Source: Mariniplasma anaerobium
Lineage (GTDB): Bacteria > Bacillota_I > Bacilli_A > Acholeplasmatales > Acholeplasmataceae
Length of the DNA stretch: 64,000 bases
Reading direction: 5' to 3'
Assembly (NCBI RefSeq): GCF_016865445.1
Contig: NZ_AP024412.1
Location: 1,736,001-1,800,000 of the forward strand
Position 1 is the stretch's first letter. Every line of letters starts with the position of its first letter. The notes under the pieces are model-generated. The model saw nothing but the letters and a program-made list of their open reading frames with translations. It had not been told where the DNA came from and searched no databases. Positions 1-64,000 of this stretch are shown here, one piece after another. A program made the translations under genes and the position numbers.

Positions 1-114
1 AACCCAAACATACTCTTTATAGGTCATTGAAAGTTCTCTAATCTCATCATATGTCATATCAACTGGTCTCTTACTTTTTAAATTTAGAAGTGTATCTTCA
101 TGATCTTTTAGACT
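1..114 (-). CDS. Clipped open frame at left edge, unknown
   Basis: An open frame runs off the left edge on the minus strand. Read from a TAA at 115-117, it encodes about 38 residues, including a KRPVDMTYDEIRELSMTYK stretch that looks like real protein. The first in-frame ATG is at 57-55. No strong ribosome binding site is visible before it, and the same frame upstream of the TAA reads WNWIEE, so it could be a broken gene. I do not recognise the family. Confidence 0.25.
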
Positions 115-286
115 TTATTCTTCGATCCAATTCCAGTTGTGACTCCTAAAATAATTATAGTGATCCTATAATTGTCGTTGCTATATATACTCCATCCATA
201 TATGATTTCCTTCATTTTTTTTAGTAATTTAAATTTTTTTATTTGCTTTTTATATGTAACTCGTAAGCCAGCGCTTTCTTTAACAA

Positions 287-646
287 TTATTTTTGTTTTG
301 ATGCAAAAATTTCGATTTTGACTTCTTTAATTTCTTTGTCTATGATTACACCATAATAAATTTCTATATCAGTTACAAATGACTTCTTCAATAGAGAAAG
401 AATTCTTTCCAACTGAAACAATCCTAACTCATATTTAGAAGTGATATTTACAATTAATCTTCGAGTTTTTTCAGTGACGTCATTTCCAAATGAGATGTTA
501 AAATCTTTCAAATTTTCATCAGTCATTATGGCCTTATATTCTATAATCTTATCTAAATCTCCAAAATCAGAATTATCTAAACTCAAAAGATGTTCTGCTC
601 TCAAAATGCTCTTTACTGCCTTTTTAATAATATCCTTTTTATCCAT
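287..646 (-). CDS. Hypothetical protein, 119 aa
   Basis: This is a soluble, lysine- and isoleucine-rich 119-residue protein with no signal peptide or membrane segment and no recognised motif. Residues 1-60 look helical; residues 60-115 alternate hydrophobic and charged positions like an alpha/beta fold. The start is supported by a good GGAGG ribosome binding site six bases before the ATG at 646. It stands alone, separated by about 225 bp from the XRE cluster to its right and by an apparently non-coding stretch (115-286) from the left edge. No function can be proposed. It is likely real because of its ribosome binding site and length in an AT-rich background. Confidence 0.55.
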   Translation of the reverse strand: MDKKDIIKKAVKSILRAEHLLSLDNSDFGDLDKIIEYKAIMTDENLKDFNISFGNDVTEKTRRLIVNITSKYELGLFQLERILSLLKKSFVTDIEIYYGVIIDKEIKEVKIEIFASKQK

Positions 647-872
647 ATGTCCTCCAATTGTTATTTCGTGTTATTAACATATAAGTTTCTCTTACGACTT
701 TCGCTATCATACTGGTTTGTATCCAAAAATAAAACACACTGATCACATCTATAGTAATAATAGGTCATTAATAAAAACTAAAGTATAGGTCAAACTAATT
801 TTGTTTTTTTTAACATGCATTCTATTTGATAGATATCATTTACTTTACAACATACATTGAAAAAACAAGCCA

Positions 873-1118
873 CTAGGTTGTTACGAGTCCTTTTGATTTT
901 GCTTTGATGCGTTTATATACTTTTGCTCCTAGTAGCGTTAGTGGAACAGAAGCTACGATGGTTGCTGTAACAATAAGTACTTCTCGTTTAACTCTAAGTT
1001 GTTTTAATTTATCAATTGCAAAGAAATATCCTTGCCAAGAACCTTCTTTAAATCCTAAATCATATCCGTCCATAAAACCTTGATCAAATCCTAAATCATA
1101 TCCGTCCCAAAATTCCAT
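873..1118 (-). CDS. Small single-pass membrane protein with 12-residue repeats
   Basis: An 81-residue protein. Residues 4-27 are two near-identical 12-residue units, WDGYDLGFDQGF and MDGYDLGFKEGS, and a third weaker unit (WQGYFFAID...) follows. The underlying DNA repeats a 21-bp word with a 36-bp period (1051-1071 and 1087-1107). One hydrophobic segment (about residues 47-66) is followed by a basic tail (KVYKRIKAKSKG), which predicts the acidic aromatic repeats outside and the tail in the cytoplasm. A GGGAGGAAAG site precedes the ATG. It is the last gene of a three-gene run behind an XRE regulator, 17 bp after the 131-residue gene. Function unknown; a phage, toxin-immunity or surface role are all possible. 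Confidence 0.6.
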   Translation of the reverse strand: MEFWDGYDLGFDQGFMDGYDLGFKEGSWQGYFFAIDKLKQLRVKREVLIVTATIVASVPLTLLGAKVYKRIKAKSKGLVTT

Positions 1119-1135
1119 TTTAACTTTCCTCCCTT

Positions 1136-1531
1136 TTAATTTGCTTTAACATAACTTTGTTTGACATATGTTTCATGAAGAAGCAATTCTATGCCTTTTT
1201 CAAGCGCTTCTTTTATTTTTTGAGTTGAAGCGTTTCTGTTTCCTAAGTGTCTTATGTGATCTTTTCTAAAATGTGGGGATTTCGAAGAACAGTTGATAGT
1301 TTTAGAAACTTCATCTATAACATCATAAATCGGTAGGTTAGTATCATAGACAGGAATAATTGGGATTGCTGTAATAGGGATTCTTGCTTGTTTTTTGTAA
1401 TTTGCTCCAAATGAAATACCTACTCCCGTTAATGCTAAAATTCCCACTCCATATGATAATTCAACCTTATGATCTTTTATCCATTTAAATACTTTTCCTC
1501 TTTTTTGTTTTGAATTTTTTTTTATGTCCAC
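1136..1531 (-). CDS. Small membrane-anchored protein, 131 aa
   Basis: The protein starts with a very basic stretch (residues 1-24), then one membrane segment at about 26-43, then a roughly 85-residue domain. The distal part has a His/Arg-rich motif (HFRKDHIRHLGNR, about residues 87-99) and ends ETYVKQSYVKAN. That combination is loosely reminiscent of short basic phage and plasmid domains of the type H-x-R-x-x-H-x-R-H-L, but the likeness is only an impression. The start codon is GTG at 1531, supported by a GAGGCGA site about seven bases upstream. It lies 14 bp after the XRE gene and 17 bp before the repeat protein, so the three are almost certainly cotranscribed. Function unknown. Confidence 0.6.
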   Translation of the reverse strand: MDIKKNSKQKRGKVFKWIKDHKVELSYGVGILALTGVGISFGANYKKQARIPITAIPIIPVYDTNLPIYDVIDEVSKTINCSSKSPHFRKDHIRHLGNRNASTQKIKEALEKGIELLLHETYVKQSYVKAN

Positions 1532-1545
1532 ATCTTTCGCCTCGC

Positions 1546-2064
1546 TTAAACTTTTTCTTCTTTATTAGCAATGTCATTCATTTTTTGTATAAATTCTTTA
1601 TATCCAGTGATTATATCATCTAAAAATTCTATCGTAGGGACAATATCACCTTTATTCAGATCTTTTGAAGCAAATGCAAAACCTTTAAGAAGTTTCACTT
1701 GATTATCTGAATCTCCAACATCATCTAATTTAGAAAATTGAATCATAATATCTTTCCAATATAAGTACTCATCATCATCTAACATTTCTTCGTTTTCGTT
1801 TAGAAGAACCAAAATTATGAATAATACTATATTAATCTCATTTTTCTCTGCTTTGTCACTAACAGTTTCAGATATAATTTGAGTGATTGCTCGAAAATGC
1901 ACTTGTGTAAGTGTAGTCCTACCTGTTTCTAAACTGCTAATTTGTTGCCTTTTCAATCCTAAATAACTACCAAATTTCTCTGCAGAATACCCAAGTATCT
2001 TTCTATATAAAGGTAACGCATCTTTTAATCTCTCAAGTTGTTTTTTTGTAATTTGTGTTAACAT
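1546..2064 (-). CDS. XRE-family transcriptional regulator
   Basis: A 172-residue protein with an N-terminal Cro/C1-type helix-turn-helix at about residues 8-60; the core SAEKFGSYLGLKRQQISSLE is the classic helix 2-turn-helix 3 pattern. The C-terminal 100 residues are acidic and helical, probably for dimerisation or ligand sensing. An AGGAGG site precedes the ATG. A strong sigma-A promoter lies upstream, and its -35 box is inside a perfect 14-bp palindrome, so autorepression is the simplest reading. It leads a three-gene operon with two small membrane proteins. The layout recalls accessory modules of phage or defence origin, but nothing in the sequence identifies the role. Confidence 0.75.
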   Translation of the reverse strand: MLTQITKKQLERLKDALPLYRKILGYSAEKFGSYLGLKRQQISSLETGRTTLTQVHFRAITQIISETVSDKAEKNEINIVLFIILVLLNENEEMLDDDEYLYWKDIMIQFSKLDDVGDSDNQVKLLKGFAFASKDLNKGDIVPTIEFLDDIITGYKEFIQKMNDIANKEEKV

Positions 2065-2109
2065 TCGAACATTCCTCCTAATATAAGCTATTTCTTATTG
2101 ATTACCCAT

Positions 2110-2139
2110 ATTATATCTCATAAATATTGACATGTCAAT
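2110..2139 (-). promoter_or_regulatory. Promoter with palindromic operator for the XRE operon
   Basis: On the minus strand TTGACA (2138-2133), a 17-bp spacer and TATAAT (2115-2110) form a consensus sigma-A promoter. The -35 box sits inside a perfect 14-bp palindrome, ATTGACATGTCAAT (2126-2139), a natural site for the XRE product to block RNA polymerase. The boxes are read directly; the repressor assignment is inference. Confidence 0.75.
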
Positions 2140-2623
2140 CTTTTGTCTTGATTTTAAGCTTTTTTTAATTTTGTATTGATTTTAACACGTATTTAGTATA
2201 TTTGAACAAACTCTCTATTTTTAAGAATAATAGGTGTCATTAAAATTGGCAGATAAGAATCTTTCTATCCGCATTTTAAAAAGGCCTCATATAATCTTTT
2301 GAAACACAATAATTATTTTATCTTAATTTGTCGCAACAATCTGAAAAAATCATCTAAATTAGAAAACACCCTTTGTTAAGTAAAAAAGTTGATGTTTTTC
2401 ATCAACTTTTTGTCTTTACTAAGAGATTTGTATACGAAAGTAAGTGGTCAGTAATGGTTCCGAAAAGATAACCCGAAACTAACTCGCTTACTTTGGGTTA
2501 TTTTTAGCTTTGTTAAGCCGTTTTTATTCGATCTAATTTTTTAATATTTGATCTCTTTATAAATCGAAATCATAAACAGATACGCATAAAACTAAATTGT
2601 TTCTTCCTGTTTACAAGACGATT
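2140..2623. other. Gene-free stretch between XRE operon and Fic gene
   Basis: No credible ORF is present on either strand. The stretch holds repeat module A (2385-2470) and a weak AACCC...GGGTT hairpin with a T-run at about 2469-2505. The rest is AT-rich sequence in which nothing else is recognised. Confidence 0.6.
2385..2470 (-). repeat. Terminator-ended repeat module, copy A
   Basis: Read on the minus strand, a conserved head containing TTTTCGGAACCATTACT (about 2466-2450) is followed by a variable middle, then CTTAGTAAAGA, then a rho-independent terminator (GTTGATG...CATCAAC plus T-run, about 2406-2386). Copy B at 4258-4343 has the same order with only the head, the CTTAGTA word and the terminator position conserved. 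It lies about 150 bp downstream of the Fic stop codon. Confidence 0.5.
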
Positions 2624-3682
2624 TTATGATTTAAATATATTTAACAACTGAATATTCTTATACACGACTTCTTTTCCGACACGTTCTGAAACAAGAAAAC
2701 CTTCTTTTTCTAATGCTTTTAAATATTTGGTTGCTGTTGGTCTTGAGATATGCAATTCGTTTCTAAAAAATTCGTTTTTCGTATATAAATACCCAAATAA
2801 ATGATGAACCAGTTCTTCAGAATAAACATCTTCTAATCTTCTTTTCATTTCAACTTTTGTCATATTAATCAAATCATTGATTCTTAAGATCAAATCAATC
2901 GTGTATCTCGATGTTTCAATGACTGCTTCAAGAATAAACATTACCATTTTGGTAATACTCGTAATATCTTCATTACATTCCTTTAGAAGTTCATAGTACT
3001 GATTCTTGTTTTCGATGATATATTTACTCAAATATAATATTGGACTCTGAATTTTATTTTTTAGTACCAGATATAGAATATTTAATATTCTTCCTGTTCT
3101 TCCATTTGCATCGTAGAAAGGATGAATACTTTCAAATTGATAATGAATGAGTGCCATATTAATTAAAGGATCATAATCATTTTCTGTATTCATGTAGTCT
3201 TCAAGATTTTTAAGTAGTTCTCTGATCTCAATTTCATCTTGTGGAGGTATATGGACAATCTCATTCGTGTCCATATTCATAATGACAGTTCCAGGAAGTT
3301 TGCGAATGCCCCCTTTATTTGGTTCAACTAATTCTTGAATTCGTACTATAGAGTTTGTACTTATGAATTTTTTACTATTTAATTCTTCATATCCGTATTC
3401 AATTGCTTTCTTATAATTCAAAACTTCTTTTGAAGCTTTGCTAACGGTTGCTTTAGATACTAGTTCTTTATAGATATCTTCATATGTAGTGATGATATTT
3501 TCAATTGCTGAAGAATCTTTTGACTCGCTCACATTGATTAAGCTCAAGATTAAATTAGGATTAGGAAGAATATTAACTAATCCTTTCAATTCACCAATAC
3601 TATTATTGGCTATATTTAATTTTTTTAGAACATCAATGGTGTTTAGATTGACTTTAAATGGTAGTGTGTTCAGTTTTTTCAT
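2624..3682 (-). CDS. Fic-domain protein (probable AMP transferase) with winged HTH
   Basis: A 352-residue Fic/DOC protein. Residues 187-198 read HPFYDANGRTGR, which matches the active-site signature HPFx(D/E)(G/A)NGRxxR complete with catalytic His. An inhibitory-helix motif S-S-A-I-E-N (57-62) sits in the N-terminal domain, so this is a self-inhibited class II type enzyme expected to transfer AMP from ATP to a protein hydroxyl. The flap region (about 132-146) is present. Residues about 280-345 form a winged helix with a recognition pattern FFRNELHISRPTATKYLKAL, implying DNA binding. Two matched palindromes bracket its promoter, so the protein probably controls its own synthesis. The ATG has a GGAGAG ribosome binding site. 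The target protein is unknown. Confidence 0.88.
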   Translation of the reverse strand: MKKLNTLPFKVNLNTIDVLKKLNIANNSIGELKGLVNILPNPNLILSLINVSESKDSSAIENIITTYEDIYKELVSKATVSKASKEVLNYKKAIEYGYEELNSKKFISTNSIVRIQELVEPNKGGIRKLPGTVIMNMDTNEIVHIPPQDEIEIRELLKNLEDYMNTENDYDPLINMALIHYQFESIHPFYDANGRTGRILNILYLVLKNKIQSPILYLSKYIIENKNQYYELLKECNEDITSITKMVMFILEAVIETSRYTIDLILRINDLINMTKVEMKRRLEDVYSEELVHHLFGYLYTKNEFFRNELHISRPTATKYLKALEKEGFLVSERVGKEVVYKNIQLLNIFKS

Positions 3683-3691
3683 GTTCTCTCC

Positions 3692-3724
3692 TTGAGGAAA
3701 GATTTTTATATTTTCTTTCCTTGA
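3692..3724. promoter_or_regulatory. Operator-like palindrome O2 (downstream of fic promoter)
   Basis: Arms GAGGAAA (3694-3700) and TTTCCTT (3716-3722) are separated by an AT-only core and sit between the -10 box and the fic start codon. The same layout, with the same 22-bp arm-to-arm distance, recurs 70 bp away at 3761-3793. Confidence 0.65.
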
Positions 3725-3728
3725 TTAC

Positions 3729-3757
3729 ATTATAGCATAAAGGTCTTTACACGTCAA
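3729..3757 (-). promoter_or_regulatory. Promoter of the fic gene
   Basis: On the minus strand TTGACG (3757-3752), a 17-bp spacer and TATAAT (3734-3729) are near consensus. The promoter lies exactly between the two operator-like palindromes and about 47 bp upstream of the Fic ATG. Confidence 0.75.
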
Positions 3758-3760
3758 CGC

Positions 3761-3793
3761 TTCGAGGAAACTATTTTTATTTTTCTTTCCTCG
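3761..3793. promoter_or_regulatory. Operator-like palindrome O1 (upstream of fic promoter)
   Basis: Arms GAGGAAA (3764-3770) and TTTCCTC (3786-3792) are a perfect inverted repeat around an AT-only core, immediately upstream of the -35 box. Together with O2 it suggests a dimeric winged-helix protein binding both sites, possibly with looping. The link to Fic is inferred from position. Confidence 0.65.
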
Positions 3794-4386
3794 TTTTGTT
3801 ATCTTGTATGTTTTCTTGTATGTTTTTATTAGCAAGCTTCCTGTTCTTTTTATCTATAAAACTATTACAAATGCGATTTGAAACAATCAATTGTAATTTC
3901 ACAACGAAATTTCAACCAGTTCGATAGATACAATTTTTTGAATCATCCCGTTGAGAATGTCAGCCGTGAAATAAGAGATAAAAAATGATAAATCATAATC
4001 CTCAATCGCAATATACTGAACTCCTTCTACTTAGAAAGCTTTTAATTTTACAATATTAGGTATACGATATATATTCAATCTGATTATTCAATTCAATGAT
4101 GTAATAATAAGGTTTTGATAGTACATCATTTTTAAACTCAAAATATCAAAATTATTCATAAGGGTTTGTTGTTGCTATTTCACACTAGCCCGTATAAACT
4201 CATATATTTAACCCTTCGAAACATGATTTCACTCAAAAAATACCCTAAAAATGTATAAAAAAAGCGATAGTATACATCGCATTTTCATCTCTACTAAGGG
4301 ATATATAGATAATTTTTCAGGATAGTAATGGTGCCGAAAAAAAGACACGGACCTACGACTCAACACTCATCTCTCCTATTTAACTA
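3794..4386. other. Gene-free stretch between fic promoter and GNAT gene
   Basis: No supportable coding frame is present. It contains a short direct repeat of TCTTGTATGTTT near 3810 and repeat module B at 4258-4343. Frames that open across the end of the GNAT gene are shadows. Nothing else is recognised. Confidence 0.55.
4258..4343 (-). repeat. Terminator-ended repeat module, copy B
   Basis: On the minus strand this reads TTTTCGGCACCATTACT (about 4343-4324), an AT-rich middle, CCCTTAGTAGAGATG, then hairpin GCGAT...ATCGC followed by a T-run (about 4280-4258). It begins about 45 bp after the GNAT stop codon and may act as that gene's terminator. Head and CTTAGTA word match copy A at 2385-2470; the hairpin sequence differs but its place is kept. 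Confidence 0.5.
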
Positions 4387-4845
4387 TCACTTCGTATACT
4401 TATCGATCCATACAACATCACTTTCATCAAATTTCATCTTATCAAACATTCTCTTTGATGCTTCATTTTCTCTACTTGTCATTGCTGCTACATACTCAAT
4501 ATCTTTATCCTTCAACCAATTTTCTATATATTTAATCATTAAACTTCCTATTTTTTTTCTTCTAAATTCTTCTTTTACGTGGATTTCATTAATCCAAAAA
4601 TAATCTTTTCCCGATTCAATTCCTGAACAAATATTCCCAAAAATAAACCCAACTGGTTCTTCTTCTTCATAACAAACTTCAAGAATTGCTCTTTTATGAC
4701 CCACAAGTGCATTTCTAAGTGACTGATCAATATCTCTTATTGTTTTATCTACTTTTATATCTTTCATTTGTTTTTGCAATAATAATATAACTTGATCTAT
4801 CTTTTTAATATCATCATATAAATTAAAAACTACTATTTGACTCAT
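4387..4845 (-). CDS. GNAT-family N-acetyltransferase
   Basis: A 152-residue acetyltransferase of the GNAT fold. The acetyl-CoA loop region is visible at about residues 95-110 (EFRRKKIGSLMIKYIENW, the R/Q-x-x-G-x-G/A type motif), preceded by the beta strand INEIHV and followed by MTSRENEASKRMFDKMKF, the usual helix before the last strands. I chose the ATG at 4845 rather than the ATG at 4866 because a GAGGA site lies the right distance upstream of the former. The substrate is not predictable; small-molecule or protein N-acetylation is possible. It is a single gene, with repeat module B just downstream as a candidate terminator. Confidence 0.8.
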   Translation of the reverse strand: MSQIVVFNLYDDIKKIDQVILLLQKQMKDIKVDKTIRDIDQSLRNALVGHKRAILEVCYEEEEPVGFIFGNICSGIESGKDYFWINEIHVKEEFRRKKIGSLMIKYIENWLKDKDIEYVAAMTSRENEASKRMFDKMKFDESDVVWIDKYTK

Positions 4846-4920
4846 ATATGTTCCTCGTAATTCCAAAAATAGTTAATTAATCATTTTGTTGCTTTTTAAT
4901 GAACTAGTTTAATATTTATA

Positions 4921-5820
4921 TCAAAACTGTTTTCTCTTTCTTCTAGGACTCACATAAACACTTAAAGCTTTTTCAATAGTTCTAATTTCTATATTCCCTT
5001 TTTCTGCTGCTTCTCCATCTGCATTCCATAAAATATTATCATCAGTTTCAATCTTAAAATGCTTTCCAACCAAATGGAAATCTTCTCTTAATTTCTTTCC
5101 GCCTCTAATGAAAGATGATGCTAATCTAAATCTTCTAAATCTTCTTCTACTTGTAAATACTCTGATTTCAAATAACCCATCATTTAATTTACTTTTAGAA
5201 AAATTAATTAATCTCATACCACCAACACGATTTGAACTCAACCCCAAAATCATCATGCAATCAGTTTCTAATACCTTACCGTCACATTCAATGTGACATG
5301 GATAATTATATTCTTTAACAAAATCTCTCATTGCTTCAAATACATATGCAAGATATCCATATTTTTTAATCTTTCTTCTTGAGACATCATAACTAATTCT
5401 AGATAGAACACCGCTTGCTGCGGTATATACAAAATATCGATCATTCATTTGATTGATATCCATTAAAACAGGTTCATGTTTCATATACATTCTAAGTGCC
5501 AACCATAGCCATCTAGGTACACCTAAAATAGCCGCAATATCATTTGCAGTGCCACATGGAAGTATAGCTAAGGATGGTCTTATTTCAGATTTCATCATCC
5601 CATTAACAACTTCACTTATGGTTCCATCTCCACCTGCAACTAAAAAAACATCATAATCTTTTGCATGATGCTGAGCCTTTAATTCTAAATCTCCCGCTTT
5701 TTTAGATTCATATATGTCGATTTCTAAATTTCTTTTGTCAAAAAATCTTTTTATTTGTTTAATCTTTTTTTTAAATTTTGATCTACCACTTACAGGATTA
5801 TACATCAATAAATATTTCAT
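4921..5820 (-). CDS. Diacylglycerol kinase-like lipid kinase (YegS/DagK family)
   Basis: A 299-residue protein with the catalytic domain of the DAGK/lipid kinase family. The nucleotide loop VAGGDGTISEVVNGM is at about residues 61-75, and LPCGTANDIA follows at about 87-96. The C-terminal half has the NADGE element (about 267-271) typical of YegS/DgkB proteins. It probably phosphorylates diacylglycerol or a related lipid at the membrane, recycling it into phospholipid synthesis; the exact lipid is not certain. Length is normal. It follows pheA on the same strand, but a terminator lies between them, so it probably has its own promoter. Confidence 0.88.
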   Translation of the reverse strand: MKYLLMYNPVSGRSKFKKKIKQIKRFFDKRNLEIDIYESKKAGDLELKAQHHAKDYDVFLVAGGDGTISEVVNGMMKSEIRPSLAILPCGTANDIAAILGVPRWLWLALRMYMKHEPVLMDINQMNDRYFVYTAASGVLSRISYDVSRRKIKKYGYLAYVFEAMRDFVKEYNYPCHIECDGKVLETDCMMILGLSSNRVGGMRLINFSKSKLNDGLFEIRVFTSRRRFRRFRLASSFIRGGKKLREDFHLVGKHFKIETDDNILWNADGEAAEKGNIEIRTIEKALSVYVSPRRKRKQF

Positions 5821-5854
5821 AATTTAGCCCCTTTATGCTATTTTATCACATTGC

Positions 5855-5887
5855 AAAAAAATAACAAAGAGTCTATGTCTCTTTGTT
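5855..5887 (-). terminator. Terminator of pheA
   Basis: A perfect 9-bp stem AACAAAGAG/CTCTTTGTT (5863-5887) with a 7-base loop is followed on the minus strand by a run of T (5861-5855). It lies 37 bp after the pheA stop. Confidence 0.85.
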
Positions 5888-5923
5888 ATAATATATTGCA
5901 ATATCCTTTTACTAACAATCTAC

Positions 5924-6742
5924 TTAAATGCTTTGATAAAGCCCAATCACTTTAATATCATATAAATCTTTGAGTTCTTCAAATACCGTTTGAATATATA
6001 CATACTCTTCTGATTTAGCTTCTAATTCAATTAAAAAATGATAAGTTCCAATTTCTTTTTTAGTTGGTCTAGACATAATAGATATTAAATTGATATTTCT
6101 ATCTGAAAATACTTTTAGAATATCATATAACAATCCCGGTCTATCGTTTTTAGGTGTAATCACAAGTGTAGCTTTAATATCTTTATCTTTAGCATATAGC
6201 TTAAATTCTTGTTGCTTGTTTTTAATCACTAAAAATCTTGTGTGATTAACCATTTCATCTGCAACATCTTTTATCACAAACACTTCATCTTTAACCAAGT
6301 GATTAGGAATGATTGCTGCTGAATCTTCATCTTTCTGATACATATCAAAAGATGTAACATTGCTATCAGTAACAATGATATCTATATCTTTATGAGTACT
6401 TAAGAATTTGAGGCATTGATTTTTTGTTGCATATTGTACATAAATTCTTTTAATATCCTTTAGAGCTTTATGGCTGACTAGGCTAAAAGTTATATCAAGC
6501 TTGACTTCGCTATCAATCAAATACCCAAATTCTAATAAAAGATCAATATGCTGACCAATGTAGCCTTCTAATGTATTTTCTATAGGAAGAATGCCAATAC
6601 CTACTTCATCAACTAATTTCATAACCTCTCTAATGTTAGAAGCGTATATGTGTTCTAGTTCTTGATTTGTCTTATTTTCAAATAAGCTACAAGCTTCATC
6701 TGAATATGTATGTTTTGGACCTAATACTGCTATTTTTTTCAT
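5924..6742 (-). CDS. pheA: Prephenate dehydratase with ACT domain
   Basis: A monofunctional 272-residue prephenate dehydratase that decarboxylates and dehydrates prephenate to phenylpyruvate in phenylalanine synthesis. The start GPKHTYSDEA matches the family's G-P-x-G-T-(F/Y)-S-x-x-A. GILPIENTLEGYI and the catalytic TRF motif (HTRFLVI) are present. The C-terminal ACT domain (about 187-270) carries GLLYDILKVFSDRNINLISIMSRPTKK, which normally binds phenylalanine for feedback inhibition. The ATG at 6742 is preferred to the one at 6748 because the GAGGG site is then correctly spaced. No other aromatic pathway gene is nearby, so it stands alone. The pdh terminator lies upstream. Confidence 0.93.
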   Translation of the reverse strand: MKKIAVLGPKHTYSDEACSLFENKTNQELEHIYASNIREVMKLVDEVGIGILPIENTLEGYIGQHIDLLLEFGYLIDSEVKLDITFSLVSHKALKDIKRIYVQYATKNQCLKFLSTHKDIDIIVTDSNVTSFDMYQKDEDSAAIIPNHLVKDEVFVIKDVADEMVNHTRFLVIKNKQQEFKLYAKDKDIKATLVITPKNDRPGLLYDILKVFSDRNINLISIMSRPTKKEIGTYHFLIELEAKSEEYVYIQTVFEELKDLYDIKVIGLYQSI

Positions 6743-6762
6743 ATGCATCCCTCATTTTAAAA

Positions 6763-6833
6763 AATAAAAAAGACCTATTCATCTATTTTACACGAAAACA
6801 TTATCATGTCCAATAGTAAAGGTCTTTTTTATT
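6763..6833. terminator. Bidirectional-type terminator after pdhD
   Basis: Perfect 14-bp arms AATAAAAAAGACCT (6763-6776) and their complement (6820-6833) enclose a 43-base loop. The A/T-rich arm ends give T-runs on both strands. It follows the pdhD stop by a few bases. Confidence 0.75.
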
Positions 6834-6837
6834 ATTT

Positions 6838-8208
6838 TTAAATGTGAATAGGTTTATCTATTGCACCATGAGCAGCTTCCATTACAATTTCTGATAGGGT
6901 TGGATGTGGATGAACGGTATTTGCTATTTCATAAGCGGTACCTTCCAATTCCATTGTTACACCAAGTTCAGCTATCAAATCTGATGCATTATATGCAAGA
7001 ATGTGAGCACCTAATATTTCTTTATATTTTTCACTGACTAATAATTTAATAAATCCATCTTTTTCATTATCAGCTAAAGCTTTTCCACTTGCCATAAGTG
7101 GGAAAGTAGATGATCTATATTTAATATCTTTTTCTTTTAATTCTTTTTCAGTCATACCAACAGATGCGATTTCTGGAGATCCATAAACTGCATTTGGCAT
7201 TCTCATATAGTTCATACTCTTATCATGACCTAAAAGATTTTCAACAACAACTAATCCTTCATGTGAAGCCACATGAGCTAACATATATTTACCATTGACA
7301 TCGCCAATTGCATATACATTTTCAATATTAGTTCTTAATTTATCATCTGTAAGTATTGCGCTTCGTTCCATCTTAAGATTAAGTGCTTCTAATCCTTTAG
7401 TATTGGCTCTCATACCAACACTGACTAAAATGCTATCCGCTTCGACTTCTTGTTCTTTGCCTTCAAGTTTATAAACAACTTTTTTACCTTTAACAGAACT
7501 AACTTCAGCATTAACAAAGATATCGATACCTTCACGCTTTAATATTTTTGTGTAAGATGTTCTAATATCTTCATCCATCATAGGTAATATACCATCAAGT
7601 TTTTCAATAATAGTAACTTTAGATCCAAGTGAACTAAATATTGTAGCAAACTCAACACCAATCACACCACCACCAATAATGACTAAATTTTTAGGTGCTT
7701 GTTCTATTTGCAACATTTCTCTTGAAGTTCTTGCAAATCCTTTTTCATAAGCATCTTTTAATCCATCAATAGGTGGAACAATTGGAGAAGCTCCTGTAGC
7801 TAAAATAAGATTTTTACAAGTTAATGTTTCACCATTAACTTCTACCTTATCTTTTGCTAGAACAGTACCTAGACCATTATATACATCAACACCATTTTTC
7901 TTAAGAAGTCCAGCAACACCAGTTGTTAATTTTTTAACAACTAAATTCTTTCGCTTCATCATCTTAGACCAATCATAGCCAATAGCGCCATCAATGGTAA
8001 CTCCATAATCAGATGCATGTGTTAATGTTTTATATACTTTAGCATTTTTTAATAACGTCTTAGTTGGAATACACCCATGATTTAGGCAAATACCACCTAC
8101 GACTTCTTTTTCAATCAATGCGACTTTTAGATTGTTTTGCCCTGCTTTAATTGCAGCAACGTAACCCCCTGGTCCACCGCCTAATACTATAATATCGTAA
8201 TTTTTCAT
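6838..8208 (-). CDS. pdhD: Dihydrolipoyl dehydrogenase (E3)
   Basis: A 456-residue flavoprotein disulfide reductase that reoxidises dihydrolipoamide on E2 and passes electrons to NAD+. It has the FAD-binding GGGPGGYVAA at residues 10-19, the redox disulfide C41-LNHG-C46, a second nucleotide fold (IIGGGVIGVEFA, about 176-187), the FAD site YAIGDVNG, and the C-terminal His-Glu pair in NTVHPHPTLSE. There is no N-terminal lipoyl domain, unlike some Mycoplasmatota E3 proteins. It is the last gene of pdhABCD, 11 bp after the E2 gene, with an AAGGTGAT ribosome binding site. The lipoyl ligase or synthase needed to modify E2 is not in the window. Confidence 0.97.
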   Translation of the reverse strand: MKNYDIIVLGGGPGGYVAAIKAGQNNLKVALIEKEVVGGICLNHGCIPTKTLLKNAKVYKTLTHASDYGVTIDGAIGYDWSKMMKRKNLVVKKLTTGVAGLLKKNGVDVYNGLGTVLAKDKVEVNGETLTCKNLILATGASPIVPPIDGLKDAYEKGFARTSREMLQIEQAPKNLVIIGGGVIGVEFATIFSSLGSKVTIIEKLDGILPMMDEDIRTSYTKILKREGIDIFVNAEVSSVKGKKVVYKLEGKEQEVEADSILVSVGMRANTKGLEALNLKMERSAILTDDKLRTNIENVYAIGDVNGKYMLAHVASHEGLVVVENLLGHDKSMNYMRMPNAVYGSPEIASVGMTEKELKEKDIKYRSSTFPLMASGKALADNEKDGFIKLLVSEKYKEILGAHILAYNASDLIAELGVTMELEGTAYEIANTVHPHPTLSEIVMEAAHGAIDKPIHI

Positions 8209-8219
8209 ATGATCACCTT

Positions 8220-9530
8220 CTAACTTAATAATAACATCATTGGGTCAGATAATAAAGACTTAATTTCATTTAAAAATCTTCCTGCATCTGCGCCATCAAT
8301 GACTCTGTGATCAACTGCTAGAGATAATGGTAGAACATAACCTATTGTTAACTCATCATTTATAACAACTGGTTTTTTCTCAATCTTACCAATTCCTAAT
8401 ATGCCTACCTCTGGATGATTGATAATTGGTGTTCCATATGCAACGTTTGCTGCCCCAAAATTAGTAATACTAAATGTTGTGTTTTGTAGTTGTGATAATT
8501 GGATTTTACGATCTACAGTGTTTTTTGCAACTGTAGATATTTCTTTAGCAAGTTCTAAAATACTCATTTGGTCTGCATCTTTGATATTTGGCACGATAAG
8601 GCCATCTTTCGTATCTACAGCCATTCCAATATTATAAAACTTCTTAACAATCATTTGTTCGTTTTCTTGATCAAAACTAGCGTTAAACCAAGGGAATTTC
8701 TTTAAAGCAAGGATAGTTGCTTTCATCACAAATGCCATATAAGTTAATTTAATATCTTGAGCGGCAGCTTGTGCTTTAACCTTTTGTCTTAGTTCTACTA
8801 ATTTATCTACATTGACTTCGTCCATTAAGACTGTATGTGGAATAACTTGTTTAGAAATAGTCATACCTTTAACAATAGCTTTTCTTAAACTTGTAATCTT
8901 AACTAATTCAACATTGCCTTCACTTGATACCTTAACATTAGGCATACTATAAGATTGTGAGCTAGCTGCTGGTTTTTGAGAAGCTTGCTTAATATCTTCT
9001 TTTAAGACTCTTCCATTTTCTCCAGTACCAGAAACTGTATGAATATCAACACCTAAGTCTTTTGCCATTTGTCTTGCAACTGGTGTTGCAAGAACTTTTT
9101 TATTTTTAGAAACTTCTTTTTTAGCACCACTATGTTCATTAGATGATGCCATGACATCTGATGAAACTTCAATTTCACCAATAACACCTTGTGGTTCATC
9201 TTCTTCTTTTTCAGAAACAGCTGTTTTCTTAGGTTCTTCTTTAACTTCTTTTGGTTCTTCTTTTGTTTCTACTTTTTCTTCTTTACCAGCTCCACTACCA
9301 TCATCAATCATAACAACAGTTTGGCCAACATGAATTGTGTCGCCTTCTTGTGCGCCTAATTTAGTAATAATACCATCAACAGGGGAAGGTAATTCAGCAT
9401 TAACTTTATCTGTTTCAACAACAACTAAAGTTTCTCCTTCTTTTACACTATCTCCTTGTTTAAAATTCCATTTTAATATAACACCTTCATGAATGCCTTC
9501 TCCGACATCCGCGAATTTAAAATCATACAT
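8220..9530 (-). CDS. pdhC: Pyruvate dehydrogenase E2, dihydrolipoyl acetyltransferase
   Basis: A 436-residue E2 core subunit moving acetyl groups from E1 to CoA. Residues 1-78 form a single lipoyl domain with the lipoylated Lys42 in the [10 protein letters not shown] turn. A Lys/Glu-rich linker follows (about 88-140). A peripheral subunit-binding domain is at about 145-182 ([15 protein letters not shown]... GRVLKEDI), and the catalytic domain at about 205-436 ends with the acetyltransferase motif DHRVIDG (His408, Asp412). It is 12 bp downstream of pdhB with an AAGGAGG site. The acyl specificity (pyruvate rather than branched-chain) is inferred from the operon. Confidence 0.96.
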
Positions 9531-9542
9531 AATAAGACCTCC

Positions 9543-10520
9543 TTAAAATCTAGCTACTTTTTTGATTTGATCAGCTATTCTTTCTGGTTGAACAAAATGA
9601 AACATTTCACCTTTTGCAAGCGGAACTGTAATATCAAAACCAGTAACTCTAGTTGGTGCAGCTTCTAAATACAAGAATGCTTTTTCATTTACTAACGAAA
9701 TAAGTTCAGCACCAGGTCCATAAGTTTTAACAGCTTCTTGAACCACTAAAAATCTTCCTGTTTTTTTAACTGACTCAATAATAGTTTCTTCATCTATTGG
9801 ATTAATTGTTCTAAGGTCAATAAGCTCTACACTGATGTTTTCATTTTCAAGTAACTTAATAGCTTTTTCAGCTTCTCTCATCATAGCGCCCCAAGCAACA
9901 ACAGTGATATCACTGCCTTCTTGAACAACCTTAGCTTTTCCAATAGGTATTCTATACATTTCTTCAGGTACTTCTTGTTTACCTGAACGATAAATCCTTT
10001 TTGGTTCCATAAAAATAACTGGATCTGGATCTTCTATTGCAGAAATCATAAGCCCTTTAGCATCATAAGGTGTTGAAGGGAAAACTACTTTAAGTCCAGG
10101 AATATGTCCAAGTAGTGTTTCAATAGATTCACTATGGTGTTCTAAAGCTCTAATGCCTCCACCAACAGGGAATCTTACAACAATTGGAAGACCATGTTTT
10201 CCACGAGTTCTATTTCTATATCTTGCCATATGTGTAACAATTTCAGTATATCCAGGGAAAACAAATCCATCAAATTGAAGTTCAGCAATTGGACGAAGTC
10301 CATTAATAGCCATGCCTACAGCGTTACCTGTAATTGCAGCTTCTGCAATAGGGGTATCAAAAACTCTATCGACTCCATATTTCTTTTGGAGACCTGCAGT
10401 TACTCTAAATACACCACCTTCATAGCCAGCATCTTCTCCATATACTACAACTGATGGATCATCAGCTAATTTTTGGTCTAATGCTTGATTGATTGCGGTT
10501 AATAAATTAACTACTGCCAT
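9543..10520 (-). CDS. pdhB: Pyruvate dehydrogenase E1 beta subunit
   Basis: A 325-residue transketolase-type subunit that pairs with E1 alpha to decarboxylate pyruvate with thiamine diphosphate. Visible are the N-terminal YGEDAGYEGGVFRVTAGLQ, the FDTPIAEAAITGNAVGMA block with the glutamate that activates the thiamine ring, and the C-terminal transketolase_C domain (about 195-320) with VELIDLRTINPID. Length is normal. The gene starts 2 bp after pdhA ends, so the two are translationally coupled, which suits equal amounts of both subunits. A branched-chain oxoacid dehydrogenase is a less likely alternative. Confidence 0.96.
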   Translation of the reverse strand: MAVVNLLTAINQALDQKLADDPSVVVYGEDAGYEGGVFRVTAGLQKKYGVDRVFDTPIAEAAITGNAVGMAINGLRPIAELQFDGFVFPGYTEIVTHMARYRNRTRGKHGLPIVVRFPVGGGIRALEHHSESIETLLGHIPGLKVVFPSTPYDAKGLMISAIEDPDPVIFMEPKRIYRSGKQEVPEEMYRIPIGKAKVVQEGSDITVVAWGAMMREAEKAIKLLENENISVELIDLRTINPIDEETIIESVKKTGRFLVVQEAVKTYGPGAELISLVNEKAFLYLEAAPTRVTGFDITVPLAKGEMFHFVQPERIADQIKKVARF

Positions 10521-10522
10521 GA

Positions 10523-11608
10523 TTATTTGCCTCCTTCTTCTAAAAATTTCTTATGTGTTTCATATTGTTCTTTTAATTGTGGTGTCATTTCTTTATAAGT
10601 ATATTGGAATATGTCTAATAAATCTTCTGTTCCAGATTGTTCAACTTTCTTAAATGTTTCACCAACAAATTTAGTTTGTTCAGCTTCTAATGCTTTATCT
10701 TCTTTTTCACTCCAATAACCTTTATCGATTAAATATTTTTTAAATCGAATCATTGGATCTCTCTTTTCCCACATTTCAACTTCTTTATCTTCACGATATA
10801 ATGTTGGATCATCTGATGTTGTATGAGGTCCTAAGCGATAAGTATAAGCTTCAATTAAAACTGGTCCTTTACCACTTCTAGCATATTCAATAGATTCTTT
10901 CATGGCTACATACATAGCTAAAATGTCATTACCATCAACTTGCATACCAGGAATACCAAAAGCAACAGCTTTTTGAGCTAGTGTTTCTGCTTTTGTAGCT
11001 TTTTTTCTAGGTGTAGAAATAGCATATTGATTATTTTGAATCATAACTACTAAAGGTAGGTCAAATGAAGATGCAAAGTTAAGTCCTTCATAAAACTCAC
11101 CATGTGAAGTCCCACCATCACCAATAGATGCAACAGCAACTTCATTTTTCTTTAAAATCTTAGATGCATAAGCAACACCTGATGCATGGTTAATTTGAGA
11201 ACCAATAATGATATTAATAGGTAGCACTTTAACGCCTTCATCAAAATGACTTCCCCATTCATTACCATACCAATAAAGATAAATTTGTTCTAAAGTAACA
11301 CCTCTATAAAGCATAGCATTTAATTCTCTAAACGCAGGAACAAACCAATCTTGTTCTTGCATTGCAGCAGCAGCACCAACTTGTGCAGCCTCTTGGCCTT
11401 TATTTGGAGCGTATGTAAGCATTCTGCCTTGTCTTTGGTACTGTAATGCTTTTGTATCTGCAATACGTCCTAAAGCCATAGTTTTGTACATATTTAATAG
11501 TGTCTTTTTATCAATGTCAGGTTCTAATTCTTTATTAACAATTTTGCCTTTTTCATCTAGAATTGATAATCGTTTTTTCTTAAGCGGATCATAGTCTTTA
11601 AATAACAT
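10523..11608 (-). CDS. pdhA: Pyruvate dehydrogenase E1 alpha subunit
   Basis: A 361-residue alpha subunit carrying the thiamine diphosphate motif: IGDGGTSHGEFYEGLNFA followed about 20 residues later by QNNQYAIST. The phosphorylatable-loop equivalent region YRLGPHTTSDDPTLYR is also clear. It is the first gene of the pdhABCD operon, which converts pyruvate to acetyl-CoA and NADH in the cytoplasm. An AGGAGGG ribosome binding site and a recognisable promoter about 30 bp upstream support this start. The order A-B-C-D is the usual one in Bacillus and Acholeplasma. Confidence 0.96.
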   Translation of the reverse strand: MLFKDYDPLKKKRLSILDEKGKIVNKELEPDIDKKTLLNMYKTMALGRIADTKALQYQRQGRMLTYAPNKGQEAAQVGAAAAMQEQDWFVPAFRELNAMLYRGVTLEQIYLYWYGNEWGSHFDEGVKVLPINIIIGSQINHASGVAYASKILKKNEVAVASIGDGGTSHGEFYEGLNFASSFDLPLVVMIQNNQYAISTPRKKATKAETLAQKAVAFGIPGMQVDGNDILAMYVAMKESIEYARSGKGPVLIEAYTYRLGPHTTSDDPTLYREDKEVEMWEKRDPMIRFKKYLIDKGYWSEKEDKALEAEQTKFVGETFKKVEQSGTEDLLDIFQYTYKEMTPQLKEQYETHKKFLEEGGK

Positions 11609-11636
11609 GTCTTCGCCCTCCTTTATTTACACGTAT

Positions 11637-11665
11637 ATTATACTTGAGCATAGTTTTTAATACAA
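11637..11665 (-). promoter_or_regulatory. Promoter of the pdhABCD operon
   Basis: On the minus strand TTGTAT (11665-11660), 17 bp and TATAAT (11642-11637) lie about 30 bp before the pdhA start. The -10 is perfect and the -35 moderate. No operator is recognised. Confidence 0.55.
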
Positions 11666-11756
11666 AAGTTATGCTTAAGATGAATACGTACTTTTTAGTA
11701 TATATATTTATCCCTTTAGATAAGCCATAATTGTATTTATAAAACTTATATTTAAA

Positions 11757-11785
11757 TAAAAAAGGAGGATACTATGTATCTTCCT
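11757..11785 (-). terminator. Terminator of speA-speB
   Basis: Stem AGGAAGATAC/GTATCCTCCT (11785-11763, one G-T pair) with a 3-base loop is followed on the minus strand by a T-run. On the plus strand the same bases mimic a ribosome binding site plus ATG, which explains a spurious small ORF at 11774. Confidence 0.8.
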
Positions 11786-11817
11786 AATTTTCATAAATCT
11801 ATTATATTTTTTTATAT

Positions 11818-12702
11818 CTATTTTCTTTTTTCTAGGTTCTTTTGTAAAAGCAATACCATTTCTCTTAATGTTTTAGCTGCAACAGCAGTTGAAGCTCCAC
11901 TAGGATCTAACATTGGTGATAATTCTACAAAATCAGCAGCAACCAAATTGTTTAATTTTTCAAATTGATCAAATGCCCATAATAGATCTTTATACTGCAT
12001 TCCACCTGGTTCTGGAGTCCCTGTTCCAGGGAATACTGATGGATCTAAAACATCAAGATCAATCGTGATATAAACAGGGACATCTTTTAATTGCTCACAA
12101 ACTTTATCTAAGCCTTCAAAATCAAATTTTCGTTGGAAAATATGTCCGCTTTCTTCTTTGGCCCAATCAAATTCTGGTTTTTCACCACTTCTGATACCAA
12201 ATTGGAAAATCTTTTTATCACCGACAAATTTATGAACATGTCTCATAAATGTTGCATGTGATAATTCTCTACCAAAAAAGTTTTCTCTTAAATCTGTATG
12301 TGCATCTAAATGTATAATATGCAAATTCGGATAAGATTCAAAAACTGCTTTAATCACTGGATAGCTTACTAAATGTTCACCACCAACCATCATTGGTACT
12401 TTGTTATCCTTTAAAATAGTCTTAGTCGTGTTATAAACGATTTCTAAGGCATCTTCTACAGCGCCAATAGGTAAATCTAAGTCTCCAACATCAGCGGTCT
12501 TAAATTCATTTAAGTCGCGCTCTCTATAAGGGGAATACCATTCAACTCCAATTGAGTCAACTCTAATAGCATTACCTGCAAAACGTGTTCCTGGTCTAAA
12601 AGATGTTGTCGCATCCATAGGTACACTAAATATAACTACATCTGCTTCTTCATATGTGCTTTTACAACTTTGGAATGATAAATCTACTTTATTCATCTTC
12701 AT
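11818..12702 (-). CDS. speB: Agmatinase
   Basis: A 294-residue ureohydrolase hydrolysing agmatine to putrescine and urea with a di-manganese centre. The metal ligands are visible: GGEH (about 106-109), HLDAHTDLR (DAHxD, about 130-138) and, near residue 215, TIDLDVLDPS (DxDxxDP) with GTGTPEPGGM following. Length is typical of the family. Its start overlaps the end of the decarboxylase gene by 14 bp, so the two are coupled and give a two-step arginine to putrescine route. Spermidine synthase is not in the window. The overlap and pairing with a decarboxylase favour agmatinase over arginase. Confidence 0.92.
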   Translation of the reverse strand: MKMNKVDLSFQSCKSTYEEADVVIFSVPMDATTSFRPGTRFAGNAIRVDSIGVEWYSPYRERDLNEFKTADVGDLDLPIGAVEDALEIVYNTTKTILKDNKVPMMVGGEHLVSYPVIKAVFESYPNLHIIHLDAHTDLRENFFGRELSHATFMRHVHKFVGDKKIFQFGIRSGEKPEFDWAKEESGHIFQRKFDFEGLDKVCEQLKDVPVYITIDLDVLDPSVFPGTGTPEPGGMQYKDLLWAFDQFEKLNNLVAADFVELSPMLDPSGASTAVAAKTLREMVLLLQKNLEKRK

Positions 12703-14176
12703 CTTCGCTCCATTTCATCCAATACTCTTTATCAATAATTTTTATATATCCACTTTCTGTATCACTTAATATAACTGATCCACTTCTTTGATAGAATTCT
12801 AAGTCATCTAAGATATCTTGACTAATAATCTCACCTGGAATAACAATGGGTATACCTGGTGGGTAGATCATAATAGATTCAGCAGCAATCTCATCTACAG
12901 CTTGAGCAATAGGCATATATTTCTTTGGTGCATGATATGCCTCTCTAGGTCTTGTGTAAGCTTCAGGATAACTGTATTTAATCTTAGGTGCAATCGGTTC
13001 AAGATGCATACCAATATAAGTTTCGCTGATTTTAGTTAAAGCTTCTACTAATACATCTAAATCTTTTTGTGTAGTCCCTATAGATAATACTGCTAAGACT
13101 AAATGCGTTTCGGCTAATTCTACTTGAATTTTATATGTATCTGATAATTCTTTATAAACATCAAATCCTGTGAGCCCTAATTCAGAAACTTTAATAATAA
13201 TTTTAGTCTCATCATAGTTAAAAGCATTTCTAGATAAAAAATATGCTTTGCCTAATGCTTTTAATCCAGGGATTTGATTGATTTGTTCTCTTGTTTTTTT
13301 TGCCATATCTATCAATTCAGGTAATTGTTTCGGTCCTTTTTGATAGATTGATTTTCTTGCGATATCTAAACTTGCTAAAAGTAAGCTAGATGGGGATGTT
13401 GATTGAATCATATTAATGGTAGATCTTAATCGCATATGATCAACTCTTGGACCTTGTGCAATTAAAATTGAGCTTTGCGTTAATGATCCTACAGTTTTAT
13501 GTAGCGAGCATGATGCAAGATCTGCACCAGCTTCCATTGCACCTATAGGAAGTTTATTAGAGAATGGAAAATGTGATCCATGTGCTTCATCTACTAAAAC
13601 TTTCATATCATATTCATGAGCAAGTGTCACAATTCTTTCTAAATCACTTGTAACTCCAAAATATGTTGGGTTAATAACTAATACACCCATAGCATCTGGA
13701 TTTTCGATAATCGCCTTTTTAACTTCTTCATAATCCATATGATTAGCGATACCCAATTCTTGATCAATGTATGGTTTTACAAATATAGGAACAGCCCCAC
13801 TTAAAATAAGTGCGTTAATAGCTGATTTATGTACATTTCTAGGTAAAATTATTTTTTCTTTAGCTCTACACGTGCTCATAATCATAGATAAAATACCCAT
13901 GGTCGTCCCACCGGTCAAAAAATAAGATTTTTCTGCACCGAAGGCATCAGCCATAAGTTCAGTTGCTTCTAATATAACACCTTGGGGCCTATTTAAATTA
14001 TCCATGCCCCTTGGTGCGTTTGCATCAAGTTTAAATATTTGTTTTCCGGTATAATCCATCATATCGTTATCAATTTGTCCAAGCTTGTGACCTGGTACAT
14101 CATGACAAATTGCTCCACTATCAGCGTATGCTTTTAGTTTTGTATAGAATGGTGTTAGGTTATGATCTTTTTCCAT
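12689..14176 (-). CDS. speA: Arginine decarboxylase, PLP-dependent (Orn/Lys/Arg family)
   Basis: A 495-residue fold-type I PLP decarboxylase of the Bacillus SpeA/YaaO group. Residues DVPGHKLG near the N-terminus, FLTGGTTMGI, VDEAHGSHFPFS and the PLP lysine in SCSLHKTVGSLTQSS are present, and the C-terminal domain ends with YPPGIPIVIPGE. It lacks the N-terminal wing domain of the larger inducible enzymes. Arginine is the likely substrate because agmatinase is cotranscribed with a 14-bp overlap; lysine or ornithine cannot be excluded from sequence alone. An AAAGGTGG site precedes the ATG. It is divergent from the mscS-like gene. Confidence 0.88.
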   Translation of the reverse strand: MEKDHNLTPFYTKLKAYADSGAICHDVPGHKLGQIDNDMMDYTGKQIFKLDANAPRGMDNLNRPQGVILEATELMADAFGAEKSYFLTGGTTMGILSMIMSTCRAKEKIILPRNVHKSAINALILSGAVPIFVKPYIDQELGIANHMDYEEVKKAIIENPDAMGVLVINPTYFGVTSDLERIVTLAHEYDMKVLVDEAHGSHFPFSNKLPIGAMEAGADLASCSLHKTVGSLTQSSILIAQGPRVDHMRLRSTINMIQSTSPSSLLLASLDIARKSIYQKGPKQLPELIDMAKKTREQINQIPGLKALGKAYFLSRNAFNYDETKIIIKVSELGLTGFDVYKELSDTYKIQVELAETHLVLAVLSIGTTQKDLDVLVEALTKISETYIGMHLEPIAPKIKYSYPEAYTRPREAYHAPKKYMPIAQAVDEIAAESIMIYPPGIPIVIPGEIISQDILDDLEFYQRSGSVILSDTESGYIKIIDKEYWMKWSEDEDE

Positions 14177-14323
14177 TTAAGTACCACCTTTCAAAACATT
14201 ACTATTTTAACACTTTTTAAATAATAATCATATCATAATATGTTTTTTTCTAAAAATACATAAATCTTTTTAAATTACAACTTAAATGTTATAATAATTA
14301 TAAGTGAAAGGAGAATTAAAAAA

Positions 14324-15373
14324 ATGAATTTTAACATATTATTATCACAAACTTTAACAAACTCATTTCTTACGGCTGCAATCGTCCTTGGGATTGTTTT
14401 AGTTCTATTTATAGAAAAAAAATTATTAAAAAATGAAGAGACTGTAAATAAATGGTTTGTTGCGGTTATTTATATCATTACATTTGCATTATTGATATCT
14501 GCTATCTTGGGAATGTTTGCTTTATGGGGATATGATTTAGCTCTTTATGTAGAAAATACTTTAAATAATCTTGCTTTAGGTTTAGCTGATAATTTAGGAC
14601 GCATTATATCTTCTACAGTTGTAATTGTTTTAACATTCTTTATTATGAAATTTAGTAAAATTGCATTTGTAAAGATAGGTAGAAAAGAAGGTCGCTCACA
14701 AAGACGAAGAAAAACTGTTGGTAAACTGCTTTCTTCAGTAACTAGATATGCTGTTGGCATCATTGCAATCGTCTCAGTTTTATCCATATGGGGAGTTAAT
14801 GTTGGTCCTGCACTAGCAGGTCTTGGAATTATGGGTTTAGTTATCGGTCTTGGTGCTCAAAAATTTATCAATGACTTGATCTCAGGTTTCTTTATTATCT
14901 TTGAGCAACATTTTGATGTTGATGATGTTATTGAAGTTCAAGGGTTTAAAGGTGTTGTGACTAGTATCGGTTTAAAAACAACTAAAATCAGAAACTGGAA
15001 AGGCGATGTGAAAATTCTTGCTAATGGTGACGTGACAAATATTACGAATTATTCAAGAAATCTTTCAATGGCTATTGTTGAATTTGGAGTTGCTTATAAA
15101 GAAGATATTGGAAAAGTTGTTGAAGTGTTAACAGCTAATCTTCCAAAATTCAAGGTTTTATATCCAGTGATTGTCGAAGAACCTATAGTTTCTGGTGTTA
15201 TCGCATTAAACTCATCAAGTGTTGATATAAGAGTTATCGCAAAAACTTTAAATGAACAACATTATGGTATTGAAAGAGCTTTAAGACAGTTTATTAAAAC
15301 GCTCTTAGATGAAAATGGTATTGAAATTCCATTCCCACAAGTTGTTGTACATCAACCAAGTCCCAAAAAATAA
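14324..15373 (+). CDS. Small-conductance mechanosensitive channel (MscS family)
   Basis: A 349-residue membrane protein with about four to five N-terminal helices (residues 10-30, 45-70, 85-110, 140-160, then the pore helix). The pore region and entry to the beta domain are recognisable: VGPALAGLGIMGLVIGLGAQKFINDLISGFFIIFEQHFDVDD (about 160-204). The cytoplasmic MscS beta domain and alpha/beta tail follow. It should open under membrane tension and release solutes on osmotic downshock. A GAAAGGAG ribosome binding site is present, and a strong terminator follows 10 bp after the stop, so it is monocistronic. Confidence 0.92.
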   Translation: MNFNILLSQTLTNSFLTAAIVLGIVLVLFIEKKLLKNEETVNKWFVAVIYIITFALLISAILGMFALWGYDLALYVENTLNNLALGLADNLGRIISSTVVIVLTFFIMKFSKIAFVKIGRKEGRSQRRRKTVGKLLSSVTRYAVGIIAIVSVLSIWGVNVGPALAGLGIMGLVIGLGAQKFINDLISGFFIIFEQHFDVDDVIEVQGFKGVVTSIGLKTTKIRNWKGDVKILANGDVTNITNYSRNLSMAIVEFGVAYKEDIGKVVEVLTANLPKFKVLYPVIVEEPIVSGVIALNSSSVDIRVIAKTLNEQHYGIERALRQFIKTLLDENGIEIPFPQVVVHQPSPKK

Positions 15374-15383
15374 ATAAAATATA

Positions 15384-15421
15384 AAAAGCCAGCGACTAAA
15401 ATTTAGTCACTGGCTTTTTTT
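15384..15421 (+). terminator. Terminator of the MscS-family gene
   Basis: The hairpin AAGCCAG-GACTAAA / TTTAGTC-CTGGCTT with one internal mismatch is followed by a T-run. It lies directly after the stop codon and could also serve the feo operon from the other strand. Confidence 0.85.
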
Positions 15422-15433
15422 GTTATTTTTATA

Positions 15434-15574
15434 TTACTTAGCTGAGCACTTAGGTGCATATGCACACCGAGAACATATACTCTCATCCTTATGTTTAATC
15501 ATATGATAAACAATTCTTCCAACAAAAAATCCTATCACAATTAATATAATTAAATCTGTTAAAGTAAATGTCAT
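15434..15574 (-). CDS. FeoB-associated Cys-rich membrane protein
   Basis: A 46-residue protein too short for routine gene calling. One N-terminal membrane segment (about residues 7-24) is followed by a short basic stretch and a Cys cluster, CSRCAYAPKC, near the C-terminus. This is the pattern of the small FeoB-associated Cys-rich proteins (the FeoC-like position in Firmicutes). Its ATG overlaps the feoB stop codon in an ATGA arrangement, so translation is coupled. It probably assists FeoB at the membrane or binds iron or an iron-sulfur cluster; that role is inferred from family and position. Confidence 0.85.
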   Translation of the reverse strand: MTFTLTDLIILIVIGFFVGRIVYHMIKHKDESICSRCAYAPKCSAK

Positions 15575-17553
15575 AATACCACCTCAAATATATGTAAGAA
15601 CTGATAAACTAATGTTGCCATTAACCAAGCTATGCCAGTTTGGAAAAAAACAGCTTTCCACATTCTCTTTGTTGTTCCTAGTTCTCTTCTCATCGCACCG
15701 ATTGCTCCAAAGCATGGTGCACTAAATAAATTAAATACCATAAAAGCATACGCAGATGCTGGTGTGAAAAAACTAAAGGCTGCACTATTAAAAATGAATA
15801 TGCCATCATTTACTTGTTCTGAATTTCCAGCAATGATTGCCATAGATGCAACAATTTGTTCTTTAGCTACTAAACCTTGTATAGCAGAAACAGTTGCTTC
15901 CCAACTAAATGTTCCTAAAAATGGATAAAATATCCAAGAAAACAATTTACCTATACCTGCAAGCATAGATGCTGATGATTCGATTCCATATTCTAGTCTA
16001 AATGAAAAGTTCAATAAAAACCATACTGCAATCGATGCTATTACTATAATCGATCCAGCTTGTTTTACAAAGGCAAACACTTTATCAAATACATCTTTAA
16101 ATATATATCGATAATTTGGTAGTTTGTAATTTGGTAGTTCTAGAATAAAACTTGTTGTTTTACCTTTAAACAAAATTGTCTTCATAATTAATGCTGATAA
16201 AATAATAACAATAACTGCAAAGAAATAAAGAGATACACTTACCAATCCTGAATAATCACCAAAGAAATAACCTGCAAATAAAACGATAATTGGTAATTTT
16301 GCACTACATGGTACAAATGGTGTTAACAAAATTGTCATCTTCTTTTCAGTTTCATCGTGAATTGTTCTCGCTGACATAATCGCTGGAATACTACATCCAC
16401 TACCTATAATAAAGGGGATCAAAGATTTTCCTGATAACCCTACTTTTTGAAATACTTTATCTAAGAAAAATGCGATTCTACTCATATATCCAGTTGTTTC
16501 TAAGAAAGAAATTAATAAAAATAAAATAGCTAATTGTGGTAAAAACGATAAGATAGCACCAACCCCGGCAAAAATTCCATCGACGACTAAACTCTTAGAC
16601 CAAGCTGAAGCTCCCCAGACGTCTAGTCTTTGTGACATCCATAGACTAAAAATATCCATGTATTTAATTACAAAATTTACAGTCGCAGATCCAACAGGAC
16701 CAGCTGCTAGGTAATACACAGAAAACATAATCAAAATAAAGATAGGGATTGCTAAAAATCTATTTAAAAATATGCGATCTAACTTATCAGTAACAGTCAT
16801 GTTTTGCTTAGATGATTTTATAGACTCATCTCTAATGTTTTCGATATATCTATATCGTTCATCTGCAATGATTTGTTCCATGTCCCTATTGTAAGTCATA
16901 CAAAGTGTTTCTACTATTTTTTTTGAACCATTTTGATGAAATTCTTCAAAATCTGGATCATTTTCAATAAGCTTAACAGCTATATATCTTTCATGATCGT
17001 GCTTGATTTCAGATTCTATTTTTTTTAGACAATCTTCTAACTCGTGATCATATATATGCGTATAATTATTCTTTCTGTATGCTTGTGATTTAATCACTTG
17101 AATTAAATCGAACACTCCAGTCTTCTTTAATGCAGATATAGGAATCATAGTTGTATCAAGTTTTTCTTCTAAATACTTATAATCTATATCAATGCCTCTT
17201 TGAAGTGCTATATCACTCATATTAAGTGCAACAATCACTGGAATATCTAGTTCTAATAATTGTGTTGTTAAATATAGAGATCTTTCTAGATTTGTAGAAT
17301 CTATAATGTTTAAAATAAGATCAACATTATCTTCAAATAAATATTTTCTTGAGATTTCTTCTTCAATCGTATAAGGACTTAAAGAATAAATCCCAGGTAA
17401 ATCAATAATATCAAAATCTGTAGATCTTATGCGACCTTCTTTTCTTTCAATGGTCACACCAGGCCAATTCCCGATTTTTTGATTATGTCCAGTTAAGAGA
17501 TTAAAGAGCGTTGTTTTCCCGGAATTTTGGTTTCCTATTAAAGCGACTTTCAT
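15571..17553 (-). CDS. feoB: Ferrous iron transport GTPase FeoB
   Basis: A 660-residue inner-membrane Fe(II) transporter. The N-terminal G domain has G1 GNQNSGKTT (7-15), G3 DLPGIYSL (about 52-59) and G4 NMSD (about 110-113). The membrane part (about 265-655) has two Gate/Nucleoside-recognition repeats with the conserved SGCSIPA (about 389-395) and FVPCSAKLPI motifs. The start overlaps the feoA stop by 4 bp, and the next small gene overlaps its own stop, so feoA-feoB-small protein is one coupled operon. No Fur box was recognised upstream of feoA. Confidence 0.96.
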   Translation of the reverse strand: MKVALIGNQNSGKTTLFNLLTGHNQKIGNWPGVTIERKEGRIRSTDFDIIDLPGIYSLSPYTIEEEISRKYLFEDNVDLILNIIDSTNLERSLYLTTQLLELDIPVIVALNMSDIALQRGIDIDYKYLEEKLDTTMIPISALKKTGVFDLIQVIKSQAYRKNNYTHIYDHELEDCLKKIESEIKHDHERYIAVKLIENDPDFEEFHQNGSKKIVETLCMTYNRDMEQIIADERYRYIENIRDESIKSSKQNMTVTDKLDRIFLNRFLAIPIFILIMFSVYYLAAGPVGSATVNFVIKYMDIFSLWMSQRLDVWGASAWSKSLVVDGIFAGVGAILSFLPQLAILFLLISFLETTGYMSRIAFFLDKVFQKVGLSGKSLIPFIIGSGCSIPAIMSARTIHDETEKKMTILLTPFVPCSAKLPIIVLFAGYFFGDYSGLVSVSLYFFAVIVIILSALIMKTILFKGKTTSFILELPNYKLPNYRYIFKDVFDKVFAFVKQAGSIIVIASIAVWFLLNFSFRLEYGIESSASMLAGIGKLFSWIFYPFLGTFSWEATVSAIQGLVAKEQIVASMAIIAGNSEQVNDGIFIFNSAAFSFFTPASAYAFMVFNLFSAPCFGAIGAMRRELGTTKRMWKAVFFQTGIAWLMATLVYQFLHIFEVVL

Positions 17554-17816
17554 GAAATCACCTCAACATCTATTAGACTTAAATCTTTTTTTCTAAGACA
17601 AAGTTCATAGCCTCTAAGCTCAATATCATAAGGATCACCAAGTGGCGCAATTCTTTTTATTTTTATTTGAACGCCTTCAGTTATCCCCATATCTAATAAT
17701 CTTCTTCTTAGGGCTTTATCTATTGTATTAAGTTTTACAACTTTAGCTTTTTGTCCATGCGTAAGGTCAGCTAATGTCGCAAGATCATGTTTTTTATATA
17801 TTTTTCTTCTTGCCAT
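17550..17816 (-). CDS. feoA: Ferrous iron transport protein A
   Basis: An 88-residue SH3-like cytoplasmic partner of FeoB. Family features are LADLTHGQKAKVVKL near residues 14-28, LLDMGITEGVQIKIKRIAPLGDP (about 40-62) and the C-terminal LCLRKKDLSLIDV. It precedes feoB with a 4-bp ATGA overlap and has a GGAGCG ribosome binding site. It is the first gene of the operon. Its N-terminal basic extension (MARRKIYKKHD) is slightly longer than usual. Confidence 0.93.
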   Translation of the reverse strand: MARRKIYKKHDLATLADLTHGQKAKVVKLNTIDKALRRRLLDMGITEGVQIKIKRIAPLGDPYDIELRGYELCLRKKDLSLIDVEVIS

Positions 17817-17958
17817 AAAATTCGCTCCTATAGTAATGCTTCAATTTCATTATAATTAAATGATATTAATAGTCAAATGATATCGTAAAGATTATAAATA
17901 CGTTTATAAAAAGAAAAGATGTACATGAGTACATCTTATCAATTAAACTTATCATTTA

Positions 17959-19095
17959 TTAACTTTTACATTTTTCTTTATATACTTTTTTTTGATCATA
18001 CATCATGAAATCTAAGTGTTCAAAAAAATCATTTATATCATTGTGTTTCTTTTCATCAAAAACACCTTTACCCATAGAATAACTTAATTCAAATGGGAGT
18101 TCAGTTGATTGATTGAATTTAACAAATTCCTTATCAATTCTTTTAATGATATCATTTATAATATCACGCTCTTCACTGAATATGATAACAATAAATTCAT
18201 CGCCACCAACTCTAAATACACAATCTTGTTTTCTAACAGATGCTTCAAGCATTTTAGATGTAGCAATTAGTGCTTCATCTCCAAATTTATGACCATTATC
18301 ATCATTGATTTTTTTGAAATCATTGATGTCAATCATAATCCCTGATATCTCAACATGCTTTAATTTATTGTTTTTTAATTGTTTAACCCTAAATTCATAT
18401 TCTCTTCGGTTAAATAATCCTGTTAAAAAATCAGTATTCGTGATTTTTGATTGAATATAAATATATACCAATAATTGTGAAATAACCAAACTATTCCAAA
18501 CAAAATTCATGTCTTTAAAAAAGATTAAGAAAATTCCAGAAATTAGAGGTGGTACCCCAAAAAGCATCAAAGTTATATATTCTTGTTTACGAATGGTGTG
18601 TTTATTATTATATATATGAATCATTGTATACATTAATACAATGGTTGATAAAGCAATTGTTATAAAGAAATAGCTTCCTCTAGAAAATACATTTTGATTA
18701 TTAATATTAAAGATAAGGTCATATTTATAACTAGCCATAACAAGTATTAGATTAATAATGATGATTACACTTGGCATAATAGAGATTTTAAATAGTCTAT
18801 TTTTATCTCCATAAATTGTAAGATCTACGTAAATCAACCATAATAATGCGATTGCTGGAGCTAATACATAGTATAATCCTACACTTACATAAAGCATAAT
18901 ATTTGGAATAAGTGATGTATTCGCACTTGTAAGTATAATAATTGAATCAAGCACTATACAAGCTATATTGAACCAAATCAAATATAAAAATACCCTATTA
19001 AGATATTCTTTCCAATTAAGTTGCCTGATTAAACTGATATATAAAATTGCTAATATGATGATTGATAGTACGTTCTTTTGAATTTCAATATACAA
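17959..19095 (-). CDS. Membrane diguanylate cyclase (GGDEF domain)
   Basis: A 378-residue protein with about seven membrane helices in residues 1-217 and a GGDEF domain from about 222. The active-site loop reads exactly GGDEF (297-301), so it should make cyclic di-GMP from GTP. An RxxD inhibitory site (R288-K-Q-D291) sits five residues upstream, implying product inhibition. The membrane half resembles seven-helix sensor domains, but the signal is unknown. It lies 95 bp downstream of the photolyase on the same strand, and readthrough is possible. No EAL or HD-GYP phosphodiesterase or c-di-GMP effector is in the window. Confidence 0.9.
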   Translation of the reverse strand: MYIEIQKNVLSIIILAILYISLIRQLNWKEYLNRVFLYLIWFNIACIVLDSIIILTSANTSLIPNIMLYVSVGLYYVLAPAIALLWLIYVDLTIYGDKNRLFKISIMPSVIIIINLILVMASYKYDLIFNINNQNVFSRGSYFFITIALSTIVLMYTMIHIYNNKHTIRKQEYITLMLFGVPPLISGIFLIFFKDMNFVWNSLVISQLLVYIYIQSKITNTDFLTGLFNRREYEFRVKQLKNNKLKHVEISGIMIDINDFKKINDDNGHKFGDEALIATSKMLEASVRKQDCVFRVGGDEFIVIIFSEERDIINDIIKRIDKEFVKFNQSTELPFELSYSMGKGVFDEKKHNDINDFFEHLDFMMYDQKKVYKEKCKS

Positions 19096-19190
19096 TTCGC
19101 ATCACCTCAACACATGTCATTATAACACAAAAATTATAAATAAAAACTTCATTTTTATGTCATATTTCTTAATCTTATATGTATACATAT

Positions 19191-20567
19191 TTAAAGCTGG
19201 TCCATATCCTGAACATATTGCTTAATATTAAACTTTCTTTCTAATCCTTTGTCATTCATATATCTTAATTTCCCAAAGATTTTTCTTTCAGTCCACGCAC
19301 GATCATGTTTACCAAAACACCATGCTACACCAGCATAGCTATTTGGATCTCTACCATCAATAAAATACTTATTATTTAAATATAATGTTGTCTCATAAGC
19401 TTTTTTAAATGATGGAGACCATTCAATGATTTTTTTAGCCCAATACATACGCATATAATTATGCATATATCCGGTTTTCACCATTTGTTTCATTGCTGCA
19501 TTAAAATATATATCATGTGTCTGGTAAGATTCTAAAGTCTCTAAATCATATAAATAGTCTTTATGATCAAACTCATGTGCGTTCATACTTTGATAAGCCC
19601 AATTTTCTGTCATCGTTTCAAATACATCATATCCTTGGCGATAAAACACATAATTAAAAGCTAATTCTCTTCGAATTAAGAGCTGTTCTATGTATTGATC
19701 AAAAGTTTCACCTTTAAGTTGTCCTTGTTCTAAGGCTAAGTACAATCTTTCTAAAAGTTCTAAACTAGAGATTTGTCCAAAATGTAGATACATACTCATT
19801 AAGGATGTATAGTTTGTTGATGGATCACTGCTTTCTGGATAGTGATCTGATTTTTCTTGGATAAAAGTAGAAAACAAATGTGATGCTGCTTGGTATCCTC
19901 CATGATAATAAGAACTTTTAGGGACACTATGATCAATATCCATTTTTTGAATTAAATCATCAATATTGCTTAAATCATCATCACTTATGATATCAACCAA
20001 TTTTTTATTATCTATAATACTTAATTTCTTAAAATCTCTAAAGGATTCATATAATCTCTTTATTTTAGGTCTAATTGTATATGCTCCATATTCTGATTTG
20101 TCAGATGCAATATGAACCGGTACTATAAGATCTGTGTCCACCATATCAATTAACAAATCTTCGTTATCTGTTAATTTATGAAATAAGTCTTTTCTCCAAG
20201 CTCTTTGTATTTTAAGATATGCTCTATCCATAATTAATGCTTGTGCATCATTTAATACATCCATGACGACTTCTTGAGGTTTTCCAAATCTTAACACAAA
20301 CGTTATATCTAATTTAGTTAATATCTCTTTAACTTCTTTTAATCCATCAAGCATGAAGGCATAACTTCTCTCATTTGCATCTTTATACGTATCATCAAGT
20401 CCAAAAAAGCACACAAGAGGCAATTGGTATAGATTAGCTACCTTGATTGCATGATTAAGCGCATGATTGTAATGTACTCTTTGAGATTGCTGCATCCAAT
20501 AGACTACATATTTTTTGTTTTGATTAGTTTTTCCATCTTTCAAATGTAATAATCGATTTTTATTCAT
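19191..20567 (-). CDS. phrB: Class II CPD photolyase
   Basis: A 458-residue deoxyribodipyrimidine photolyase that uses reduced FAD and light to split cyclobutane pyrimidine dimers. The N-terminal YVVYWMQQSQRVHYNHALNHA (about 20-40) is the class II antenna-domain start, and the FAD/DNA domain carries the class II hallmark HNYMRMYWAKKIIEW (about 373-387) and DGRDPNSYAGVAWCFGKHDRAW. The start has a good AAGGAG site. It is transcribed divergently from heliorhodopsin, and the shared 263-bp region has an 18-bp palindrome. The GGDEF gene follows it. A (6-4) photolyase or cryptochrome is unlikely given the class II motifs. Confidence 0.93.
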   Translation of the reverse strand: MNKNRLLHLKDGKTNQNKKYVVYWMQQSQRVHYNHALNHAIKVANLYQLPLVCFFGLDDTYKDANERSYAFMLDGLKEVKEILTKLDITFVLRFGKPQEVVMDVLNDAQALIMDRAYLKIQRAWRKDLFHKLTDNEDLLIDMVDTDLIVPVHIASDKSEYGAYTIRPKIKRLYESFRDFKKLSIIDNKKLVDIISDDDLSNIDDLIQKMDIDHSVPKSSYYHGGYQAASHLFSTFIQEKSDHYPESSDPSTNYTSLMSMYLHFGQISSLELLERLYLALEQGQLKGETFDQYIEQLLIRRELAFNYVFYRQGYDVFETMTENWAYQSMNAHEFDHKDYLYDLETLESYQTHDIYFNAAMKQMVKTGYMHNYMRMYWAKKIIEWSPSFKKAYETTLYLNNKYFIDGRDPNSYAGVAWCFGKHDRAWTERKIFGKLRYMNDKGLERKFNIKQYVQDMDQL

Positions 20568-20720
20568 AATTCTCCTTAAGAAAATATAATGTTTAAGCTT
20601 ATTAGTTCTACAGAAAATATATTTTATCTATATAAATATTTTAACATAAATAAATTAAAAACTTTATGTTTACCTAATATTTTATCTATCATGATGATAC
20701 TTTAAAAATGAATAATACAC

Positions 20721-20738
20721 ACCTATATATATATAGGT
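20721..20738. promoter_or_regulatory. 18-bp perfect palindrome between photolyase and heliorhodopsin genes
   Basis: ACCTATATATATATAGGT is self-complementary along its whole length and lies in the 263-bp divergent intergenic region, 93 bp before the heliorhodopsin start and 154 bp from the photolyase start. The -10 box nearest the heliorhodopsin gene (TATAAT at 20795-20800) lacks a good -35, consistent with an activator or alternative sigma factor. The operator role is inferred; simple AT repetition explains part of the symmetry. Confidence 0.4.
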
Positions 20739-20830
20739 ATAAAACTTAAGCTTATTTAGAATGTAAATAACTACATCTTTATAAATTAACATGATATAAT
20801 AACAATATATTATAATGGAGGTTATAAATA

Positions 20831-21625
20831 ATGGAAAAAACAGCTTTACAAAAACTCAGAAAATTTAATCTAATTATGGGGGGCATACACTTTATCCAAG
20901 GTGTCTTAATGCTCATCTTAGCTTCAACAGTTATTCAAACAATTGGTCAATTTAAACCAGTTATAACACAAAACTTTCTACAATATAATCCAGTAACAGA
21001 AACTTTGGATTTAGTAAGTTCAAATATATTTGAATTACCATTTGGAGTATTTGTAGCAATATTCTTATTGCTATCAGCAGGTGCTCATGCATTGATCGCA
21101 ATACCTAATAAGGTAAATGCTAAATACAATTCAGATTTAAAAAAAGGTATCAACCAATTTAGATGGTTTGAATATGCTTTAAGTTCATCTGTCATGATCG
21201 TATTAATCGCTACACTATTCGGTATATATGATATTGCATCTCTAATATTAATTTTTGCTGTTAATGCATCTATGAATTTATTTGGTCTAGTTATGGAACA
21301 ATTAAATGCAAGACGTGAAGAAGGCGAAAAAATTATATGGGGTCCATTCATTTGGGGATCTATCGCTGGTTTAGCACCATGGGTAGCAATTCTTCTTTAC
21401 ATGTTTGGTACTGGTAATTACGACCAAGTTCCTTGGTTTGTATGGGCAATCGTTGGTACATACTTCGTAGCATTTAATACATTCCCAGTTAATATGGTAT
21501 TACAATATCTAAAGGTTGGAAAATGGAAAGATTATCTATATGGTGAAAGAACTTATATCGTATTAAGTTTAGTTGCCAAGACAATTCTTGCATGGTTAGT
21601 TTTATTTGGAGCAATGCAACCTTAA
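20831..21625 (+). CDS. Heliorhodopsin
   Basis: A 264-residue seven-helix protein of the heliorhodopsin family, the retinal proteins with inverted topology (N-terminus inside). The Schiff-base lysine is K250 in SLVAKTILAWLVLFG. The counterion is E114 in RWFEYALSSSVMI, the family's signature in helix C. H20 (GGIHFIQG) and H86 (SAGAHALI) match the two conserved heliorhodopsin histidines. An ion-pump DTD/NDQ motif is absent, so a sensory or regulatory role is expected. The ATG has a GGAGG site eight bases upstream, and a strong terminator follows. It is divergent from the class II photolyase. No carotenoid or retinal-forming oxygenase gene is in the window. Confidence 0.95.
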   Translation: MEKTALQKLRKFNLIMGGIHFIQGVLMLILASTVIQTIGQFKPVITQNFLQYNPVTETLDLVSSNIFELPFGVFVAIFLLLSAGAHALIAIPNKVNAKYNSDLKKGINQFRWFEYALSSSVMIVLIATLFGIYDIASLILIFAVNASMNLFGLVMEQLNARREEGEKIIWGPFIWGSIAGLAPWVAILLYMFGTGNYDQVPWFVWAIVGTYFVAFNTFPVNMVLQYLKVGKWKDYLYGERTYIVLSLVAKTILAWLVLFGAMQP

Positions 21626-21640
21626 GAAAAAAATCAAATA

Positions 21641-21668
21641 AAAATGCTAGGTTAGCCTAGCATTTTTT
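21641..21668 (+). terminator. Terminator of heliorhodopsin gene
   Basis: Perfect 11-bp stem AAAATGCTAGG/CCTAGCATTTT with a 4-base loop and a T-run lies 16 bp after the stop codon and 17 bp before the next start codon. Confidence 0.9.
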
Positions 21669-21684
21669 TATAGGAGTTTATATC

Positions 21685-22635
21685 ATGTACTTTAAAAAAA
21701 TAAATCATCCAGAATTCTTTCAAGGCAATAGAAAGAAAAATAACTATTTTGAAGGTTGGTATTATAAACTTGTTAGTCCTGATTTAAAAACAAGTATTGC
21801 ATTTATTCCTGGTATTAGCATTAACAAAAAGGATCCTCATGCATTTATACAAGTTTTCTTATCAACTAAACATCAACTAGTCACGCACTATATTAGATAT
21901 CCTAGTGATAGCTTTACATATAGTCATGATCAATTCATGGTTCAAATAAGCAATCAACTTTTTACTAAAAATGAAATTGATATTGATATAGATGATAAAC
22001 AAATCAAAATCCAAGGGAAAATAAAGTTACAAGATCATGTCCCTTTAAAAAATAGTTTATATGCTCCTAATATCATGGGCCCATTTGCATATATCCCTTT
22101 TATGGAATGTAACCATGGGGTCATCTCGATGCAATCCTTTTTATCAGGTAGCCTTAAAATCAATGATGAAACCATTGATTTTAACCAAGGAAAAGCATAT
22201 TTAGAAAAGGATTGGGGTAAATCATTTCCTAGTAAATACATTTGGCTACAGTCTAATCATTTTAGTGATATAGATACTTCTATTATGTTTTCTTACGCAA
22301 CTATACCTTTTATGGGTCTTTCATTTAAAGGATTAATTGTGAATTTAGTCTATCATAACAAGGAATATAGATTTTCAACATATAACTTTGCTAGAATATT
22401 AAAAAAAGAGGTTTTAGATAATTCAATCTATTTTATCTTAAAAAATGGTCAGTATAAACTTCATGTTCAAGCAAAAAAAGATAGAGAGATTGAACTCAAA
22501 TCTCCTGCATTTGGTGTGATGAGTCAAACAATTAAAGAAGGTTTGTCTGGTATTATTGATATAAAACTTTATAAAAATGATAAACTTATTTATGAAGATA
22601 CTGGCTATCAAGCTGGTATAGAGGTTATGATGTAG
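21685..22635 (+). CDS. Tocopherol cyclase-like protein
   Basis: A 316-residue protein with the motifs of the tocopherol cyclase family: NYFEGWYYKLV near residues 19-29, IAFIPGISINKKDPHAFIQ, and KAYLEKDWGKSFPSKYIWLQSNHF around 170-193. In plants and cyanobacteria the family closes the chromanol ring of vitamin E. In bacteria without that pathway the substrate is unknown, and a lipid- or quinone-binding lipocalin-like role is equally possible. There is no signal peptide. The gene starts 60 bp after heliorhodopsin with its own TAGGAG site, but an efficient-looking terminator lies between them, so cotranscription is uncertain. The family call is firm; the function is not. Confidence 0.82.
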   Translation: MYFKKINHPEFFQGNRKKNNYFEGWYYKLVSPDLKTSIAFIPGISINKKDPHAFIQVFLSTKHQLVTHYIRYPSDSFTYSHDQFMVQISNQLFTKNEIDIDIDDKQIKIQGKIKLQDHVPLKNSLYAPNIMGPFAYIPFMECNHGVISMQSFLSGSLKINDETIDFNQGKAYLEKDWGKSFPSKYIWLQSNHFSDIDTSIMFSYATIPFMGLSFKGLIVNLVYHNKEYRFSTYNFARILKKEVLDNSIYFILKNGQYKLHVQAKKDREIELKSPAFGVMSQTIKEGLSGIIDIKLYKNDKLIYEDTGYQAGIEVMM

Positions 22636-22660
22636 ATAAAAATATTATTATTCGTAACAA

Positions 22661-22699
22661 AAAAAGCCCCACTCATTAATTTTGAGTAGGGCTCTTATT
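22661..22699 (+). terminator. Terminator of the tocopherol cyclase-like gene
   Basis: An AGCCC-ACTCA / TGAGT-GGGCT stem with one mismatch has A-rich and T-rich flanks. It lies about 30 bp after the stop codon. Confidence 0.8.
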
Positions 22700-22701
22700 T
22701 A

Positions 22702-22782
22702 TTAAACTAGAAGCGACATTGTAACCAAAACGATTATAATAAGTAGTTCAATAACAAAAATATACATTTTTCTTTTTTTCAT
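22702..22782 (-). CDS. Candidate 26-residue membrane peptide
   Basis: A short frame encodes MKKRKMYIFV followed by a strongly hydrophobic stretch to the end: a basic start and one membrane segment. A GGGGG-AT site lies eight bases before the ATG. It sits alone in the 244-bp gap between the tocopherol cyclase-like gene and ptb, on the minus strand. The basic head plus single helix resembles small stress peptides and type I toxin peptides; no antitoxin RNA can be asserted. Coding status rests on the ribosome binding site and composition only. Confidence 0.4.
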   Translation of the reverse strand: MKKRKMYIFVIELLIIIVLVTMSLLV

Positions 22783-22879
22783 GTCTTTATCCCCCAAATA
22801 TTATTTCTTTCTTTGGCTTTGTATAAGGTATTATATCATAAAATAACAACCCATTAAGTCCAGATCTCTTACTTATTTA

Positions 22880-23779
22880 TTACGCAATTAATGAAGCAAG
22901 TGCTATAGAATAAAACTTAGATTCTGTTGAATCTGCTCTAGATGTTAAAACAATAGGTCTTTTCCCACCAACAACAACTGACGCACTCTTTGCATCTGCT
23001 AAGAACATCATACTCTTATAAAAAACATTACCAGCTTCTATTTGAGGCATTACGATCATATCAACATCACCTGCAACGTTACCTTTAACACCTTTATGTT
23101 CCGCTGCTTCTTTGCTAATCGCATTATCAAGTCCAAATGGACCACCTACTATGCAACCTGTAATTTTACGTTCTTGATTTCTTTTAACAAGTTCTACTGC
23201 ATCAACAGTTGGTTGCATCTTTTCATTAAGTTTTTCAATTGCTGCGATAATACCAACCTTAGGATTAGAAATACCTAGTTTATGGAATACTCCAACACCA
23301 TTTTCTATGATTTCTTGTTTCTCATCAACATTAGGATACATATTCATTGCACCATCTGTCATCATGAGTAATTTATGATAGTTTTTTAATTCAAATAGCG
23401 ATACATGAGATAATCTTCGAACTCCTTTAAAAGCAAATTCTTCTTTCAAGACTGATTTTAAAATAACTTTTGTATCTACATAGCCTTTCATTAAAACATA
23501 GCCTTCATTCTCACTTGCCAGTTTAACTGCATAATCACATGCTTTATCATGTTCCATTTCATCAATGATTTCATAATAATCTTCATTGATTTTTAAACTT
23601 TCAAAAAGCATAAGTATGATTTCTTTATTCCCAATTAATATGGGTCTGACAATATCTTCAGATCTAGCCATTTCAACTGCCTCTAAAACATGCTTATCAT
23701 CAGCACATGCGACAACTAAAGTTTTTAAATCACCATCTTTTGCTTGTGATATTAAATCTTTCATATTTTTAAACATCAT
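22880..23779 (-). CDS. ptb: Phosphate butyryltransferase
   Basis: A 299-residue phosphotransacylase of the PTA/PTB family that interconverts butyryl-CoA and butyryl phosphate. Family blocks are VVACADDKHVLEAVEMA at the N-terminus, GCIVGGPFGLDNAISKEAA (about 214-232) and DMIVMPQIEAGNVFYKSMMF (about 244-263). It lies 10 bp after butyrate kinase on the same strand, so the two enzymes give ATP from butyryl-CoA or a branched acyl-CoA. The second of two adjacent ATGs (23776) has slightly better spacing from the GGAGG site. The enzymes that would make butyryl-CoA are not in the window. Confidence 0.92.
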   Translation of the reverse strand: MMFKNMKDLISQAKDGDLKTLVVACADDKHVLEAVEMARSEDIVRPILIGNKEIILMLFESLKINEDYYEIIDEMEHDKACDYAVKLASENEGYVLMKGYVDTKVILKSVLKEEFAFKGVRRLSHVSLFELKNYHKLLMMTDGAMNMYPNVDEKQEIIENGVGVFHKLGISNPKVGIIAAIEKLNEKMQPTVDAVELVKRNQERKITGCIVGGPFGLDNAISKEAAEHKGVKGNVAGDVDMIVMPQIEAGNVFYKSMMFLADAKSASVVVGGKRPIVLTSRADSTESKFYSIALASLIA

Positions 23780-23789
23780 ATACCTCCTA

Positions 23790-24863
23790 TTAAATATATT
23801 GTTTCGGTTTTTCTTCTTTTGTTAAAACTCTTAATGCACCTAAAGCCAAAGATTCCATTTCATTTTCGCCAGCATAGACTACAACTGGTGCAATAAACTG
23901 AACTCTTGGTGTGACTATCTCTACTAATAGTTTATCATATGCTAGTCCACCTGTTAAGATGATTTCATCTACTCTACCTTCTAGAACGGTAGCTTGTATG
24001 CCAATTTCTTTTGCGATTTGATAGCACATAACTTCGTGAATGAACTTAGCTTTTTCATCACCATTTTTTATTCTGTCTTGAATTTCTTTTCCATCGTTAG
24101 TTCCTAGATATGCAACAAGGCCACCCTTACCATAATTTTTTCTTTTTATTTCTTCTAAGGTGTATTTCCCACTAAAGCACATATTATACAATGGACCCAT
24201 AGGAACAGAACCACTTCTTTCAGGAGACATAGGTCCATCTCCATCAAGTGCGTTATTAACATCTATGACTTTACCTTTTTTATGTGAAGCAACACTAATA
24301 CCGCCACCTAAATGAGCAATAATAAGATTTAAATCTTCATATTTTTTCCCTAAATCTTTTGCACGTTTACGTGCAACAGCTTTATGATTTAATGCATGAA
24401 AGAGGCTTCTTCTTTGCAATTCTGGGAAACCAGAATATCTGTAGTGATCATCCATTTCATCAACTGCAACTGGATCAACAACATATGCAGGTATACCATA
24501 TGGTTTACCTAAATTTCTAGCTAATATGCATCCTAAATTAGAAGCATGCTCTCCTCTTTTAGCTTCCATCATATCTTGGATCATTAAATCATTGACTTCA
24601 TAAGTTCCACTTTCAATTGGTTTCAACATACCACCTCTACCAACAATTGCTGAAAAAGTACTTAAATCAATATGTTCTTTATTTAAAAAATCTAAAATGA
24701 TTTGTTCTCTAAATTTATATTGATCAATGATATGTTTATATTTCATGATCTCTTCAGTCTCATGATTAATCTTAAATTCAGATACAAGTTCTTCATCTTT
24801 ATAAACTGCTAACTTAGTAGATGTAGAACCTGGATTGATTGCTAATATTAAATGTTTCATCAT
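23790..24863 (-). CDS. buk: Butyrate kinase
   Basis: A 357-residue acetokinase-family enzyme making butyrate and ATP from butyryl phosphate. Diagnostic parts are ILAINPGSTSTKLAVY (phosphate-1 loop, residues 5-20), VGRGGMLKPIESGTYEVN, HLGGGISVASHKKGKVIDVNNALDGDGPMSPERSG (about 183-217) and the C-terminal EIILTGGLAYDK. The starting ATG overlaps the stop codon of the M48 protease gene. Together with ptb it forms the classical terminal steps, although butyrate, isobutyrate or isovalerate could be the real substrate; coexpression with tryptophanase points to amino-acid fermentation. Confidence 0.93.
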   Translation of the reverse strand: MMKHLILAINPGSTSTKLAVYKDEELVSEFKINHETEEIMKYKHIIDQYKFREQIILDFLNKEHIDLSTFSAIVGRGGMLKPIESGTYEVNDLMIQDMMEAKRGEHASNLGCILARNLGKPYGIPAYVVDPVAVDEMDDHYRYSGFPELQRRSLFHALNHKAVARKRAKDLGKKYEDLNLIIAHLGGGISVASHKKGKVIDVNNALDGDGPMSPERSGSVPMGPLYNMCFSGKYTLEEIKRKNYGKGGLVAYLGTNDGKEIQDRIKNGDEKAKFIHEVMCYQIAKEIGIQATVLEGRVDEIILTGGLAYDKLLVEIVTPRVQFIAPVVVYAGENEMESLALGALRVLTKEEKPKQYI

Positions 24864-26095
24864 ATCACCTTTTTCTCTAAAGAGCTTATACGCTCTGATA
24901 TTGTTGGATGATTATAAAATAATTTCACATACAAAGGATGTGGATTCAAATTTGAAAAGTTTTCTCTTGCAAGCACTTCTAATGCACCAATCATATGTTC
25001 TTGACCAACATATTTTTTAGCAAAACCATCTGCTCTATACTCTATTTTTCTAGACCAACCATTGGTGAGCATACCTAATAAAATAGAAATCGGACCCATT
25101 AAGATGGTGAATAATATTAAGCCAAAGCCAAAGAATACACCTTCAAGTCCAAATGCTGTATAGACTGATGGAGATTGCATGATTAAGCCAATAACCAAAG
25201 CATAGAGACCGAAAGTTAATATGTTTTGAAATAACATTTTAGTCGTATCTTTATATGTAGCATGCCCTAATTCATGAGCCAAAACAGCTAGCACTTGTTC
25301 TTCACTTAATTTTTCAATTAATGTATCATATAAGACTACATCTCTGGTTTTACCTAATCCACTAAAAAATGCATTAAGCTTAGATGATCTTTTTGATGCA
25401 TCCATAACAGAAATTTTTTCAACTTCAAATCCTAACTCATTAGCTAATTTATCAATTTTTTCTTTTAATGATCCATCTTCTAAAGGTGTTAATTTATTAA
25501 ATAGTTTTACAAATACTTTTGTATTTAATAAAAACATGATAATCATCACAACTGCTAAAAACACCCAAGCTAGCAAAACAAAAACCCAAATAGAATCAAT
25601 AAATGCTAGATAAAGACCTTGAAGTCCAGCAACTAATGCTCCAAATAATAGACTTGCTAATAAGAAACTTTTAATTTGATCAATCACAAACGTTTTCTTT
25701 GTTGTTTTGTTAAATCCATATTTTTCTTCAATTTTAAATGTATCGATATATTCAAAAGGTATTCCGATAAATGTTTGGATAGCCAAATAAATCACTAAGA
25801 ATATCCATGTTTGTAAAATTTCAGAATGTGTCACATTTAAAGCAATGCTCTCAAATATTCCAAAAACTTTAAACAATAATAACCCTAAAATCAATGCTGT
25901 AAAAACAGATTTTTGAATAATTCCAAATCGCAAATGTTCTTGATTATAACTTGCCCATTTTTTATATACTTCCTCATCATAAATATTTTTTACATTATCA
26001 GGTAATTCAAGTCTTGAATGTTTAACATTTAAAATATTTAAAACTAAATCTATCACATACATAGATGCAATTAAAGCGATAATAACAATATGCAT
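24860..26095 (-). CDS. M48-family membrane metalloprotease (CAAX protease type)
   Basis: A 411-residue integral membrane zinc protease of the Ste24/HtpX superfamily. The zinc site HELGH in VLAHELGHATYKDT is at about residues 277-281, and the third ligand lies downstream in the EYRADGFAKKY region. Several membrane helices lie before the active site (about 5-20, 65-85, 95-115, 150-200), giving the Ste24-like layout rather than the shorter HtpX. It probably degrades or processes membrane proteins. Its ATG overlaps the tnaA stop by one base, and its stop overlaps buk, an unusual position inside a fermentation operon. Confidence 0.9.
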   Translation of the reverse strand: MHIVIIALIASMYVIDLVLNILNVKHSRLELPDNVKNIYDEEVYKKWASYNQEHLRFGIIQKSVFTALILGLLLFKVFGIFESIALNVTHSEILQTWIFLVIYLAIQTFIGIPFEYIDTFKIEEKYGFNKTTKKTFVIDQIKSFLLASLLFGALVAGLQGLYLAFIDSIWVFVLLAWVFLAVVMIIMFLLNTKVFVKLFNKLTPLEDGSLKEKIDKLANELGFEVEKISVMDASKRSSKLNAFFSGLGKTRDVVLYDTLIEKLSEEQVLAVLAHELGHATYKDTTKMLFQNILTFGLYALVIGLIMQSPSVYTAFGLEGVFFGFGLILFTILMGPISILLGMLTNGWSRKIEYRADGFAKKYVGQEHMIGALEVLARENFSNLNPHPLYVKLFYNHPTISERISSLEKKVI

Positions 26096-27492
26096 TATTT
26101 TGTCTCCTTGATATTTGGTTTAAATGTAGATGTGAAATGTCTAAGCATAGGAGATTCATACTCAAATACATATCCTTTTAATTCATTTCTTCTCTTATAA
26201 ACTTCTATGACTGCCTGTCCTACAATTTCTAGATGACTATATGTATAAAGTCTTCTTGGAATCGTAAGTCTCATAAACTCAATTGGGCTTTTTAAGTTCT
26301 TATGTGTGTCTGGATCTCTTCCTAAGAGTAGAGAACCAATTTCTACACCTCTTATACCCGCTTCTAAATATAACTCGTTTACAACGCTTAATGCTGGAAA
26401 TTGATCATAAGCAATGTGCGGTGCCATTTTCCCACAATCCACAAACACAGCATGTCCTCCAATAGGATATTGAATAGGAACACCAGCTTCTTTAAGCATA
26501 TCACCTAAAAATCTGATTTGATCTACACGATGTCTTAAATATCTCATATCTAAAGCTTCCATAAGACCTTGAGCAAGAGCTTCCATATCTCTACCACTTA
26601 GACCTCCATATGTTGGAAATCCTTCATAAGGAACAATATATGTTTGACATTTTTTATAAAGGAGTTCATCATCTTTAATTGCGATGATCCCACCCATATT
26701 TACCAAACCATCTTTTTTAGCACTCATTAGAAATATATCAGCTAAATCAAATGTTTTTCTTGAAATTTCTAATATAGATAAATCCTTAAATCCTTCTTCA
26801 CGTTCTTTAATGAAAAATGCATTTTCAGCATATCTAGCTCCATCGATTAATAAAGTAATTCCATATTTATGACTTATTTCTTTAACTGCTTTCATGTTCG
26901 CAAAACTAACAGGCTGTCCACCAGCACTGTTGTTAGTAATTGTCATGATAATGCCACCAATATTTTCGCTACCTTTTTCTAAAATAAGTTCTTCTAATCT
27001 AACAAGATCAAAATTACCTTTAAATGGATGATCAAGCTCTATATTAAAGCATTCATCAATGACACAGTCAATTGCTCTTGCACCTGCAAGTTCAACATGA
27101 GCTCGTGTTGTATCAAAATGAATATTCGAAATAAAATACATCCCTTTTTTAGTAACAAGCTGTGGAAGAACTATTTGTTCTGCTCCTCTACCTTGATGAG
27201 CGGGTATAAAATACTTATAGCCTGTAATATTTTTTACAACCCCTTCGAGTTTATAAAAACTTTTACTTCCAGCATAAGCTTCATCTGCGGTCATCATATG
27301 ACCCCATTGTTCTTGACTCATTGACCCAGTCCCAGAATCAGTTAGTAAATCAATATATACATTTTTACTCGCTAAAGAAAACGGATTGTACCCTGCATTT
27401 TTCAATAATTCAATGCGTTCTTCTTTTGTTGTTTCAAATATGGGTTCAACCATTTTAATTCGATACGGTTCTGCCGTATATTTCTTATTCAT
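26095..27492 (-). CDS. tnaA: Tryptophanase
   Basis: A 465-residue PLP beta-eliminating lyase splitting tryptophan to indole, pyruvate and ammonia. The family start AEPYRIKMVEPI, HQGRGAEQ, and the PLP lysine in MSAKKDGLVNMGG are clear. Two positions separate it from tyrosine phenol-lyase: Asp in HFDTTRAH, where the phenol-lyase has Thr, and Ile in GIRGVEIGSLLLGRDP, where the phenol-lyase has Arg. Both favour tryptophanase. No tnaC-type leader peptide is apparent in the 146 bp upstream. It is the first gene of an overlapping operon with the M48 protease, buk and ptb. GAGGTGA precedes the ATG. Confidence 0.9.
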   Translation of the reverse strand: MNKKYTAEPYRIKMVEPIFETTKEERIELLKNAGYNPFSLASKNVYIDLLTDSGTGSMSQEQWGHMMTADEAYAGSKSFYKLEGVVKNITGYKYFIPAHQGRGAEQIVLPQLVTKKGMYFISNIHFDTTRAHVELAGARAIDCVIDECFNIELDHPFKGNFDLVRLEELILEKGSENIGGIIMTITNNSAGGQPVSFANMKAVKEISHKYGITLLIDGARYAENAFFIKEREEGFKDLSILEISRKTFDLADIFLMSAKKDGLVNMGGIIAIKDDELLYKKCQTYIVPYEGFPTYGGLSGRDMEALAQGLMEALDMRYLRHRVDQIRFLGDMLKEAGVPIQYPIGGHAVFVDCGKMAPHIAYDQFPALSVVNELYLEAGIRGVEIGSLLLGRDPDTHKNLKSPIEFMRLTIPRRLYTYSHLEIVGQAVIEVYKRRNELKGYVFEYESPMLRHFTSTFKPNIKETK

Positions 27493-27638
27493 ATGTCACC
27501 TCACTATAATCTAACTCTATTATACATGGTTAAAGTTATAAAATAAAGCCATGAATAAAAACGCTTACAAAAAAACTATAACATTATGCTATTCATCTAT
27601 ATAAATGCTATACTAACAGTAAATAAAGGAGGTCTCCT

Positions 27639-27875
27639 ATGAATGATTTAGTAAAAGCTTTTGATGATTTGCCATGGATTTTAAAACTTATATTAGCTTT
27701 ACCTGGTATTGATGGAATTGCTTGGGGTATTTATAGAATTGCAAAAGGTATCACAAAAAATGATTTAACATTAATCATCGTTGGTATATTATGGATTGCA
27801 TTTGGATTTGTAATTTTTTGGGTAATTGATTTAGTTACAATACTTCTTTACAAAAAACCAACTGTTTTAGTTTAA
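27639..27875 (+). CDS. Small two-helix membrane protein, 78 aa
   Basis: A 78-residue protein with a strong AAAGGAGG ribosome binding site. It has an amphipathic N-terminus (MNDLVKAFDDLPW), a hydrophobic hairpin at about residues 15-35, and a second segment at about 43-70 containing several aromatic residues. The GIDGIAWGIYRIAKGI motif recalls small TM2-like or YqaE-like membrane proteins, but I cannot assign a family. It is followed within 30 bp by a strong terminator, so it is monocistronic and facing away from tnaA. Confidence 0.7.
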   Translation: MNDLVKAFDDLPWILKLILALPGIDGIAWGIYRIAKGITKNDLTLIIVGILWIAFGFVIFWVIDLVTILLYKKPTVLV

Positions 27876-27898
27876 TTTTTAATATCTTATATATAAAT

Positions 27899-27937
27899 AA
27901 AAAAGGGGAATAACATGATATGTTATTCTCCTTTTTA
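27899..27937. terminator. Bidirectional terminator
   Basis: AAAGGGGAATAACAT (27902-27916) pairs with ATGTTATTCTCCTTT (27920-27934) with one mismatch. A- and T-runs flank it on both sides, so it can end the 78-residue gene on the plus strand and the HIT-gene operon on the minus strand. Confidence 0.85.
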
Positions 27938-27945
27938 TATCTTTT

Positions 27946-28317
27946 TTAATACTTTTGTTTTTCTGGTATGACACCTCTAATGCCACCTTTTGGATTGTCT
28001 ACATCACCGATATATCTTGGAATCAAATGAACGTGACAATGCATAATGGTTTGTCCAGCATAAATGCCTTCATTAAAACCAACATTATATCCATCTGGAT
28101 GAAATAATTGATCAATATGCTTTTTACTTATCTCAAGCAAAAGATTAATATCATTTTTCTCATCTTCATTAAGATCAAAATATGATGCAACATGTCTTTT
28201 TGGCATAATAAGCATATGTCCTTTATTGACTGGAAAACTATCATATATTGCAAAAGCTAATTTGTTTTCATATATAATTTTTTCTCTCTTCTTTAGATAC
28301 TCACAAAATACACACAT
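27946..28317 (-). CDS. HIT-family nucleotide hydrolase or transferase
   Basis: A 123-residue histidine-triad protein. The triad is H93-C-H95-V-H97 in the IMHCHVHLIPR motif, and a second signature, GHMLIMPKRHV, lies at about 33-43. Two N-terminal cysteines in CVFCEYL may bind zinc with a later residue, as in the Hint subgroup. Such enzymes act on AMP-linked or dinucleotide substrates; the natural substrate is not predictable. It ends the HIT-GNAT-ThpR run of three genes, lying 18 bp after the acetyltransferase. AAGGAG precedes the ATG. Confidence 0.9.
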   Translation of the reverse strand: MCVFCEYLKKREKIIYENKLAFAIYDSFPVNKGHMLIMPKRHVASYFDLNEDEKNDINLLLEISKKHIDQLFHPDGYNVGFNEGIYAGQTIMHCHVHLIPRYIGDVDNPKGGIRGVIPEKQKY

Positions 28318-28335
28318 ATAAACTCCTTATTTCGT

Positions 28336-28836
28336 TTATAGTTTACTTAAAACTTCTATTTCTTCTTTTTCAAGTCTAAACGTATACCATTGTTCTAAAT
28401 GTTTAGCTCCTAATGATTTATAAAAATCAATGGATTTTGTATTCCAATCAAGGCACATCCAATCAATTCTATAATAGCCTTTTTCAACCGCAAGACTAGC
28501 TAAAGCTTTAAACATTAATTTTCCATATCCTTGATGTCTATATTCTAAATCAATATAAATATCTTCCAAATATAAATTAGCTCTTCCTAAAAAGGTAGAA
28601 TACGTTAAAAAATATAACATAAAACCAATGGGTTTTCCATTTTTCTCTGCAATTAATACAAAAGCTTGTTTCTCTTCAAATATAGTGTGTTCTATATCTT
28701 TAAGCGTTGCAACTACTCGATCACTTAGTTTTTCATAAGCTGCAATCTTTTTTATATATGATAATATCAATGATGCATCATCTTTAGTCGTTTTTCTAAT
28801 TTCAAATTCATTTTGTTTAAATACAATAACCTTCAT
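28336..28836 (-). CDS. GNAT-family N-acetyltransferase
   Basis: A 166-residue GNAT protein. The acetyl-CoA motif is YRHQGYGKLMFKALASLAVEKGY at about residues 98-120 (Q-x-x-G-x-G/K type), preceded by the beta-strand LYLEDIYIDLE and followed by WNTKSIDFYKSLGAKH. The LEDIYV...RGxGxG...DWN...FYxxxGA sequence is the pattern of the spermidine/diamine acetyltransferase-like subgroup, so a polyamine substrate is possible and would fit the speA-speB genes elsewhere in the window. That link is only suggestive. It is cotranscribed with ThpR and HIT genes. Confidence 0.83.
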   Translation of the reverse strand: MKVIVFKQNEFEIRKTTKDDASLILSYIKKIAAYEKLSDRVVATLKDIEHTIFEEKQAFVLIAEKNGKPIGFMLYFLTYSTFLGRANLYLEDIYIDLEYRHQGYGKLMFKALASLAVEKGYYRIDWMCLDWNTKSIDFYKSLGAKHLEQWYTFRLEKEEIEVLSKL

Positions 28837-28848
28837 AATTAAGCCTTC

Positions 28849-29385
28849 TTATTTTAATTTAATTTTACTTAAGGGTGTATATGTTAATAAATCATTTACT
28901 CTATGACTATAATAAATAGTGATCTCTTCTACTTTTAACTTATAACTCTTTGTCTTGCTCATCTTTAAATTCTGCACATTGTCTAAATGCACTTTTCTAG
29001 CTAAAGTGACATGTGGTTCATATTTATTGCGCTCTATTCCAAAAAGCTCATGGCTTTCGAAATCGACGATATGATGTATCTTATCTAAATAATCAGAACC
29101 TTTTTGCACACCAATCCATAAAGTGTATTCATTATTTTTTTCAAAATATCCTATATCTTTTAGATAAACATCAAATGCTTTAATATCTTTTAGTCTTTTA
29201 GCTAAAATCTGATCTAGCGCAACGATTTCCGATATTTTCATTTCTCCAATAAACTTTATAGTTAAATGATAATTTTCATTTAAACTTTTATTATAAGTTT
29301 CGGTTAATCTCAATACTTTATCTGCTTCATCATCAAGTGAATTTCTAATATCTTCTGGTATTTTAACACCTACAAATATTCTCAT
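28849..29385 (-). CDS. thpR: RNA 2',3'-cyclic phosphodiesterase (2H family)
   Basis: A 178-residue LigT-like 2H phosphoesterase. The two catalytic H-x-T motifs are H40-L-T in NYHLTIKFIGE and H-V-T in YEPHVTLARKV at about residue 128. Family members open 2',3'-cyclic phosphates at RNA ends and show weak RNA ligase activity in vitro. The N-terminus MRIFVGVKIPEDIR is typical. It is first in a run with the GNAT and HIT genes, separated by 12 bp from the GNAT gene. Its cellular role is usually unclear; tRNA-fragment processing is a guess. Confidence 0.88.
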   Translation of the reverse strand: MRIFVGVKIPEDIRNSLDDEADKVLRLTETYNKSLNENYHLTIKFIGEMKISEIVALDQILAKRLKDIKAFDVYLKDIGYFEKNNEYTLWIGVQKGSDYLDKIHHIVDFESHELFGIERNKYEPHVTLARKVHLDNVQNLKMSKTKSYKLKVEEITIYYSHRVNDLLTYTPLSKIKLK

Positions 29386-29410
29386 ATACTCACCACCATA
29401 TCTATATTAT

Positions 29411-29440
29411 AACAAAAAAGAGACTTTATATAAATCTCTT
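29411..29440 (-). terminator. Terminator of the amino-acid ABC operon
   Basis: Near-perfect symmetrical hairpin AAGAGA-TTTATATAAA-TCTCTT (29418-29440) overlaps the stop codon of the ATPase gene and is followed on the minus strand by a T-run. Confidence 0.7.
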
Positions 29441-30164
29441 AAATGTTGTAACTTACATTTGCAATAAAATTCTTTAATTGTTTTGTTTGTGGATTATCTA
29501 AAATCTTTATATCGCCATGTTCAATAACTTTCCCATTTTCCATAAAAACGACATAATCAGCAGCTCTTTTAGCAAACTCTATTTCATGTGTGACAATCAT
29601 AAAATTTGTTTTTCTTTCTCTTAATTTTAAAATAGTCTTTAAAACTTCATGAGATAAAATCGGATCCAGGGCACTGGTTGGTTCATCAAGAAAAACAACT
29701 TCTGGATGAATTGCTAGTGATCTAATGATACTAGCTCTTTGAGCTTGTCCTCCAGATATTTTAGCTGGGATCTTATCTTTATGTTCAATCAATTCAAATT
29801 GTTCTAATAATTTTAAAGCTACTTCATTTGCACTATCAATATCCATATGGTGAACTTTTTCTAAAACAATAGTAATATTTCTTAAAATGGTTAAATGTGG
29901 AAATAAATTATGTGCTTGAAATACAAATCCAACACTTTTATAATATTCTTTTTTATCTTCTTGCGTGACAACATGTTGGTTAAGCATGATCTCGCCTGAT
30001 ATAGGATCTTCGATGCCTGCAAGCAGTCTTAGTAATGTTGATTTACCAGCACCACTTGGGCCAATAAGTGCAATACCGGATTTATCTTTAATCTCTAAAT
30101 CAACATGATCCAAAATAACTTTTCCTTCATATACTTGCAAAATATCTTCAAGTTTTAAATCCAT
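29439..30164 (-). CDS. Amino-acid ABC transporter ATP-binding protein
   Basis: A 241-residue ABC ATPase of the polar amino acid uptake family. Walker A is GPSGAGKST (about 34-42), the signature is ISGGQAQRASI (the usual first Leu is Ile), and Walker B is VVFLDEPTSALDP. The H-loop is IVTHE. Its start overlaps the permease gene by 10 bp, and the binding protein is the first gene of the operon. It should energise uptake of the ligand caught by that lipoprotein. It might also serve the ATPase-less binding protein/permease pair at 58.9-60.3 kb; that is speculation. Confidence 0.9.
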   Translation of the reverse strand: MDLKLEDILQVYEGKVILDHVDLEIKDKSGIALIGPSGAGKSTLLRLLAGIEDPISGEIMLNQHVVTQEDKKEYYKSVGFVFQAHNLFPHLTILRNITIVLEKVHHMDIDSANEVALKLLEQFELIEHKDKIPAKISGGQAQRASIIRSLAIHPEVVFLDEPTSALDPILSHEVLKTILKLRERKTNFMIVTHEIEFAKRAADYVVFMENGKVIEHGDIKILDNPQTKQLKNFIANVSYNI

Positions 30165-30904
30165 GATGCCACCTTCTTTTCAAAATATTTAGCCAAGAAA
30201 ATTAAAGGCAATGTAATAATTAAATATAAGATAAACATAACTAAATAGCCTTCAACAACAGCAACTGTTGTTGTTTGTATTGATGTAATTTGATCATATA
30301 TTTCTTTAACACCAATAAAACTAAGTAAACTAGACCCTTTAATGATAATCGCTAAATTAACAATGATTGGAGGAATAATCACCTTCACAAGTTGTGGCAA
30401 AATAATATATCTATATTTTTAATAATTAGTAAACCCTAAAACTTTCATTGCTTGATATTGAGTTTGATCAATAGATTGCATCGCACCCATAAAAGCATTT
30501 CTCATATATGGAGCCATAAATAAACTAAACGCAATAACTCCTGCTAAATATCTATTTGTTATATTTAGCGGAATAGCTATAAAATAATAAGCAACAATGA
30601 CAAATACAAGTGTAGGCGTTCCAAAAATAACTTCACTAAAAATATTTGAAATATATTTGAAAGCCAGCATGTCAGATTTTGAAAGCAAATATAAAACAAA
30701 CCCTAAAATAGTACTTGAAAATAGTACAATTAAACTGACTGAAATTGTATTGATAAAACCAGTAACAAGAAAATTTGGGTATTGAAATATAGCTTCAATT
30801 CTAAAATTACTTCTTCCTGGATAAGCAAATATAATAAAGGAAATGAGCAATCCATAAAAAGCAATCGCTATTCCTATATTAAATGCTTTATTCTTCTTCA
30901 TCAA
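30155..30904 (-). pseudogene. Amino-acid ABC permease interrupted by one in-frame ochre codon
   Basis: A 250-codon permease gene in one unbroken frame except for TAA at 30421-30419. The N-terminal 161 residues contain the transmembrane start and most of the domain; the C-terminal 88 residues (KYRYIILPQLVKVIIPP...) carry the second half of the cytoplasmic EAA-type loop and the last helices. The TAA falls inside that loop, where relatives typically have Gln (GF-x-x-x-Q-K-x-R-x-I-I-L-P-Q), so one CAA to TAA change explains it. The downstream part could restart only at a TTG at 30400. Either the transporter is dead, readthrough occurs, or the base is an assembly error. It overlaps the binding-protein gene by 17 bp. 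Confidence 0.8.
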
Positions 30905-31706
30905 TAATGCCTTGTAAATAAATATCTAAAGTCGCTCCAGGGATGTTACTATCAATTACACTATTATATTTATTTCTTAAAATATCATATACACCATTTG
31001 TTTCTAATCCGGCAATAAAAATATTTGCTTCAGCAACTAAATTACTACCTTTTCTAAATGCCATACCAATAGGTGATAGAGAAAGTGGATCCATTAATAT
31101 TTCAGTCGTATCAGGATTTGCTAAATGTTGACCTGCAGCATTTCCTACACTCATTAAAAAGACATCTGATGCTCCAGTCACAACTTCTAATACAGCTGCT
31201 GTAACGTCATTAACTTCTCTAATAACTGGATTATTTGCTAGCTCTCTTGCAACATCAAGTGTTGCAAATGTTTTAGGTGCAACAAATCTTACATTTTCAA
31301 TTGCTAATAAATCTTCTTTAGTTTCTATATTATTATCATCATAAAACGTTTTATTCACAAGCGTTACTAATGGAAAATTAAAATACTTGTTACTAAAATC
31401 AACTGATAACGCTCTGTCTTCAGTAATCGTCATAGAGCCAATAATAACATCAATAGTTCCAATATTTAATTCTGTAATTAAAGAACCAAATGGAACATCA
31501 ACAATTTGTACTTCTTTACCTAAATACTTCCCAAATTCTTCAGCTAATGTTACACTAATACCTGTTGGATTTCCGTCACTATCAACTGTTTCATGCGGCG
31601 GATAAGTTAAATCCATCCCTACCTTTAAAACATTTGAATCATCGCTACATCCTACAAGTAAACCTATAGCTAACATTGCTACAAACAACATTAATATTTT
31701 TTTCAT
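30888..31706 (-). CDS. Amino-acid ABC transporter substrate-binding lipoprotein
   Basis: A 272-residue family 3 solute-binding protein. A lipoprotein signal peptide with lipobox LLVGC gives Cys20 as the lipidated residue, so it is anchored outside the membrane. The mature part has the usual start LKVGMDLTYPPHETVDSDGNPTG and the DVIIGSMTITEDRALSVDFS block of polar amino acid binders. It is first in an operon with a permease (overlap 17 bp) and an ATPase. The ligand is unknown; the missing canonical Arg-Asp pair details prevent a finer call. GAGGTAAG is the ribosome binding site. Confidence 0.9.
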   Translation of the reverse strand: MKKILMLFVAMLAIGLLVGCSDDSNVLKVGMDLTYPPHETVDSDGNPTGISVTLAEEFGKYLGKEVQIVDVPFGSLITELNIGTIDVIIGSMTITEDRALSVDFSNKYFNFPLVTLVNKTFYDDNNIETKEDLLAIENVRFVAPKTFATLDVARELANNPVIREVNDVTAAVLEVVTGASDVFLMSVGNAAGQHLANPDTTEILMDPLSLSPIGMAFRKGSNLVAEANIFIAGLETNGVYDILRNKYNSVIDSNIPGATLDIYLQGIIDEEE

Positions 31707-31793
31707 TTTTTCTTACCTCTCTTTTTTTAAACTATGTTTTCTACATGACTAATTATAATTATAAAGTATATATATAACAACACATATGCTTAA

Positions 31794-31820
31794 AAAAAAG
31801 AGTGCCAAGCACTCTTTTTA
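31794..31820 (-). terminator. Terminator of the nqr operon
   Basis: Stem AAAAAGAGTGC/GCACTCTTTTT (31795-31819) with a 3-base loop lies immediately after the nqrF stop, with a T-run on the minus strand. Confidence 0.88.
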
Positions 31821-31822
31821 AA

Positions 31823-32905
31823 TTAACTAAAATTATCAAATAATACATTGTCATCTTTCATATCATGATTCTTTAATACATTGATACAAGCTTTAATCAT
31901 ACCTGGAGACCCGCATAGGTAAGCTTCTGAATCACTTAAATCCTTAGTGTGTCTATCAACTACGTCAGTAATTAAACCAACATCACCTGTCCAATTATCT
32001 TCTTCAAGTGGTTCTGATAAAGCTGGAATATATTGAAAATTCGGAAATTCTTTTGATAACTGTTCGAATTCTTCTGTGTAATATAAATCTCTTTTTGATC
32101 TAGCTCCAAAGAAATATTTAACTTTTCGAGTCATCCCTTTGTCTCTTAATGCATATAATATAGAGCGTATAGGTGCTTTTCCTGATCCACCGGCGATACA
32201 AATCATATCCTTATTTGAATCCTCTCTTAAGAAGAAATCTCCATAAGGTCCTGTGATTATCATTTTATCTCCAACTTGCATTGCTTTATGAACAAATGTC
32301 GTTGCTTGACCATTTGGAACAAGTCGAATAATCAATTCAACTTCTGATTTGTTCTTTGGATCTGATGCAATTGAATAAGCACGAATAACATCAATACCTG
32401 GAACTTTTATTTGAACATATTGTCCTGGTTTAAAATCAATGTGATCAGGATCTAATAATTTAAATTTAACGAGCTTAATATCATATGTTAAGTCTCTAAC
32501 TTCTGATATTCTTGTCTTATATTCTTTTGCGTTTAATAAGCCTTTAGGTAAAACAATTTTCATATCTGTTTTAACTTTAACTTGGCATGATAATCTAATG
32601 CCTTCTTTTCTTTCTTCTTCACTAATAAATGCTTCTTCTGTAGGTTTAATCGTTCCATCTCCACCTACTAATCTAAATTTACAAAATCCGCATGTTGCTT
32701 TTCCACCACATGCAGATGGAATAAATATCTTTTCACTAGCTAAAGTATTTAATACTGTATCGTCACCCTTAACAGGTATCTTCGTATCATCATTAATAGT
32801 AATGACTTTTTCGCCACCACCACCTAATAATTTCTCAACTAAAATCAAGATAAAAGAGATGACTAATAATACACCAATTAATACTACAGGAAGTTCCCAA
32901 CTCAT
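31823..32905 (-). CDS. nqrF: Na+-NQR subunit F (NADH dehydrogenase flavoprotein)
   Basis: A 360-residue subunit, shorter than the usual 400 or so. Residues 5-25 are a membrane anchor. A 2Fe-2S ferredoxin domain follows with ligands C66, C72, C75 and C107 (ACGGKATCGFC...SC). The FAD domain has RAYSIASDP and the NADH domain has CIAGGSGKAPIRSIL and YLCGSPGM. It is the NADH entry point that feeds electrons into the complex. It is the last gene of nqrBCDEF, 18 bp after nqrE, with an AAAGGAG site. It is specific to NQR; the Rnf complex uses RnfB/RnfC instead. Confidence 0.92.
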   Translation of the reverse strand: MSWELPVVLIGVLLVISFILILVEKLLGGGGEKVITINDDTKIPVKGDDTVLNTLASEKIFIPSACGGKATCGFCKFRLVGGDGTIKPTEEAFISEEERKEGIRLSCQVKVKTDMKIVLPKGLLNAKEYKTRISEVRDLTYDIKLVKFKLLDPDHIDFKPGQYVQIKVPGIDVIRAYSIASDPKNKSEVELIIRLVPNGQATTFVHKAMQVGDKMIITGPYGDFFLREDSNKDMICIAGGSGKAPIRSILYALRDKGMTRKVKYFFGARSKRDLYYTEEFEQLSKEFPNFQYIPALSEPLEEDNWTGDVGLITDVVDRHTKDLSDSEAYLCGSPGMIKACINVLKNHDMKDDNVLFDNFS

Positions 32906-32923
32906 AAAATCACGCTCCTTTTC

Positions 32924-33496
32924 TTATACTAATCCAGTAAAGCCCATAAATGCAAGAGCTAAAATACCTAAAACGATAAATACAATTGCCTTACCTTGTA
33001 ATCCTTTAGGAGGATTACTAATTTTTGCCATCTTTTCTCTTAATCCTGCAACTAAGACTATTGCTAACATCCAGCCTACACCTGAACCAAATGAAAACGA
33101 TACAGTTTGAGCAAATGTATAGTCTCTATTAACAAAGAATAATGAAACAGCAAGTACAACACAGTTAACGGTAATTAAAGGTAAGAAAATCCCAAATGCA
33201 TTATACATTTTTGGAACAAATCTTTCCAAAAATATTTCTAATAATTGTACAACAGCTGCAATCGTAATAATAAATACAATTAAACTAATAAATTCAGTAT
33301 TAGTTGCAACTAATAATTTATAAATAGGATAATTGATCACTGCAGTTATTGTTACAACAAATACAACAGCAATACCCATTCCCTTAGCATTTTTAACACT
33401 TGTTGAAATTGCGATTAATGGACACATCCCTAAAATAAAGACTAGGGCAATATTGTTATTTAAAATCGATGATATAAATAGTTCTATAATATTCAT
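32924..33496 (-). CDS. nqrE: Na+-NQR subunit E
   Basis: A 190-residue integral membrane protein with six helices. The cysteines that share an intramembrane 2Fe-2S cluster with NqrD are kept: C25 (ILGMCPLIA) and C112 (LITVNCVVL). The motif YNAFGIFLPLITVNC and the later SFGSGVGWMLAIVLVAGLREKM are closer to NqrE than to RnfA. It lies 12 bp after nqrD. It forms, with NqrD, the inverted pair of half-channels through which electrons cross the membrane. Confidence 0.93.
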   Translation of the reverse strand: MNIIELFISSILNNNIALVFILGMCPLIAISTSVKNAKGMGIAVVFVVTITAVINYPIYKLLVATNTEFISLIVFIITIAAVVQLLEIFLERFVPKMYNAFGIFLPLITVNCVVLAVSLFFVNRDYTFAQTVSFSFGSGVGWMLAIVLVAGLREKMAKISNPPKGLQGKAIVFIVLGILALAFMGFTGLV

Positions 33497-33508
33497 TTAT
33501 TTGCCCTC

Positions 33509-34135
33509 CTATACGACAGTTTCATAATTTTTTGTAAGCTCTCTGATACCCCATATCATAAGTGCAATTACAAAGAAACCACCTGGCGCCATTGTCATAG
33601 CAACCCAATTAATCCAATTTGGCCCAACAACTCTAATATTTAAGAAAGTCCCAAACGCCAATATTTCTCTAACACTTGCGACTGCAATTAAAACAAATGT
33701 ATAGCCTAATCCACTAGCAAGTCCATCAATTAACGAATATTTAACTGGATTTTTTACTGCGAATGCTTCAGCTCGACCCATAACAATACAGTTAGTGATG
33801 ATTAATCCTACATATGCATCCAAAGAATCAGCAATTGTAGGGTAAAAAGCTTGTAAAACTAATTGAAAAATAATAACAAATGTAGAGATAATAACCATAT
33901 AGGTAACCATTCTTACTTTACCCGGAATAAAGCTTCTTAATAATGAGACTGCAGCAGAACTTGCCATCACAACAAATGTTACACCAATACCCATAGCAAT
34001 CGCGTTTTCAACTCTATTTGATACAGCCAAAGCAGAACAAATACCTAAAACTGCAATTGCAATCGGATTATTAGTAGCAATACCATCTTTTAAAATGTTA
34101 TACCATTTCTTATACTTAATTCGAATTAAATTCAT
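33509..34135 (-). CDS. nqrD: Na+-NQR subunit D
   Basis: A 208-residue integral membrane protein homologous to RnfE. Cluster cysteines C33 (LGICSALAV) and C116 (GLIITNCIVMGRAEAFA) are present. SFIPGKVRMVTYMVIIS is the NqrD form of the loop between helices. The N-terminal basic stretch MNLIRIKYKKWY is typical. It follows nqrC by 12 bp and precedes nqrE by 12 bp, as in standard nqr operons. Confidence 0.93.
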   Translation of the reverse strand: MNLIRIKYKKWYNILKDGIATNNPIAIAVLGICSALAVSNRVENAIAMGIGVTFVVMASSAAVSLLRSFIPGKVRMVTYMVIISTFVIIFQLVLQAFYPTIADSLDAYVGLIITNCIVMGRAEAFAVKNPVKYSLIDGLASGLGYTFVLIAVASVREILAFGTFLNIRVVGPNWINWVAMTMAPGGFFVIALMIWGIRELTKNYETVV

Positions 34136-34147
34136 TTAAATGGCCTC

Positions 34148-34738
34148 CTACTCATTCCGTGCTTGCCATAAAGCACTATATGTCTCATAATTTGTATTTA
34201 GAATAATTTCAAATGCATTAGATGTTCCTGTAGCTCCTGTAATTGCGTCTACTTCATAATCTTGTGTTGCACCCTCTTTAGTTATATCTAAACTTGGTGT
34301 CATTTTTTTACCTACAAAAGTCTCTAAGAAAGGTCTTTCAGCAACAATCCCACCTAATCCTGGTGTTTCTTCTTGTTGCAGAATAGTAATTCTAGCAATT
34401 GTTTCAAAGTCTGGTTCTAAAGTGATAATCCCGATGATTGGACCCCATAAACCACTACCTTCAAATTGATAACTAACTTTATTGCTAACTTCATCAACAT
34501 AAAATGTGTATCCGTCTATTACAATAATGTTAACTTCATCAGCGTAGATATCATGAATATTAGCAAAAGTATATTCGACATCAAATCCATCTAATACGGC
34601 TGATTTTAATTTAGCTTCACGATTCAACTCAATTCGATCTTTAGTTAGTGCGTCAGCGCCAAGTAATAATCCACTTGTGATTAAACCTAGTAAGACTACA
34701 AAAACAATTAGCTTAAGATTTTGATTCATCAAGTGCAC
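34148..34738 (-). CDS. nqrC: Na+-NQR subunit C (covalent FMN)
   Basis: A 196-residue subunit with one N-terminal membrane helix (about 8-28) and an outward-facing FMN domain. The covalent FMN threonine is T170 in DAITGAT, the exact sequence recognised by the ApbE flavin transferase. The ETPGLGG motif (124-130) and GSGLWGPIIG are characteristic. It is about 60 residues shorter than Vibrio NqrC and closer in size to RnfG. It overlaps nqrB by 26 bp. No apbE gene is in the window. Confidence 0.92.
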   Translation of the reverse strand: MHLMNQNLKLIVFVVLLGLITSGLLLGADALTKDRIELNREAKLKSAVLDGFDVEYTFANIHDIYADEVNIIVIDGYTFYVDEVSNKVSYQFEGSGLWGPIIGIITLEPDFETIARITILQQEETPGLGGIVAERPFLETFVGKKMTPSLDITKEGATQDYEVDAITGATGTSNAFEIILNTNYETYSALWQARNE

Positions 34739-35621
34739 CCTCTTTCTTTAATGCTCTATTTTCAAACATATTATCAATTAATGGTGCAACTGCACTCATT
34801 AATATAATTGCAAACATTGTCCCTTCTGGATAAGTTGCGTCAGAATATCTTATTAAAACTGTAATCGCTGCAATACCTAATCCATATAGAACTCTACCCC
34901 AATTGTGTATAGGTGCAGTTACTGGATCAGGAGCTATGAAAAATGAAACAAATAATAAATTCCCCACCAATAAAGCATAAAAAGCTATAGGAAACTTAGG
35001 AAATCCGAGTAATCTTCCAATAAAAACAAAAACAAACACACCACCAATAATTGAAAGTGGAATCTTCCAATCAATAACCTTTAAGAAAATTAAGATAACA
35101 CCAACAACCAAAATACCTAATCTAAAAGTTTCTCCTAGTGCTCCTGGTGTGCTTCCTAATAACATATCAACTATTGAATAAGTTGTTCCAACTTCATTTG
35201 CTCTAACCAACATGGTTGGGAAGAATTGAGGAAAAGAAACTGTAACAAATAATAATCCAACTAAAGCTGGATTAAATACGTATTTCCCACTACCTCCAAA
35301 TATGCCTTTACCAAAAAATGTACCAAATGCAGACCCAACTGCAACCATCCAAAAATATTTTATTTCTAGTGTGGAAGGTATGAGTAGCGTAAGCAATAAT
35401 GGATATATCATCCAAGCTCCATCAAAATCAATTTTTCTGCCCTTATGAAACATCAATTCTACAAGAAAAGCCGCTAATAAGGATATAGCCGCTACAAGTA
35501 AAACTTGATATCCATAAATAAGGGTTGACGATAAAACTAAAATAGATAACGCGATTGTCATAATCATGACATTTCTTTTATCTAGTGCTTTTTTAATCAC
35601 TGTTTCATAAGTTTGCGTCAT
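34713..35621 (-). CDS. nqrB: Na+-NQR subunit B, shortened, FMN loop apparently missing
   Basis: A 302-residue multi-pass membrane protein homologous to NqrB/RnfD. FGKGIFGGSGKYVFNPALVG (about 103-122) and LGSTPGALGET (about 155-164) are the family blocks. In NqrB the segment between them holds the S/A-G-A-T motif with covalently bound FMN; here only about 25 residues (PQFFPTMLVRANEVGTTYSIVD) lie there and no S-G-A-T is seen, the nearest being VGTT. The protein is about 100 residues shorter than Vibrio NqrB. It is the first gene of the operon; no nqrA precedes it. Either this is a derived NQR or the FMN site is highly diverged. Confidence 0.87.
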   Translation of the reverse strand: MTQTYETVIKKALDKRNVMIMTIALSILVLSSTLIYGYQVLLVAAISLLAAFLVELMFHKGRKIDFDGAWMIYPLLLTLLIPSTLEIKYFWMVAVGSAFGTFFGKGIFGGSGKYVFNPALVGLLFVTVSFPQFFPTMLVRANEVGTTYSIVDMLLGSTPGALGETFRLGILVVGVILIFLKVIDWKIPLSIIGGVFVFVFIGRLLGFPKFPIAFYALLVGNLLFVSFFIAPDPVTAPIHNWGRVLYGLGIAAITVLIRYSDATYPEGTMFAIILMSAVAPLIDNMFENRALKKEGALDESKS

Positions 35622-35760
35622 AAAGTCACCACTACTTTCTTATTTAATGTCTAGTAAGTTTTTGCTCACTAATTTGTAAATATTTTATCATATTTTCTGT
35701 CTTTTTTTATTCTTGATGCGTTTTTAGTTAAATAATAAATGAAAATGAAGTAAATATCAT

Positions 35761-35784
35761 AAAAACCACGTAGATGTGGTTTTT
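35761..35784 (-). terminator. Terminator of the aldehyde dehydrogenase gene
   Basis: Perfect stem AAAAACCAC/GTGGTTTTT with a 6-base loop lies 11 bp after the stop codon on the minus strand. Confidence 0.88.
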
Positions 35785-35794
35785 ATTTGTTTAT

Positions 35795-37156
35795 TTATTT
35801 CATGAATCTTCGTATGATTTTCTCTTGTTTTTTTGTATAAGGTGGATATGCAAGTTTTATATCAAATTTAGTAGTTTTCTTTGTATATGTTTTTTGATTC
35901 GAAAATGCTTGAAATGATGTATATCCGTGATATATTCCAATTCCACTTAATCCAACTCCGCCAAAAGGTAGATTTGGATTTGTAACTTGCATGATGGCAT
36001 CATTGATACCACCACTGCCAAAAGATAGTTCGTGAAATACTTTATGTATTTCATTTTTATCATTTGAAAACATATATAATGCTAAAGGTTTTTCTTTTTG
36101 TTTAATGATTTCAATAACTTCTTCTAATTCTTCATACACTAAAACAGGAAGTATAGGTCCAAATATTTCTTCTTGCATGACTTTATCATCCCAAGTAACG
36201 TTATCAAGAATAGTTGGAGATATAAATTTAGATTTTTCATCAACTTCATTGCCAAAGACCACTTTATCTGGATTGATTAATCCTTTTAATCTTTGAAAAT
36301 GTCGATCATTTATAATTCGACCAAACTCATTATAATCTGGATAAAAATTCTTTATTTCTTTTTTAAAAAGATTTATTAATTCTTCATGTATTTCTTTTTC
36401 TACGTAAATATAATCAGGTGCAATACATGTCTGTCCTGCATTAATAAATTTACCAAATATAATGCGCTTAGCAGCAATCTTTAAATTTGCAGTCTTATCA
36501 ACTATTGTTGGACTTTTACCACCAAGTTCTAAAGTTACAGGTATCAAATGCTTACTAGCTTTTTCATAAACGATTTTCCCTACTGTTGCACTTCCTGTGA
36601 AAAAGATGTGATCAAATTTTAAATCTAAGAGTTTACTAGTAACTTCTTTTGCTCCTGTAATGACTTTAATATAACTTTCATCAAATGTTTGACTAATTAA
36701 TTTAGCTATAACTGCTTCAGTTTGAACTGTATATTCACTTGGCTTAATGATTGCGGTGTTACCAGAAGCTATCACTCCTATGAGTGGTTCTATAACAAGT
36801 TGAAAAGGATAATTATATGGAGCTATAATACATATAACACCTAAGGGTTCTTGTGACATAAATGATTTAGTCCCAAACAAAAATAATGGTGTCTTTACTT
36901 TTTTAGGCTTCATCCATTTTTTTAAATGTTTTATAGTAAAATCAATAGAATTTAAAACAAAACCAATTTCTGTTGTATATGCTTCAACTGAAGATTTATG
37001 TAAATCATCAAATAAAGCTTTTGTGATTTCCTCTTCATGCTGCTTAATAGCAGATTTTAATTTCTTTAATTGCTCAACTCTAAATTCATAATCTTTTGTT
37101 TGATTAGAATTAAAAAACTTTTTTTGCTTATTGAATACTGATTCCATTTTATCCAT
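35795..37156 (-). CDS. Aldehyde dehydrogenase (class 3-like)
   Basis: A 453-residue NAD(P)-dependent aldehyde dehydrogenase. The catalytic Cys is in NAGQTCIAPDYIYV and the general-base Glu in VTLELGGKSPTIVD; the dinucleotide turn FTGSATVGKIVYEKA is upstream. The short length and the hydrophobic C-terminal KIIRRFMK resemble membrane-associated class 3/fatty aldehyde dehydrogenases such as Bacillus YwdH/AldH. It probably oxidises medium or long aliphatic aldehydes; the exact substrate is unknown. It is monocistronic with a clear terminator. Confidence 0.9.
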   Translation of the reverse strand: MDKMESVFNKQKKFFNSNQTKDYEFRVEQLKKLKSAIKQHEEEITKALFDDLHKSSVEAYTTEIGFVLNSIDFTIKHLKKWMKPKKVKTPLFLFGTKSFMSQEPLGVICIIAPYNYPFQLVIEPLIGVIASGNTAIIKPSEYTVQTEAVIAKLISQTFDESYIKVITGAKEVTSKLLDLKFDHIFFTGSATVGKIVYEKASKHLIPVTLELGGKSPTIVDKTANLKIAAKRIIFGKFINAGQTCIAPDYIYVEKEIHEELINLFKKEIKNFYPDYNEFGRIINDRHFQRLKGLINPDKVVFGNEVDEKSKFISPTILDNVTWDDKVMQEEIFGPILPVLVYEELEEVIEIIKQKEKPLALYMFSNDKNEIHKVFHELSFGSGGINDAIMQVTNPNLPFGGVGLSGIGIYHGYTSFQAFSNQKTYTKKTTKFDIKLAYPPYTKKQEKIIRRFMK

Positions 37157-37250
37157 CCTTCTTCGCTTTCAAATCTTAATATGTTTATTTAATATTAGTT
37201 ATATTATAACAAAAATAATCATCATTCTCACACACAGGATTAAAACAATA

Positions 37251-37277
37251 AAAAAGTCGAGATTTCTCTCGACTTAT
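37251..37277 (-). terminator. Terminator of nrdJ
   Basis: Stem AAGTCGAGA/TCTCGACTT (37254-37275) with a 4-base loop and a T-run on the minus strand lies 9 bp past the stop. Confidence 0.88.
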
Positions 37278-37285
37278 TGTTTAGA

Positions 37286-39478
37286 TTAAATTGCGCATTT
37301 TTCGTAAACACAATCAGGATCACTACATTGGATACATCCTTGTTTCTTAATTAAAACGCCTCCACAAAGTGGACATAATTCTTTTTCAATTTTTTCTGGA
37401 GTGTATCCGGTAGGTGAAACACTTATGTGTGTCACATATTCTTTTACAACGCCGGTTTTCTTATTAGCCCATTTTTCTTCTATATGAAGATGAGGTGGGT
37501 TTGCAGGATTTAAATCTTTAGTATCCTCGTTAATGCCAGCTAGGATACCAATTTTAGCACAACGATCTCTAAAGACTGTTGCTCCTTTTAATCCTTTTGA
37601 CCAAGCTGTTGTATAAATATTAACAACATCATCAACATTTGCACTATTAGGAACATTAAATGTAGATGAGATAGCTGTATCTACATATTTTTGAATGGTT
37701 GCTTGTACGTTTGCACGATCTTCAAAATCAATATTTTGTGAAGTGATAAGTGCCCATGCAGGAAGATCTTCTGGATCAACATTCATTGCCTTAGCTAATG
37801 CAACTGGAGTTTTTTCCCATACAGTAATTGTTTTTTCATCTTCAAATATGCTAATGATTCTTCTTGTGTAATTGATTTGGAAGAATGGTTCAACTCCACC
37901 ACTTACACCAAGTATATTTGATATAGAACCTGTAGGTGCTATACTTAATAATCTTGAGTTTCTCATACCGTATTTTTTAATTAATTCATCAGTATCTTTA
38001 TCGATAGCTGCTTTATAGAAACTTGATTTAGATATCTTATCATAATCATATTTAGGGAAAACGCCTAATTCTTTAGCACGAAGTGCTGTAGCTTTAGCAG
38101 CTGAATTAATCATTTTTCTCATAAGTTTATCTAAAAATTCTAAAAACATTTTAGACCCATAAGGTAATTTCATAGATAAAGCTAAATCAGCTAAACCCAT
38201 AACGCCTAATCCAATTTCGCGATATTGTGTTACATGATCGCGTTGTTGAGGTAGAGCATGGCGATCACCTAATAAAGTTAATAGGTCATCTAATGCATAA
38301 ATCATTTCGGTTGTGACAAAATCAAATCTATCAAAATCATATACCGCTTGATCAGTAAATGGGTTTTTAACAAACGCATTTAAATTGATACTTCCTAAAT
38401 TACATGAACCATGAGCCATAAGTGGTTGTTCTCCACATGGATTGGTTGCTGTAAATTTAACTTCATCATATTCACTTAAGAAATGATAGTCATTCATATG
38501 ATCGATAAAGACAACGCCAGGATCACCCATTGTATGAGCTGCATATCCAACAAGTTTTAATAACTCTTTAGCATTTACTTTCTTTTCAATAGTTTCATAA
38601 GGTGTTTCAAAATTCATTACCCATTCTTTATTATCTTTTGCTGCTTTCATAAAGTCATCAGTTAAAGCAATTGATATATTTGCACCATTAACTTTATTTA
38701 AATCAAGTTTAGTTGTAATAAAATCAATGATATCTGGATGACCAATATTTAAAACTAACATCAAAGCGCCACGTCTTGCGTCTTGTTGTGTATTTAATGT
38801 TGTATGTGAATATTTTTCAGCAAATACCATCACACCAGGTGTAGTATTACTACTGTTATTAACTTTAGCACCTTTAGGACGGATATTTGATAAATTCATC
38901 CCTTGACCACCACCATAACTATAAGTTCTAGCTATTTGATAATCAACTTTATAAATACTTTCTAAACTATCTTGAGGATCTTCTGTAACATAGCAGTTAG
39001 ATCCGGTAATATTTCCTTCTCTACCAATTGCGTATAAATTACGACCACCAAAAATAGCTTCTTTTTTTCTAAATATTTTTTCTAAGGCCGGTTTGTCAAG
39101 AGTAACTCTTTTTAAGAACTCTTTTTTGCTTTCGCCCTTAATTAAGTATTTTTGTAAAATTAAATCTTGTCTTTCATCATTATCTGACCATGGATTTTCA
39201 CGATCATGTTTTTGTTTTTCTCTATATTTAATATACGATCTTGCAGCATCAAAATGCTTAGACTGCATTAAAAAGTTCTCAACATCATCTTGAATTTGCT
39301 CAATATTAATGTCTGCATCTTTCTCGTAGCTTTTTGTAATCTTTTCTGCTTGTTTTTGACAATCTGCTAAAGTAACGTTTGCGCCTACCCCTTTATAGGA
39401 CTTAAACATAGCTAAAGCAATCTTGTTAAAATCGAAGAGTTCTTTTGTTCCGTTTCTCTTAATTACATACATACACAT
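37286..39478 (-). CDS. nrdJ: Adenosylcobalamin-dependent ribonucleotide reductase (class II)
   Basis: A 730-residue single-chain reductase making deoxyribonucleotides with coenzyme B12. An N-terminal ATP-cone (MYVIKRNGTKELFDFNKI...) spans about residues 3-95. The catalytic barrel has GSNCYVTEDPQDSLESIY, the active-site NPCGEQPLMAHGSCNLGSINL, and APTGSISNILGVSGGVEPFF. The C-terminus has a zinc-type Cys cluster (CPLCGG...GCIQCSDPDC) typical of NrdJ. It works with or without oxygen, so it suits a facultative life. B12 supply genes are not seen here. M1 or M3 could be the start. No cobalamin riboswitch or clear NrdR boxes were recognised upstream. Confidence 0.93.
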   Translation of the reverse strand: MCMYVIKRNGTKELFDFNKIALAMFKSYKGVGANVTLADCQKQAEKITKSYEKDADINIEQIQDDVENFLMQSKHFDAARSYIKYREKQKHDRENPWSDNDERQDLILQKYLIKGESKKEFLKRVTLDKPALEKIFRKKEAIFGGRNLYAIGREGNITGSNCYVTEDPQDSLESIYKVDYQIARTYSYGGGQGMNLSNIRPKGAKVNNSSNTTPGVMVFAEKYSHTTLNTQQDARRGALMLVLNIGHPDIIDFITTKLDLNKVNGANISIALTDDFMKAAKDNKEWVMNFETPYETIEKKVNAKELLKLVGYAAHTMGDPGVVFIDHMNDYHFLSEYDEVKFTATNPCGEQPLMAHGSCNLGSINLNAFVKNPFTDQAVYDFDRFDFVTTEMIYALDDLLTLLGDRHALPQQRDHVTQYREIGLGVMGLADLALSMKLPYGSKMFLEFLDKLMRKMINSAAKATALRAKELGVFPKYDYDKISKSSFYKAAIDKDTDELIKKYGMRNSRLLSIAPTGSISNILGVSGGVEPFFQINYTRRIISIFEDEKTITVWEKTPVALAKAMNVDPEDLPAWALITSQNIDFEDRANVQATIQKYVDTAISSTFNVPNSANVDDVVNIYTTAWSKGLKGATVFRDRCAKIGILAGINEDTKDLNPANPPHLHIEEKWANKKTGVVKEYVTHISVSPTGYTPEKIEKELCPLCGGVLIKKQGCIQCSDPDCVYEKCAI

Positions 39479-39674
39479 AACACCCCTTAATTTTCTATAC
39501 TAGCATTGTATCATAGAATGTATGACTATTCTATAATTTTTTCTATGAAAATACTTTCATAAAAAAATATAGTTTCCTCATAATTATTCTAAAAAAATAT
39601 CAATATTTCTGCAAGCATTACATCAATTATAGGCGTATCGTATTTATCTTTCAATTCTTACGCTTGTAAAAAAA
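39479..39674. other. Upstream region of nrdJ, no gene
   Basis: AT-rich intergenic DNA with no supportable ORF. A TACAAT -10-like box lies about 35 bp before nrdJ without a good -35, and there is an imperfect inverted repeat around TTCTATGAAAATACTTTCATA (about 39539-39562). No cobalamin riboswitch boxes are seen. Confidence 0.4.
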
Positions 39675-39699
39675 ATATAAGCCGATAATCGGCTTATAT
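39675..39699 (-). terminator. Terminator of the RND-tetR operon
   Basis: An ATATAAGCCGAT/ATCGGCTTATAT hairpin is followed on the minus strand by a long T-run, 10 bp after the tetR-family stop. Confidence 0.9.
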
Positions 39700-39709
39700 A
39701 TTTATAATT

Positions 39710-40294
39710 TTAATATTGTAACACCCTAAGAACTTCATCATAAATAAGATTTAAAATACCTTCTTCATCTAATTGTGTTTGTTTATTTATATATTGAAAT
39801 GATAATCCTGAGATAAGAGCTTGAATCACATAACCTCGTGTTGGTTGTTTTGTTAACCCGCTAGGAACTGCTTTCTCTAAAATTCCTAAACGCATGATAT
39901 CTATAAATCGTTCTTGTAAATGATCAGAAACCTCATTCATTTTTTTATCAATGAGCTTATTATTAAAATGATTAACTTGTTTTTGATGACTCATGATTGT
40001 TTCAACTAAATGTTTAGCATCATTCATTGCATGTAATAATCTTCTAACTTGTTCAATGAAAGCTTTCTTAAACGTAGTTTCTGATAAAGGGTTTAAAATC
40101 TGTTGTTCATAATAACTAAGTAAATACATATATGTATCACAAATAAGTGTATCTTTATTTTCAAAATACTCATATACTGTCGATTTACCGATATCAGCTT
40201 TCTTTGCGATTTCTGATAAAGAAATTTGTGTTACATCTATATCTTGTTTTATATATTCAATGACGACTTCAATAATTTTATCCTTGGTTTGCAA
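39710..40294 (-). CDS. TetR-family repressor of the RND operon
   Basis: A 194-residue regulator with an N-terminal TetR helix-turn-helix (SLSEIAKKADIGKSTVYEYFENKDTLI, about residues 25-51) and a helical ligand domain. The start is a TTG at 40294, placed nine bases after an AAAGGAGG site inside the end of the RND gene; the two overlap by 17 bp. It is the second gene of the operon, so it is repressed together with the pump. The palindrome CCGACCG-AA-CGGTCGG at the operon promoter is the likely binding site. The inducer is probably a pump substrate. Confidence 0.87.
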   Translation of the reverse strand: MQTKDKIIEVVIEYIKQDIDVTQISLSEIAKKADIGKSTVYEYFENKDTLICDTYMYLLSYYEQQILNPLSETTFKKAFIEQVRRLLHAMNDAKHLVETIMSHQKQVNHFNNKLIDKKMNEVSDHLQERFIDIMRLGILEKAVPSGLTKQPTRGYVIQALISGLSFQYINKQTQLDEEGILNLIYDEVLRVLQY

Positions 40295-43200
40295 CTTCTT
40301 TGTCCTCCTTTAGCATTGCTTTTCTATTAAGCATTGCATAAATCGTAGGAACAACAACTAATGTTAAGATTGTTGCATAAATCAAACCACCAATAGCGGT
40401 AATTGCCATAGGTTGTAAGAGTTCAGAACCTTCACCAATAGCTAGTGCCATAACAAGTAATGCAAGGATTGTTGTAAGAGCAGTCATTAAAATTGGTCTT
40501 AATCTTGTCTTACCTGCTTCTACAATAGCCTCTTTAACAGGTAATCCTTTTTCTCTTAGTTTATTAATATAATCAATTAATACAATACCATTGTTGACGA
40601 CTACACCGACTAATATAATCAATCCCATGATTGAAACCATTGAGAGATTCATATTTGTGATCAGTAATGCTAGAAGTCCACCTGTGAAAGCTAGAGGAAT
40701 CGTAGCTAAAATGATTAAAGGATATACAAGTGATTGGAATTGAATTGCCATAATCATATAAACTAATAGAATTGCTACAATAGCTGCGACAGTTAAATCA
40801 CTAACAGCCTTCATAATTTCTTCGTTTTCACCAACAAACTCAACGTTGTATCCACTGCCATAATCTTTAAACTCATTATCAAGATATGTACTTACTTGAT
40901 CAGTAGCTTCTGTACTTATCAAAGTGACATTGTATCCTTCTTCTATTTGTGCATTTACTGTTAAATATCTATTTGATCCATCTGTATAGATAGTTGAAAA
41001 GCCTGTAACTTTTTCGATATCAGTAACACTTTCATTTGGATCAACCAAATTAAATAAAGGTGCTAAAGCAATGCTTTCTAAAGTTGGATTAAAAACATCA
41101 AAAGGATTCATGACGATAACTCCAGCATCAATCACTAAATAAGGATTAATTATAAATTGTACTGGTGTGCCATCAACATATGTTGGAAGCATAACATTTG
41201 GTACATAAATACTCATATTTGAATCAGCTTCATAAATATCAATCATATCTCTTGTTGTTTGATCAAATAATCTAACACCACCTAAGAATGTTAAGTAATC
41301 TCCAAATACTCCAAATGAGAAATCTCCAAGTGCTTCATTAGGTATTTCAAGTTCATAATCTATACCTTCAATTTGAACAGTAAGTGTTTCACTTGAAGTT
41401 AATCCAGATAAATTAGCAAATAAATAGTTAATATTTTCACTAACATCTTGATTTGTTAGACCAAATTCAATAGCCTTATCTTGATTGACAGTGAGTTTAA
41501 CATTATCTGATCCAGCACTTACACCATTATCGATTTCAACAACATGATCTACATCACTTAATATAGCAGTTATATCATTGGCAATATCTTCAAGTGTATC
41601 AAGATTATATCCACTTACTTTGATACTTATTCCAGAACCACCAGTAAGAGCTCCAGCTGAATTTTGTGATGATACATTAAAATCTAGGATATCTGTACTA
41701 CTCAAATTATCAATGCTATCATAGTTGTAAGCTTCTAGTAACGCTAAAATTAATTTTTCATTTTCAATAGTCGTTAACTTTCTATTAGATTTAAGGTTAA
41801 TTGAAAAATTAATACCCGTGCTTGATCCAAACATACCCATCATAGCCATTGGATTACCGCTTGTTCCAATAGTAGCAGCAACACTTTCAACATCATCAAT
41901 TTCTAATAAATCAACGGTGAGTTCATCTGCTAGATTAGCTTTACCAGTAAAAGATGCTAAGCTTTGTGTTTCAATTGAAATTTCTATACTACCTTCATCT
42001 GATTCAGGTAATAAAATGAATCCTTTTGAATAAACTAAGAAGAACGAGCCTCCCAATAAAACAAGAACAGTAATGATAGTTAGTGCCTTATGTTTTAAAG
42101 TGAATAATACTGAAGTTTCATACCAAACTTTTAATTTGTGAATGACTTTGCCTTCTTTATTCTCTTTCTTATCATTTAAAATTAACGAACTCATTGATGG
42201 AACAACAGTAAGTGCAATAACTAAACTAGCTCCTAGTGAATATGCAATAGTAAGTGCCATTGACATGAAGACATCACTAATTAAACCTTCAACAAATATA
42301 AGTGGTAAGAATACCGCAATTGTTGTAAGTGTAGATGCAGTAATTGCACCAGATACTTGTTTAGCACCCTCTATAGCTGCTTCTTTTCTAGAAACACCTT
42401 CATTAATCATCCTATAAATATTCTCGATGACAACCACCGCATTATCTACAAGCATCCCAATAGCTAGGGCAAGTCCACCCATAGAAACTAGATTTAAGGT
42501 AACATTTGAAAAATACATAAGCATAAATGCTGATATAACTGATATTGGTATAGCTAAGCCAATTATCAGTGTTGGTTTAATATCCTTCAAGAACATAAAT
42601 AATATGAGAACTGCTAAAATACCACCAATAATAATATTTTGAACTACAGCTGATATTGATGTATTAATATATTCACCTTGATCTAATAAAATTAAATATT
42701 GAGCATCTGGATCATCAGATGTGATTTGATCTAATTTCTCTAAAATATTTGAAGTGACCTCAGTAATCCCAACATCATTTTGTTTTTGAAATGATATTTG
42801 AATACCTTGTTCACCATTAATTTTAGAATAACTTTCTTCTGATGCATCTATATATGAAATACCATCAGCAATTGCTAGATCTGATAATCTGATTACATCT
42901 GTTCCATCATGATATATTGCTAAATCTTTTACTTCATCTAATGTTTGTGGCATATCTCCTAAATATAGCATTCTAATTTCACCATTATCTAGTGCAACAC
43001 CTACAAGACCTCCAGTATTTTGATCTTCAATTAAAGATAATAATTGATCTTGTGTAAGTCCATAAGTTGTTAGTTTAGCATCATCTAGACGAACCTGCAG
43101 GACTACATCAGCTTGCCCTGAGATAGAAACATCTGCAACACCTTGAATACTATTAAGTTCAGTTAAGATATCTTTATTAATCCATTCTGTATTTCTAATT

Positions 43201-43658
43201 AAGATTTCTTCATCTGTTAAGTCTTCATCATATGTTTTAAATAATGTCACGGTCATCACAGGAAGCATATCAGGTGATATACGTAAGATTCTTGTGTTTC
43301 CAACATTTTCATTAAAACTGATATTATTCAAGTTCTCTCTTAACTCAATAACAACACTATCCATATTAGTTCCATCGGCAAACGTAATAATAGATACTGC
43401 AAAATTTTCATAACTCATTGAAGATACTTCTTCAAAATTACCAATGGTTGCGACACTGGATTCTATTTTGTTAGTTACTTCACTTTCTAAAGTTTCTGGA
43501 TTTTCCCCTGGATAAGTTGTAATTGTAACAACAAATGGTAGATTTATATCCGGAAATAATGTCAATGGAAGTTTAGTTAAAGCATACGCTCCTAATACAA
43601 TAATGATTAGCACTCCCATTAAAACAGTAATTGGTTTTTTTACACTATAATTGCTCAT
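40278..43658 (-). CDS. RND-superfamily efflux permease
   Basis: A 1126-residue proton-driven RND permease with the duplicated six-plus-six helix layout: one helix near residues 12-32, a large outer loop, helices about 340-500, a second loop, and helices about 950-1100. The N-terminal KKPITVLMGVLIIIVLGAYALTKLPLTLFPDINLP and GMLVDNAVVVIENIYR (helix 4 region with the proton-relay Asp) are diagnostic. It resembles the SwrC/YerP type of Gram-positive bacteria. No membrane-fusion (HlyD) gene accompanies it, consistent with a monoderm cell. It leads an operon with a TetR repressor and has a strong promoter overlapped by a TetR-type operator. Confidence 0.92.
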   Translation of the reverse strand: MSNYSVKKPITVLMGVLIIIVLGAYALTKLPLTLFPDINLPFVVTITTYPGENPETLESEVTNKIESSVATIGNFEEVSSMSYENFAVSIITFADGTNMDSVVIELRENLNNISFNENVGNTRILRISPDMLPVMTVTLFKTYDEDLTDEEILIRNTEWINKDILTELNSIQGVADVSISGQADVVLQVRLDDAKLTTYGLTQDQLLSLIEDQNTGGLVGVALDNGEIRMLYLGDMPQTLDEVKDLAIYHDGTDVIRLSDLAIADGISYIDASEESYSKINGEQGIQISFQKQNDVGITEVTSNILEKLDQITSDDPDAQYLILLDQGEYINTSISAVVQNIIIGGILAVLILFMFLKDIKPTLIIGLAIPISVISAFMLMYFSNVTLNLVSMGGLALAIGMLVDNAVVVIENIYRMINEGVSRKEAAIEGAKQVSGAITASTLTTIAVFLPLIFVEGLISDVFMSMALTIAYSLGASLVIALTVVPSMSSLILNDKKENKEGKVIHKLKVWYETSVLFTLKHKALTIITVLVLLGGSFFLVYSKGFILLPESDEGSIEISIETQSLASFTGKANLADELTVDLLEIDDVESVAATIGTSGNPMAMMGMFGSSTGINFSINLKSNRKLTTIENEKLILALLEAYNYDSIDNLSSTDILDFNVSSQNSAGALTGGSGISIKVSGYNLDTLEDIANDITAILSDVDHVVEIDNGVSAGSDNVKLTVNQDKAIEFGLTNQDVSENINYLFANLSGLTSSETLTVQIEGIDYELEIPNEALGDFSFGVFGDYLTFLGGVRLFDQTTRDMIDIYEADSNMSIYVPNVMLPTYVDGTPVQFIINPYLVIDAGVIVMNPFDVFNPTLESIALAPLFNLVDPNESVTDIEKVTGFSTIYTDGSNRYLTVNAQIEEGYNVTLISTEATDQVSTYLDNEFKDYGSGYNVEFVGENEEIMKAVSDLTVAAIVAILLVYMIMAIQFQSLVYPLIILATIPLAFTGGLLALLITNMNLSMVSIMGLIILVGVVVNNGIVLIDYINKLREKGLPVKEAIVEAGKTRLRPILMTALTTILALLVMALAIGEGSELLQPMAITAIGGLIYATILTLVVVPTIYAMLNRKAMLKEDKEVANQG

Positions 43659-43681
43659 TTGGTTCTCCTTGTAAGTATTTT

Positions 43682-43704
43682 CCGACCGAACGGTCGGTCG
43701 GTCA
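43682..43704. promoter_or_regulatory. TetR-type operator of the RND-tetR operon
   Basis: CCGACCG-AA-CGGTCGG (43682-43697) is a perfect inverted repeat with a 2-bp centre, extended by a further CGGTC half. It is strikingly GC-rich in this genome. It covers the transcription start region just after the -10 box, ideal for repression. Confidence 0.88.
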
Positions 43705-43709
43705 TGAAA

Positions 43710-43738
43710 ATTATATCAAAGGCTTTAATAATTTGCAA
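43710..43738 (-). promoter_or_regulatory. Promoter of the RND-tetR operon
   Basis: On the minus strand TTGCAA (43738-43733), a 17-bp spacer and TATAAT (43715-43710) precede the TetR-type operator; AAGGAG follows before the ATG at 43658. Confidence 0.8.
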
Positions 43739-43831
43739 TCAATTTATTCTCTTTTATGAATTAACATAATATTCCAAATTCCTTTATCTTTTCTTAGTTT
43801 TCGTGTAAACTCTTATCAAGGAGTGATATTA

Positions 43832-44539
43832 ATGGACATAATCTTACAACGCATGAATTTATACTTTAAAAAAAATCCAGTGACCTTTGTGTTACTTGTA
43901 CTAAATACAATTATGTTTTTTGTCGTTTTATTCAATGGTGGTTTTACTACAGCCTCGCTTATAAATAATGGTGGGCTTTTACCTCGTTTAGTTACTGATA
44001 ATAAAGAATATTATCGTTTATTAGTTTCAATGTTTTTACATGCAGGCTTACTTCATTTTTTAATGAATTCTTATTTCCTCTATTATTTAGGTAGTTTTAC
44101 TGAAAAATTATTAGGTAGTACGAGATACGCTATCATTTATATGCTAAGCGGTTTAGGTGCATCAGTTGCAGTTTGGTTATTCAGTGATCCTGATGTTGTC
44201 ACAATAGGAGCAAGTGGTGCGCTATATGGTATCATGGGTGGCTTACTTATCCTAACATTCTTAAAAGCTAATTGGTTTTCACCTTATGGAATCAGATCTA
44301 TTAGAATGATTTCTATTATTAATATCGTCTTTACATTAACACTAAGTGGTGCTGTCAGTGTTCAAGGTCATCTTGGCGGATTAGTGTCCGGTATTATTCT
44401 TACTTACTTATTCATACCAGATCTTCCCAATTCGAAACAGCGTTATCAAGATCATATAAATCCTAATAATCAAGTGCATAACGGAAAAATTATTATTGAT
44501 ATGGATGATGTAACTGATGATGATATTTATACAAACTAA
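43832..44539 (+). CDS. Rhomboid-family intramembrane serine protease
   Basis: A 235-residue membrane protease with six helices. The catalytic Ser is in GASGALYGIMGG and the His in VQGHLGGLVSGI; the supporting MNSYFLYYLG motif with Asn in helix 2 is also present. An N-terminal cytoplasmic stretch and an acidic C-terminal tail (IIIDMDDVTDDDIYTN) flank the core. The ATG at 43832 is chosen over an upstream GTG because AAGGAG lies seven to eight bases before it. It should cleave membrane protein helices; the substrate is unknown. It is monocistronic. Confidence 0.92.
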   Translation: MDIILQRMNLYFKKNPVTFVLLVLNTIMFFVVLFNGGFTTASLINNGGLLPRLVTDNKEYYRLLVSMFLHAGLLHFLMNSYFLYYLGSFTEKLLGSTRYAIIYMLSGLGASVAVWLFSDPDVVTIGASGALYGIMGGLLILTFLKANWFSPYGIRSIRMISIINIVFTLTLSGAVSVQGHLGGLVSGIILTYLFIPDLPNSKQRYQDHINPNNQVHNGKIIIDMDDVTDDDIYTN

Positions 44540-44555
44540 TTACATTAAGTATATA

Positions 44556-44588
44556 CAAAAAGAACCCATCTTATGATGAGTTCTTTTT
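44556..44588. terminator. Convergent terminator between rhomboid and MacB-like genes
   Basis: AAAAAGAAC-CATC / GATG-GTTCTTTTT with one mismatch and a 4-base loop has A- and T-runs on both sides. It serves both converging genes. Confidence 0.85.
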
Positions 44589-44602
44589 TATATTTATATA
44601 AC

Positions 44603-46903
44603 TTATTCAGTTCTAAGTGCAACTACTGGATCTCTTTTAGCTGCAATTCTACTTGGGAATAATCCTGCAATTAATGTTAATAATGTTGATAATACAATTA
44701 AGAACAATGCGCTGGTTGCTGGTAGAGATGCAAAATTAGGAACATCAATAAATCTTTCAACTAGTAAATTAATAGGAATGTTTAATAAGAAAGAAACGAT
44801 AATACCAAATATACCTGCAGTGAAACCAATTAATAAAGTTTCTGCATTGAATATTCTAGATATATCTTTTTTTCTAGCTCCTAAACTTCTCATAATACCA
44901 ATTTCTTTTGTTCGCTCAACAACTGATACATAAGTAATAATACCTATCATCACAGATGATACAACCAATGAGATTGCCGCAAATGCTGCAAGGATAATTG
45001 TTATTGTATTAATTAATGATGAAATGGTTCCAGATATTGTTTCAGCCAAATCAGTATAAATAATTTGATTTGTTTCATCTAATCCTACATTGAAAACATC
45101 AATATAAGCTTTAATCTCATCTTTATATTCAAAAGATACTGGATAAATTTGAACTGCAACAGGAGTTGCATCTCCACCTATAGATCTCATAACGCCATCA
45201 TAAGTAAATGTTGAATTAAATGCTGATCCAGTTAATACGTTAATAGTTGGTGAAGCTACTTGAGCAGCAACCACATTAGAATCTTTTTCTATGTTAAGTA
45301 AGTAATCAGTTAAAAATGAAGTATATCCTATACCTGTATCTAATATTTCAGATGAAGCTTCTTCTTTCACTCTTAAAATACCACTAATTTCAATTAAAAT
45401 TTGACTGTTGTTGTACATGTTTTCATAATTAGTGCTTTCAATATAAACGCCACCTACTTCGTTATAAAATAAATCATTTAATACAACTTTGAAGGTTCTT
45501 CCAATTAAATCTTGTGAAGTATATTCATCTTCTATGTTGATACCTAAATCTTCTAATAAAGTTAAATCTATTCTATTTCTTTCATCAACAATTAATACAA
45601 CTTGATTATAAGAAGTTGGATAATCACCAAATATAACATCATATTGTGTTTGAATAAAATCTGGATTGTTTGGCATTTCATTAAAATATGAACTACCTCC
45701 AAAAAATGACACACCAGAACTTGCAGTTGGTACACTTATATATGAACCATTATCTGATAAGTTAACAACATTTAACGATAACCCTCTAGTATATGATATT
45801 GAATTATAGTATTCGGGATTCATTTCTGATAAGTATGTAATAAATTCAGTTGTAATAATATTTTGATGAGACGAAAGACTAGAATCAGAATCATATGGTG
45901 CAAACAAATCATCTGATATATATTCTAAATCAGGTCTTGGATTTGTGACCTCCTCAGGAGGACCAAATGCAACTACTGTTTGATCAACGGTAATTGGAAA
46001 GCCTGCTAAGGCATCTGATTGAATATTATTAGTATATGTCGTCATCCCATTAGAAATCGATAAGACAAGGGCAATACCAATAATACCTATACTACCAGCT
46101 AGGGCAGTAATAATTGTTCTTCCTTTTTTAGTTAAAAGGTTTTTAAAACTTGTTTTAATTGCTGTTATATAAGACATTGATGTCTTTTTATTTTCAAGCT
46201 TCTCAGTTTTTTCTTTTTTTACCGGTTCACTTGGTCTAGAATCTAGTGTCACAAGTCCATCTAATAAATGAACAATACGATCACTATGCGCTTCAGCGAT
46301 TTCAGCATTATGGGTAACCATAATCACAAGACGATCTTTAGAAATCTTTTCTATCAATTTCATAATTTGTTCACTGGTTTCGCTATCTAGTGCACCAGTA
46401 GGTTCATCTGCTAATAATATTTTAGGATTATTAACTAAAGATCTAGCAATCGCAACTCTTTGCATTTGCCCACCTGATAATTGATTAGGTTTCTTATAAA
46501 TATGTTCTTCTAATCCAACATCAACTAAAACTTTAATTGCTCTTTCTTTTCTTTCTTTTGCAGATACACCTGATAATCTTAAAGACATTTCAACATTATC
46601 TAATACAGATAAATGTGAAATCAAATTATAAGTTTGAAAAACAAAACCAATTGTTGCATTTCTATATGCATCCCAATCTTGATCTTTAAAGTCTTTTGTA
46701 GATTTACCTTCAATAAGTAAATCTCCACTTGTATATCTATCTAGGCCACCGATAATATTTAAAAGCGTTGTTTTACCACAACCAGAAGGTCCTAATATAG
46801 AAACAAACTCGTTTTCTTTAAAACTTAAGTCTATTCCTTTTAATGCAGGGAAAGGTTTTCCTGCCAACATATAATCTTTTTTGATATTTTTTAATTGTAA
46901 CAT
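44603..46903 (-). CDS. MacB-like ABC transporter, ATPase-permease fusion
   Basis: A 766-residue fusion. Residues 1-225 are an ABC ATPase of the LolD/MacB type: Walker A GPSGCGKTT, LSGGQMQRVAIA, LADEPTGALDS and THN. After a charged linker, the permease has one helix near 265-290, a large outside domain (about 300-630), and three helices near the end with the FtsX/MacB motif ERTKEIGIMRSLGARKKDI. It probably uses ATP to move force across the membrane for peptide or lipoprotein export rather than for bulk transport. No accessory protein gene is adjacent. The ATG at 46903 is preferred over the GTG at 46912 on ribosome-binding-site spacing. Confidence 0.9.
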   Translation of the reverse strand: MLQLKNIKKDYMLAGKPFPALKGIDLSFKENEFVSILGPSGCGKTTLLNIIGGLDRYTSGDLLIEGKSTKDFKDQDWDAYRNATIGFVFQTYNLISHLSVLDNVEMSLRLSGVSAKERKERAIKVLVDVGLEEHIYKKPNQLSGGQMQRVAIARSLVNNPKILLADEPTGALDSETSEQIMKLIEKISKDRLVIMVTHNAEIAEAHSDRIVHLLDGLVTLDSRPSEPVKKEKTEKLENKKTSMSYITAIKTSFKNLLTKKGRTIITALAGSIGIIGIALVLSISNGMTTYTNNIQSDALAGFPITVDQTVVAFGPPEEVTNPRPDLEYISDDLFAPYDSDSSLSSHQNIITTEFITYLSEMNPEYYNSISYTRGLSLNVVNLSDNGSYISVPTASSGVSFFGGSSYFNEMPNNPDFIQTQYDVIFGDYPTSYNQVVLIVDERNRIDLTLLEDLGINIEDEYTSQDLIGRTFKVVLNDLFYNEVGGVYIESTNYENMYNNSQILIEISGILRVKEEASSEILDTGIGYTSFLTDYLLNIEKDSNVVAAQVASPTINVLTGSAFNSTFTYDGVMRSIGGDATPVAVQIYPVSFEYKDEIKAYIDVFNVGLDETNQIIYTDLAETISGTISSLINTITIILAAFAAISLVVSSVMIGIITYVSVVERTKEIGIMRSLGARKKDISRIFNAETLLIGFTAGIFGIIVSFLLNIPINLLVERFIDVPNFASLPATSALFLIVLSTLLTLIAGLFPSRIAAKRDPVVALRTE

Positions 46904-46992
46904 CACATACACATCCTTTTTTGTTCGTTATTATTTTAACAGTATTTAAATCAATTATAAAAAAGAATGCTCATATTATTCTATTATGTAAA

Positions 46993-48378
46993 TTAATGTG
47001 TCGTATATGTAGATATAGTATCTAATAACTTAGTATATCCCAATTTTATTTGTGTTTTACTTAGTCCTGAGTATCCAATGACTAATTCAATCATATCTTT
47101 TTGTTTATGTTGTGTTTGTCTAAATAGCGACATACCTAAAACATGAATATTTCGAGTTTCTAACTGCTTAATGATTTCATTTTCACTAACTTTTGCATAA
47201 AAAGATAATATGAAATGAAGCCCCGATTCATAATTTTTTATATTTATTTTTTGATACTGCTCAGTTATATCTAAAATTAAGTCTAATTTTTCTCTATATA
47301 TTTTCATCATTTTATGAAGATGTCTAGAAAAATATTCTTTATTCATGAACTTATATAATATATATTGCTCGAAATTAGGCACAGTGCATCTATGATATTG
47401 CATTACCTTATTAAACTTTTTCATTAAATCAATAGGTAAAACCAAGTAAGCTACTCTAAAGGATGGTGCTAGTGATTTAGAAAAGGTGTTCATATAGATT
47501 ACTTTTTCTCCTTTGTCTAATCCTTTTAGCGCAGGAACGGGTCTACCTTGATATTTAAACTCACTATCATAATCATCTTCAATGATATATCTATCAGTTT
47601 CTTGATAAGCCCAGTTTAAAAGCTCAATTCTTCTTTGTATAGGCATGGTAATACCTGAAGGAAATTGGTGAGAGGATACTATATGGACAATTTTAGTGTC
47701 TGAAGCCTCAAGCATTTTACTACTTAATCCATATGCATCTAATTGTATTAAATTAGTTTTGATATCTAGTGTTCTAAATAAATGAAATATCTTTGGATAA
47801 CTTGGATCTTCTATTCCATAAACATTGTTTCTTCCTAATAATTCAATCAAAAGACTTAATAGTTGTGTACTACTTGATCCTATAATAATTTGACTTTGGT
47901 CTATGCTCATGCCTCTATATATATCTAAATGTCTTGCAATCTCACTTCTTAAATCATATAAGCCATGCGCATCAACATCATTTAACATCGTTTCTCTATG
48001 CTCTGATAGTACTTCTCTTGCGAGTTTTGCCCACGTTTGATGTGGGAAATGTGTTGTATCTACATGACTTGTATTAAAGTCATAAAGATAAGTTCTATCT
48101 TTAGTCTCTTTTATCTTTATATCTTTTATTTTAGGTTGATTAAAAAATATAGGTACTTTTTTAGAAACATAATACCCTTTCTTCTCTACAGTATAAACAT
48201 ACCCTTCATCAATAAGTTCTTGATAAGCTTTATGAATAGTCATTGGACTAACACTAAAACTTGCAGCCAACTTTCTTTTAGAAGGAAGACGATCGTTTTC
48301 TTTTAAAACATCTGATAAGATCATCGATTTCAAATGATTGTAAATTTCTAAATAAATATATTCTTTTTTATTTGCCAT
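46993..48378 (-). CDS. pdxR: PdxR-type MocR regulator (GntR HTH plus aminotransferase domain)
   Basis: A 461-residue MocR regulator. Residues about 5-72 form a GntR winged helix (LPSKRKLAASFSVSPMTIHKAYQELIDEGYVY). The rest is a fold-type I aminotransferase domain with the PLP lysine in MNTFSKSLAPSFRVAYLVLP and EDDYDSEFKYQGRP. It is divergent from pdxS with 106 bp between them, and CTGGT-type sites lie in that gap. Known PdxR proteins sense PLP and control pdxST, so that role is inferred here with good support from position. Confidence 0.9.
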   Translation of the reverse strand: MANKKEYIYLEIYNHLKSMILSDVLKENDRLPSKRKLAASFSVSPMTIHKAYQELIDEGYVYTVEKKGYYVSKKVPIFFNQPKIKDIKIKETKDRTYLYDFNTSHVDTTHFPHQTWAKLAREVLSEHRETMLNDVDAHGLYDLRSEIARHLDIYRGMSIDQSQIIIGSSSTQLLSLLIELLGRNNVYGIEDPSYPKIFHLFRTLDIKTNLIQLDAYGLSSKMLEASDTKIVHIVSSHQFPSGITMPIQRRIELLNWAYQETDRYIIEDDYDSEFKYQGRPVPALKGLDKGEKVIYMNTFSKSLAPSFRVAYLVLPIDLMKKFNKVMQYHRCTVPNFEQYILYKFMNKEYFSRHLHKMMKIYREKLDLILDITEQYQKINIKNYESGLHFILSFYAKVSENEIIKQLETRNIHVLGMSLFRQTQHKQKDMIELVIGYSGLSKTQIKLGYTKLLDTISTYTTH

Positions 48379-48390
48379 AAGTTCACCTAA

Positions 48391-48451
48391 TCTGGTATAT
48401 GATTATTTTATATATCTGGTTATTTAACTATACCAGTTATTATTATATAAT
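48391..48451 (+). promoter_or_regulatory. pdxST promoter with three PdxR-like half sites
   Basis: TCTGGTATA (48391), TCTGGTTAT (48415) and the inverted CTATACCAG (48428-48436) form two direct repeats and one inverted copy. TTAACT (48424-48429), 16 bp and TATAAT (48446-48451) make the pdxS promoter, whose -35 lies between the last two sites. This matches the direct-plus-inverted site layout expected of MocR regulators; binding itself is inferred. Confidence 0.75.
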
Positions 48452-48484
48452 ATATGTGGACAAAAAGAAAATGGAGGTCTTATT

Positions 48485-49360
48485 ATGGATCAGAAAAGAT
48501 ATCAACTTAATAAAGAATTAGCTGCGATGTTAAAAGGTGGAGTCATCATGGATGTATCCACACCAGAACAAGCAAAAATAGCTGAGGCTGCTGGTGCTGT
48601 TGCAGTTATGGCATTAGAAAGAATTCCTGCAGACATAAGAGCTGCTGGTGGTATATCTAGAATGAGTGACCCTAAATTGATTAAAGATATACAAAAAGCT
48701 GTTTCTATTCCAGTCATGGCAAAAGTTAGAATTGGTCATTTTGCAGAAGCACAAATTTTAGAAGCTCTAGATATAGATTATATTGATGAATCTGAAGTGC
48801 TATCACCTGCTGATGATATTTATCATATTGATAAAACATTATTTAATTCACCATTTGTATGTGGTGCTAGAAATCTTGGTGAAGCCTTAAGAAGAATTAC
48901 AGAAGGTGCATCTATGATAAGAACAAAAGGTGAACCTGGTACTGGTGATATCATTCAAGCAGTTAGACATATGCGTTTAATTCAAAAAGAAATCAGAGAT
49001 GTAGCATCTCTTCGTGAAGATGAACTTTATATTCTTCAAAAAGAAATGGGCGTATCTATGGATTTGATTAAATACGTTCACAAAAATAAAAAATTACCAG
49101 TTGTTAATTTTGCTGCTGGTGGTATTGCAACACCTGCTGATGCTGCACTTATGATGCAACTTGGAGCTGAAGGTGTATTTGTAGGTTCAGGTATATTCAA
49201 GTCTAATAATCCAGAAAAACGTGCCGAAGCTATTGTTAAAGCTGTTACAAATTATAATAATCCAAAAATATTAGCCGAAGTCTCTGAAGATTTAGGCGAA
49301 GCAATGGTTGGTATTAATGAGGATGAAATCAAATTGATCATGAGTCAAAGAGGCATCTAA
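48485..49360 (+). CDS. pdxS: Pyridoxal 5'-phosphate synthase subunit PdxS
   Basis: A 291-residue (beta/alpha)8 synthase that builds PLP from ribose 5-phosphate, glyceraldehyde 3-phosphate and ammonia. Highly conserved blocks are [36 protein letters not shown] (with the first catalytic Lys near residue 17), [18 protein letters not shown] (second Lys near 79) and [37 protein letters not shown] precedes the ATG. pdxT follows directly, and pdxR is divergent. It gives the cell a route to PLP, which tryptophanase, SpeA and others here need. Confidence 0.97.
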
Positions 49361-49936
49361 GTGAAAATTGGTATTCTCGCCTTACAGGGCGCTTTCATAG
49401 AACATAAGCATAAACTAGATAGCTTAGACATACCCTCATTTTACATTAGAAACAAAAATGATTTAGAAAAGCGTAAAGATGGATTAATTCTTCCTGGTGG
49501 TGAATCTACTGCAATGTATAAATTACTTGTTGAACTAGATATGCTTGATATGTTAAAAACGCAAATCAAGGAAGGTTTACCAACATTTGGAACATGCGCA
49601 GGAATGATTTTATTAGCTAAAGAAATATCCAATCAAGATCATGCTTTCTTAAAATTAATGGATATCACTGTAACAAGAAATGGATATGGTAGACAATCAA
49701 GTAGTTTTATAACTCATAATGAATTTAATCATATAAAAATTCCTATGACATTTATTAGGGCTCCGTTTATCAAAACTTTATCAGATGACGTTCAAATTTT
49801 ATCTCTTTATGATGAAAAAGCTGTTGCTGTTAGACAAAAAAATATGCTAGCTACTTCTTTCCATCCGGAATTGAATCATGACCTTGCAGTTTATCATTAC
49901 TTTATAGATATGATAAAAATAAAATATAATATGTAA
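49361..49936 (+). CDS. pdxT: PLP synthase glutaminase subunit PdxT
   Basis: A 191-residue class I glutaminase that hands ammonia to PdxS. The catalytic triad is Cys in FGTCAGMILLA and His/Glu in SFHPEL; PGGESTAM is the oxyanion loop. The start is GTG immediately after the pdxS stop codon, with the ribosome binding site inside pdxS, so translation is coupled. Length is normal. Confidence 0.95.
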   Translation: MKIGILALQGAFIEHKHKLDSLDIPSFYIRNKNDLEKRKDGLILPGGESTAMYKLLVELDMLDMLKTQIKEGLPTFGTCAGMILLAKEISNQDHAFLKLMDITVTRNGYGRQSSSFITHNEFNHIKIPMTFIRAPFIKTLSDDVQILSLYDEKAVAVRQKNMLATSFHPELNHDLAVYHYFIDMIKIKYNM

Positions 49937-49943
49937 ATCCACT

Positions 49944-49986
49944 AAAAAACTTATAATGTCTTATCTCTAAATTATAAGTTTTTTAT
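49944..49986 (+). terminator. Terminator of pdxST
   Basis: AAAAAACTTATAA and TTATAAGTTTTTT form a long stem around a 17-base loop, 8 bp after the pdxT stop. Confidence 0.8.
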
Positions 49987-50022
49987 TATGCCTTAATTTG
50001 ATTATTTTTTTCAAAAATATGG

Positions 50023-50052
50023 GCCTATAATTTATAGGCTCTATGGTATAAT
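50023..50052 (+). promoter_or_regulatory. Palindrome and -10 box upstream of the Lgt-like gene
   Basis: GCCTATAA-T-TTATAGGC (50023-50039) is a perfect inverted repeat covering the -35 area of a TATAAT -10 box at 50047-50052. No good -35 is present, so the palindrome may be an activator or repressor site. AAGGAG follows before the ATG. Confidence 0.45.
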
Positions 50053-50072
50053 TTTTTTAAGGAGTTGATTAA

Positions 50073-50873
50073 ATGTATCCGTTTCTATTACCAGAGATTT
50101 TTAAATATCTAATACCCATGTATGACTTAATGATAGTCATAGGTGTAGTTTTAATGATTTTTTATGTCGCAAACAGATTCGAAAAACAAAATGGTTATAC
50201 TCGTAAACAAGCAAATAAGTTATTGATATTGCTAGGTGCTAGTTTAGCAATAGCACTTGTTTCATCTTTTCTAGTTGATGGTATATTTCATTCAATTCAA
50301 GAAGGTGAACTTACCTTTGGCTCACTTACATTTTTAGGTGCACTCATTGGTGGAATTGCTGCTTTTCTTATTTTATTAAAATACTTTTATAAAGATGATA
50401 ATAAAAATGTGAAAGAAATCATGAATTCTATTATTCCTGGTATTGTCTTAGCTCATGCGATTGGTCGAATTGGATGTTACTTTGCAGGATGCTGCTTTGG
50501 TGTTCCTACTGAATCTTTTCTAGGTGTCATCTTCCCTTATGGACATGCCCATGACTTATATCCAAATGTTTCTATATTCCCAACTCAATTATTTGAATCT
50601 TTCTTCTTATTTGCTTTATTCTTTGTCTTAAATCGTGTTAAACGTGTTAAACATATAGAAGTTGAAACTTATTTAATCGGTTATGGTATATTTAGAATAC
50701 TTATTGAATTCATTCGTGGAGATGATCGCGGAAGCTTCTTACCTTTTATAACAACACAATATAATACATTCCCTACCCCATCACAATATTTAAGTTTATT
50801 GATGGTAGCTATTGGTCTATACTCACTATACCGTCTTAAAAAGAATAAACCACTCATAGATAGAAAAATCTAA
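50073..50873 (+). CDS. Divergent Lgt-family prolipoprotein diacylglyceryl transferase
   Basis: A 266-residue membrane protein with the seven-helix layout of Lgt. The signature region reads HAIGRIGCYFAGCCFGVPT (128-146): the essential His and Arg132 are kept, but the usual G-N-F-x-N-x-E is replaced by G-C-x-x-A-G-C-C, a form seen in Lgt paralogs. A second conserved Arg region, IEFIRGDDRG, is present. The conventional role is to attach diacylglycerol to the lipobox Cys of lipoproteins, and lipoproteins exist in this window. With the altered signature it may be a paralog with another lipid-transfer job; a canonical lgt elsewhere would decide. Confidence 0.78.
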   Translation: MYPFLLPEIFKYLIPMYDLMIVIGVVLMIFYVANRFEKQNGYTRKQANKLLILLGASLAIALVSSFLVDGIFHSIQEGELTFGSLTFLGALIGGIAAFLILLKYFYKDDNKNVKEIMNSIIPGIVLAHAIGRIGCYFAGCCFGVPTESFLGVIFPYGHAHDLYPNVSIFPTQLFESFFLFALFFVLNRVKRVKHIEVETYLIGYGIFRILIEFIRGDDRGSFLPFITTQYNTFPTPSQYLSLLMVAIGLYSLYRLKKNKPLIDRKI

Positions 50874-50923
50874 GTATCTTTGTTTTACTAATATAGATTT
50901 TTTTATATGAAAGAGTTGAAAAT

Positions 50924-51718
50924 ATGCAAAAAAAATATACGATGTCAAAGAAAAACATATATATATTATCAATTATTGTCTTGTGTTTAATCGCAATGAT
51001 GATTATTCAATTTGCTCAATTTTCTTTTTCTAGTGACACTTTGATATCAAAGATGATAAGTGACACTATCTTTCGCTTTCTTGGAAGTATTATTTTCTAC
51101 TTTATTATTTATACCTTTGGTCATAAAGTACTTAAAATCAATAGACCTTTTTTAAAGTCTTTTCTCATGATCGTACCTGCACTTCTTATTTCAATTAATA
51201 ACTTTCCATTCATCCCATTATTAACTGGAAACGCTGAAATAACAAAACCACTTGATACTATTATAATATTTGCAATCACATGTTTAAGTGTTGGTTTATT
51301 TGAAGAACTAGTCTTTAGAGGGTTAATATTATTTTTTCTTCTACAAAAACTACCAAAAAATAGAGAAGGACTTTTACTTTCAATAGTCATTTCTTCTGCT
51401 TTATTTGGGTTTATGCATCTATTTAATATATTTGATGGTGCCAATGTAGGTGCAACGCTTCTACAAGTCATGTATTCATTTGCAATGGGTCTTATGTGGT
51501 CGGTTATTCTATTGAAAACAAAAAGTATTTTGTTAGTTATCATTTTACATAGTATATATAATTTTACAGGATTATTGTTCCCAACACTTGGTACTTTAAC
51601 TAATAAATATGATCTTGCAACCATTCTTATAACAACCATATTAGCTTTATTAGTTGCTTTTTATACTTATAAGCTTTATCTAACATTAGATCCAAAAGAA
51701 ATTGAAACTCTATATTAA
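50924..51718 (+). CDS. CPBP-family intramembrane metalloprotease (Abi/CAAX type)
   Basis: A 264-residue protein with about seven helices. The three CPBP motifs are present: EELVFRGLILF (EExxxR) near residues 129-139, FGFMHLFN (FxxxH) near 164-171, and ILHSIYNFTGL (HxxxN) near 206-216. Family members are glutamate-dependent intramembrane proteases or bacteriocin-immunity-type proteins; the substrate is unknown. It has an AAAGAG site and follows the Lgt-like gene by 50 bp, so the two may be cotranscribed. An ISL3 element is inserted 21 bp after its stop codon. Confidence 0.88.
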   Translation: MQKKYTMSKKNIYILSIIVLCLIAMMIIQFAQFSFSSDTLISKMISDTIFRFLGSIIFYFIIYTFGHKVLKINRPFLKSFLMIVPALLISINNFPFIPLLTGNAEITKPLDTIIIFAITCLSVGLFEELVFRGLILFFLLQKLPKNREGLLLSIVISSALFGFMHLFNIFDGANVGATLLQVMYSFAMGLMWSVILLKTKSILLVIILHSIYNFTGLLFPTLGTLTNKYDLATILITTILALLVAFYTYKLYLTLDPKEIETLY

Positions 51719-51743
51719 ATAAATAATTATATAAATAAAGGTC

Positions 51744-51860
51744 CTATGAAATAGGTTGTGGTTTGTAAAAACACAGCTATGAAAAGGATTGTGGTTTGTA
51801 AAAACACAGCTATGAAAAGGATTGTGGTTTGTAAAAACACAGCTATGAAAAGGATTGTGG
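51744..51860 (+). repeat. 33-bp tandem repeats of the ISL3 terminal sequence
   Basis: Copies at 51744-51776 (three changes), 51777-51809 and 51810-51842 (identical), and 51843-51860 (partial). The start of each unit matches the element's inverted repeat, and an inverted pair with 29-bp spacing lies near 53307-53355. These are probably duplicated transposase-binding sites. There are no spacers, so this is not a CRISPR array. Confidence 0.85.
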
Positions 51861-51925
51861 TCAAAAAAAATACAGGTGTGCTTAAGTTTTTGCTTAAGTA
51901 CACCTTTTTTCTACCCTTTTTTCAA

Positions 51926-53227
51926 TTATATTTTGTATCTAATAGGAACGTCTTGATTAACTGAATATATAATTCTACGCTTCAGTCTATCAAAATTTTT
52001 AATCCCATTTGATGATTTGAGAATTGTTTTTACTTTAGAGTTAGTTTTCTCTATTTTACCGTTGGATAATCGTCTACCTTCAACTCTAATAAATGAATTC
52101 TTGATTTCTAATTTCCATTTATAAAGTGTTCTTCCAAAACTTCTAAATGCTGGATGATCAAAATGTCTAAACTCTTTAGTCAACTGCTCTAATTCAAGTT
52201 CACAGGTATCATAGAGAGCTGATTTATTGAAAGTTCTATAAGCTTCTTTTAATTTATATGCTTCATATAAGAGATCATCAATTGATAATAAATAGTGTAG
52301 AATATCTTCTTTTCTCCAATAGACGTTTAACTTAGCGATATGAATAGGTCCTGAATAGATACCCTCATAATCTCTTAGAAAGAAATAATGAAACTTCTTT
52401 AGCATATAGTAATACATGTCGTTTGCTTCTAAAGAAGAGGTGTGTTTATTGTATTTATGCATGACATCAAGTCTAATTTGTTTCATCGCTTCATTAAGTT
52501 GTTTGATGACATGAAATGAATCCACAGCGACTTTTGCTTTCGGAAAGGCTAGATTGATAACTTGCTTGTAAGAGTCCCACATATCAATTGTAAAGCCTTT
52601 AACTTGATCTCTTTCTACTTGAGATATGCGACTGAATTGCTCTATGAGATATCTTTTGTGTCTCGTTATATAGATATCAATGACTTTATTACTTTTAAAG
52701 TCAATAAGCATACAGGCATATTTATATTTAGATTTTTGTGATACATAAAATTCATCCATTGAAATATATGCAGGAAGCTTTAATCGTCTTGGTTGGACAT
52801 GGTAGTCAAATATATTTATCACGCTTTTATCTGATACATGATAAAGCTTTGATGCTGAAGCATATGTGTGTGTAGGATCTAATAGATATTCTAAGATGAG
52901 TGTTTTGGTATACATGCTAATAGATTCATAAGCAGATGAGAATGGATTAGGCTCATAATAGACATTACGACAAGTCTTACATCTATATCGTCTAGCTCTA
53001 TAAATGAGTATACATTTCCCGACTGTTGTAATACTGTGTGTAATATGTTTAATCTGGTAATCATGAACATATTGTTTTTCTGATCCACAAATCTTGCAAC
53101 TTATTTGTGAATCTCTTTTTAATTATATATATACATAAACATTTTGCCTTTCTTTTCTTAATGAAATCTCAGAAATCAAATGCCCTATGTATTCTAAATT
53201 TAAGAGTTCTATGATATCATGAATAAT
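51926..53227 (-). pseudogene. ISL3-family transposase with an in-frame ochre codon
   Basis: One continuous frame encodes the whole transposase except for TAA at 53125-53123. The N-terminal part before it includes IIELLNLEYIGHLISEIS, and a GGAGG site is placed for an ATT start at 53227 or 53224, with no in-frame ATG. After the TAA come the zinc-finger pairs CKIC and CKTC, with RARRYRC between them, then the ISL3 DDE domain (ISMDEFYVS, KGFTIDMWDSYKQVI, VDSFHVIKQLNEA) to the C-terminus. The lost start and the stop both argue for an inactive copy; the largest intact piece starts at ATG 52915. Confidence 0.85.
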
Positions 53228-53409
53228 GAAGTCCTCCTTTTCATTTAATTTAGGGTAGTAACTAAATTGTAACATGTAATGAGGGCTTCTTTTTTAAAAC
53301 CTTTAAGACCACAACCTATTTCATAGCCTATCTTATACCACAAACATTTTCATAGAACTTAAATAAAGGGGCTGTAATGAAATAAAATCATTATAGTCTA
53401 TAAAAACAC

Positions 53410-53441
53410 AAAACCACTCTGGAAAATCCAGAGTGGTTTTT
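53410..53441 (+). terminator. Insulating hairpin at the left end of the IS1182 element
   Basis: Perfect 13-bp stem AAAACCACTCTGG/CCAGAGTGGTTTT with a 5-base loop and a T-run lies 15 bp before the transposase start. It would stop transcription entering from outside, which is common in insertion sequences. Confidence 0.8.
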
Positions 53442-53455
53442 GATATAATTGAAGT

Positions 53456-55000
53456 ATGCAAAGTACTCAATTAACTCAATCTTATTTTAGCGCAAAACAA
53501 TTAAAATTACCACTAGAAATGAATATTTTAATACCATTTGATAGTGAAGTCAGAACATTTGACGAAGTATTTTCAAAAATCGAGGTTAAAAAATACTTAG
53601 TATCCAAATCTCATCAAGGTAGACTAGGATACAATTTAGTCAATATGTTGAAATTGGTATTGTTTTGCCAGATGGAAAAAATCCATAGTTTAAGAGCAAT
53701 GGAAAAGGCAGCTAAAAATGATATTAGGCTCATGTGGTTGACTAATGAGTTAAAACCAAGCCATAATACCATCAAAGAATTTATTAATACCCACTTAAAA
53801 ACATCCATCGAAGATATCTTTTTAGAGATCAATCAATATATCATAAAAAAAGAACAAATTGATATCAACACCTTATATATAGATGGGACAAAGATAGAGG
53901 CAAACGCAAACAAATATAAATTTGTTTGGAAGAACTCAATTCTTAAGTTTAAACAAAAACTTCAACTCAAAATTACCAAGACTCTGCACAAATTAAATGA
54001 AGACTATAAACATTTAGGCATCTACTTTCTGATCAAAGAAGATTATGAGATATCATATTTAGAAAAGATTAGAGATTTCTTAGTCAATGAAATTGACAAA
54101 GAAGGCATTGATTTTGTCTATGGCAAAGGGAACCACAAAAGTGGATTACAAAGAGATTATGAAGATATCGTAGACTACATAGAAAAACTAACAAGCTATA
54201 ATCATGATTTAGAGATCATAGGTCCATCAAGAAATTCATATGCAAGAACAGATCATGGTGCAACATATATGCGCATGAAAGACGATCATATGAGAAATGG
54301 TCAATTAAAGGCTGGATACAACATTCAAATTGGCGTGTCAGATGGATATATCATGCATATGGATGTCTATCAGAATCGAAGCGATTATAAAACATTAGAA
54401 CCATTTCTAGAAGGATTTAATCATAGCTATGGATTTTATCCTAAATATCCTGTAGCAGATGCTGGATATGGTGGACTTATAAATTATAGATATTTAAAAT
54501 CCAAAGATATGGAACTCTATCAAAAATATCCAATGTATAAAAAAGAAACCAGCAATCAGAACTATATAAATAGTCCTTATCGTGCAGAAAATTTCACTAA
54601 AGATAAAAACGGGAATCTAATTTGTCCAAAAGGACGAAAGATGAATTATCTATTTACAAGACACAATGGTAAAGATGTTTATGAGTCATCTACTTGTTTA
54701 AGATATCCGCTAGCTTCAAAGTGTAAAAAAGGGAAAGCTCCAAGACGTATTGAAGTCAATGAAGAATTATGGAACTATCAAAAAAAAGCAAGAGATAATC
54801 TTCAATCTGATTTAGGTATAGAACTTAGGATTCAACACTCAATTCAAGTTGAAGGCGCATTTGGGGTTTTAAAAGAAGACTTTAAATTTAGAAGATTTAA
54901 GCGACGTGGCATCCAAAATGTTAAATTAGAGTTTATGTTACTCTCAATTGGGTATAATTTATCAAAATATCATAACAAGCAACAACGATTCGTTCAATAG
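53456..55000 (+). CDS. IS1182-family transposase
   Basis: A 514-residue DDE transposase. The N-terminal DUF772-type domain starts near residue 40 (EVKKYLVSKSHQGRLGYNLVNMLKLVLF). Catalytic Asp residues are in TLYIDGTKIEANANKYKFVWK and PVADAGYGG, and the Glu in QVEGAFGVLKEDFKFRRFKRRG. The frame is complete and within family length. No Shine-Dalgarno sequence is visible before the ATG, which sits only 15 bp after a terminator-like hairpin, so expression is probably very low. It looks functional. Confidence 0.93.
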   Translation: MQSTQLTQSYFSAKQLKLPLEMNILIPFDSEVRTFDEVFSKIEVKKYLVSKSHQGRLGYNLVNMLKLVLFCQMEKIHSLRAMEKAAKNDIRLMWLTNELKPSHNTIKEFINTHLKTSIEDIFLEINQYIIKKEQIDINTLYIDGTKIEANANKYKFVWKNSILKFKQKLQLKITKTLHKLNEDYKHLGIYFLIKEDYEISYLEKIRDFLVNEIDKEGIDFVYGKGNHKSGLQRDYEDIVDYIEKLTSYNHDLEIIGPSRNSYARTDHGATYMRMKDDHMRNGQLKAGYNIQIGVSDGYIMHMDVYQNRSDYKTLEPFLEGFNHSYGFYPKYPVADAGYGGLINYRYLKSKDMELYQKYPMYKKETSNQNYINSPYRAENFTKDKNGNLICPKGRKMNYLFTRHNGKDVYESSTCLRYPLASKCKKGKAPRRIEVNEELWNYQKKARDNLQSDLGIELRIQHSIQVEGAFGVLKEDFKFRRFKRRGIQNVKLEFMLLSIGYNLSKYHNKQQRFVQ

Positions 55001-55044
55001 TTATCCTGTGGAAAACTAAAGAATTTTGAAGTTCTCTTTTAAAT

Positions 55045-55069
55045 ATGCCTGAAAACAGGTATTTTTTTA
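55045..55069 (+). terminator. Terminator after the IS1182 transposase
   Basis: An ATGCCTG/CAGGTAT hairpin with loop AAAA and a T-run lies 45 bp after the transposase stop codon. Confidence 0.7.
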
Positions 55070-55156
55070 TATTTATCCACAAAACAAAAGAAAAAGGGAC
55101 TGTGTAGTCCATGAAGATTAAATATTCTTCATTTCATTACAGCCCCTTTTTATGTG

Positions 55157-57028
55157 TTATTTAGATGAATCAATCATCAGTTTAACTAAATTATTAGAAA
55201 ACTCAGTTGGATCTTCAATAGGTAATCCTTCCATTAATAACGCTTGGTGATATAAAAGAGATGCATATTCATCAATTTTAGCATTATCTTTCTCATACAC
55301 TGAAAGAACAGCTTTAAATAAATCATGATCTGGATTAATCTCTAAAATTCTTTCTGCTTTAATCTCATTTTGATTAGGCATAGATTTTAAAATCTTTTCC
55401 ATTTCTAAGCTTAATCCTTCTCCTGATACCAAGCATACTGGTGAATCTTTTAATCTAGCAGTTAATTTAACATCTTTAACTTTATCTTTTAATGCTTTTT
55501 TAATTGCTTTCAAAATATCTTTATTTTCTTTTTCTTTTGTTTTTAAATCCTCTTTTTTACTATCATCAACAAAATCAGCTTCACCTTGTTGAACAGATTT
55601 AAAAGGTACTTCATCATAGTTATTTAATACTTGAATCATAAATTCATCAATTTCATCAGTAAATAATAAAACCTCTGATCCATTTTCTTTCATAACATCC
55701 ATTTGAGGAAGATTCAAAATACTTTGTTTTGATTTACCAGTGGCAAAATAGATTGCTTTTTGACTTTCTGGTTTTCTGTCTAAATATTCTTTAAATGTCG
55801 TGTATTCATCTGATTGAGATGTTTTAAACATAATTAAATCTTTTAAAATATCTTTATGCATACCGAATTGATCATACATACCGTATTTTAATGTATTTTT
55901 ATATGCCTCATAAAACTTAATATAAGTTTCTCTTTCATTTTTTAACATCAATTCAAGTTCACTTTTAATCTTTTTCTCTAAATGAGCCGCAATATTTTTA
56001 ACTTGTCTGTTTTGTTGTAGTAATTCACGAGAAATATTTAAAGATAAGTCACTTGAATCAACTAACCCTTTCACAAACTTGAAATGATCTGGAATTAAAT
56101 CTTTATTTTTGTCTTGAATAAAGACGCCTTTAGAATATAATTGTAATCCTTTTTCATATTTTTCACTGTAAAAATCATATGCTGGTTTAGATGGAATAAA
56201 TAAAAGTGCTGTATACGTTAACATGCCTTCAACTTTTGTGTGAATCACCTTAAGTGGTTCTTCATAATCGTTGAATTGATGTTTATAAAAATCGCTCATT
56301 TCTTCATCTGTAATTTCTGATTTTTGACGCTTCCAAATTGGAATCATTTGATTAAGTGTTTCTTTTTCAAGTTTTTCTTTTTTATCATCGCCATGATTAA
56401 CCATAATATTAATTGGATATCTTACATAGTCACTATACTTTTTAATAAGTGTTTTTAGTGTATATGTTTCAAGATAAGTTGAAAAATCTTCATCATTTTC
56501 TTTATCATCTTTGTGTAGATATAAAACAATTTTAGTTCCTACTTCTTTTTCATCTGTTTCGTCTATCGTATATGATGACTCACCATTAGATGACCATTTA
56601 TATCCTTTTTCTGAAAAAGGACTCTTTGTATAGACTTCAACCTTATCAGAAACCATAAATGCTGAATAAAAACCAACACCAAATTGTCCAATGATCTCAA
56701 CATCTTCTTTTTCTAGCTTTTCTAAAAATTGTTTAGATCCACTTTGAGCAATCGTTCCTAAGTTTTCTATTAATTCTTCTTCACTAAATCCAATACCATT
56801 ATCTCTAATCGTTAATGTACGATTTTCTTTATTAGGTTCCAACCATATTTCATAAGTATCAGATTCAACCTTTGGGTCAGTGAGTGACATATAATGTCTT
56901 TTATCTATTGCGTCACTCGCATTTGATATCAATTCTCTTAAAAATATTTCTTTTTGTGTATAAATAGAATGTGTCATCAAATGTAATAATTTTTGTGATT
57001 CTGTTTTAAATTTTTTTGTCTTTGACAT
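55157..57028 (-). CDS. htpG: Hsp90-family chaperone HtpG
   Basis: A 623-residue ATP-dependent chaperone. The GHKL ATPase N-domain has ELISNASDAIDK (Glu and Asn of the ATP site), IRDNGIGFSEEEL and GQFGVGFYSAFMVSDKVEV. The middle and C-terminal dimerisation domains are present and length is normal. It acts on late folding clients in the cytoplasm. It is the last gene of a same-strand run (PfkB, GtrA, RidA, HtpG) with 44 bp before it. No CIRCE element was seen. The IS1182 element ends 10 bp past its stop codon, and the gene is intact. Confidence 0.96.
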   Translation of the reverse strand: MSKTKKFKTESQKLLHLMTHSIYTQKEIFLRELISNASDAIDKRHYMSLTDPKVESDTYEIWLEPNKENRTLTIRDNGIGFSEEELIENLGTIAQSGSKQFLEKLEKEDVEIIGQFGVGFYSAFMVSDKVEVYTKSPFSEKGYKWSSNGESSYTIDETDEKEVGTKIVLYLHKDDKENDEDFSTYLETYTLKTLIKKYSDYVRYPINIMVNHGDDKKEKLEKETLNQMIPIWKRQKSEITDEEMSDFYKHQFNDYEEPLKVIHTKVEGMLTYTALLFIPSKPAYDFYSEKYEKGLQLYSKGVFIQDKNKDLIPDHFKFVKGLVDSSDLSLNISRELLQQNRQVKNIAAHLEKKIKSELELMLKNERETYIKFYEAYKNTLKYGMYDQFGMHKDILKDLIMFKTSQSDEYTTFKEYLDRKPESQKAIYFATGKSKQSILNLPQMDVMKENGSEVLLFTDEIDEFMIQVLNNYDEVPFKSVQQGEADFVDDSKKEDLKTKEKENKDILKAIKKALKDKVKDVKLTARLKDSPVCLVSGEGLSLEMEKILKSMPNQNEIKAERILEINPDHDLFKAVLSVYEKDNAKIDEYASLLYHQALLMEGLPIEDPTEFSNNLVKLMIDSSK

Positions 57029-57072
57029 ATTATCGCCTCCATTAAAAATTGTAGTAAATATTCACCTTTATG

Positions 57073-57450
57073 TCAAGCCTTTTGAGCTATTAGTTCAATC
57101 TCAATTAACCCATCTTTAGGTAGTCTTGAAACTTCAATAGTTGATCTAGCTGGTTTATGATTTTCAAAAAAATCACCATACATTTTATTAACAACGCTAA
57201 AAACAGATAAATCCTTTAAAAAGATTGTTACTTTAACAACTTCAGATTTAACAAATCCAGATTCTTTGAGTATCTCTTCTATGTTTTTAAATACTTGTTT
57301 TGTTTGACCTATAATCTCATTTGTTGGAAAATCACTTGTTTTTGGGTCAATACCTAATTGTCCTGAGGTAAATAATGTTTGATTGTTGACTATAGCTTGG
57401 CTGTATGGACCTACAGCTTGAGCAGCCTTTTCTGTTGAAATAATTTTCAT
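57073..57450 (-). CDS. ridA: RidA-family enamine/imine deaminase
   Basis: A 125-residue YjgF/RidA protein. Key features are AVGPYSQAIVNNQTLFTSGQLGIDP at the N-terminus and the catalytic Arg in KPARSTIEVSRLPKDGLIEIELIA at the C-terminus. It hydrolyses reactive 2-aminoacrylate formed by PLP enzymes and so protects them; tryptophanase in this window is one source of such intermediates. It lies 18 bp after the GtrA gene. Confidence 0.95.
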   Translation of the reverse strand: MKIISTEKAAQAVGPYSQAIVNNQTLFTSGQLGIDPKTSDFPTNEIIGQTKQVFKNIEEILKESGFVKSEVVKVTIFLKDLSVFSVVNKMYGDFFENHKPARSTIEVSRLPKDGLIEIELIAQKA

Positions 57451-57468
57451 AATATTTTCTCCCTTTTT

Positions 57469-57873
57469 TTATCTTGTATTCATTTGATTTTTATATATAA
57501 ATATTCTTGAAAATAAAAACTCCGTTACAAAATTTAAAATCATCGTTACACCTAATACAATATATTCATTTACACCAGCATTTACGATTGCATCTCCACC
57601 CCAAGTCGTGATGGGAATAAAAAATAAATAATAAATGAATATCTTTGTCATTGCAACTGGGATATTATTAGATGATTTAAATGTAAATCTTCTATTTAGT
57701 GTAAAATTCCATAAAACAGATAGTGTTATTGCGATTAAATAGCTTGGCCAATAAGGAAATCCTGTAAGCTCATTTAAGAGCGTAAAAGATCCTAATTCTA
57801 TTGCTCCTGCTGAAATTGAAAATCCTGTGAACTTAATAAACTGAATCCAGTTATCTTTTTTTGTCATTTCCAT
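57469..57873 (-). CDS. GtrA-family membrane protein
   Basis: A 134-residue four-helix membrane protein. The GtrA pattern is clear: FIKFTGFSISAGAIELGSFTLLNEL, then WPSYLIAITLSVLWNFTLNRRFTFKS (the N-F-x-x-N-R-x-F-x-F signature). Members help flip lipid-linked sugars or take part in cell-surface polysaccharide synthesis; no glycosyltransferase is next to it, so its partner is unknown. It starts 10 bp after the PfkB kinase gene. The ribosome binding site is weak. Confidence 0.88.
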   Translation of the reverse strand: MEMTKKDNWIQFIKFTGFSISAGAIELGSFTLLNELTGFPYWPSYLIAITLSVLWNFTLNRRFTFKSSNNIPVAMTKIFIYYLFFIPITTWGGDAIVNAGVNEYIVLGVTMILNFVTEFLFSRIFIYKNQMNTR

Positions 57874-57882
57874 TATGCATAC

Positions 57883-58794
57883 CTATGCTTTCATATCTTG
57901 TATTGTAATTAAATTGTGTAAAACTTCGATATCATCTCTATGTGCTATATACGCTAAAGAAATGGCTGTTGCTCTTTTTAAAGCAAATTCTAAATCATGT
58001 TTTTTTACATTTGAAACAAACCCAGCTAAAAGTGCATCTCCTGCACCTACTGTATGATAAACTTTTATATCAGGAACAGATATTTTATAAATATGTTTTT
58101 TTGAAACATATAAACTTCCTATTTTACCTAAACTAACTAGAACTTCTGAGACACCTGTATCACATATCTTTAATGCCTCTTTGATAATAGTCGGTTCATC
58201 GTCCAATTGTTGGTTCGCGTACTCTTTTAATTCTTCTAAATTTGGTTTAATTAAATCCGGTGTGGCTGTCAATCCTTCTTTAAACCATGCTTTTGAAGTA
58301 TCTAGAATAATTTTATCTGCTAAATGTTTAATTTCTTTAATTAAAATTTTATAAATGTCGGCATCAAAATCAATAGGTGCACTTCCTGATATAATAACAA
58401 CATCCTTTGGCTTAATCAATGATTTTAACAAAATGATAAGTTCGTTAAAATGATTCATGTCACAAGATGGTCCTTGATCATTGATATCAAATGATTCATT
58501 TGAAAATTGATCAAATATTTTTATATTTTCTCTTGTATTACCTTCAATATTAATAAATTGATGATCTATATGCAATTTTGATAATTCTTTTGAAATAAAT
58601 TTTCCGTTTGTCCCACCTAAAAATCCAGTAGCAAATGTCTTTTCATTTAATTGTTTTAAGACTTTAGATATATTAATACCCTTACCACCAGCAACTTTTT
58701 GTTTTTTAATAACATTAGCGTGTTTTTGATTATCGAGTTTATCTACAAAAATCATTGTATCAATTGCAGGATTAAGTGTAATCGTTATAAACAT
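57883..58794 (-). CDS. PfkB-family 1-phosphofructokinase or tagatose-6-phosphate kinase
   Basis: A 303-residue sugar kinase of the FruK/LacC group. NPAID near the start, KVAGGKGINISKVLKQL (about 36-52), a central ISGSAP, and the phosphate-binding GAGDALLAGFV (about 251-261) are diagnostic. It phosphorylates a fructose- or tagatose-phosphate in the cytoplasm; without an adjacent PTS gene or aldolase the choice cannot be made. The ATG at 58794 has a GGAGAGGTGAT site, better than the upstream alternative start. It leads the run to GtrA, RidA and HtpG. Confidence 0.9.
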   Translation of the reverse strand: MFITITLNPAIDTMIFVDKLDNQKHANVIKKQKVAGGKGINISKVLKQLNEKTFATGFLGGTNGKFISKELSKLHIDHQFINIEGNTRENIKIFDQFSNESFDINDQGPSCDMNHFNELIILLKSLIKPKDVVIISGSAPIDFDADIYKILIKEIKHLADKIILDTSKAWFKEGLTATPDLIKPNLEELKEYANQQLDDEPTIIKEALKICDTGVSEVLVSLGKIGSLYVSKKHIYKISVPDIKVYHTVGAGDALLAGFVSNVKKHDLEFALKRATAISLAYIAHRDDIEVLHNLITIQDMKA

Positions 58795-58870
58795 AAAAAT
58801 CACCTCTCCTATTTATTATATAACTTCTTAATATATATTTAAAGAAAGTAATTTAATCTTAGCAAATTAA

Positions 58871-58900
58871 AAACGCCCTAAGTAAACTCTTAGAACGTTT
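58871..58900 (-). terminator. Terminator of the second amino-acid ABC pair
   Basis: Arms AAACG-CTAAG and CTTAG-CGTTT with a 2x2 internal loop lie immediately after the permease stop; a moderate T-run follows on the minus strand. Confidence 0.6.
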
Positions 58901-59554
58901 CTATGATACTGTATTATCCATAAAATCAAATTTTTGCTCAAGTTTTTTAAATATTTTTATAATGAGAAAACTCATTAATAAATAAAATACTGCAGCTAAG
59001 AAAAATGGAGAAATCGTAAAATCTCTAGATACAATCTCTTTAACATTTCTCATTAAATCAGATATTGCAATCACGGTCACTAACGATGTATCTTTAATAA
59101 GCGTGATGACTTCATTGGTAATTGTTGGCATCTCTTTTCTTATAGCTTGTGGCATAATAACATATCTATATGTTTTTAATCTAGACGCTCCCATCATTTG
59201 TGCACTCTCTTCTTGATCTTTTGGAAGAGATTCAATACCCGCTCTCATGATTTCTGTAAAGTATGCTGCATAATTAAGTACAAAAGCAATATAAGCGACC
59301 ATCATACGATCAATCATAATACCAAAAGCCGGCAAGCCAAACATAAAGAAAAATAATTGTAGCATTAAAGGAGTCCCTCTAAATAGCCATGTATATAATG
59401 ATGTTAATCTTCTAAAAAATGGGTTTAATCGATAACTCATTGATAATATAATACTAATTGGAAACGAAAGAGCAAGTGTCACAAAGAAGATTCTTAGTGA
59501 CACGCTTGCTCCAGTTGATAAGTACTTTATCGTTTCTAAAAGATAATCAATCAT
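58901..59554 (-). CDS. Amino-acid ABC transporter permease
   Basis: A 217-residue permease of the HisM/GlnP family with five helices. The cytoplasmic EAA loop is visible in EESAQMMGASRLKTYRYVIMPQAIRKEMPTI (about 131-161). The N-terminal YLSTGASVSLRIFFVTLALSFPISI is typical. It overlaps the binding-protein gene by 4 bp. Unlike the operon at 29.4-31.7 kb, no ATPase gene is beside it, so an ATPase must be shared or encoded elsewhere. Confidence 0.92.
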   Translation of the reverse strand: MIDYLLETIKYLSTGASVSLRIFFVTLALSFPISIILSMSYRLNPFFRRLTSLYTWLFRGTPLMLQLFFFMFGLPAFGIMIDRMMVAYIAFVLNYAAYFTEIMRAGIESLPKDQEESAQMMGASRLKTYRYVIMPQAIRKEMPTITNEVITLIKDTSLVTVIAISDLMRNVKEIVSRDFTISPFFLAAVFYLLMSFLIIKIFKKLEQKFDFMDNTVS

Positions 59555-60339
59555 CTTAGGAAAATATCTTCATCAAACCATTTAACAGATATTTCTGATG
59601 CTTTACCATCTGCAATCATATCAGCTAAAGCTTGATTAATTTCATCTCTAATATCACTTGATTCTAATCTAAAACCAATACCATATGTTTCTTCTCCAAA
59701 GTTATCTTCTAATACATCATATACACCTGGGTTTAAAGACATAATATATCTACCCATAATTTCATCAATAACTACAGCATCTACAGTTTGATTTTGTAGT
59801 TCAAGCAAAGCACTGTTGAATGTATCAAATTTAACAAGTTCACCTAAATCAGCATAAATAGCATTTGCAATTACAGCATCTTCAGATGCACTAGATATTT
59901 GTACGCCTACTTTAAGCCCAGCTAAATCTGCAATGCTTGTGATTGCTTCATCTTTAAGAATCATAACCATTTGCGTATTTTCTAAATATGGATTACTAAA
60001 GACCATTTCTTCTAATCTTGAATCTGTAATAGTTAATCCATTCCAAATCATATCAATAGTTCCAGAATTTAATTCTAAAACTTTTGCATCCCAATCAATA
60101 GGTTGAAATCTAACTTCGATATTTAATCTATGTCCAACTTCATTTGCAAGATCCACATCAAATCCAGTAAGTTCTCCTTGATCATCTCTGAAACCCATTG
60201 GAGCAAATGTATCGTCAAGACCAACAACTAAATAACCACGATCTTCAATACCTTCCCATGTTTGAATCACTTCTTCACCACATGAAGCAAGTGTCACAAC
60301 CCCTAAAACAGCAACCATTAATAATAATATTTTTTTCAT
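59551..60339 (-). CDS. Amino-acid ABC substrate-binding lipoprotein
   Basis: A 262-residue family 3 solute-binding protein with a lipoprotein signal; lipobox LASC places the lipidated Cys at about residue 20. The mature part starts with GYLVVGLDDTFAPMGFRDDQGELTGFDVDLANEVG, then IDMIWNGLTITDSRLEEMVFSNPYLE, the polar amino acid pattern. It delivers an amino acid, possibly glutamine or cystine-like, to the adjacent permease. AGGTGAAGGAAA precedes the ATG. Confidence 0.92.
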   Translation of the reverse strand: MKKILLLMVAVLGVVTLASCGEEVIQTWEGIEDRGYLVVGLDDTFAPMGFRDDQGELTGFDVDLANEVGHRLNIEVRFQPIDWDAKVLELNSGTIDMIWNGLTITDSRLEEMVFSNPYLENTQMVMILKDEAITSIADLAGLKVGVQISSASEDAVIANAIYADLGELVKFDTFNSALLELQNQTVDAVVIDEIMGRYIMSLNPGVYDVLEDNFGEETYGIGFRLESSDIRDEINQALADMIADGKASEISVKWFDEDIFLR

Positions 60340-60420
60340 TTTCCTTCACCTCTTGCAACAATTATACTTCATTACTTCACTGTTGTAAAGTGCTAAAGTG
60401 ATGAAAACGTTTTTTGCATA

Positions 60421-60452
60421 AAAAAAGTTTACTTTCGCAAACTCATTTTTTT
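60421..60452 (-). terminator. Terminator at the end of the YerC gene
   Basis: The GAGTTTGC/GTAAACTTT-type hairpin with flanking A- and T-runs overlaps the stop codon of the yerC-like gene. The stem is short, so efficiency is uncertain. Confidence 0.5.
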
Positions 60453-60745
60453 AATTTTTCCATTTTTTTAAACACCAAATGATATCCTTCGGCACCATAA
60501 GTTAATGATTTCGCAACCCTTGATATAGTTGCTGTTGAAGCTTTAGTTTCGTTAACAATGTCTTGATAAGAGTGTTTTTCCTGTAACATGTGTGCTACTT
60601 TCAATCTTTGTGCCATGTCTTGGACTTCATTTATTGTGCAAACATCTTCAAAAAAACGGTAGCACTCTCCAACTGTATCTAATTGAATTATTGTTTCAAA
60701 TAATTTTTCTATATCTTTAGTTGCAAATTTAGATCTATATGGCAT
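60443..60745 (-). CDS. YerC/TrpR-family DNA-binding protein
   Basis: A 100-residue member of the TrpR-like YerC/YecD family. The core EVQDMAQRLKVAHMLQEKHSYQDIVNETKASTATISRVAKSLTYG is almost the family consensus, with a helix-turn-helix at about residues 58-80. In Bacillus relatives the role is poorly defined; tryptophan binding is not assured because YerC proteins lack parts of the TrpR pocket. The window has tryptophanase and pheA, but no TrpR-type operator was recognised near them. Monocistronic. Confidence 0.9.
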   Translation of the reverse strand: MPYRSKFATKDIEKLFETIIQLDTVGECYRFFEDVCTINEVQDMAQRLKVAHMLQEKHSYQDIVNETKASTATISRVAKSLTYGAEGYHLVFKKMEKLKK

Positions 60746-60800
60746 ATTTTCACCTCATTTGCCTTATTATATCATGTATTATTATATTTTTATATAAATA

Positions 60801-60826
60801 AAAAGTCTCTATTTTTAGAGACTTTA
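60801..60826 (-). terminator. Terminator of the Ohr gene
   Basis: AAAGTCTCTA/TAGAGACTTT stem around a short loop with a T-run on the minus strand, 8 bp after the stop codon. Confidence 0.8.
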
Positions 60827-60833
60827 CTTATAT

Positions 60834-61244
60834 TTAGATAAATTCAATATCTATATTACCTTTAAAAGCTTTTGAATATGGGCAAAACCCTTTAGCCCCT
60901 TGTATATATTTATCTAATGTCTTTTGATCAACACCATTTATTCTAGCTTCAACAACAAGTTTAAATTTAAATCCTTCGTTAGGAATCATTAATAATTTAG
61001 TTTCTGCTTTTACATATAAATCCTTATAATCAACTTTATCTTCATTCAACAAGTATTCCATAGAACTTGCAAAACAACTACTATATCCAGCTGAAAATAA
61101 TTCTTCAGGATCGGTTCCATCTAATCCTATGCCTCCCATTTGTTTGGGTTTTGCTAATTTATATGTAACACCACTTGTAGTGTCTTTAATTTCACCATTT
61201 CTACCACCATAAGTTGTGGCTGTTCTTGAGAGAATTTCTTTCAT
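60834..61244 (-). CDS. Ohr-type organic hydroperoxide reductase (OsmC family)
   Basis: A 136-residue thiol peroxidase. The two redox cysteines are C57 in SAGYSSCFASS and C121 in GFCPYSKA, and the order and spacing match Ohr rather than OsmC. It reduces organic hydroperoxides with electrons from lipoylated proteins; dihydrolipoyl dehydrogenase (pdhD) in this window belongs to that chain in studied bacteria. TAGGAGGT precedes the ATG. It is divergent from the helicase gene. No OhrR gene is beside it. Confidence 0.92.
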   Translation of the reverse strand: MKEILSRTATTYGGRNGEIKDTTSGVTYKLAKPKQMGGIGLDGTDPEELFSAGYSSCFASSMEYLLNEDKVDYKDLYVKAETKLLMIPNEGFKFKLVVEARINGVDQKTLDKYIQGAKGFCPYSKAFKGNIDIEFI

Positions 61245-61345
61245 AATATGTACCTCCTACATGCTTTAATTTTACCACTTGCAATCTTATATGTCCAAGC
61301 ATACGTTTTTCAAGTATAATATAAATATAGAAAGGATGTGTTAAC

Positions 61346-63691
61346 TTGAAACAATATTCAATCGGAATTACAGATCTCGTTTCTTTTTTATTTAGTAGCG
61401 GTGATTTATCAAGTGAAACCTTCCAAAATGTCAGTCTGCTTGAAGGCACTAAAGCACATCAATATATACAAGATAGATACACTTCTGATGATCAATATGA
61501 AATATCCATTTCATATATGTATGAAATAGATGATATCACATTCTTTTTAAATGGTCGTATCGATGGTTTAATAAAAGATGGCGATCAATATATCATGGAG
61601 GAAATCAAGTCTACAAGAAAGAAAATATTTGATGACAAATTTATGTATCAAAACGAACATCTAGCTCAACTAAAGTTTTATGCTTATATGTATCTTAAAC
61701 ATAATCAACTAGATTTTCTAGATACTCAAATAAAATACGTGCAAATAAGTGATTATCAAACAAGATTATTTAAGTTTTCTTTATATCTTTCCGATTTAGA
61801 GGTATTTGTAAAACAAGCGATAGATGACTACATCGAATGGATCAACATTCTCCAAGCTCATCAAAGAGCAAAATTAGAATCAATAAAAAATACAACATTT
61901 CCTTTTCCAGAGTATAGACGTGGTCAAAAACAAATGATGGCTGCAATCTATCAAACCATTAAAGATCAAGAAATTTTATATGCGATTGCTCCTACAGGTA
62001 TTGGAAAAACAATGGCTTCATTGTTCTCTTCCATTAAAGCTCTAGATTCAGAAAGACAAAAAATCTTTTATGCAACTGCTAAAACACAGGGTAAGAGAAT
62101 AGCTATTGATTCTATAAAATTACTAGAAGAAAAAGGATTACATATCAAAGTTCTAGAAATCACAGCTAAGGATTCAACTTGTTTCTTAGAAAAAAGAAAT
62201 TGTGATCCTGAGGTTTGCCCTTTTGCGAAAGGTTTTTTTGATAGACTCAAAGATGCGACGATAGACATCTTCTCAAATGAATCCATACTAGATAGACAAA
62301 CTGTGGAAAAGTATGCTAGAAAGCATGAAATATGCCCATTTGAGTATAGTTTATATGTTTCTTACTTTGTAGATATCATTATTTGTGATTATAACTACAT
62401 CTTTGATCCAAGAGTTCATTTAGTTAGATATTTTGATGAACAAAATTATAATCCACTTCTTTTAATAGATGAAGCACATAATATGATTTCAAGATCTAGA
62501 GATATGTATAGTGCTATCATTACGAAATCAGACCTTATTAAACTTAGAAGGCTTTCCAATAAGATAAAACCTTCAATAAAAAGTTCTATAAAAAAAGTTT
62601 TAGATTCAATGAAAAATTATGAAGAAAGATTGGCGTATGCTTATTTCTTATCAGATAAAGATATAGATCCATTTATTTTTGATGCTATTAAAAATATGCT
62701 TTCAAAAATAGAAAATACATTAAAAGAAAATCCTAAACACGCGAATAAAACGCAAATTTTAGATATTTATTTTCAATTTCTCGCATTTGTTAAAATCTAC
62801 GATTTTTATAATGATTCTTATGTCACAAACATATACAAAGATTCAAATGAAGATCTTTTAATTGAATTAAGATGTTTAGATGCATCTGAATTTATATTAG
62901 ATACCTTAGAAAATAAAGCCTATGGTTCAACATTCTTTAGCGCAACTCTCCATCCAATTAATTATTATAAAAAACTCTTAAGCCAAGATGTTGGAGAAAC
63001 TTTAAAAATTAAATCTCCGTTTCCAACAGAAAACTTAAATCTTATGCTTTATCATAATCTATCTACACGTTATAAAGATAGAGAAAATTCTTTAGATGAA
63101 GTTATTAAAACGATTAAAGAAGTTGTTGCTGCAAAGAAAGGAAATTATATTGCTTTTTTTCCATCTTATCAATATCTTAATCAAGTTTACGACCAACTTA
63201 ATCAAACAGATATAGAAATCATTGTACAAGAAAGACATATGGATCAAAATCAAAGAGATGAGACAATCCATTTATTCAAATCTATTAACGAAAACTCTAA
63301 ACTTGGACTCTTTGTTATGGGAGGTATGTTTTCTGAAGGTATAGATTACATCGGAGATATGTTATCTGGTGTCATTATTGTTGGTGTAGGCATCCCAATG
63401 ATTAACGAATTGAATAATCAACTTAAAGACTACTATGAGAAACAATTTAATAAAGGTTTTGATTATGCTTATCAATACCCTGGTATGAACAAAGTCATAC
63501 AAGCTGTTGGTAGAGTCATTCGAACACAAACCGATCGTGGTGTTGCAATACTTATAGATGATCGCTTTGATACAGTTTATTACAAGAAACTATTTCCAAT
63601 AGAATGGAAAGGATATCAACGCATTAGTTCACAAAAGACATTAAAAAAGGCTTTAAGTATTTTTTGGGAAAAGAAAAAGACTGATCAGTAG
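61346..63691 (+). CDS. Nuclease-helicase fusion (Cas4/AddB-like nuclease plus DinG/XPD-type helicase)
   Basis: A 781-residue protein. Residues 1-150 have the PD-(D/E)xK nuclease pattern of the RecB/Cas4 group: H38, D73 in GRIDG, E86-I-K88 and Q108-x-x-x-Y112. From about 190 follows a superfamily 2 helicase with Walker A APTGIGKT (215-222), four cysteines C279, C286, C291 and C330 positioned for an iron-sulfur cluster, the LLIDEAHN box, and a C-terminal motif VIQAVGRVIRT. It probably unwinds 5' to 3' and nicks or resects DNA in repair. The start is TTG with an AAAGGATG site. It is a single gene ended by a strong hairpin. Confidence 0.88.
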   Translation: MKQYSIGITDLVSFLFSSGDLSSETFQNVSLLEGTKAHQYIQDRYTSDDQYEISISYMYEIDDITFFLNGRIDGLIKDGDQYIMEEIKSTRKKIFDDKFMYQNEHLAQLKFYAYMYLKHNQLDFLDTQIKYVQISDYQTRLFKFSLYLSDLEVFVKQAIDDYIEWINILQAHQRAKLESIKNTTFPFPEYRRGQKQMMAAIYQTIKDQEILYAIAPTGIGKTMASLFSSIKALDSERQKIFYATAKTQGKRIAIDSIKLLEEKGLHIKVLEITAKDSTCFLEKRNCDPEVCPFAKGFFDRLKDATIDIFSNESILDRQTVEKYARKHEICPFEYSLYVSYFVDIIICDYNYIFDPRVHLVRYFDEQNYNPLLLIDEAHNMISRSRDMYSAIITKSDLIKLRRLSNKIKPSIKSSIKKVLDSMKNYEERLAYAYFLSDKDIDPFIFDAIKNMLSKIENTLKENPKHANKTQILDIYFQFLAFVKIYDFYNDSYVTNIYKDSNEDLLIELRCLDASEFILDTLENKAYGSTFFSATLHPINYYKKLLSQDVGETLKIKSPFPTENLNLMLYHNLSTRYKDRENSLDEVIKTIKEVVAAKKGNYIAFFPSYQYLNQVYDQLNQTDIEIIVQERHMDQNQRDETIHLFKSINENSKLGLFVMGGMFSEGIDYIGDMLSGVIIVGVGIPMINELNNQLKDYYEKQFNKGFDYAYQYPGMNKVIQAVGRVIRTQTDRGVAILIDDRFDTVYYKKLFPIEWKGYQRISSQKTLKKALSIFWEKKKTDQ

Positions 63692-63702
63692 ATCAGTCTT
63701 TA
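63676..63702 (+). terminator. Terminator of the helicase gene
   Basis: Perfect 11-bp stem AAAGACTGATC/GATCAGTCTTT with a 4-base loop overlaps the stop codon. Confidence 0.85.
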
Positions 63703-63736
63703 TATTTATACCTTGTATGACATTAAATGAATTTAT

Positions 63737-64000
63737 TTAAATCCCATACAATTGAAAACTATTTTGAATCAATTGGAAAACTAAGATAGCAGCTATAACA
63801 AACATAAACCCATACAATGAATAAATAACTGAAGTATATTTTTTTTGATGCTCAACAATATGTTTTATTAAAATCCCAAAGAATGCCCATAAGAAAACAA
63901 ATCCAAAAACAAGATCTTTTATATATAGGATTGTAGTTCCGCCTATGATGGTTGCAACAAATAAAATAGCAATTAAGATAACTTCTGGTTTAATACCAAA
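63737..64000 (-). CDS. C-terminal part of a membrane protein, clipped by the right edge
   Basis: The last 87 residues of a protein whose start is beyond the window. Three hydrophobic helices are visible (about the first 20 visible residues after FGIKPE, then DLVFGFVFLWAFFGILIKH, then IYSLYGFMFVIAAILVFQLI), separated by short charged loops such as EHQKKYTS. No family is recognised. The frame is open to the edge and its composition is that of a real membrane protein. Confidence 0.65.
   Translation of the reverse strand, partial: FGIKPEVILIAILFVATIIGGTTILYIKDLVFGFVFLWAFFGILIKHIVEHQKKYTSVIYSLYGFMFVIAAILVFQLIQNSFQLYGI

Follow-up and report, generated by a model that had tools for sequence, protein, structure and literature searches.

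Several heliorhodopsins (HeRs) regulate the products of neighbouring genes, among them glutamine synthetase (PMC9529153) and the OmrDE ABC transporter (PMC11109279). Among the closest described systems is that of Trichococcus, whose HeR binds class II photolyase with a KD of about 22 µM, raises repair about threefold, and is active under green light (PMC9769723). The HeR gene of Trichococcus flocculiformis, a Gram-positive-lineage genome, lies beside a class II CPD photolyase gene, as in the locus described here. The HeR-photolyase linkage is already known from PMC9769723, which is also a published case of the functional tie that an initial annotation of our locus had cited as proposed in other monoderms. 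The linkage is one of ten HeR neighbour groups in PMC11109279, and PF14249, the family of the third gene of our locus, is not among the ten. No paper linking heliorhodopsin with tocopherol cyclase was found in the searchable literature, with subscription journals and supplementary tables outside reach, and the HeR-PF14249 association appears to be unreported there.

Layout of the locus

The locus lies in a 64,000-nucleotide stretch of Mariniplasma anaerobium DNA, hereafter called the window. The host genome is of the Acholeplasmataceae type (1.9 Mb; 99.98% complete). An open reading frame check placed photolyase, HeR, and the PF14249 "tocopherol cyclase" protein, for which we use the short name TOC, at the coordinates given below, together with the other features of the region. 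The features of the photolyase-HeR gap come from reading the sequence, and the terminator from folding it.

17959..19095, minus strand: membrane GGDEF diguanylate cyclase (PF00990, 109.9 bits; GGDEF motif intact)
19191..20567, minus strand: class II CPD photolyase, 458 aa (TIGR00591, 458.7 bits; PF00875, 83.5 bits)
20568..20830, no strand: divergent photolyase-HeR intergenic region, 263 bp
complement of 20638-20647, minus strand: predicted extended -10 promoter for photolyase, ATGTTAAAAT
20721-20738, no strand: 18-bp palindrome in the photolyase-HeR gap
20792-20800, plus strand: predicted extended -10 promoter for HeR, TGATATAAT
20831..21625, plus strand: heliorhodopsin, 264 aa (PF18761, 320.7 bits; SD GGAGG at 20817-20821)
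21640..21669, plus strand: intrinsic terminator between HeR and TOC (12-bp stem, 4-nt loop, T run)
21685..22635, plus strand: PF14249 protein (TOC), 316 aa (PF14249, 80.2 bits; SD AGGAG at 21672-21676)

The gene identities proposed in the initial annotation held up. The four residues from which it had recognised a heliorhodopsin are present (H20, H86, the glutamate counterion E114, and the Schiff-base lysine K250 in the last helix), the protein exceeds the cut-offs of both PF18761 (26.7) and the NCBIfam HeR model (297.5 bits against 100), and its phmmer alignments to the solved heliorhodopsins 6is6, 6su3, and 6uh3 are full-length. As a heliorhodopsin it would be expected to have an inverted membrane topology and to pump no ions. 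The divergent gene, across a gap whose length of 263 bp is likewise as annotated, encodes a class II photolyase, since it matches the class II structures 8oet and 2xry over its full length and its best model is TIGR00591 (phr2), at 458.7 bits versus 51 bits for the next; the cut-off of that model (550) is very high, and the score here, like that of every genome of the family, falls below it. CPD repair is its predicted activity. Downstream of HeR, the tocopherol-cyclase-like gene is confirmed by a PF14249 score well above the cut-off of 26.6, with the match mainly in the C-terminal half. The GGDEF gene lies 95 bp downstream of photolyase in the same direction; 12 of the 44 family loci contain a member of its cluster (c6), mostly adjoining photolyase, so that it is a recurrent companion.

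Within the photolyase-HeR gap, the two predicted promoters stand back to back, one per side, and seven relatives likewise have TGnTATAAT-like and ATGTTAAAAT-type boxes in the corresponding gap. The palindrome was considered as a shared operator and rejected, being absent from the gaps of relatives. At the other end of HeR, the terminator hairpin spans 21640-21667, with the T run reaching 21669 (fold -14.5 kcal/mol, z -3.5). Such elements are not unusual here, 3 of the 12 short gaps between co-directional genes in the window having one, and this one is found in 18/18 HeR-PF14249 junctions read, its stems altered yet the pairing kept. Because the terminator is conserved, HeR and TOC are not simply co-transcribed, and the notion of a plain HeR-TOC operon is weakened, as is that of a tightly shared expression of the two genes. 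Conservation at this one junction suggests that read-through may yield less TOC than HeR, or that a promoter within the HeR gene may drive TOC. The terminator had been missed by the initial annotation.

Conservation of the locus and co-occurrence of its genes

We surveyed 88 Acholeplasmataceae genomes, of which 35 have HeR, 38 class II photolyase, and 33 PF14249. A count of neighbours, the check proposed in the initial annotation, found both associations of HeR conserved: photolyase is divergent from HeR and no more than 5 kb away in 23 of the 25 assessable family genomes, and TOC directly adjoins HeR in 24. With the gene-poor genus g11 set aside, the odds ratio is 42 (p 2e-8) for HeR and TOC and 32 (p 2e-7) for HeR and photolyase, in Fisher tests that ignore kinship and are descriptive. 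The flanks of the locus vary among genera and the core is unchanged. Since it recurs in the family, the photolyase-HeR-TOC arrangement is not a chance neighbourhood, and the three genes are very probably linked in function.

Departures from the usual arrangement also bear on this linkage. In one genome of genus g2, TOC precedes HeR, so that the order is reversed and the two genes still adjoin, with photolyase 30 kb off. Four genomes (G001, G002, G034, and G045) keep the TOC locus without the usual HeR, and each has an HeR of another clade elsewhere in its genome. In genus g14 (G082-G085), the HeR slot has carotenoid genes on one side and TOC on the other; photolyase is retained as well, and TOC is followed by a CRY-DASH gene. 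The slot HeR of G083-G085 falls in the other HeR clade (the starred branch of the HeR tree, which, like our other trees, is a quick one with no bootstrap). Photolyase and TOC are therefore kept around non-orthologous HeRs. HeR does not generally require TOC, which is missing from the HeR-bearing genomes G078, G079, and G087 and from the Clostridia neighbourhoods read.

Two to four genes, transcribed in the photolyase direction, separate photolyase from HeR in G077 and in several genomes of g10, a sister genus. This cassette comprises DUF92 (PF01940), a small kinase-like membrane protein weakly similar to CTP-transferase/phytol-kinase proteins (PF01148, E 0.017), phytoene synthase (PF00494), and a CrtI-family desaturase (TIGR02734, 441 bits). 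Cassette-like genes are also found near HeR in Erysipelotrichaceae (L070-L075). We take the ancestral locus to have been larger, with the carotenoid cassette part of it. In sister family f2 (L198 and L199), TOC lies beside CrtI-PSY-DUF92 with no adjacent HeR, and in f20 (L200) it is linked to DUF92; the ligand of TOC may therefore be a carotenoid or prenol and not retinal.

PF14249 nevertheless follows HeR more than it follows carotenoid genes. TOC is present in 17 of the 20 family genomes with HeR and without carotenoid genes, against 1 of the 6 with the reverse combination. Across a class-wide set of 395 genomes, 46 have both HeR and TOC, 24 HeR alone, 39 TOC alone, and 286 neither (odds ratio 14). 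Counted by genus, the figures are 24, 16, 22, and 130 in the same order (odds ratio 8.9, p 2e-8; class-wide Fisher p values take no account of kinship, although relatives are not independent data points). Where phytoene synthase is lacking, TOC occurs in 25/46 genomes with HeR versus 33/314 without (odds ratio 10.1). The TOCs of the 39 class genomes that lack HeR are mostly of different subclades. In a tree of 54 PF14249 proteins, those from HeR genomes cluster, making up 35 of the 39 in the main subclade, and the HeR label changes 6 times versus a mean of 13.3 when shuffled, with 0 of 500 shuffles as low. The TOC of the window is a member of this HeR-associated subclade. Outside the family, HeR and TOC are mostly unlinked, usually so in f22 and f14; in four f22 genomes read, photolyase adjoins HeR or is a few genes away, and PF14249 is elsewhere in the genome.

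Candidate roles of the PF14249 protein

The pathways that would supply TOC with a classical substrate are missing from the window genus. None of the four cassette genes, phytoene synthase included, was found there. A UbiA-type prenyltransferase was detected in 0/5 genomes of the genus (the window genome and four congeners), with 14/14 controls positive, so no tocopherol-like or quinol precursor can be made. The search for a retinal route covered BCD/Blh enzymes; BCD/Blh is absent from the window genome, and none of the 88 family genomes has a credible one, a match in G030 (E 7e-5, below cut-off, internal stops) having been dismissed. Because phytoene synthase, UbiA, and BCD are absent, there should be no endogenous carotenoid, prenylquinone, or, by the BCD/Blh route, retinal. 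With neither phytoene synthase nor a BCD/Blh homologue, the HeR of the window must, as far as gene content predicts, take retinal or a precursor from outside or go without it.

These absences also bear on the initial interpretation. The association of HeR with photolyase and PF14249 is real and conserved, and a photoprotective module is plausible; the lipid antioxidant factor, as worded, is unsupported, given the lack of UbiA in five genus genomes and of phytoene synthase. Without UbiA, TOC cannot be a classical tocopherol cyclase acting on an endogenous substrate, and we rejected tocopherol synthesis as its role. We likewise rejected TOC as an endogenous carotenoid enzyme in the window genus, where phytoene synthase is lacking; carotenoid-only family genomes, moreover, rarely have TOC.

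An AlphaFold2 model of TOC built with eight homologues is all-beta (mean pLDDT 80, pTM 0.80), and Foldseek assigns it a predicted double-lipocalin, AttH-like fold (E 4e-10 to 6e-6, TM-score about 0.5-0.6). The matches are the decalin-forming Fsa2, Phm7, and CghA, together with AttH, kievitone hydratase, and a steroid side-chain lyase. The double-lipocalin enzymes so matched act on polyene, prenyl, or isoprenoid chains, and TOC probably binds oily, pigment-like molecules. A sequence-only search found no solved PF14249 structure; we disregard its crystallin matches (E about 1) as noise. Nine Bacilli PF14249 proteins whose genomes lack HeR served for comparison. HeR-associated TOC and these nine have in common the core E-K-[DN]-W-G..FP, E141, W177, and Q189. 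HeR-associated TOC carries H144, D176, and H192 versus S, N, and S in the nine, a difference suggesting that the pocket chemistry may be altered.

We tentatively propose a conserved light-exposure locus in which HeR would be the photosensor, class II photolyase the repair enzyme, and TOC a partner dependent on HeR, with the task of binding or converting a hydrophobic ligand of the polyene or prenyl kind. HeR would be loaded with retinal, or a precursor, scavenged from outside. In the cytosol, TOC would handle its ligand, possibly the scavenged retinal; it might bind, deliver, or isomerise this ligand, or convert it to a chromophore that HeR can use. Illuminated HeR would boost or regulate repair by the neighbouring photolyase, as in Trichococcus. 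Light regulation, HeR-photolyase contact, and the ligand and activity of TOC are what we infer. The half in which HeR may assist photolyase, which we favour, draws on the published Trichococcus case and the conserved linkage; direct regulation of photolyase by HeR is possible, if somewhat doubtful. From co-occurrence, fold, and absent pathways, we hypothesize that TOC handles a polyene; a role as chromophore handler in particular is on balance unlikely. Rather unlikely is a stronger form, in which the PF14249 subclade would be a dedicated HeR accessory. As a cytosolic double-lipocalin it would capture or convert retinal, or a precursor polyene, taken from outside, and so let bacteria that have neither a carotenoid nor a retinal pathway run a HeR, whose output would go through photolyase as its partner.

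Among other explanations, the one that survives best is a general light- and oxidative-stress neighbourhood with no direct contacts, in which photolyase, HeR, TOC, and, in relatives, carotenoid enzymes would cluster because each helps a cell in the light, and TOC would modify or bind scavenged carotenoids or membrane isoprenoids as an antioxidant measure. The cassette within the locus of sister genera, the carotenoid-linked TOCs of f2 and f20, the HeR-carotenoid clusters of Erysipelotrichaceae, and archaeal HeRs near carotenoid and photolyase genes (PMC8612252) are all consistent with it. However, TOC stays with HeR where carotenoid genes are absent and is found in just one of the six carotenoid-only family genomes, and the class-wide effect of HeR persists without phytoene synthase. 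We consider this explanation unlikely, though a serious contender.

HeR might instead regulate TOC, a soluble effector enzyme switched by light through the cytoplasmic loops of HeR. Such regulation of neighbouring products has been published (PMC9529153, PMC11109279, and PMC9769723), and the adjacency of the two genes survives HeR replacement. A specific contact, however, would make replacement by an other-clade HeR in the slot harder, and the genes are mostly unlinked in f22 and f14; we find this account quite improbable. It is very improbable that the three genes are functionally unconnected and sit together through inherited synteny or through joint transfer as a block. Proteins from other lineages (L034 and L090) share 80-81% identity with the HeR of the window, so transfer is likely, and the Fisher tests ignore kinship; yet the linkage persists where gene order is reversed, where the cassette is lost, where another HeR has taken the slot, and where genera have diverged, and the core stays where flanking genes vary. 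A genuine tocopherol- or plastochromanol-type cyclase yielding a chromanol antioxidant, for which PF14249 membership and the conserved core motif E-K-[DN]-W-G..FP would speak, is barely credible, being contradicted for endogenous substrates by the missing UbiA (which all 14 controls score) and countered by the H144, D176, and H192 changes near that motif.

TOC is a concrete, testable partner candidate for HeR, whose role is debated. It follows HeR across several families and survives both the loss of carotenoid genes and an other-clade HeR in the slot. As a candidate it also bears on the chromophore source of retinal-auxotrophic bacteria.

Comparison with known systems

TOC has the Pfam family, core motif, and hydrophobic-ligand fold in common with the plant VTE1 family (PF14249), and differs in the absence of a prenylquinone pathway from the genome, in the residue changes of the HeR clade, and in its linkage to HeR. 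It has the same predicted double-lipocalin fold as the AttH/DUF2006 lipocalin-like protein (2ich), which PMC2954199 proposes to serve lipid metabolism, and as the Diels-Alderases Fsa2, Phm7, and CghA and kievitone hydratase. For these proteins the Foldseek E values run from 4e-10 to 3e-7, and sequence identity to them is 7-12%.

As regards neighbourhoods, the Znf-HeR clusters of Thermoplasmatales archaea likewise bring HeR together with carotenoid biosynthesis and photolyase genes, but they are archaeal, their HeR carries a zinc-ribbon, and the accessible part of PMC8612252 yielded no PF14249 or DUF92. The glutamine synthetase and OmrDE systems resemble the window in that the product of a gene next to HeR is its candidate partner. 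In Trichococcus, HeR and photolyase belong to one operon with DUF2238 and other genes, whereas in the window they lie on opposite strands. PF14249 beside HeR, and the carotenoid cassette of relatives, also set our locus apart, no Trichococcus PF14249 having been found in the accessible part of PMC9769723. There, loop residues R162 and K227 of the Trichococcus HeR are required for photolyase binding; the loops of the window HeR hold R161, R162, K228, K231, and K233, in its own numbering. With the conserved photolyase adjacency described here, the Trichococcus finding reaches into a wall-less lineage, an indication of how widely it may hold.

Genes and sequence around the photolyase–heliorhodopsin pair

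Two features accompany the class II CPD photolyase and the divergent heliorhodopsin (HeR) gene in the window:

17959-19095, minus strand: the next gene 3' of the photolyase, encoding a membrane GGDEF protein
20721-20738: perfect 18-bp palindrome, ACCTATATATATATAGGT, inside the photolyase–HeR gap

The GGDEF protein, possibly a light-linked c-di-GMP enzyme, recurs in 12 of 44 Acholeplasmataceae loci, in some of which it adjoins the tocopherol cyclase-family gene (PF14249) rather than the photolyase. The palindrome was not found in relatives. In genus g14, a CRY-DASH gene lies 3' of PF14249 (L132:9549-10919, TIGR02765, 434.8 bits; also loci L204-L206), and photolyase-family genes of two classes therefore flank HeR-PF14249 there.

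Further heliorhodopsin clades and pseudogenes

Besides the usual HeR of this locus, the family holds at least two more clades, one limited to genomes without the usual copy, the second an unlinked extra copy. Copies outside the usual clade are as follows:

G001/G002, about 27 kb; G034:C35; G045:C99
G004:C5; G034:C21; G082:C54

Degraded HeR pseudogenes occur in genus g2 (L117 in G007, L119 in G010); PF14249 is missing from G010 at the site where G009 retains HeR and PF14249.

Carotenoid and possible prenol-salvage genes

In sister genera, a cassette occupies the photolyase–HeR interval:

L144:4278-8174 (also L123, L143, L120, and L135): DUF92, CTP-transferase-like membrane protein, phytoene synthase, CrtI

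Because DUF92 (VTE6) and phytol kinase (VTE5) serve prenol salvage in plants, this cassette may, by analogy, be a bacterial prenol-salvage and carotenoid unit. The Erysipelotrichaceae loci L070-L075, in which phytoene synthase, DUF92, and a kinase-like membrane protein precede HeR by a few genes, are an additional HeR-carotenoid cluster; in L070-L072, an ABC1/UbiB-like atypical kinase and CrtI come after HeR. In family f20 (genome G203), HeR lies elsewhere in the genome and does not adjoin PF14249 in L200, where co-directional PF14249, kinase-like membrane protein, and DUF92 genes form a set similar to VTE1-VTE5-VTE6.

Follow-up and report, generated by a model that had tools for sequence, protein, structure and literature searches.

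A shortened FMN loop in the NqrB subunit of an NqrA-less nqrBCDEF operon from Mariniplasma anaerobium

We analyzed a window of 64,000 nucleotides from Mariniplasma anaerobium (assembly GCF_016865445.1, contig NZ_AP024412.1, positions 1,736,001 to 1,800,000). According to its open reading frames and their Pfam matches, it carries nqrB, nqrC, nqrD, nqrE and nqrF in this order on the minus strand, from 35621 down to 31823. The nqrB gene (34713..35621) encodes a membrane subunit of 302 aa with a shortened FMN loop (PF03116, E 5.3e-66), and is overlapped by nqrC (34148..34738), whose product has 196 aa from the listed GTG start and an FMN_bind domain (PF04205, E 2.1e-15). Downstream, nqrD (33509..34135, 208 aa) and nqrE (32924..33496, 190 aa) both match PF02508, and nqrF (31823..32905) encodes a 360-aa protein with a TM segment and the Fer2, FAD_binding_6 and NAD_binding_1 domains. 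There is no nqrA gene beside these five, so the locus belongs to the NqrA-less nqrBCDEF type rather than to the six-subunit Na+-NQR. It is not an RNF operon, as it consists of B-C-D-E-F with NqrF and not of a set holding RnfB and RnfC, and it shows no fusion of NqrB to an NAD-binding domain, since NqrB matches PF03116 only and PF00175 sits in NqrF. NqrF is also the only subunit above the NCBIfam equivalog cut-off (TIGR01941, 300.1 vs 295 bits); NqrB (132.6 vs 349.9), NqrC (76.2 vs 144), NqrD (210.7 vs 244.85) and NqrE (206.1 vs 247.55) all fall below theirs.

The genome of the window (G000) is 1.9 Mb long and near complete, and has a separate Rnf cluster at C1:208500-216500 with RnfC, RnfD, RnfG, E, A and B followed by ApbE, where the names RnfC, RnfG and RnfB were assigned from reading the sequences. 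ApbE was found in all five genomes of the genus. In the four genus genomes that were read, an extra protein of 340-341 aa with two SGAT/GAS-like motifs lies between RnfG and RnfE (L031:4682-5704, L173, L174 and L175). The nearest named records with the same nqr operon are Acholeplasmataceae MAG SMBSF03 and Tenericutes bacterium MO-XQ. Regarding strain zrk7 (L042:2123-3789, the same as L085), nqrE appears truncated and two ORFs stand in place of a single nqrF, probably through sequencing frameshifts, or else because the operon is broken. Besides, two ORFs resembling transposases of different kinds, by reading, are found at 51926-55000 of the window.

The initial annotation had described the link between two conserved blocks of NqrB as some 20 residues too short, and had read this as loss of the loop bearing the covalent FMN. 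The stretch in question, 35150-35230, corresponds to residues 131-158 of the NqrB/RnfD-family protein, and the segment from FNPA to GETFRLG spans 54 residues, compared with 78 in the aligned V. cholerae stretch, so the estimate was a fair one. To place this length among relatives, we used an alignment of 101 distinct NqrB/RnfD rows out of 118, from which the truncated row L071 was removed afterwards. Rows with an intact loop have 65-88 residues in this segment, the truncated row and three loop-less rows have 22-36, and the loop of the window protein is about 14-15 residues shorter than those of close relatives. The deletion, of about 14 residues, is common to the five genomes of the genus, and the alignment shows no remaining D-x-x-[ST]-G-A-[ST] flavinylation motif in any of their NqrB proteins. 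Most NqrBCDEF relatives have a threonine in the loop, within an evident flavinylation motif that is typically D-A-[IV]-T-[SA]-A-T-P-L, and RnfD from the same five genomes retains its threonine within D[LIM]IAGGTALTA (row L080 for genome G002, plus the other four). The deletion is therefore real, and judging from the sequences NqrB of this genus has probably lost its covalent flavin, with one threonine at the deletion junction remaining as a candidate (see below).

The remaining subunits keep their cofactor residues, which bears out the earlier proposal that the loss is selective to NqrB. NqrC has its covalent-FMN motif, DAITGAT, of which the TGAT part (DAITGATGTSNAF) is encoded at 34229..34240 on the minus strand, and the FMN threonine is present in 106 of 108 NqrC rows (one Ser, one gap). 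Both cluster cysteines are kept in the NqrD and NqrE of the window, as they are throughout the rows (109/109 for NqrD and 105/105 for NqrE; these counts, like those of NqrC, take the best copy per locus, and some genomes are counted twice). NqrF has its FAD, 2Fe-2S and NAD modules, with the 2Fe-2S cysteines intact.

Some Acholeplasma-type genomes have a much longer NqrC, of 531-847 aa (L135, L138, L142, L063, L064 and L065), with several FMN_bind matches per frame in the copies of G015 and G028 (L063 and L064). Multi-FMN proteins have been described (PMC10339131, excerpts), and these long NqrC proteins may possibly be multi-flavin wires. A strict tie between loss of the NqrB threonine and a multi-FMN NqrC was considered and discarded: the two go together in L135 (847 aa) and L065 (531 aa), but the threonine is kept in L138, L142, L063 and L064, with NqrC of 656-675 aa.

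We also looked at the second flavin of NqrB. In V. cholerae, riboflavin is held by G198, N200, T162, D346, A205, F342 and N203 (excerpts of PMC10643135 and PMC9325719). Two of these seven contacts are replaced by tyrosine in the window protein, T162 by Y73 (codon at 35403..35405, minus strand; contact described in excerpts of PMC10643135 and PMC9325719) and N200 by Y114 (codon at 35280..35282, minus strand; excerpts of PMC10643135), and the equivalents of D346, N203, A205, G198 and F342 are kept. Both substitutions occur in the five genus members. Of the 25 outgroup rows (Spirochaetota, Planctomycetota, Omnitrophota, Petrocella and others), 24 carry the full riboflavin signature, against 22 of the 62 remaining Mollicutes-side rows, 5 of the 8 RnfD rows and none of the five genus rows. 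Changes of this kind also occur outside the genus, since the T162 position is V, N or P in nine of the 62 Mollicutes-side rows and the N200 position is Y in eleven. Inside the clade we detected no association between riboflavin-site erosion and loss of the FMN threonine (Fisher p 0.30), and L140 and L067 have lost the threonine and retain the full riboflavin signature.

The overall fold of NqrB is predicted to be intact. The AlphaFold model of the window protein has a pLDDT of 86, compared with 89 for L091, a relative that keeps the threonine, and its best Foldseek matches are all NqrB/RnfD chains. Structure Z scores against such chains were 29-33 for the window NqrB and 31-38 for L091, with urea and ammonium channels following at around 13. 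The two models differ in the FMN loop, which has short strands and a pLDDT of about 85-87 in L091 and lacks such strands in the window protein, at about 67.

The threonine that carries FMN in NqrB is kept in 25 of 25 outgroup rows, 50 of 62 other Mollicutes-side rows and 8 of 8 RnfD rows, and in none of the five rows of the genus. Elsewhere in the alignment it is replaced by Asn in L135 (Haploplasma modicum), by Ile in L140, L066, L067 and L119, by Pro in L112, by Ala in L111 and L117, and by Ser in L108, and the whole loop is missing in L065, L068 and L069. We mapped this character on an NqrB tree of 98 rows built with the loop columns excluded (L148, L074 and the V. cholerae row left out). 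It requires 7 changes, at least 3 of them forced by starred branches, 6 when the genus and L108 are removed, and 5 when the three loop-less rows are removed as well. Because the tree was built quickly and has long branches, these numbers should be taken as approximate.

Four loci in this set have a tandem arrangement in which an NqrB-like protein and an NqrD/NqrE pair precede a full B-C-D-E-F set (L140:1917-9833, L066:3297-9824, L134:3065-9642 and L067:2-5039). In L140 and L066, the NqrB-like protein (947 and 496 aa, respectively) also includes fused FMN_bind domains, and the extra NqrD/NqrE pair of these two loci has no cluster cysteines.

Next, we considered what the complex could reduce. 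None of the 61 relatives has an NQRA_N match above the cut-off (3 weak matches), and none has UbiA (PF01040) above it (3 weak matches; all 14 controls were positive). PF01040 is the family of MenA and UbiA and also covers non-quinone enzymes, so its presence says little, and its absence speaks against an endogenous quinone in these genomes. Among the genomes reached through the loci, UbiA was found in 27 of 42: 23 of 24 outgroup hosts (L124 not included), both Clostridia (L133 and L108) and 2 of 16 on the Mollicutes/Erysipelotrichia side (L097 and L112, of which L112 has lost the FMN threonine). The quinone argument is based on a single clade split and not on independent events. Moreover, 50 of the 62 Mollicutes rows keep the threonine though their order is without UbiA, so a missing quinone is not in itself enough to make the FMN of NqrB disappear. 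Cytochrome bd subunit I was found in two of the 61 relatives, both from another genus.

A search for extracytosolic partners returned single FMN_bind proteins in some genus members and no kind common to all five. The genome of the window encodes a 336-aa protein with a Ferric_reduct membrane domain and an FMN_bind domain with SGAT (L076:2914-3924), next to a two-component system (by reading) and two nearly identical tandem ORFs of 160 aa. Small proteins with an FMN_bind match and an N-terminal hydrophobic stretch were seen at L177:2277-3115, L179:1771-2613, L178:1928-2744 and L180:1635-2464, adjoining a flavodoxin-like ORF (by reading).

One could argue that the short loop is an artefact of a frameshift, an assembly error or a decaying gene. 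We reject this as barely credible, given that the same deletion is present in five separate genomes, the operon is complete, and pairwise dN/dS of nqrB within the genus is 0.065-0.16, near the 0.037-0.20 of nqrC, which indicates that nqrB is under purifying selection. A more serious objection is that the FMN might have been kept instead of being lost. The initial annotation had pointed to VGTT (residues 144-147; 35181..35192, minus strand) as what was left at the motif position. This does not hold: VGTT aligns with the V. cholerae N252-ATGQT segment, about 20 residues past T236 (numbering checked against the printed sequence), and, against relatives, with the residues just ahead of D-Y-S, and its last threonine varies as T/T/N/D/D across the five genus genomes. 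On both grounds we discarded VGTT as a flavin site. The sole remaining FMN candidate is T136, at the deletion junction (FFPTMLVRAN; P135-T136 codons at 35214..35219, minus strand). If the deletion ended right at the acceptor threonine, T136 within FPTML..N, resembling ATPL..LN, could be flavinylated and electrons would continue from NqrC to NqrB. T136 is present in the five genus members, a profile HMM of 83 relatives puts it on the FMN-Thr column, and the helix after the FMN threonine in the L091 model (residues 147-152) has its sequence counterpart at 136-141 of the window protein. Besides, the motif is partly tolerant, with a minor effect of replacing its Asp, but flavinylation is halved by changes of its Gly and Ala (PMC12052999, excerpts). 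The HMM placement has, however, a low posterior digit of 4, and MAFFT sets T136 on a separate upstream threonine, that of M-x-T (Thr in 49 of the 83 relatives), leaving a gap at the FMN column; the deletion brings the two positions together. The residues at -3, -2 and -1 of T136 are F/Y, F and P, while in the 75 rows that keep the threonine F never occurs at -3 or -2, and P is found at -1 in a single row. These five genomes also have the altered riboflavin contacts, and overall we regard flavinylation of T136 as rather unlikely. We found no paper in the open-access literature naming an NqrB T236Y mutant.

Even without covalent FMN, NqrB might still take electrons from the FMN of NqrC through a non-covalent flavin or riboflavin, and pass them to an acceptor in the cytosol or to scavenged quinone. 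A hand-over of this kind has been proposed for two-subunit NQR/RNF-like complexes (Huang et al. 2024, PMC10979944, excerpts), and the predicted intact fold and the five conserved riboflavin contacts would suit it. The tyrosines at T162 and N200 put aromatic side chains at the contacts, though, the genus has no UbiA, and the operon has no NqrA/RnfC-like exit subunit, all of which make this route improbable in our opinion.

The absence of NqrA and UbiA from the 61 relatives, the altered riboflavin contacts and the repeated loss of the threonine in the clade make exit of electrons at NqrC the best available reading, and we lean towards it, with somewhat better than even confidence, for this NqrA-less, quinone-free nqrBCDEF. 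The initial annotation had suggested such an exit together with the selective loss. NADH would reduce the FAD and 2Fe-2S of NqrF, the 2Fe-2S cluster of NqrD/NqrE would carry the electron across the membrane, and the FMN of NqrC would receive it at the outer face, steps that follow from the conservation of the cofactor residues together with the pathway known for NQR (excerpts of PMC10643135 and PMC9325719). From there, electrons would leave to an extracytosolic acceptor. The return path from the FMN of NqrB to riboflavin and quinone is probably broken in the genus, because the FMN-presenting stretch is lost and two tyrosines stand at the riboflavin contacts. We infer that NqrB, without its flavin, is retained for scaffolding and docking, and possibly still as an ion path. 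More tentatively, and with rather less than even confidence, the quinone-free NQR of Mollicutes in general could be a one-way exporter of electrons from NADH to the outside through NqrF, NqrD/E and NqrC, with NqrB as scaffold, FMN lost some 5-7 times independently, and the riboflavin site also lost in this genus.

These operons would form a natural series that keeps NqrC, D, E and F and drops the NqrB flavins. Current models couple ion pumping to the flavins of NqrB (PMC10643135, excerpts), and the series could show which part pumps ions, whether NqrC can act as a terminal exit, and how fermenting bacteria that lack both a cell wall and quinones get rid of electrons. The consulted excerpts of a 2025 review describe the membrane cofactors of NQR and RNF as strictly conserved (PMC12174285), and those of a 2014 paper on evolution count both FMNs among the components of the enzyme (PMC4014512). 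As far as the excerpts go, NqrA-less nqrBCDEF operons and loss of the FMN threonine in two-subunit NQR/RNF-like systems are already in print; we found no report, in the open-access literature, of FMN-site loss in the nqrBCDEF of Mollicutes.

Compared with the Na+-NQR of V. cholerae, the operon described here shares the NqrB fold (Z around 32, rmsd 2.1-2.3 A over some 286 residues), the NqrC FMN motif, the NqrD/E cysteines and the NqrF domains, and differs in having no NqrA, no D-x-x-S-G-A-T in NqrB, the T162Y and N200Y changes, and no UbiA in the genome. The same B-C-D-E-F order without NqrA is known from Clostridium ultunense, Pseudothermotoga lettingae and Ca. Izimaplasma ZiA1 (PMC5924567 and PMC6256511, excerpts), and an acceptor other than quinone was suggested in the C. 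ultunense paper (PMC5924567, excerpts). The excerpts of those papers report no loss of the NqrB FMN site; in the operon described here, the loop is deleted, two riboflavin contacts differ, and the genome has no UbiA. A subunit resembling NqrB/RnfD without the conserved FMN threonine, beside a flavinylated NqrC-like protein, is described for the two-subunit NQR/RNF-like systems (Meheust 2021, PMC8238504; Huang 2024, PMC10979944; excerpts), for which one-way flow from NAD(P)H outwards has been proposed (same excerpts). In those systems, however, the NqrB-like subunit carries a fused NAD-binding domain and only two subunits are apparent in the excerpts, whereas the operon studied here has the full set of NqrC, D, E and F, and crossing of the membrane through NqrD/E would be possible.
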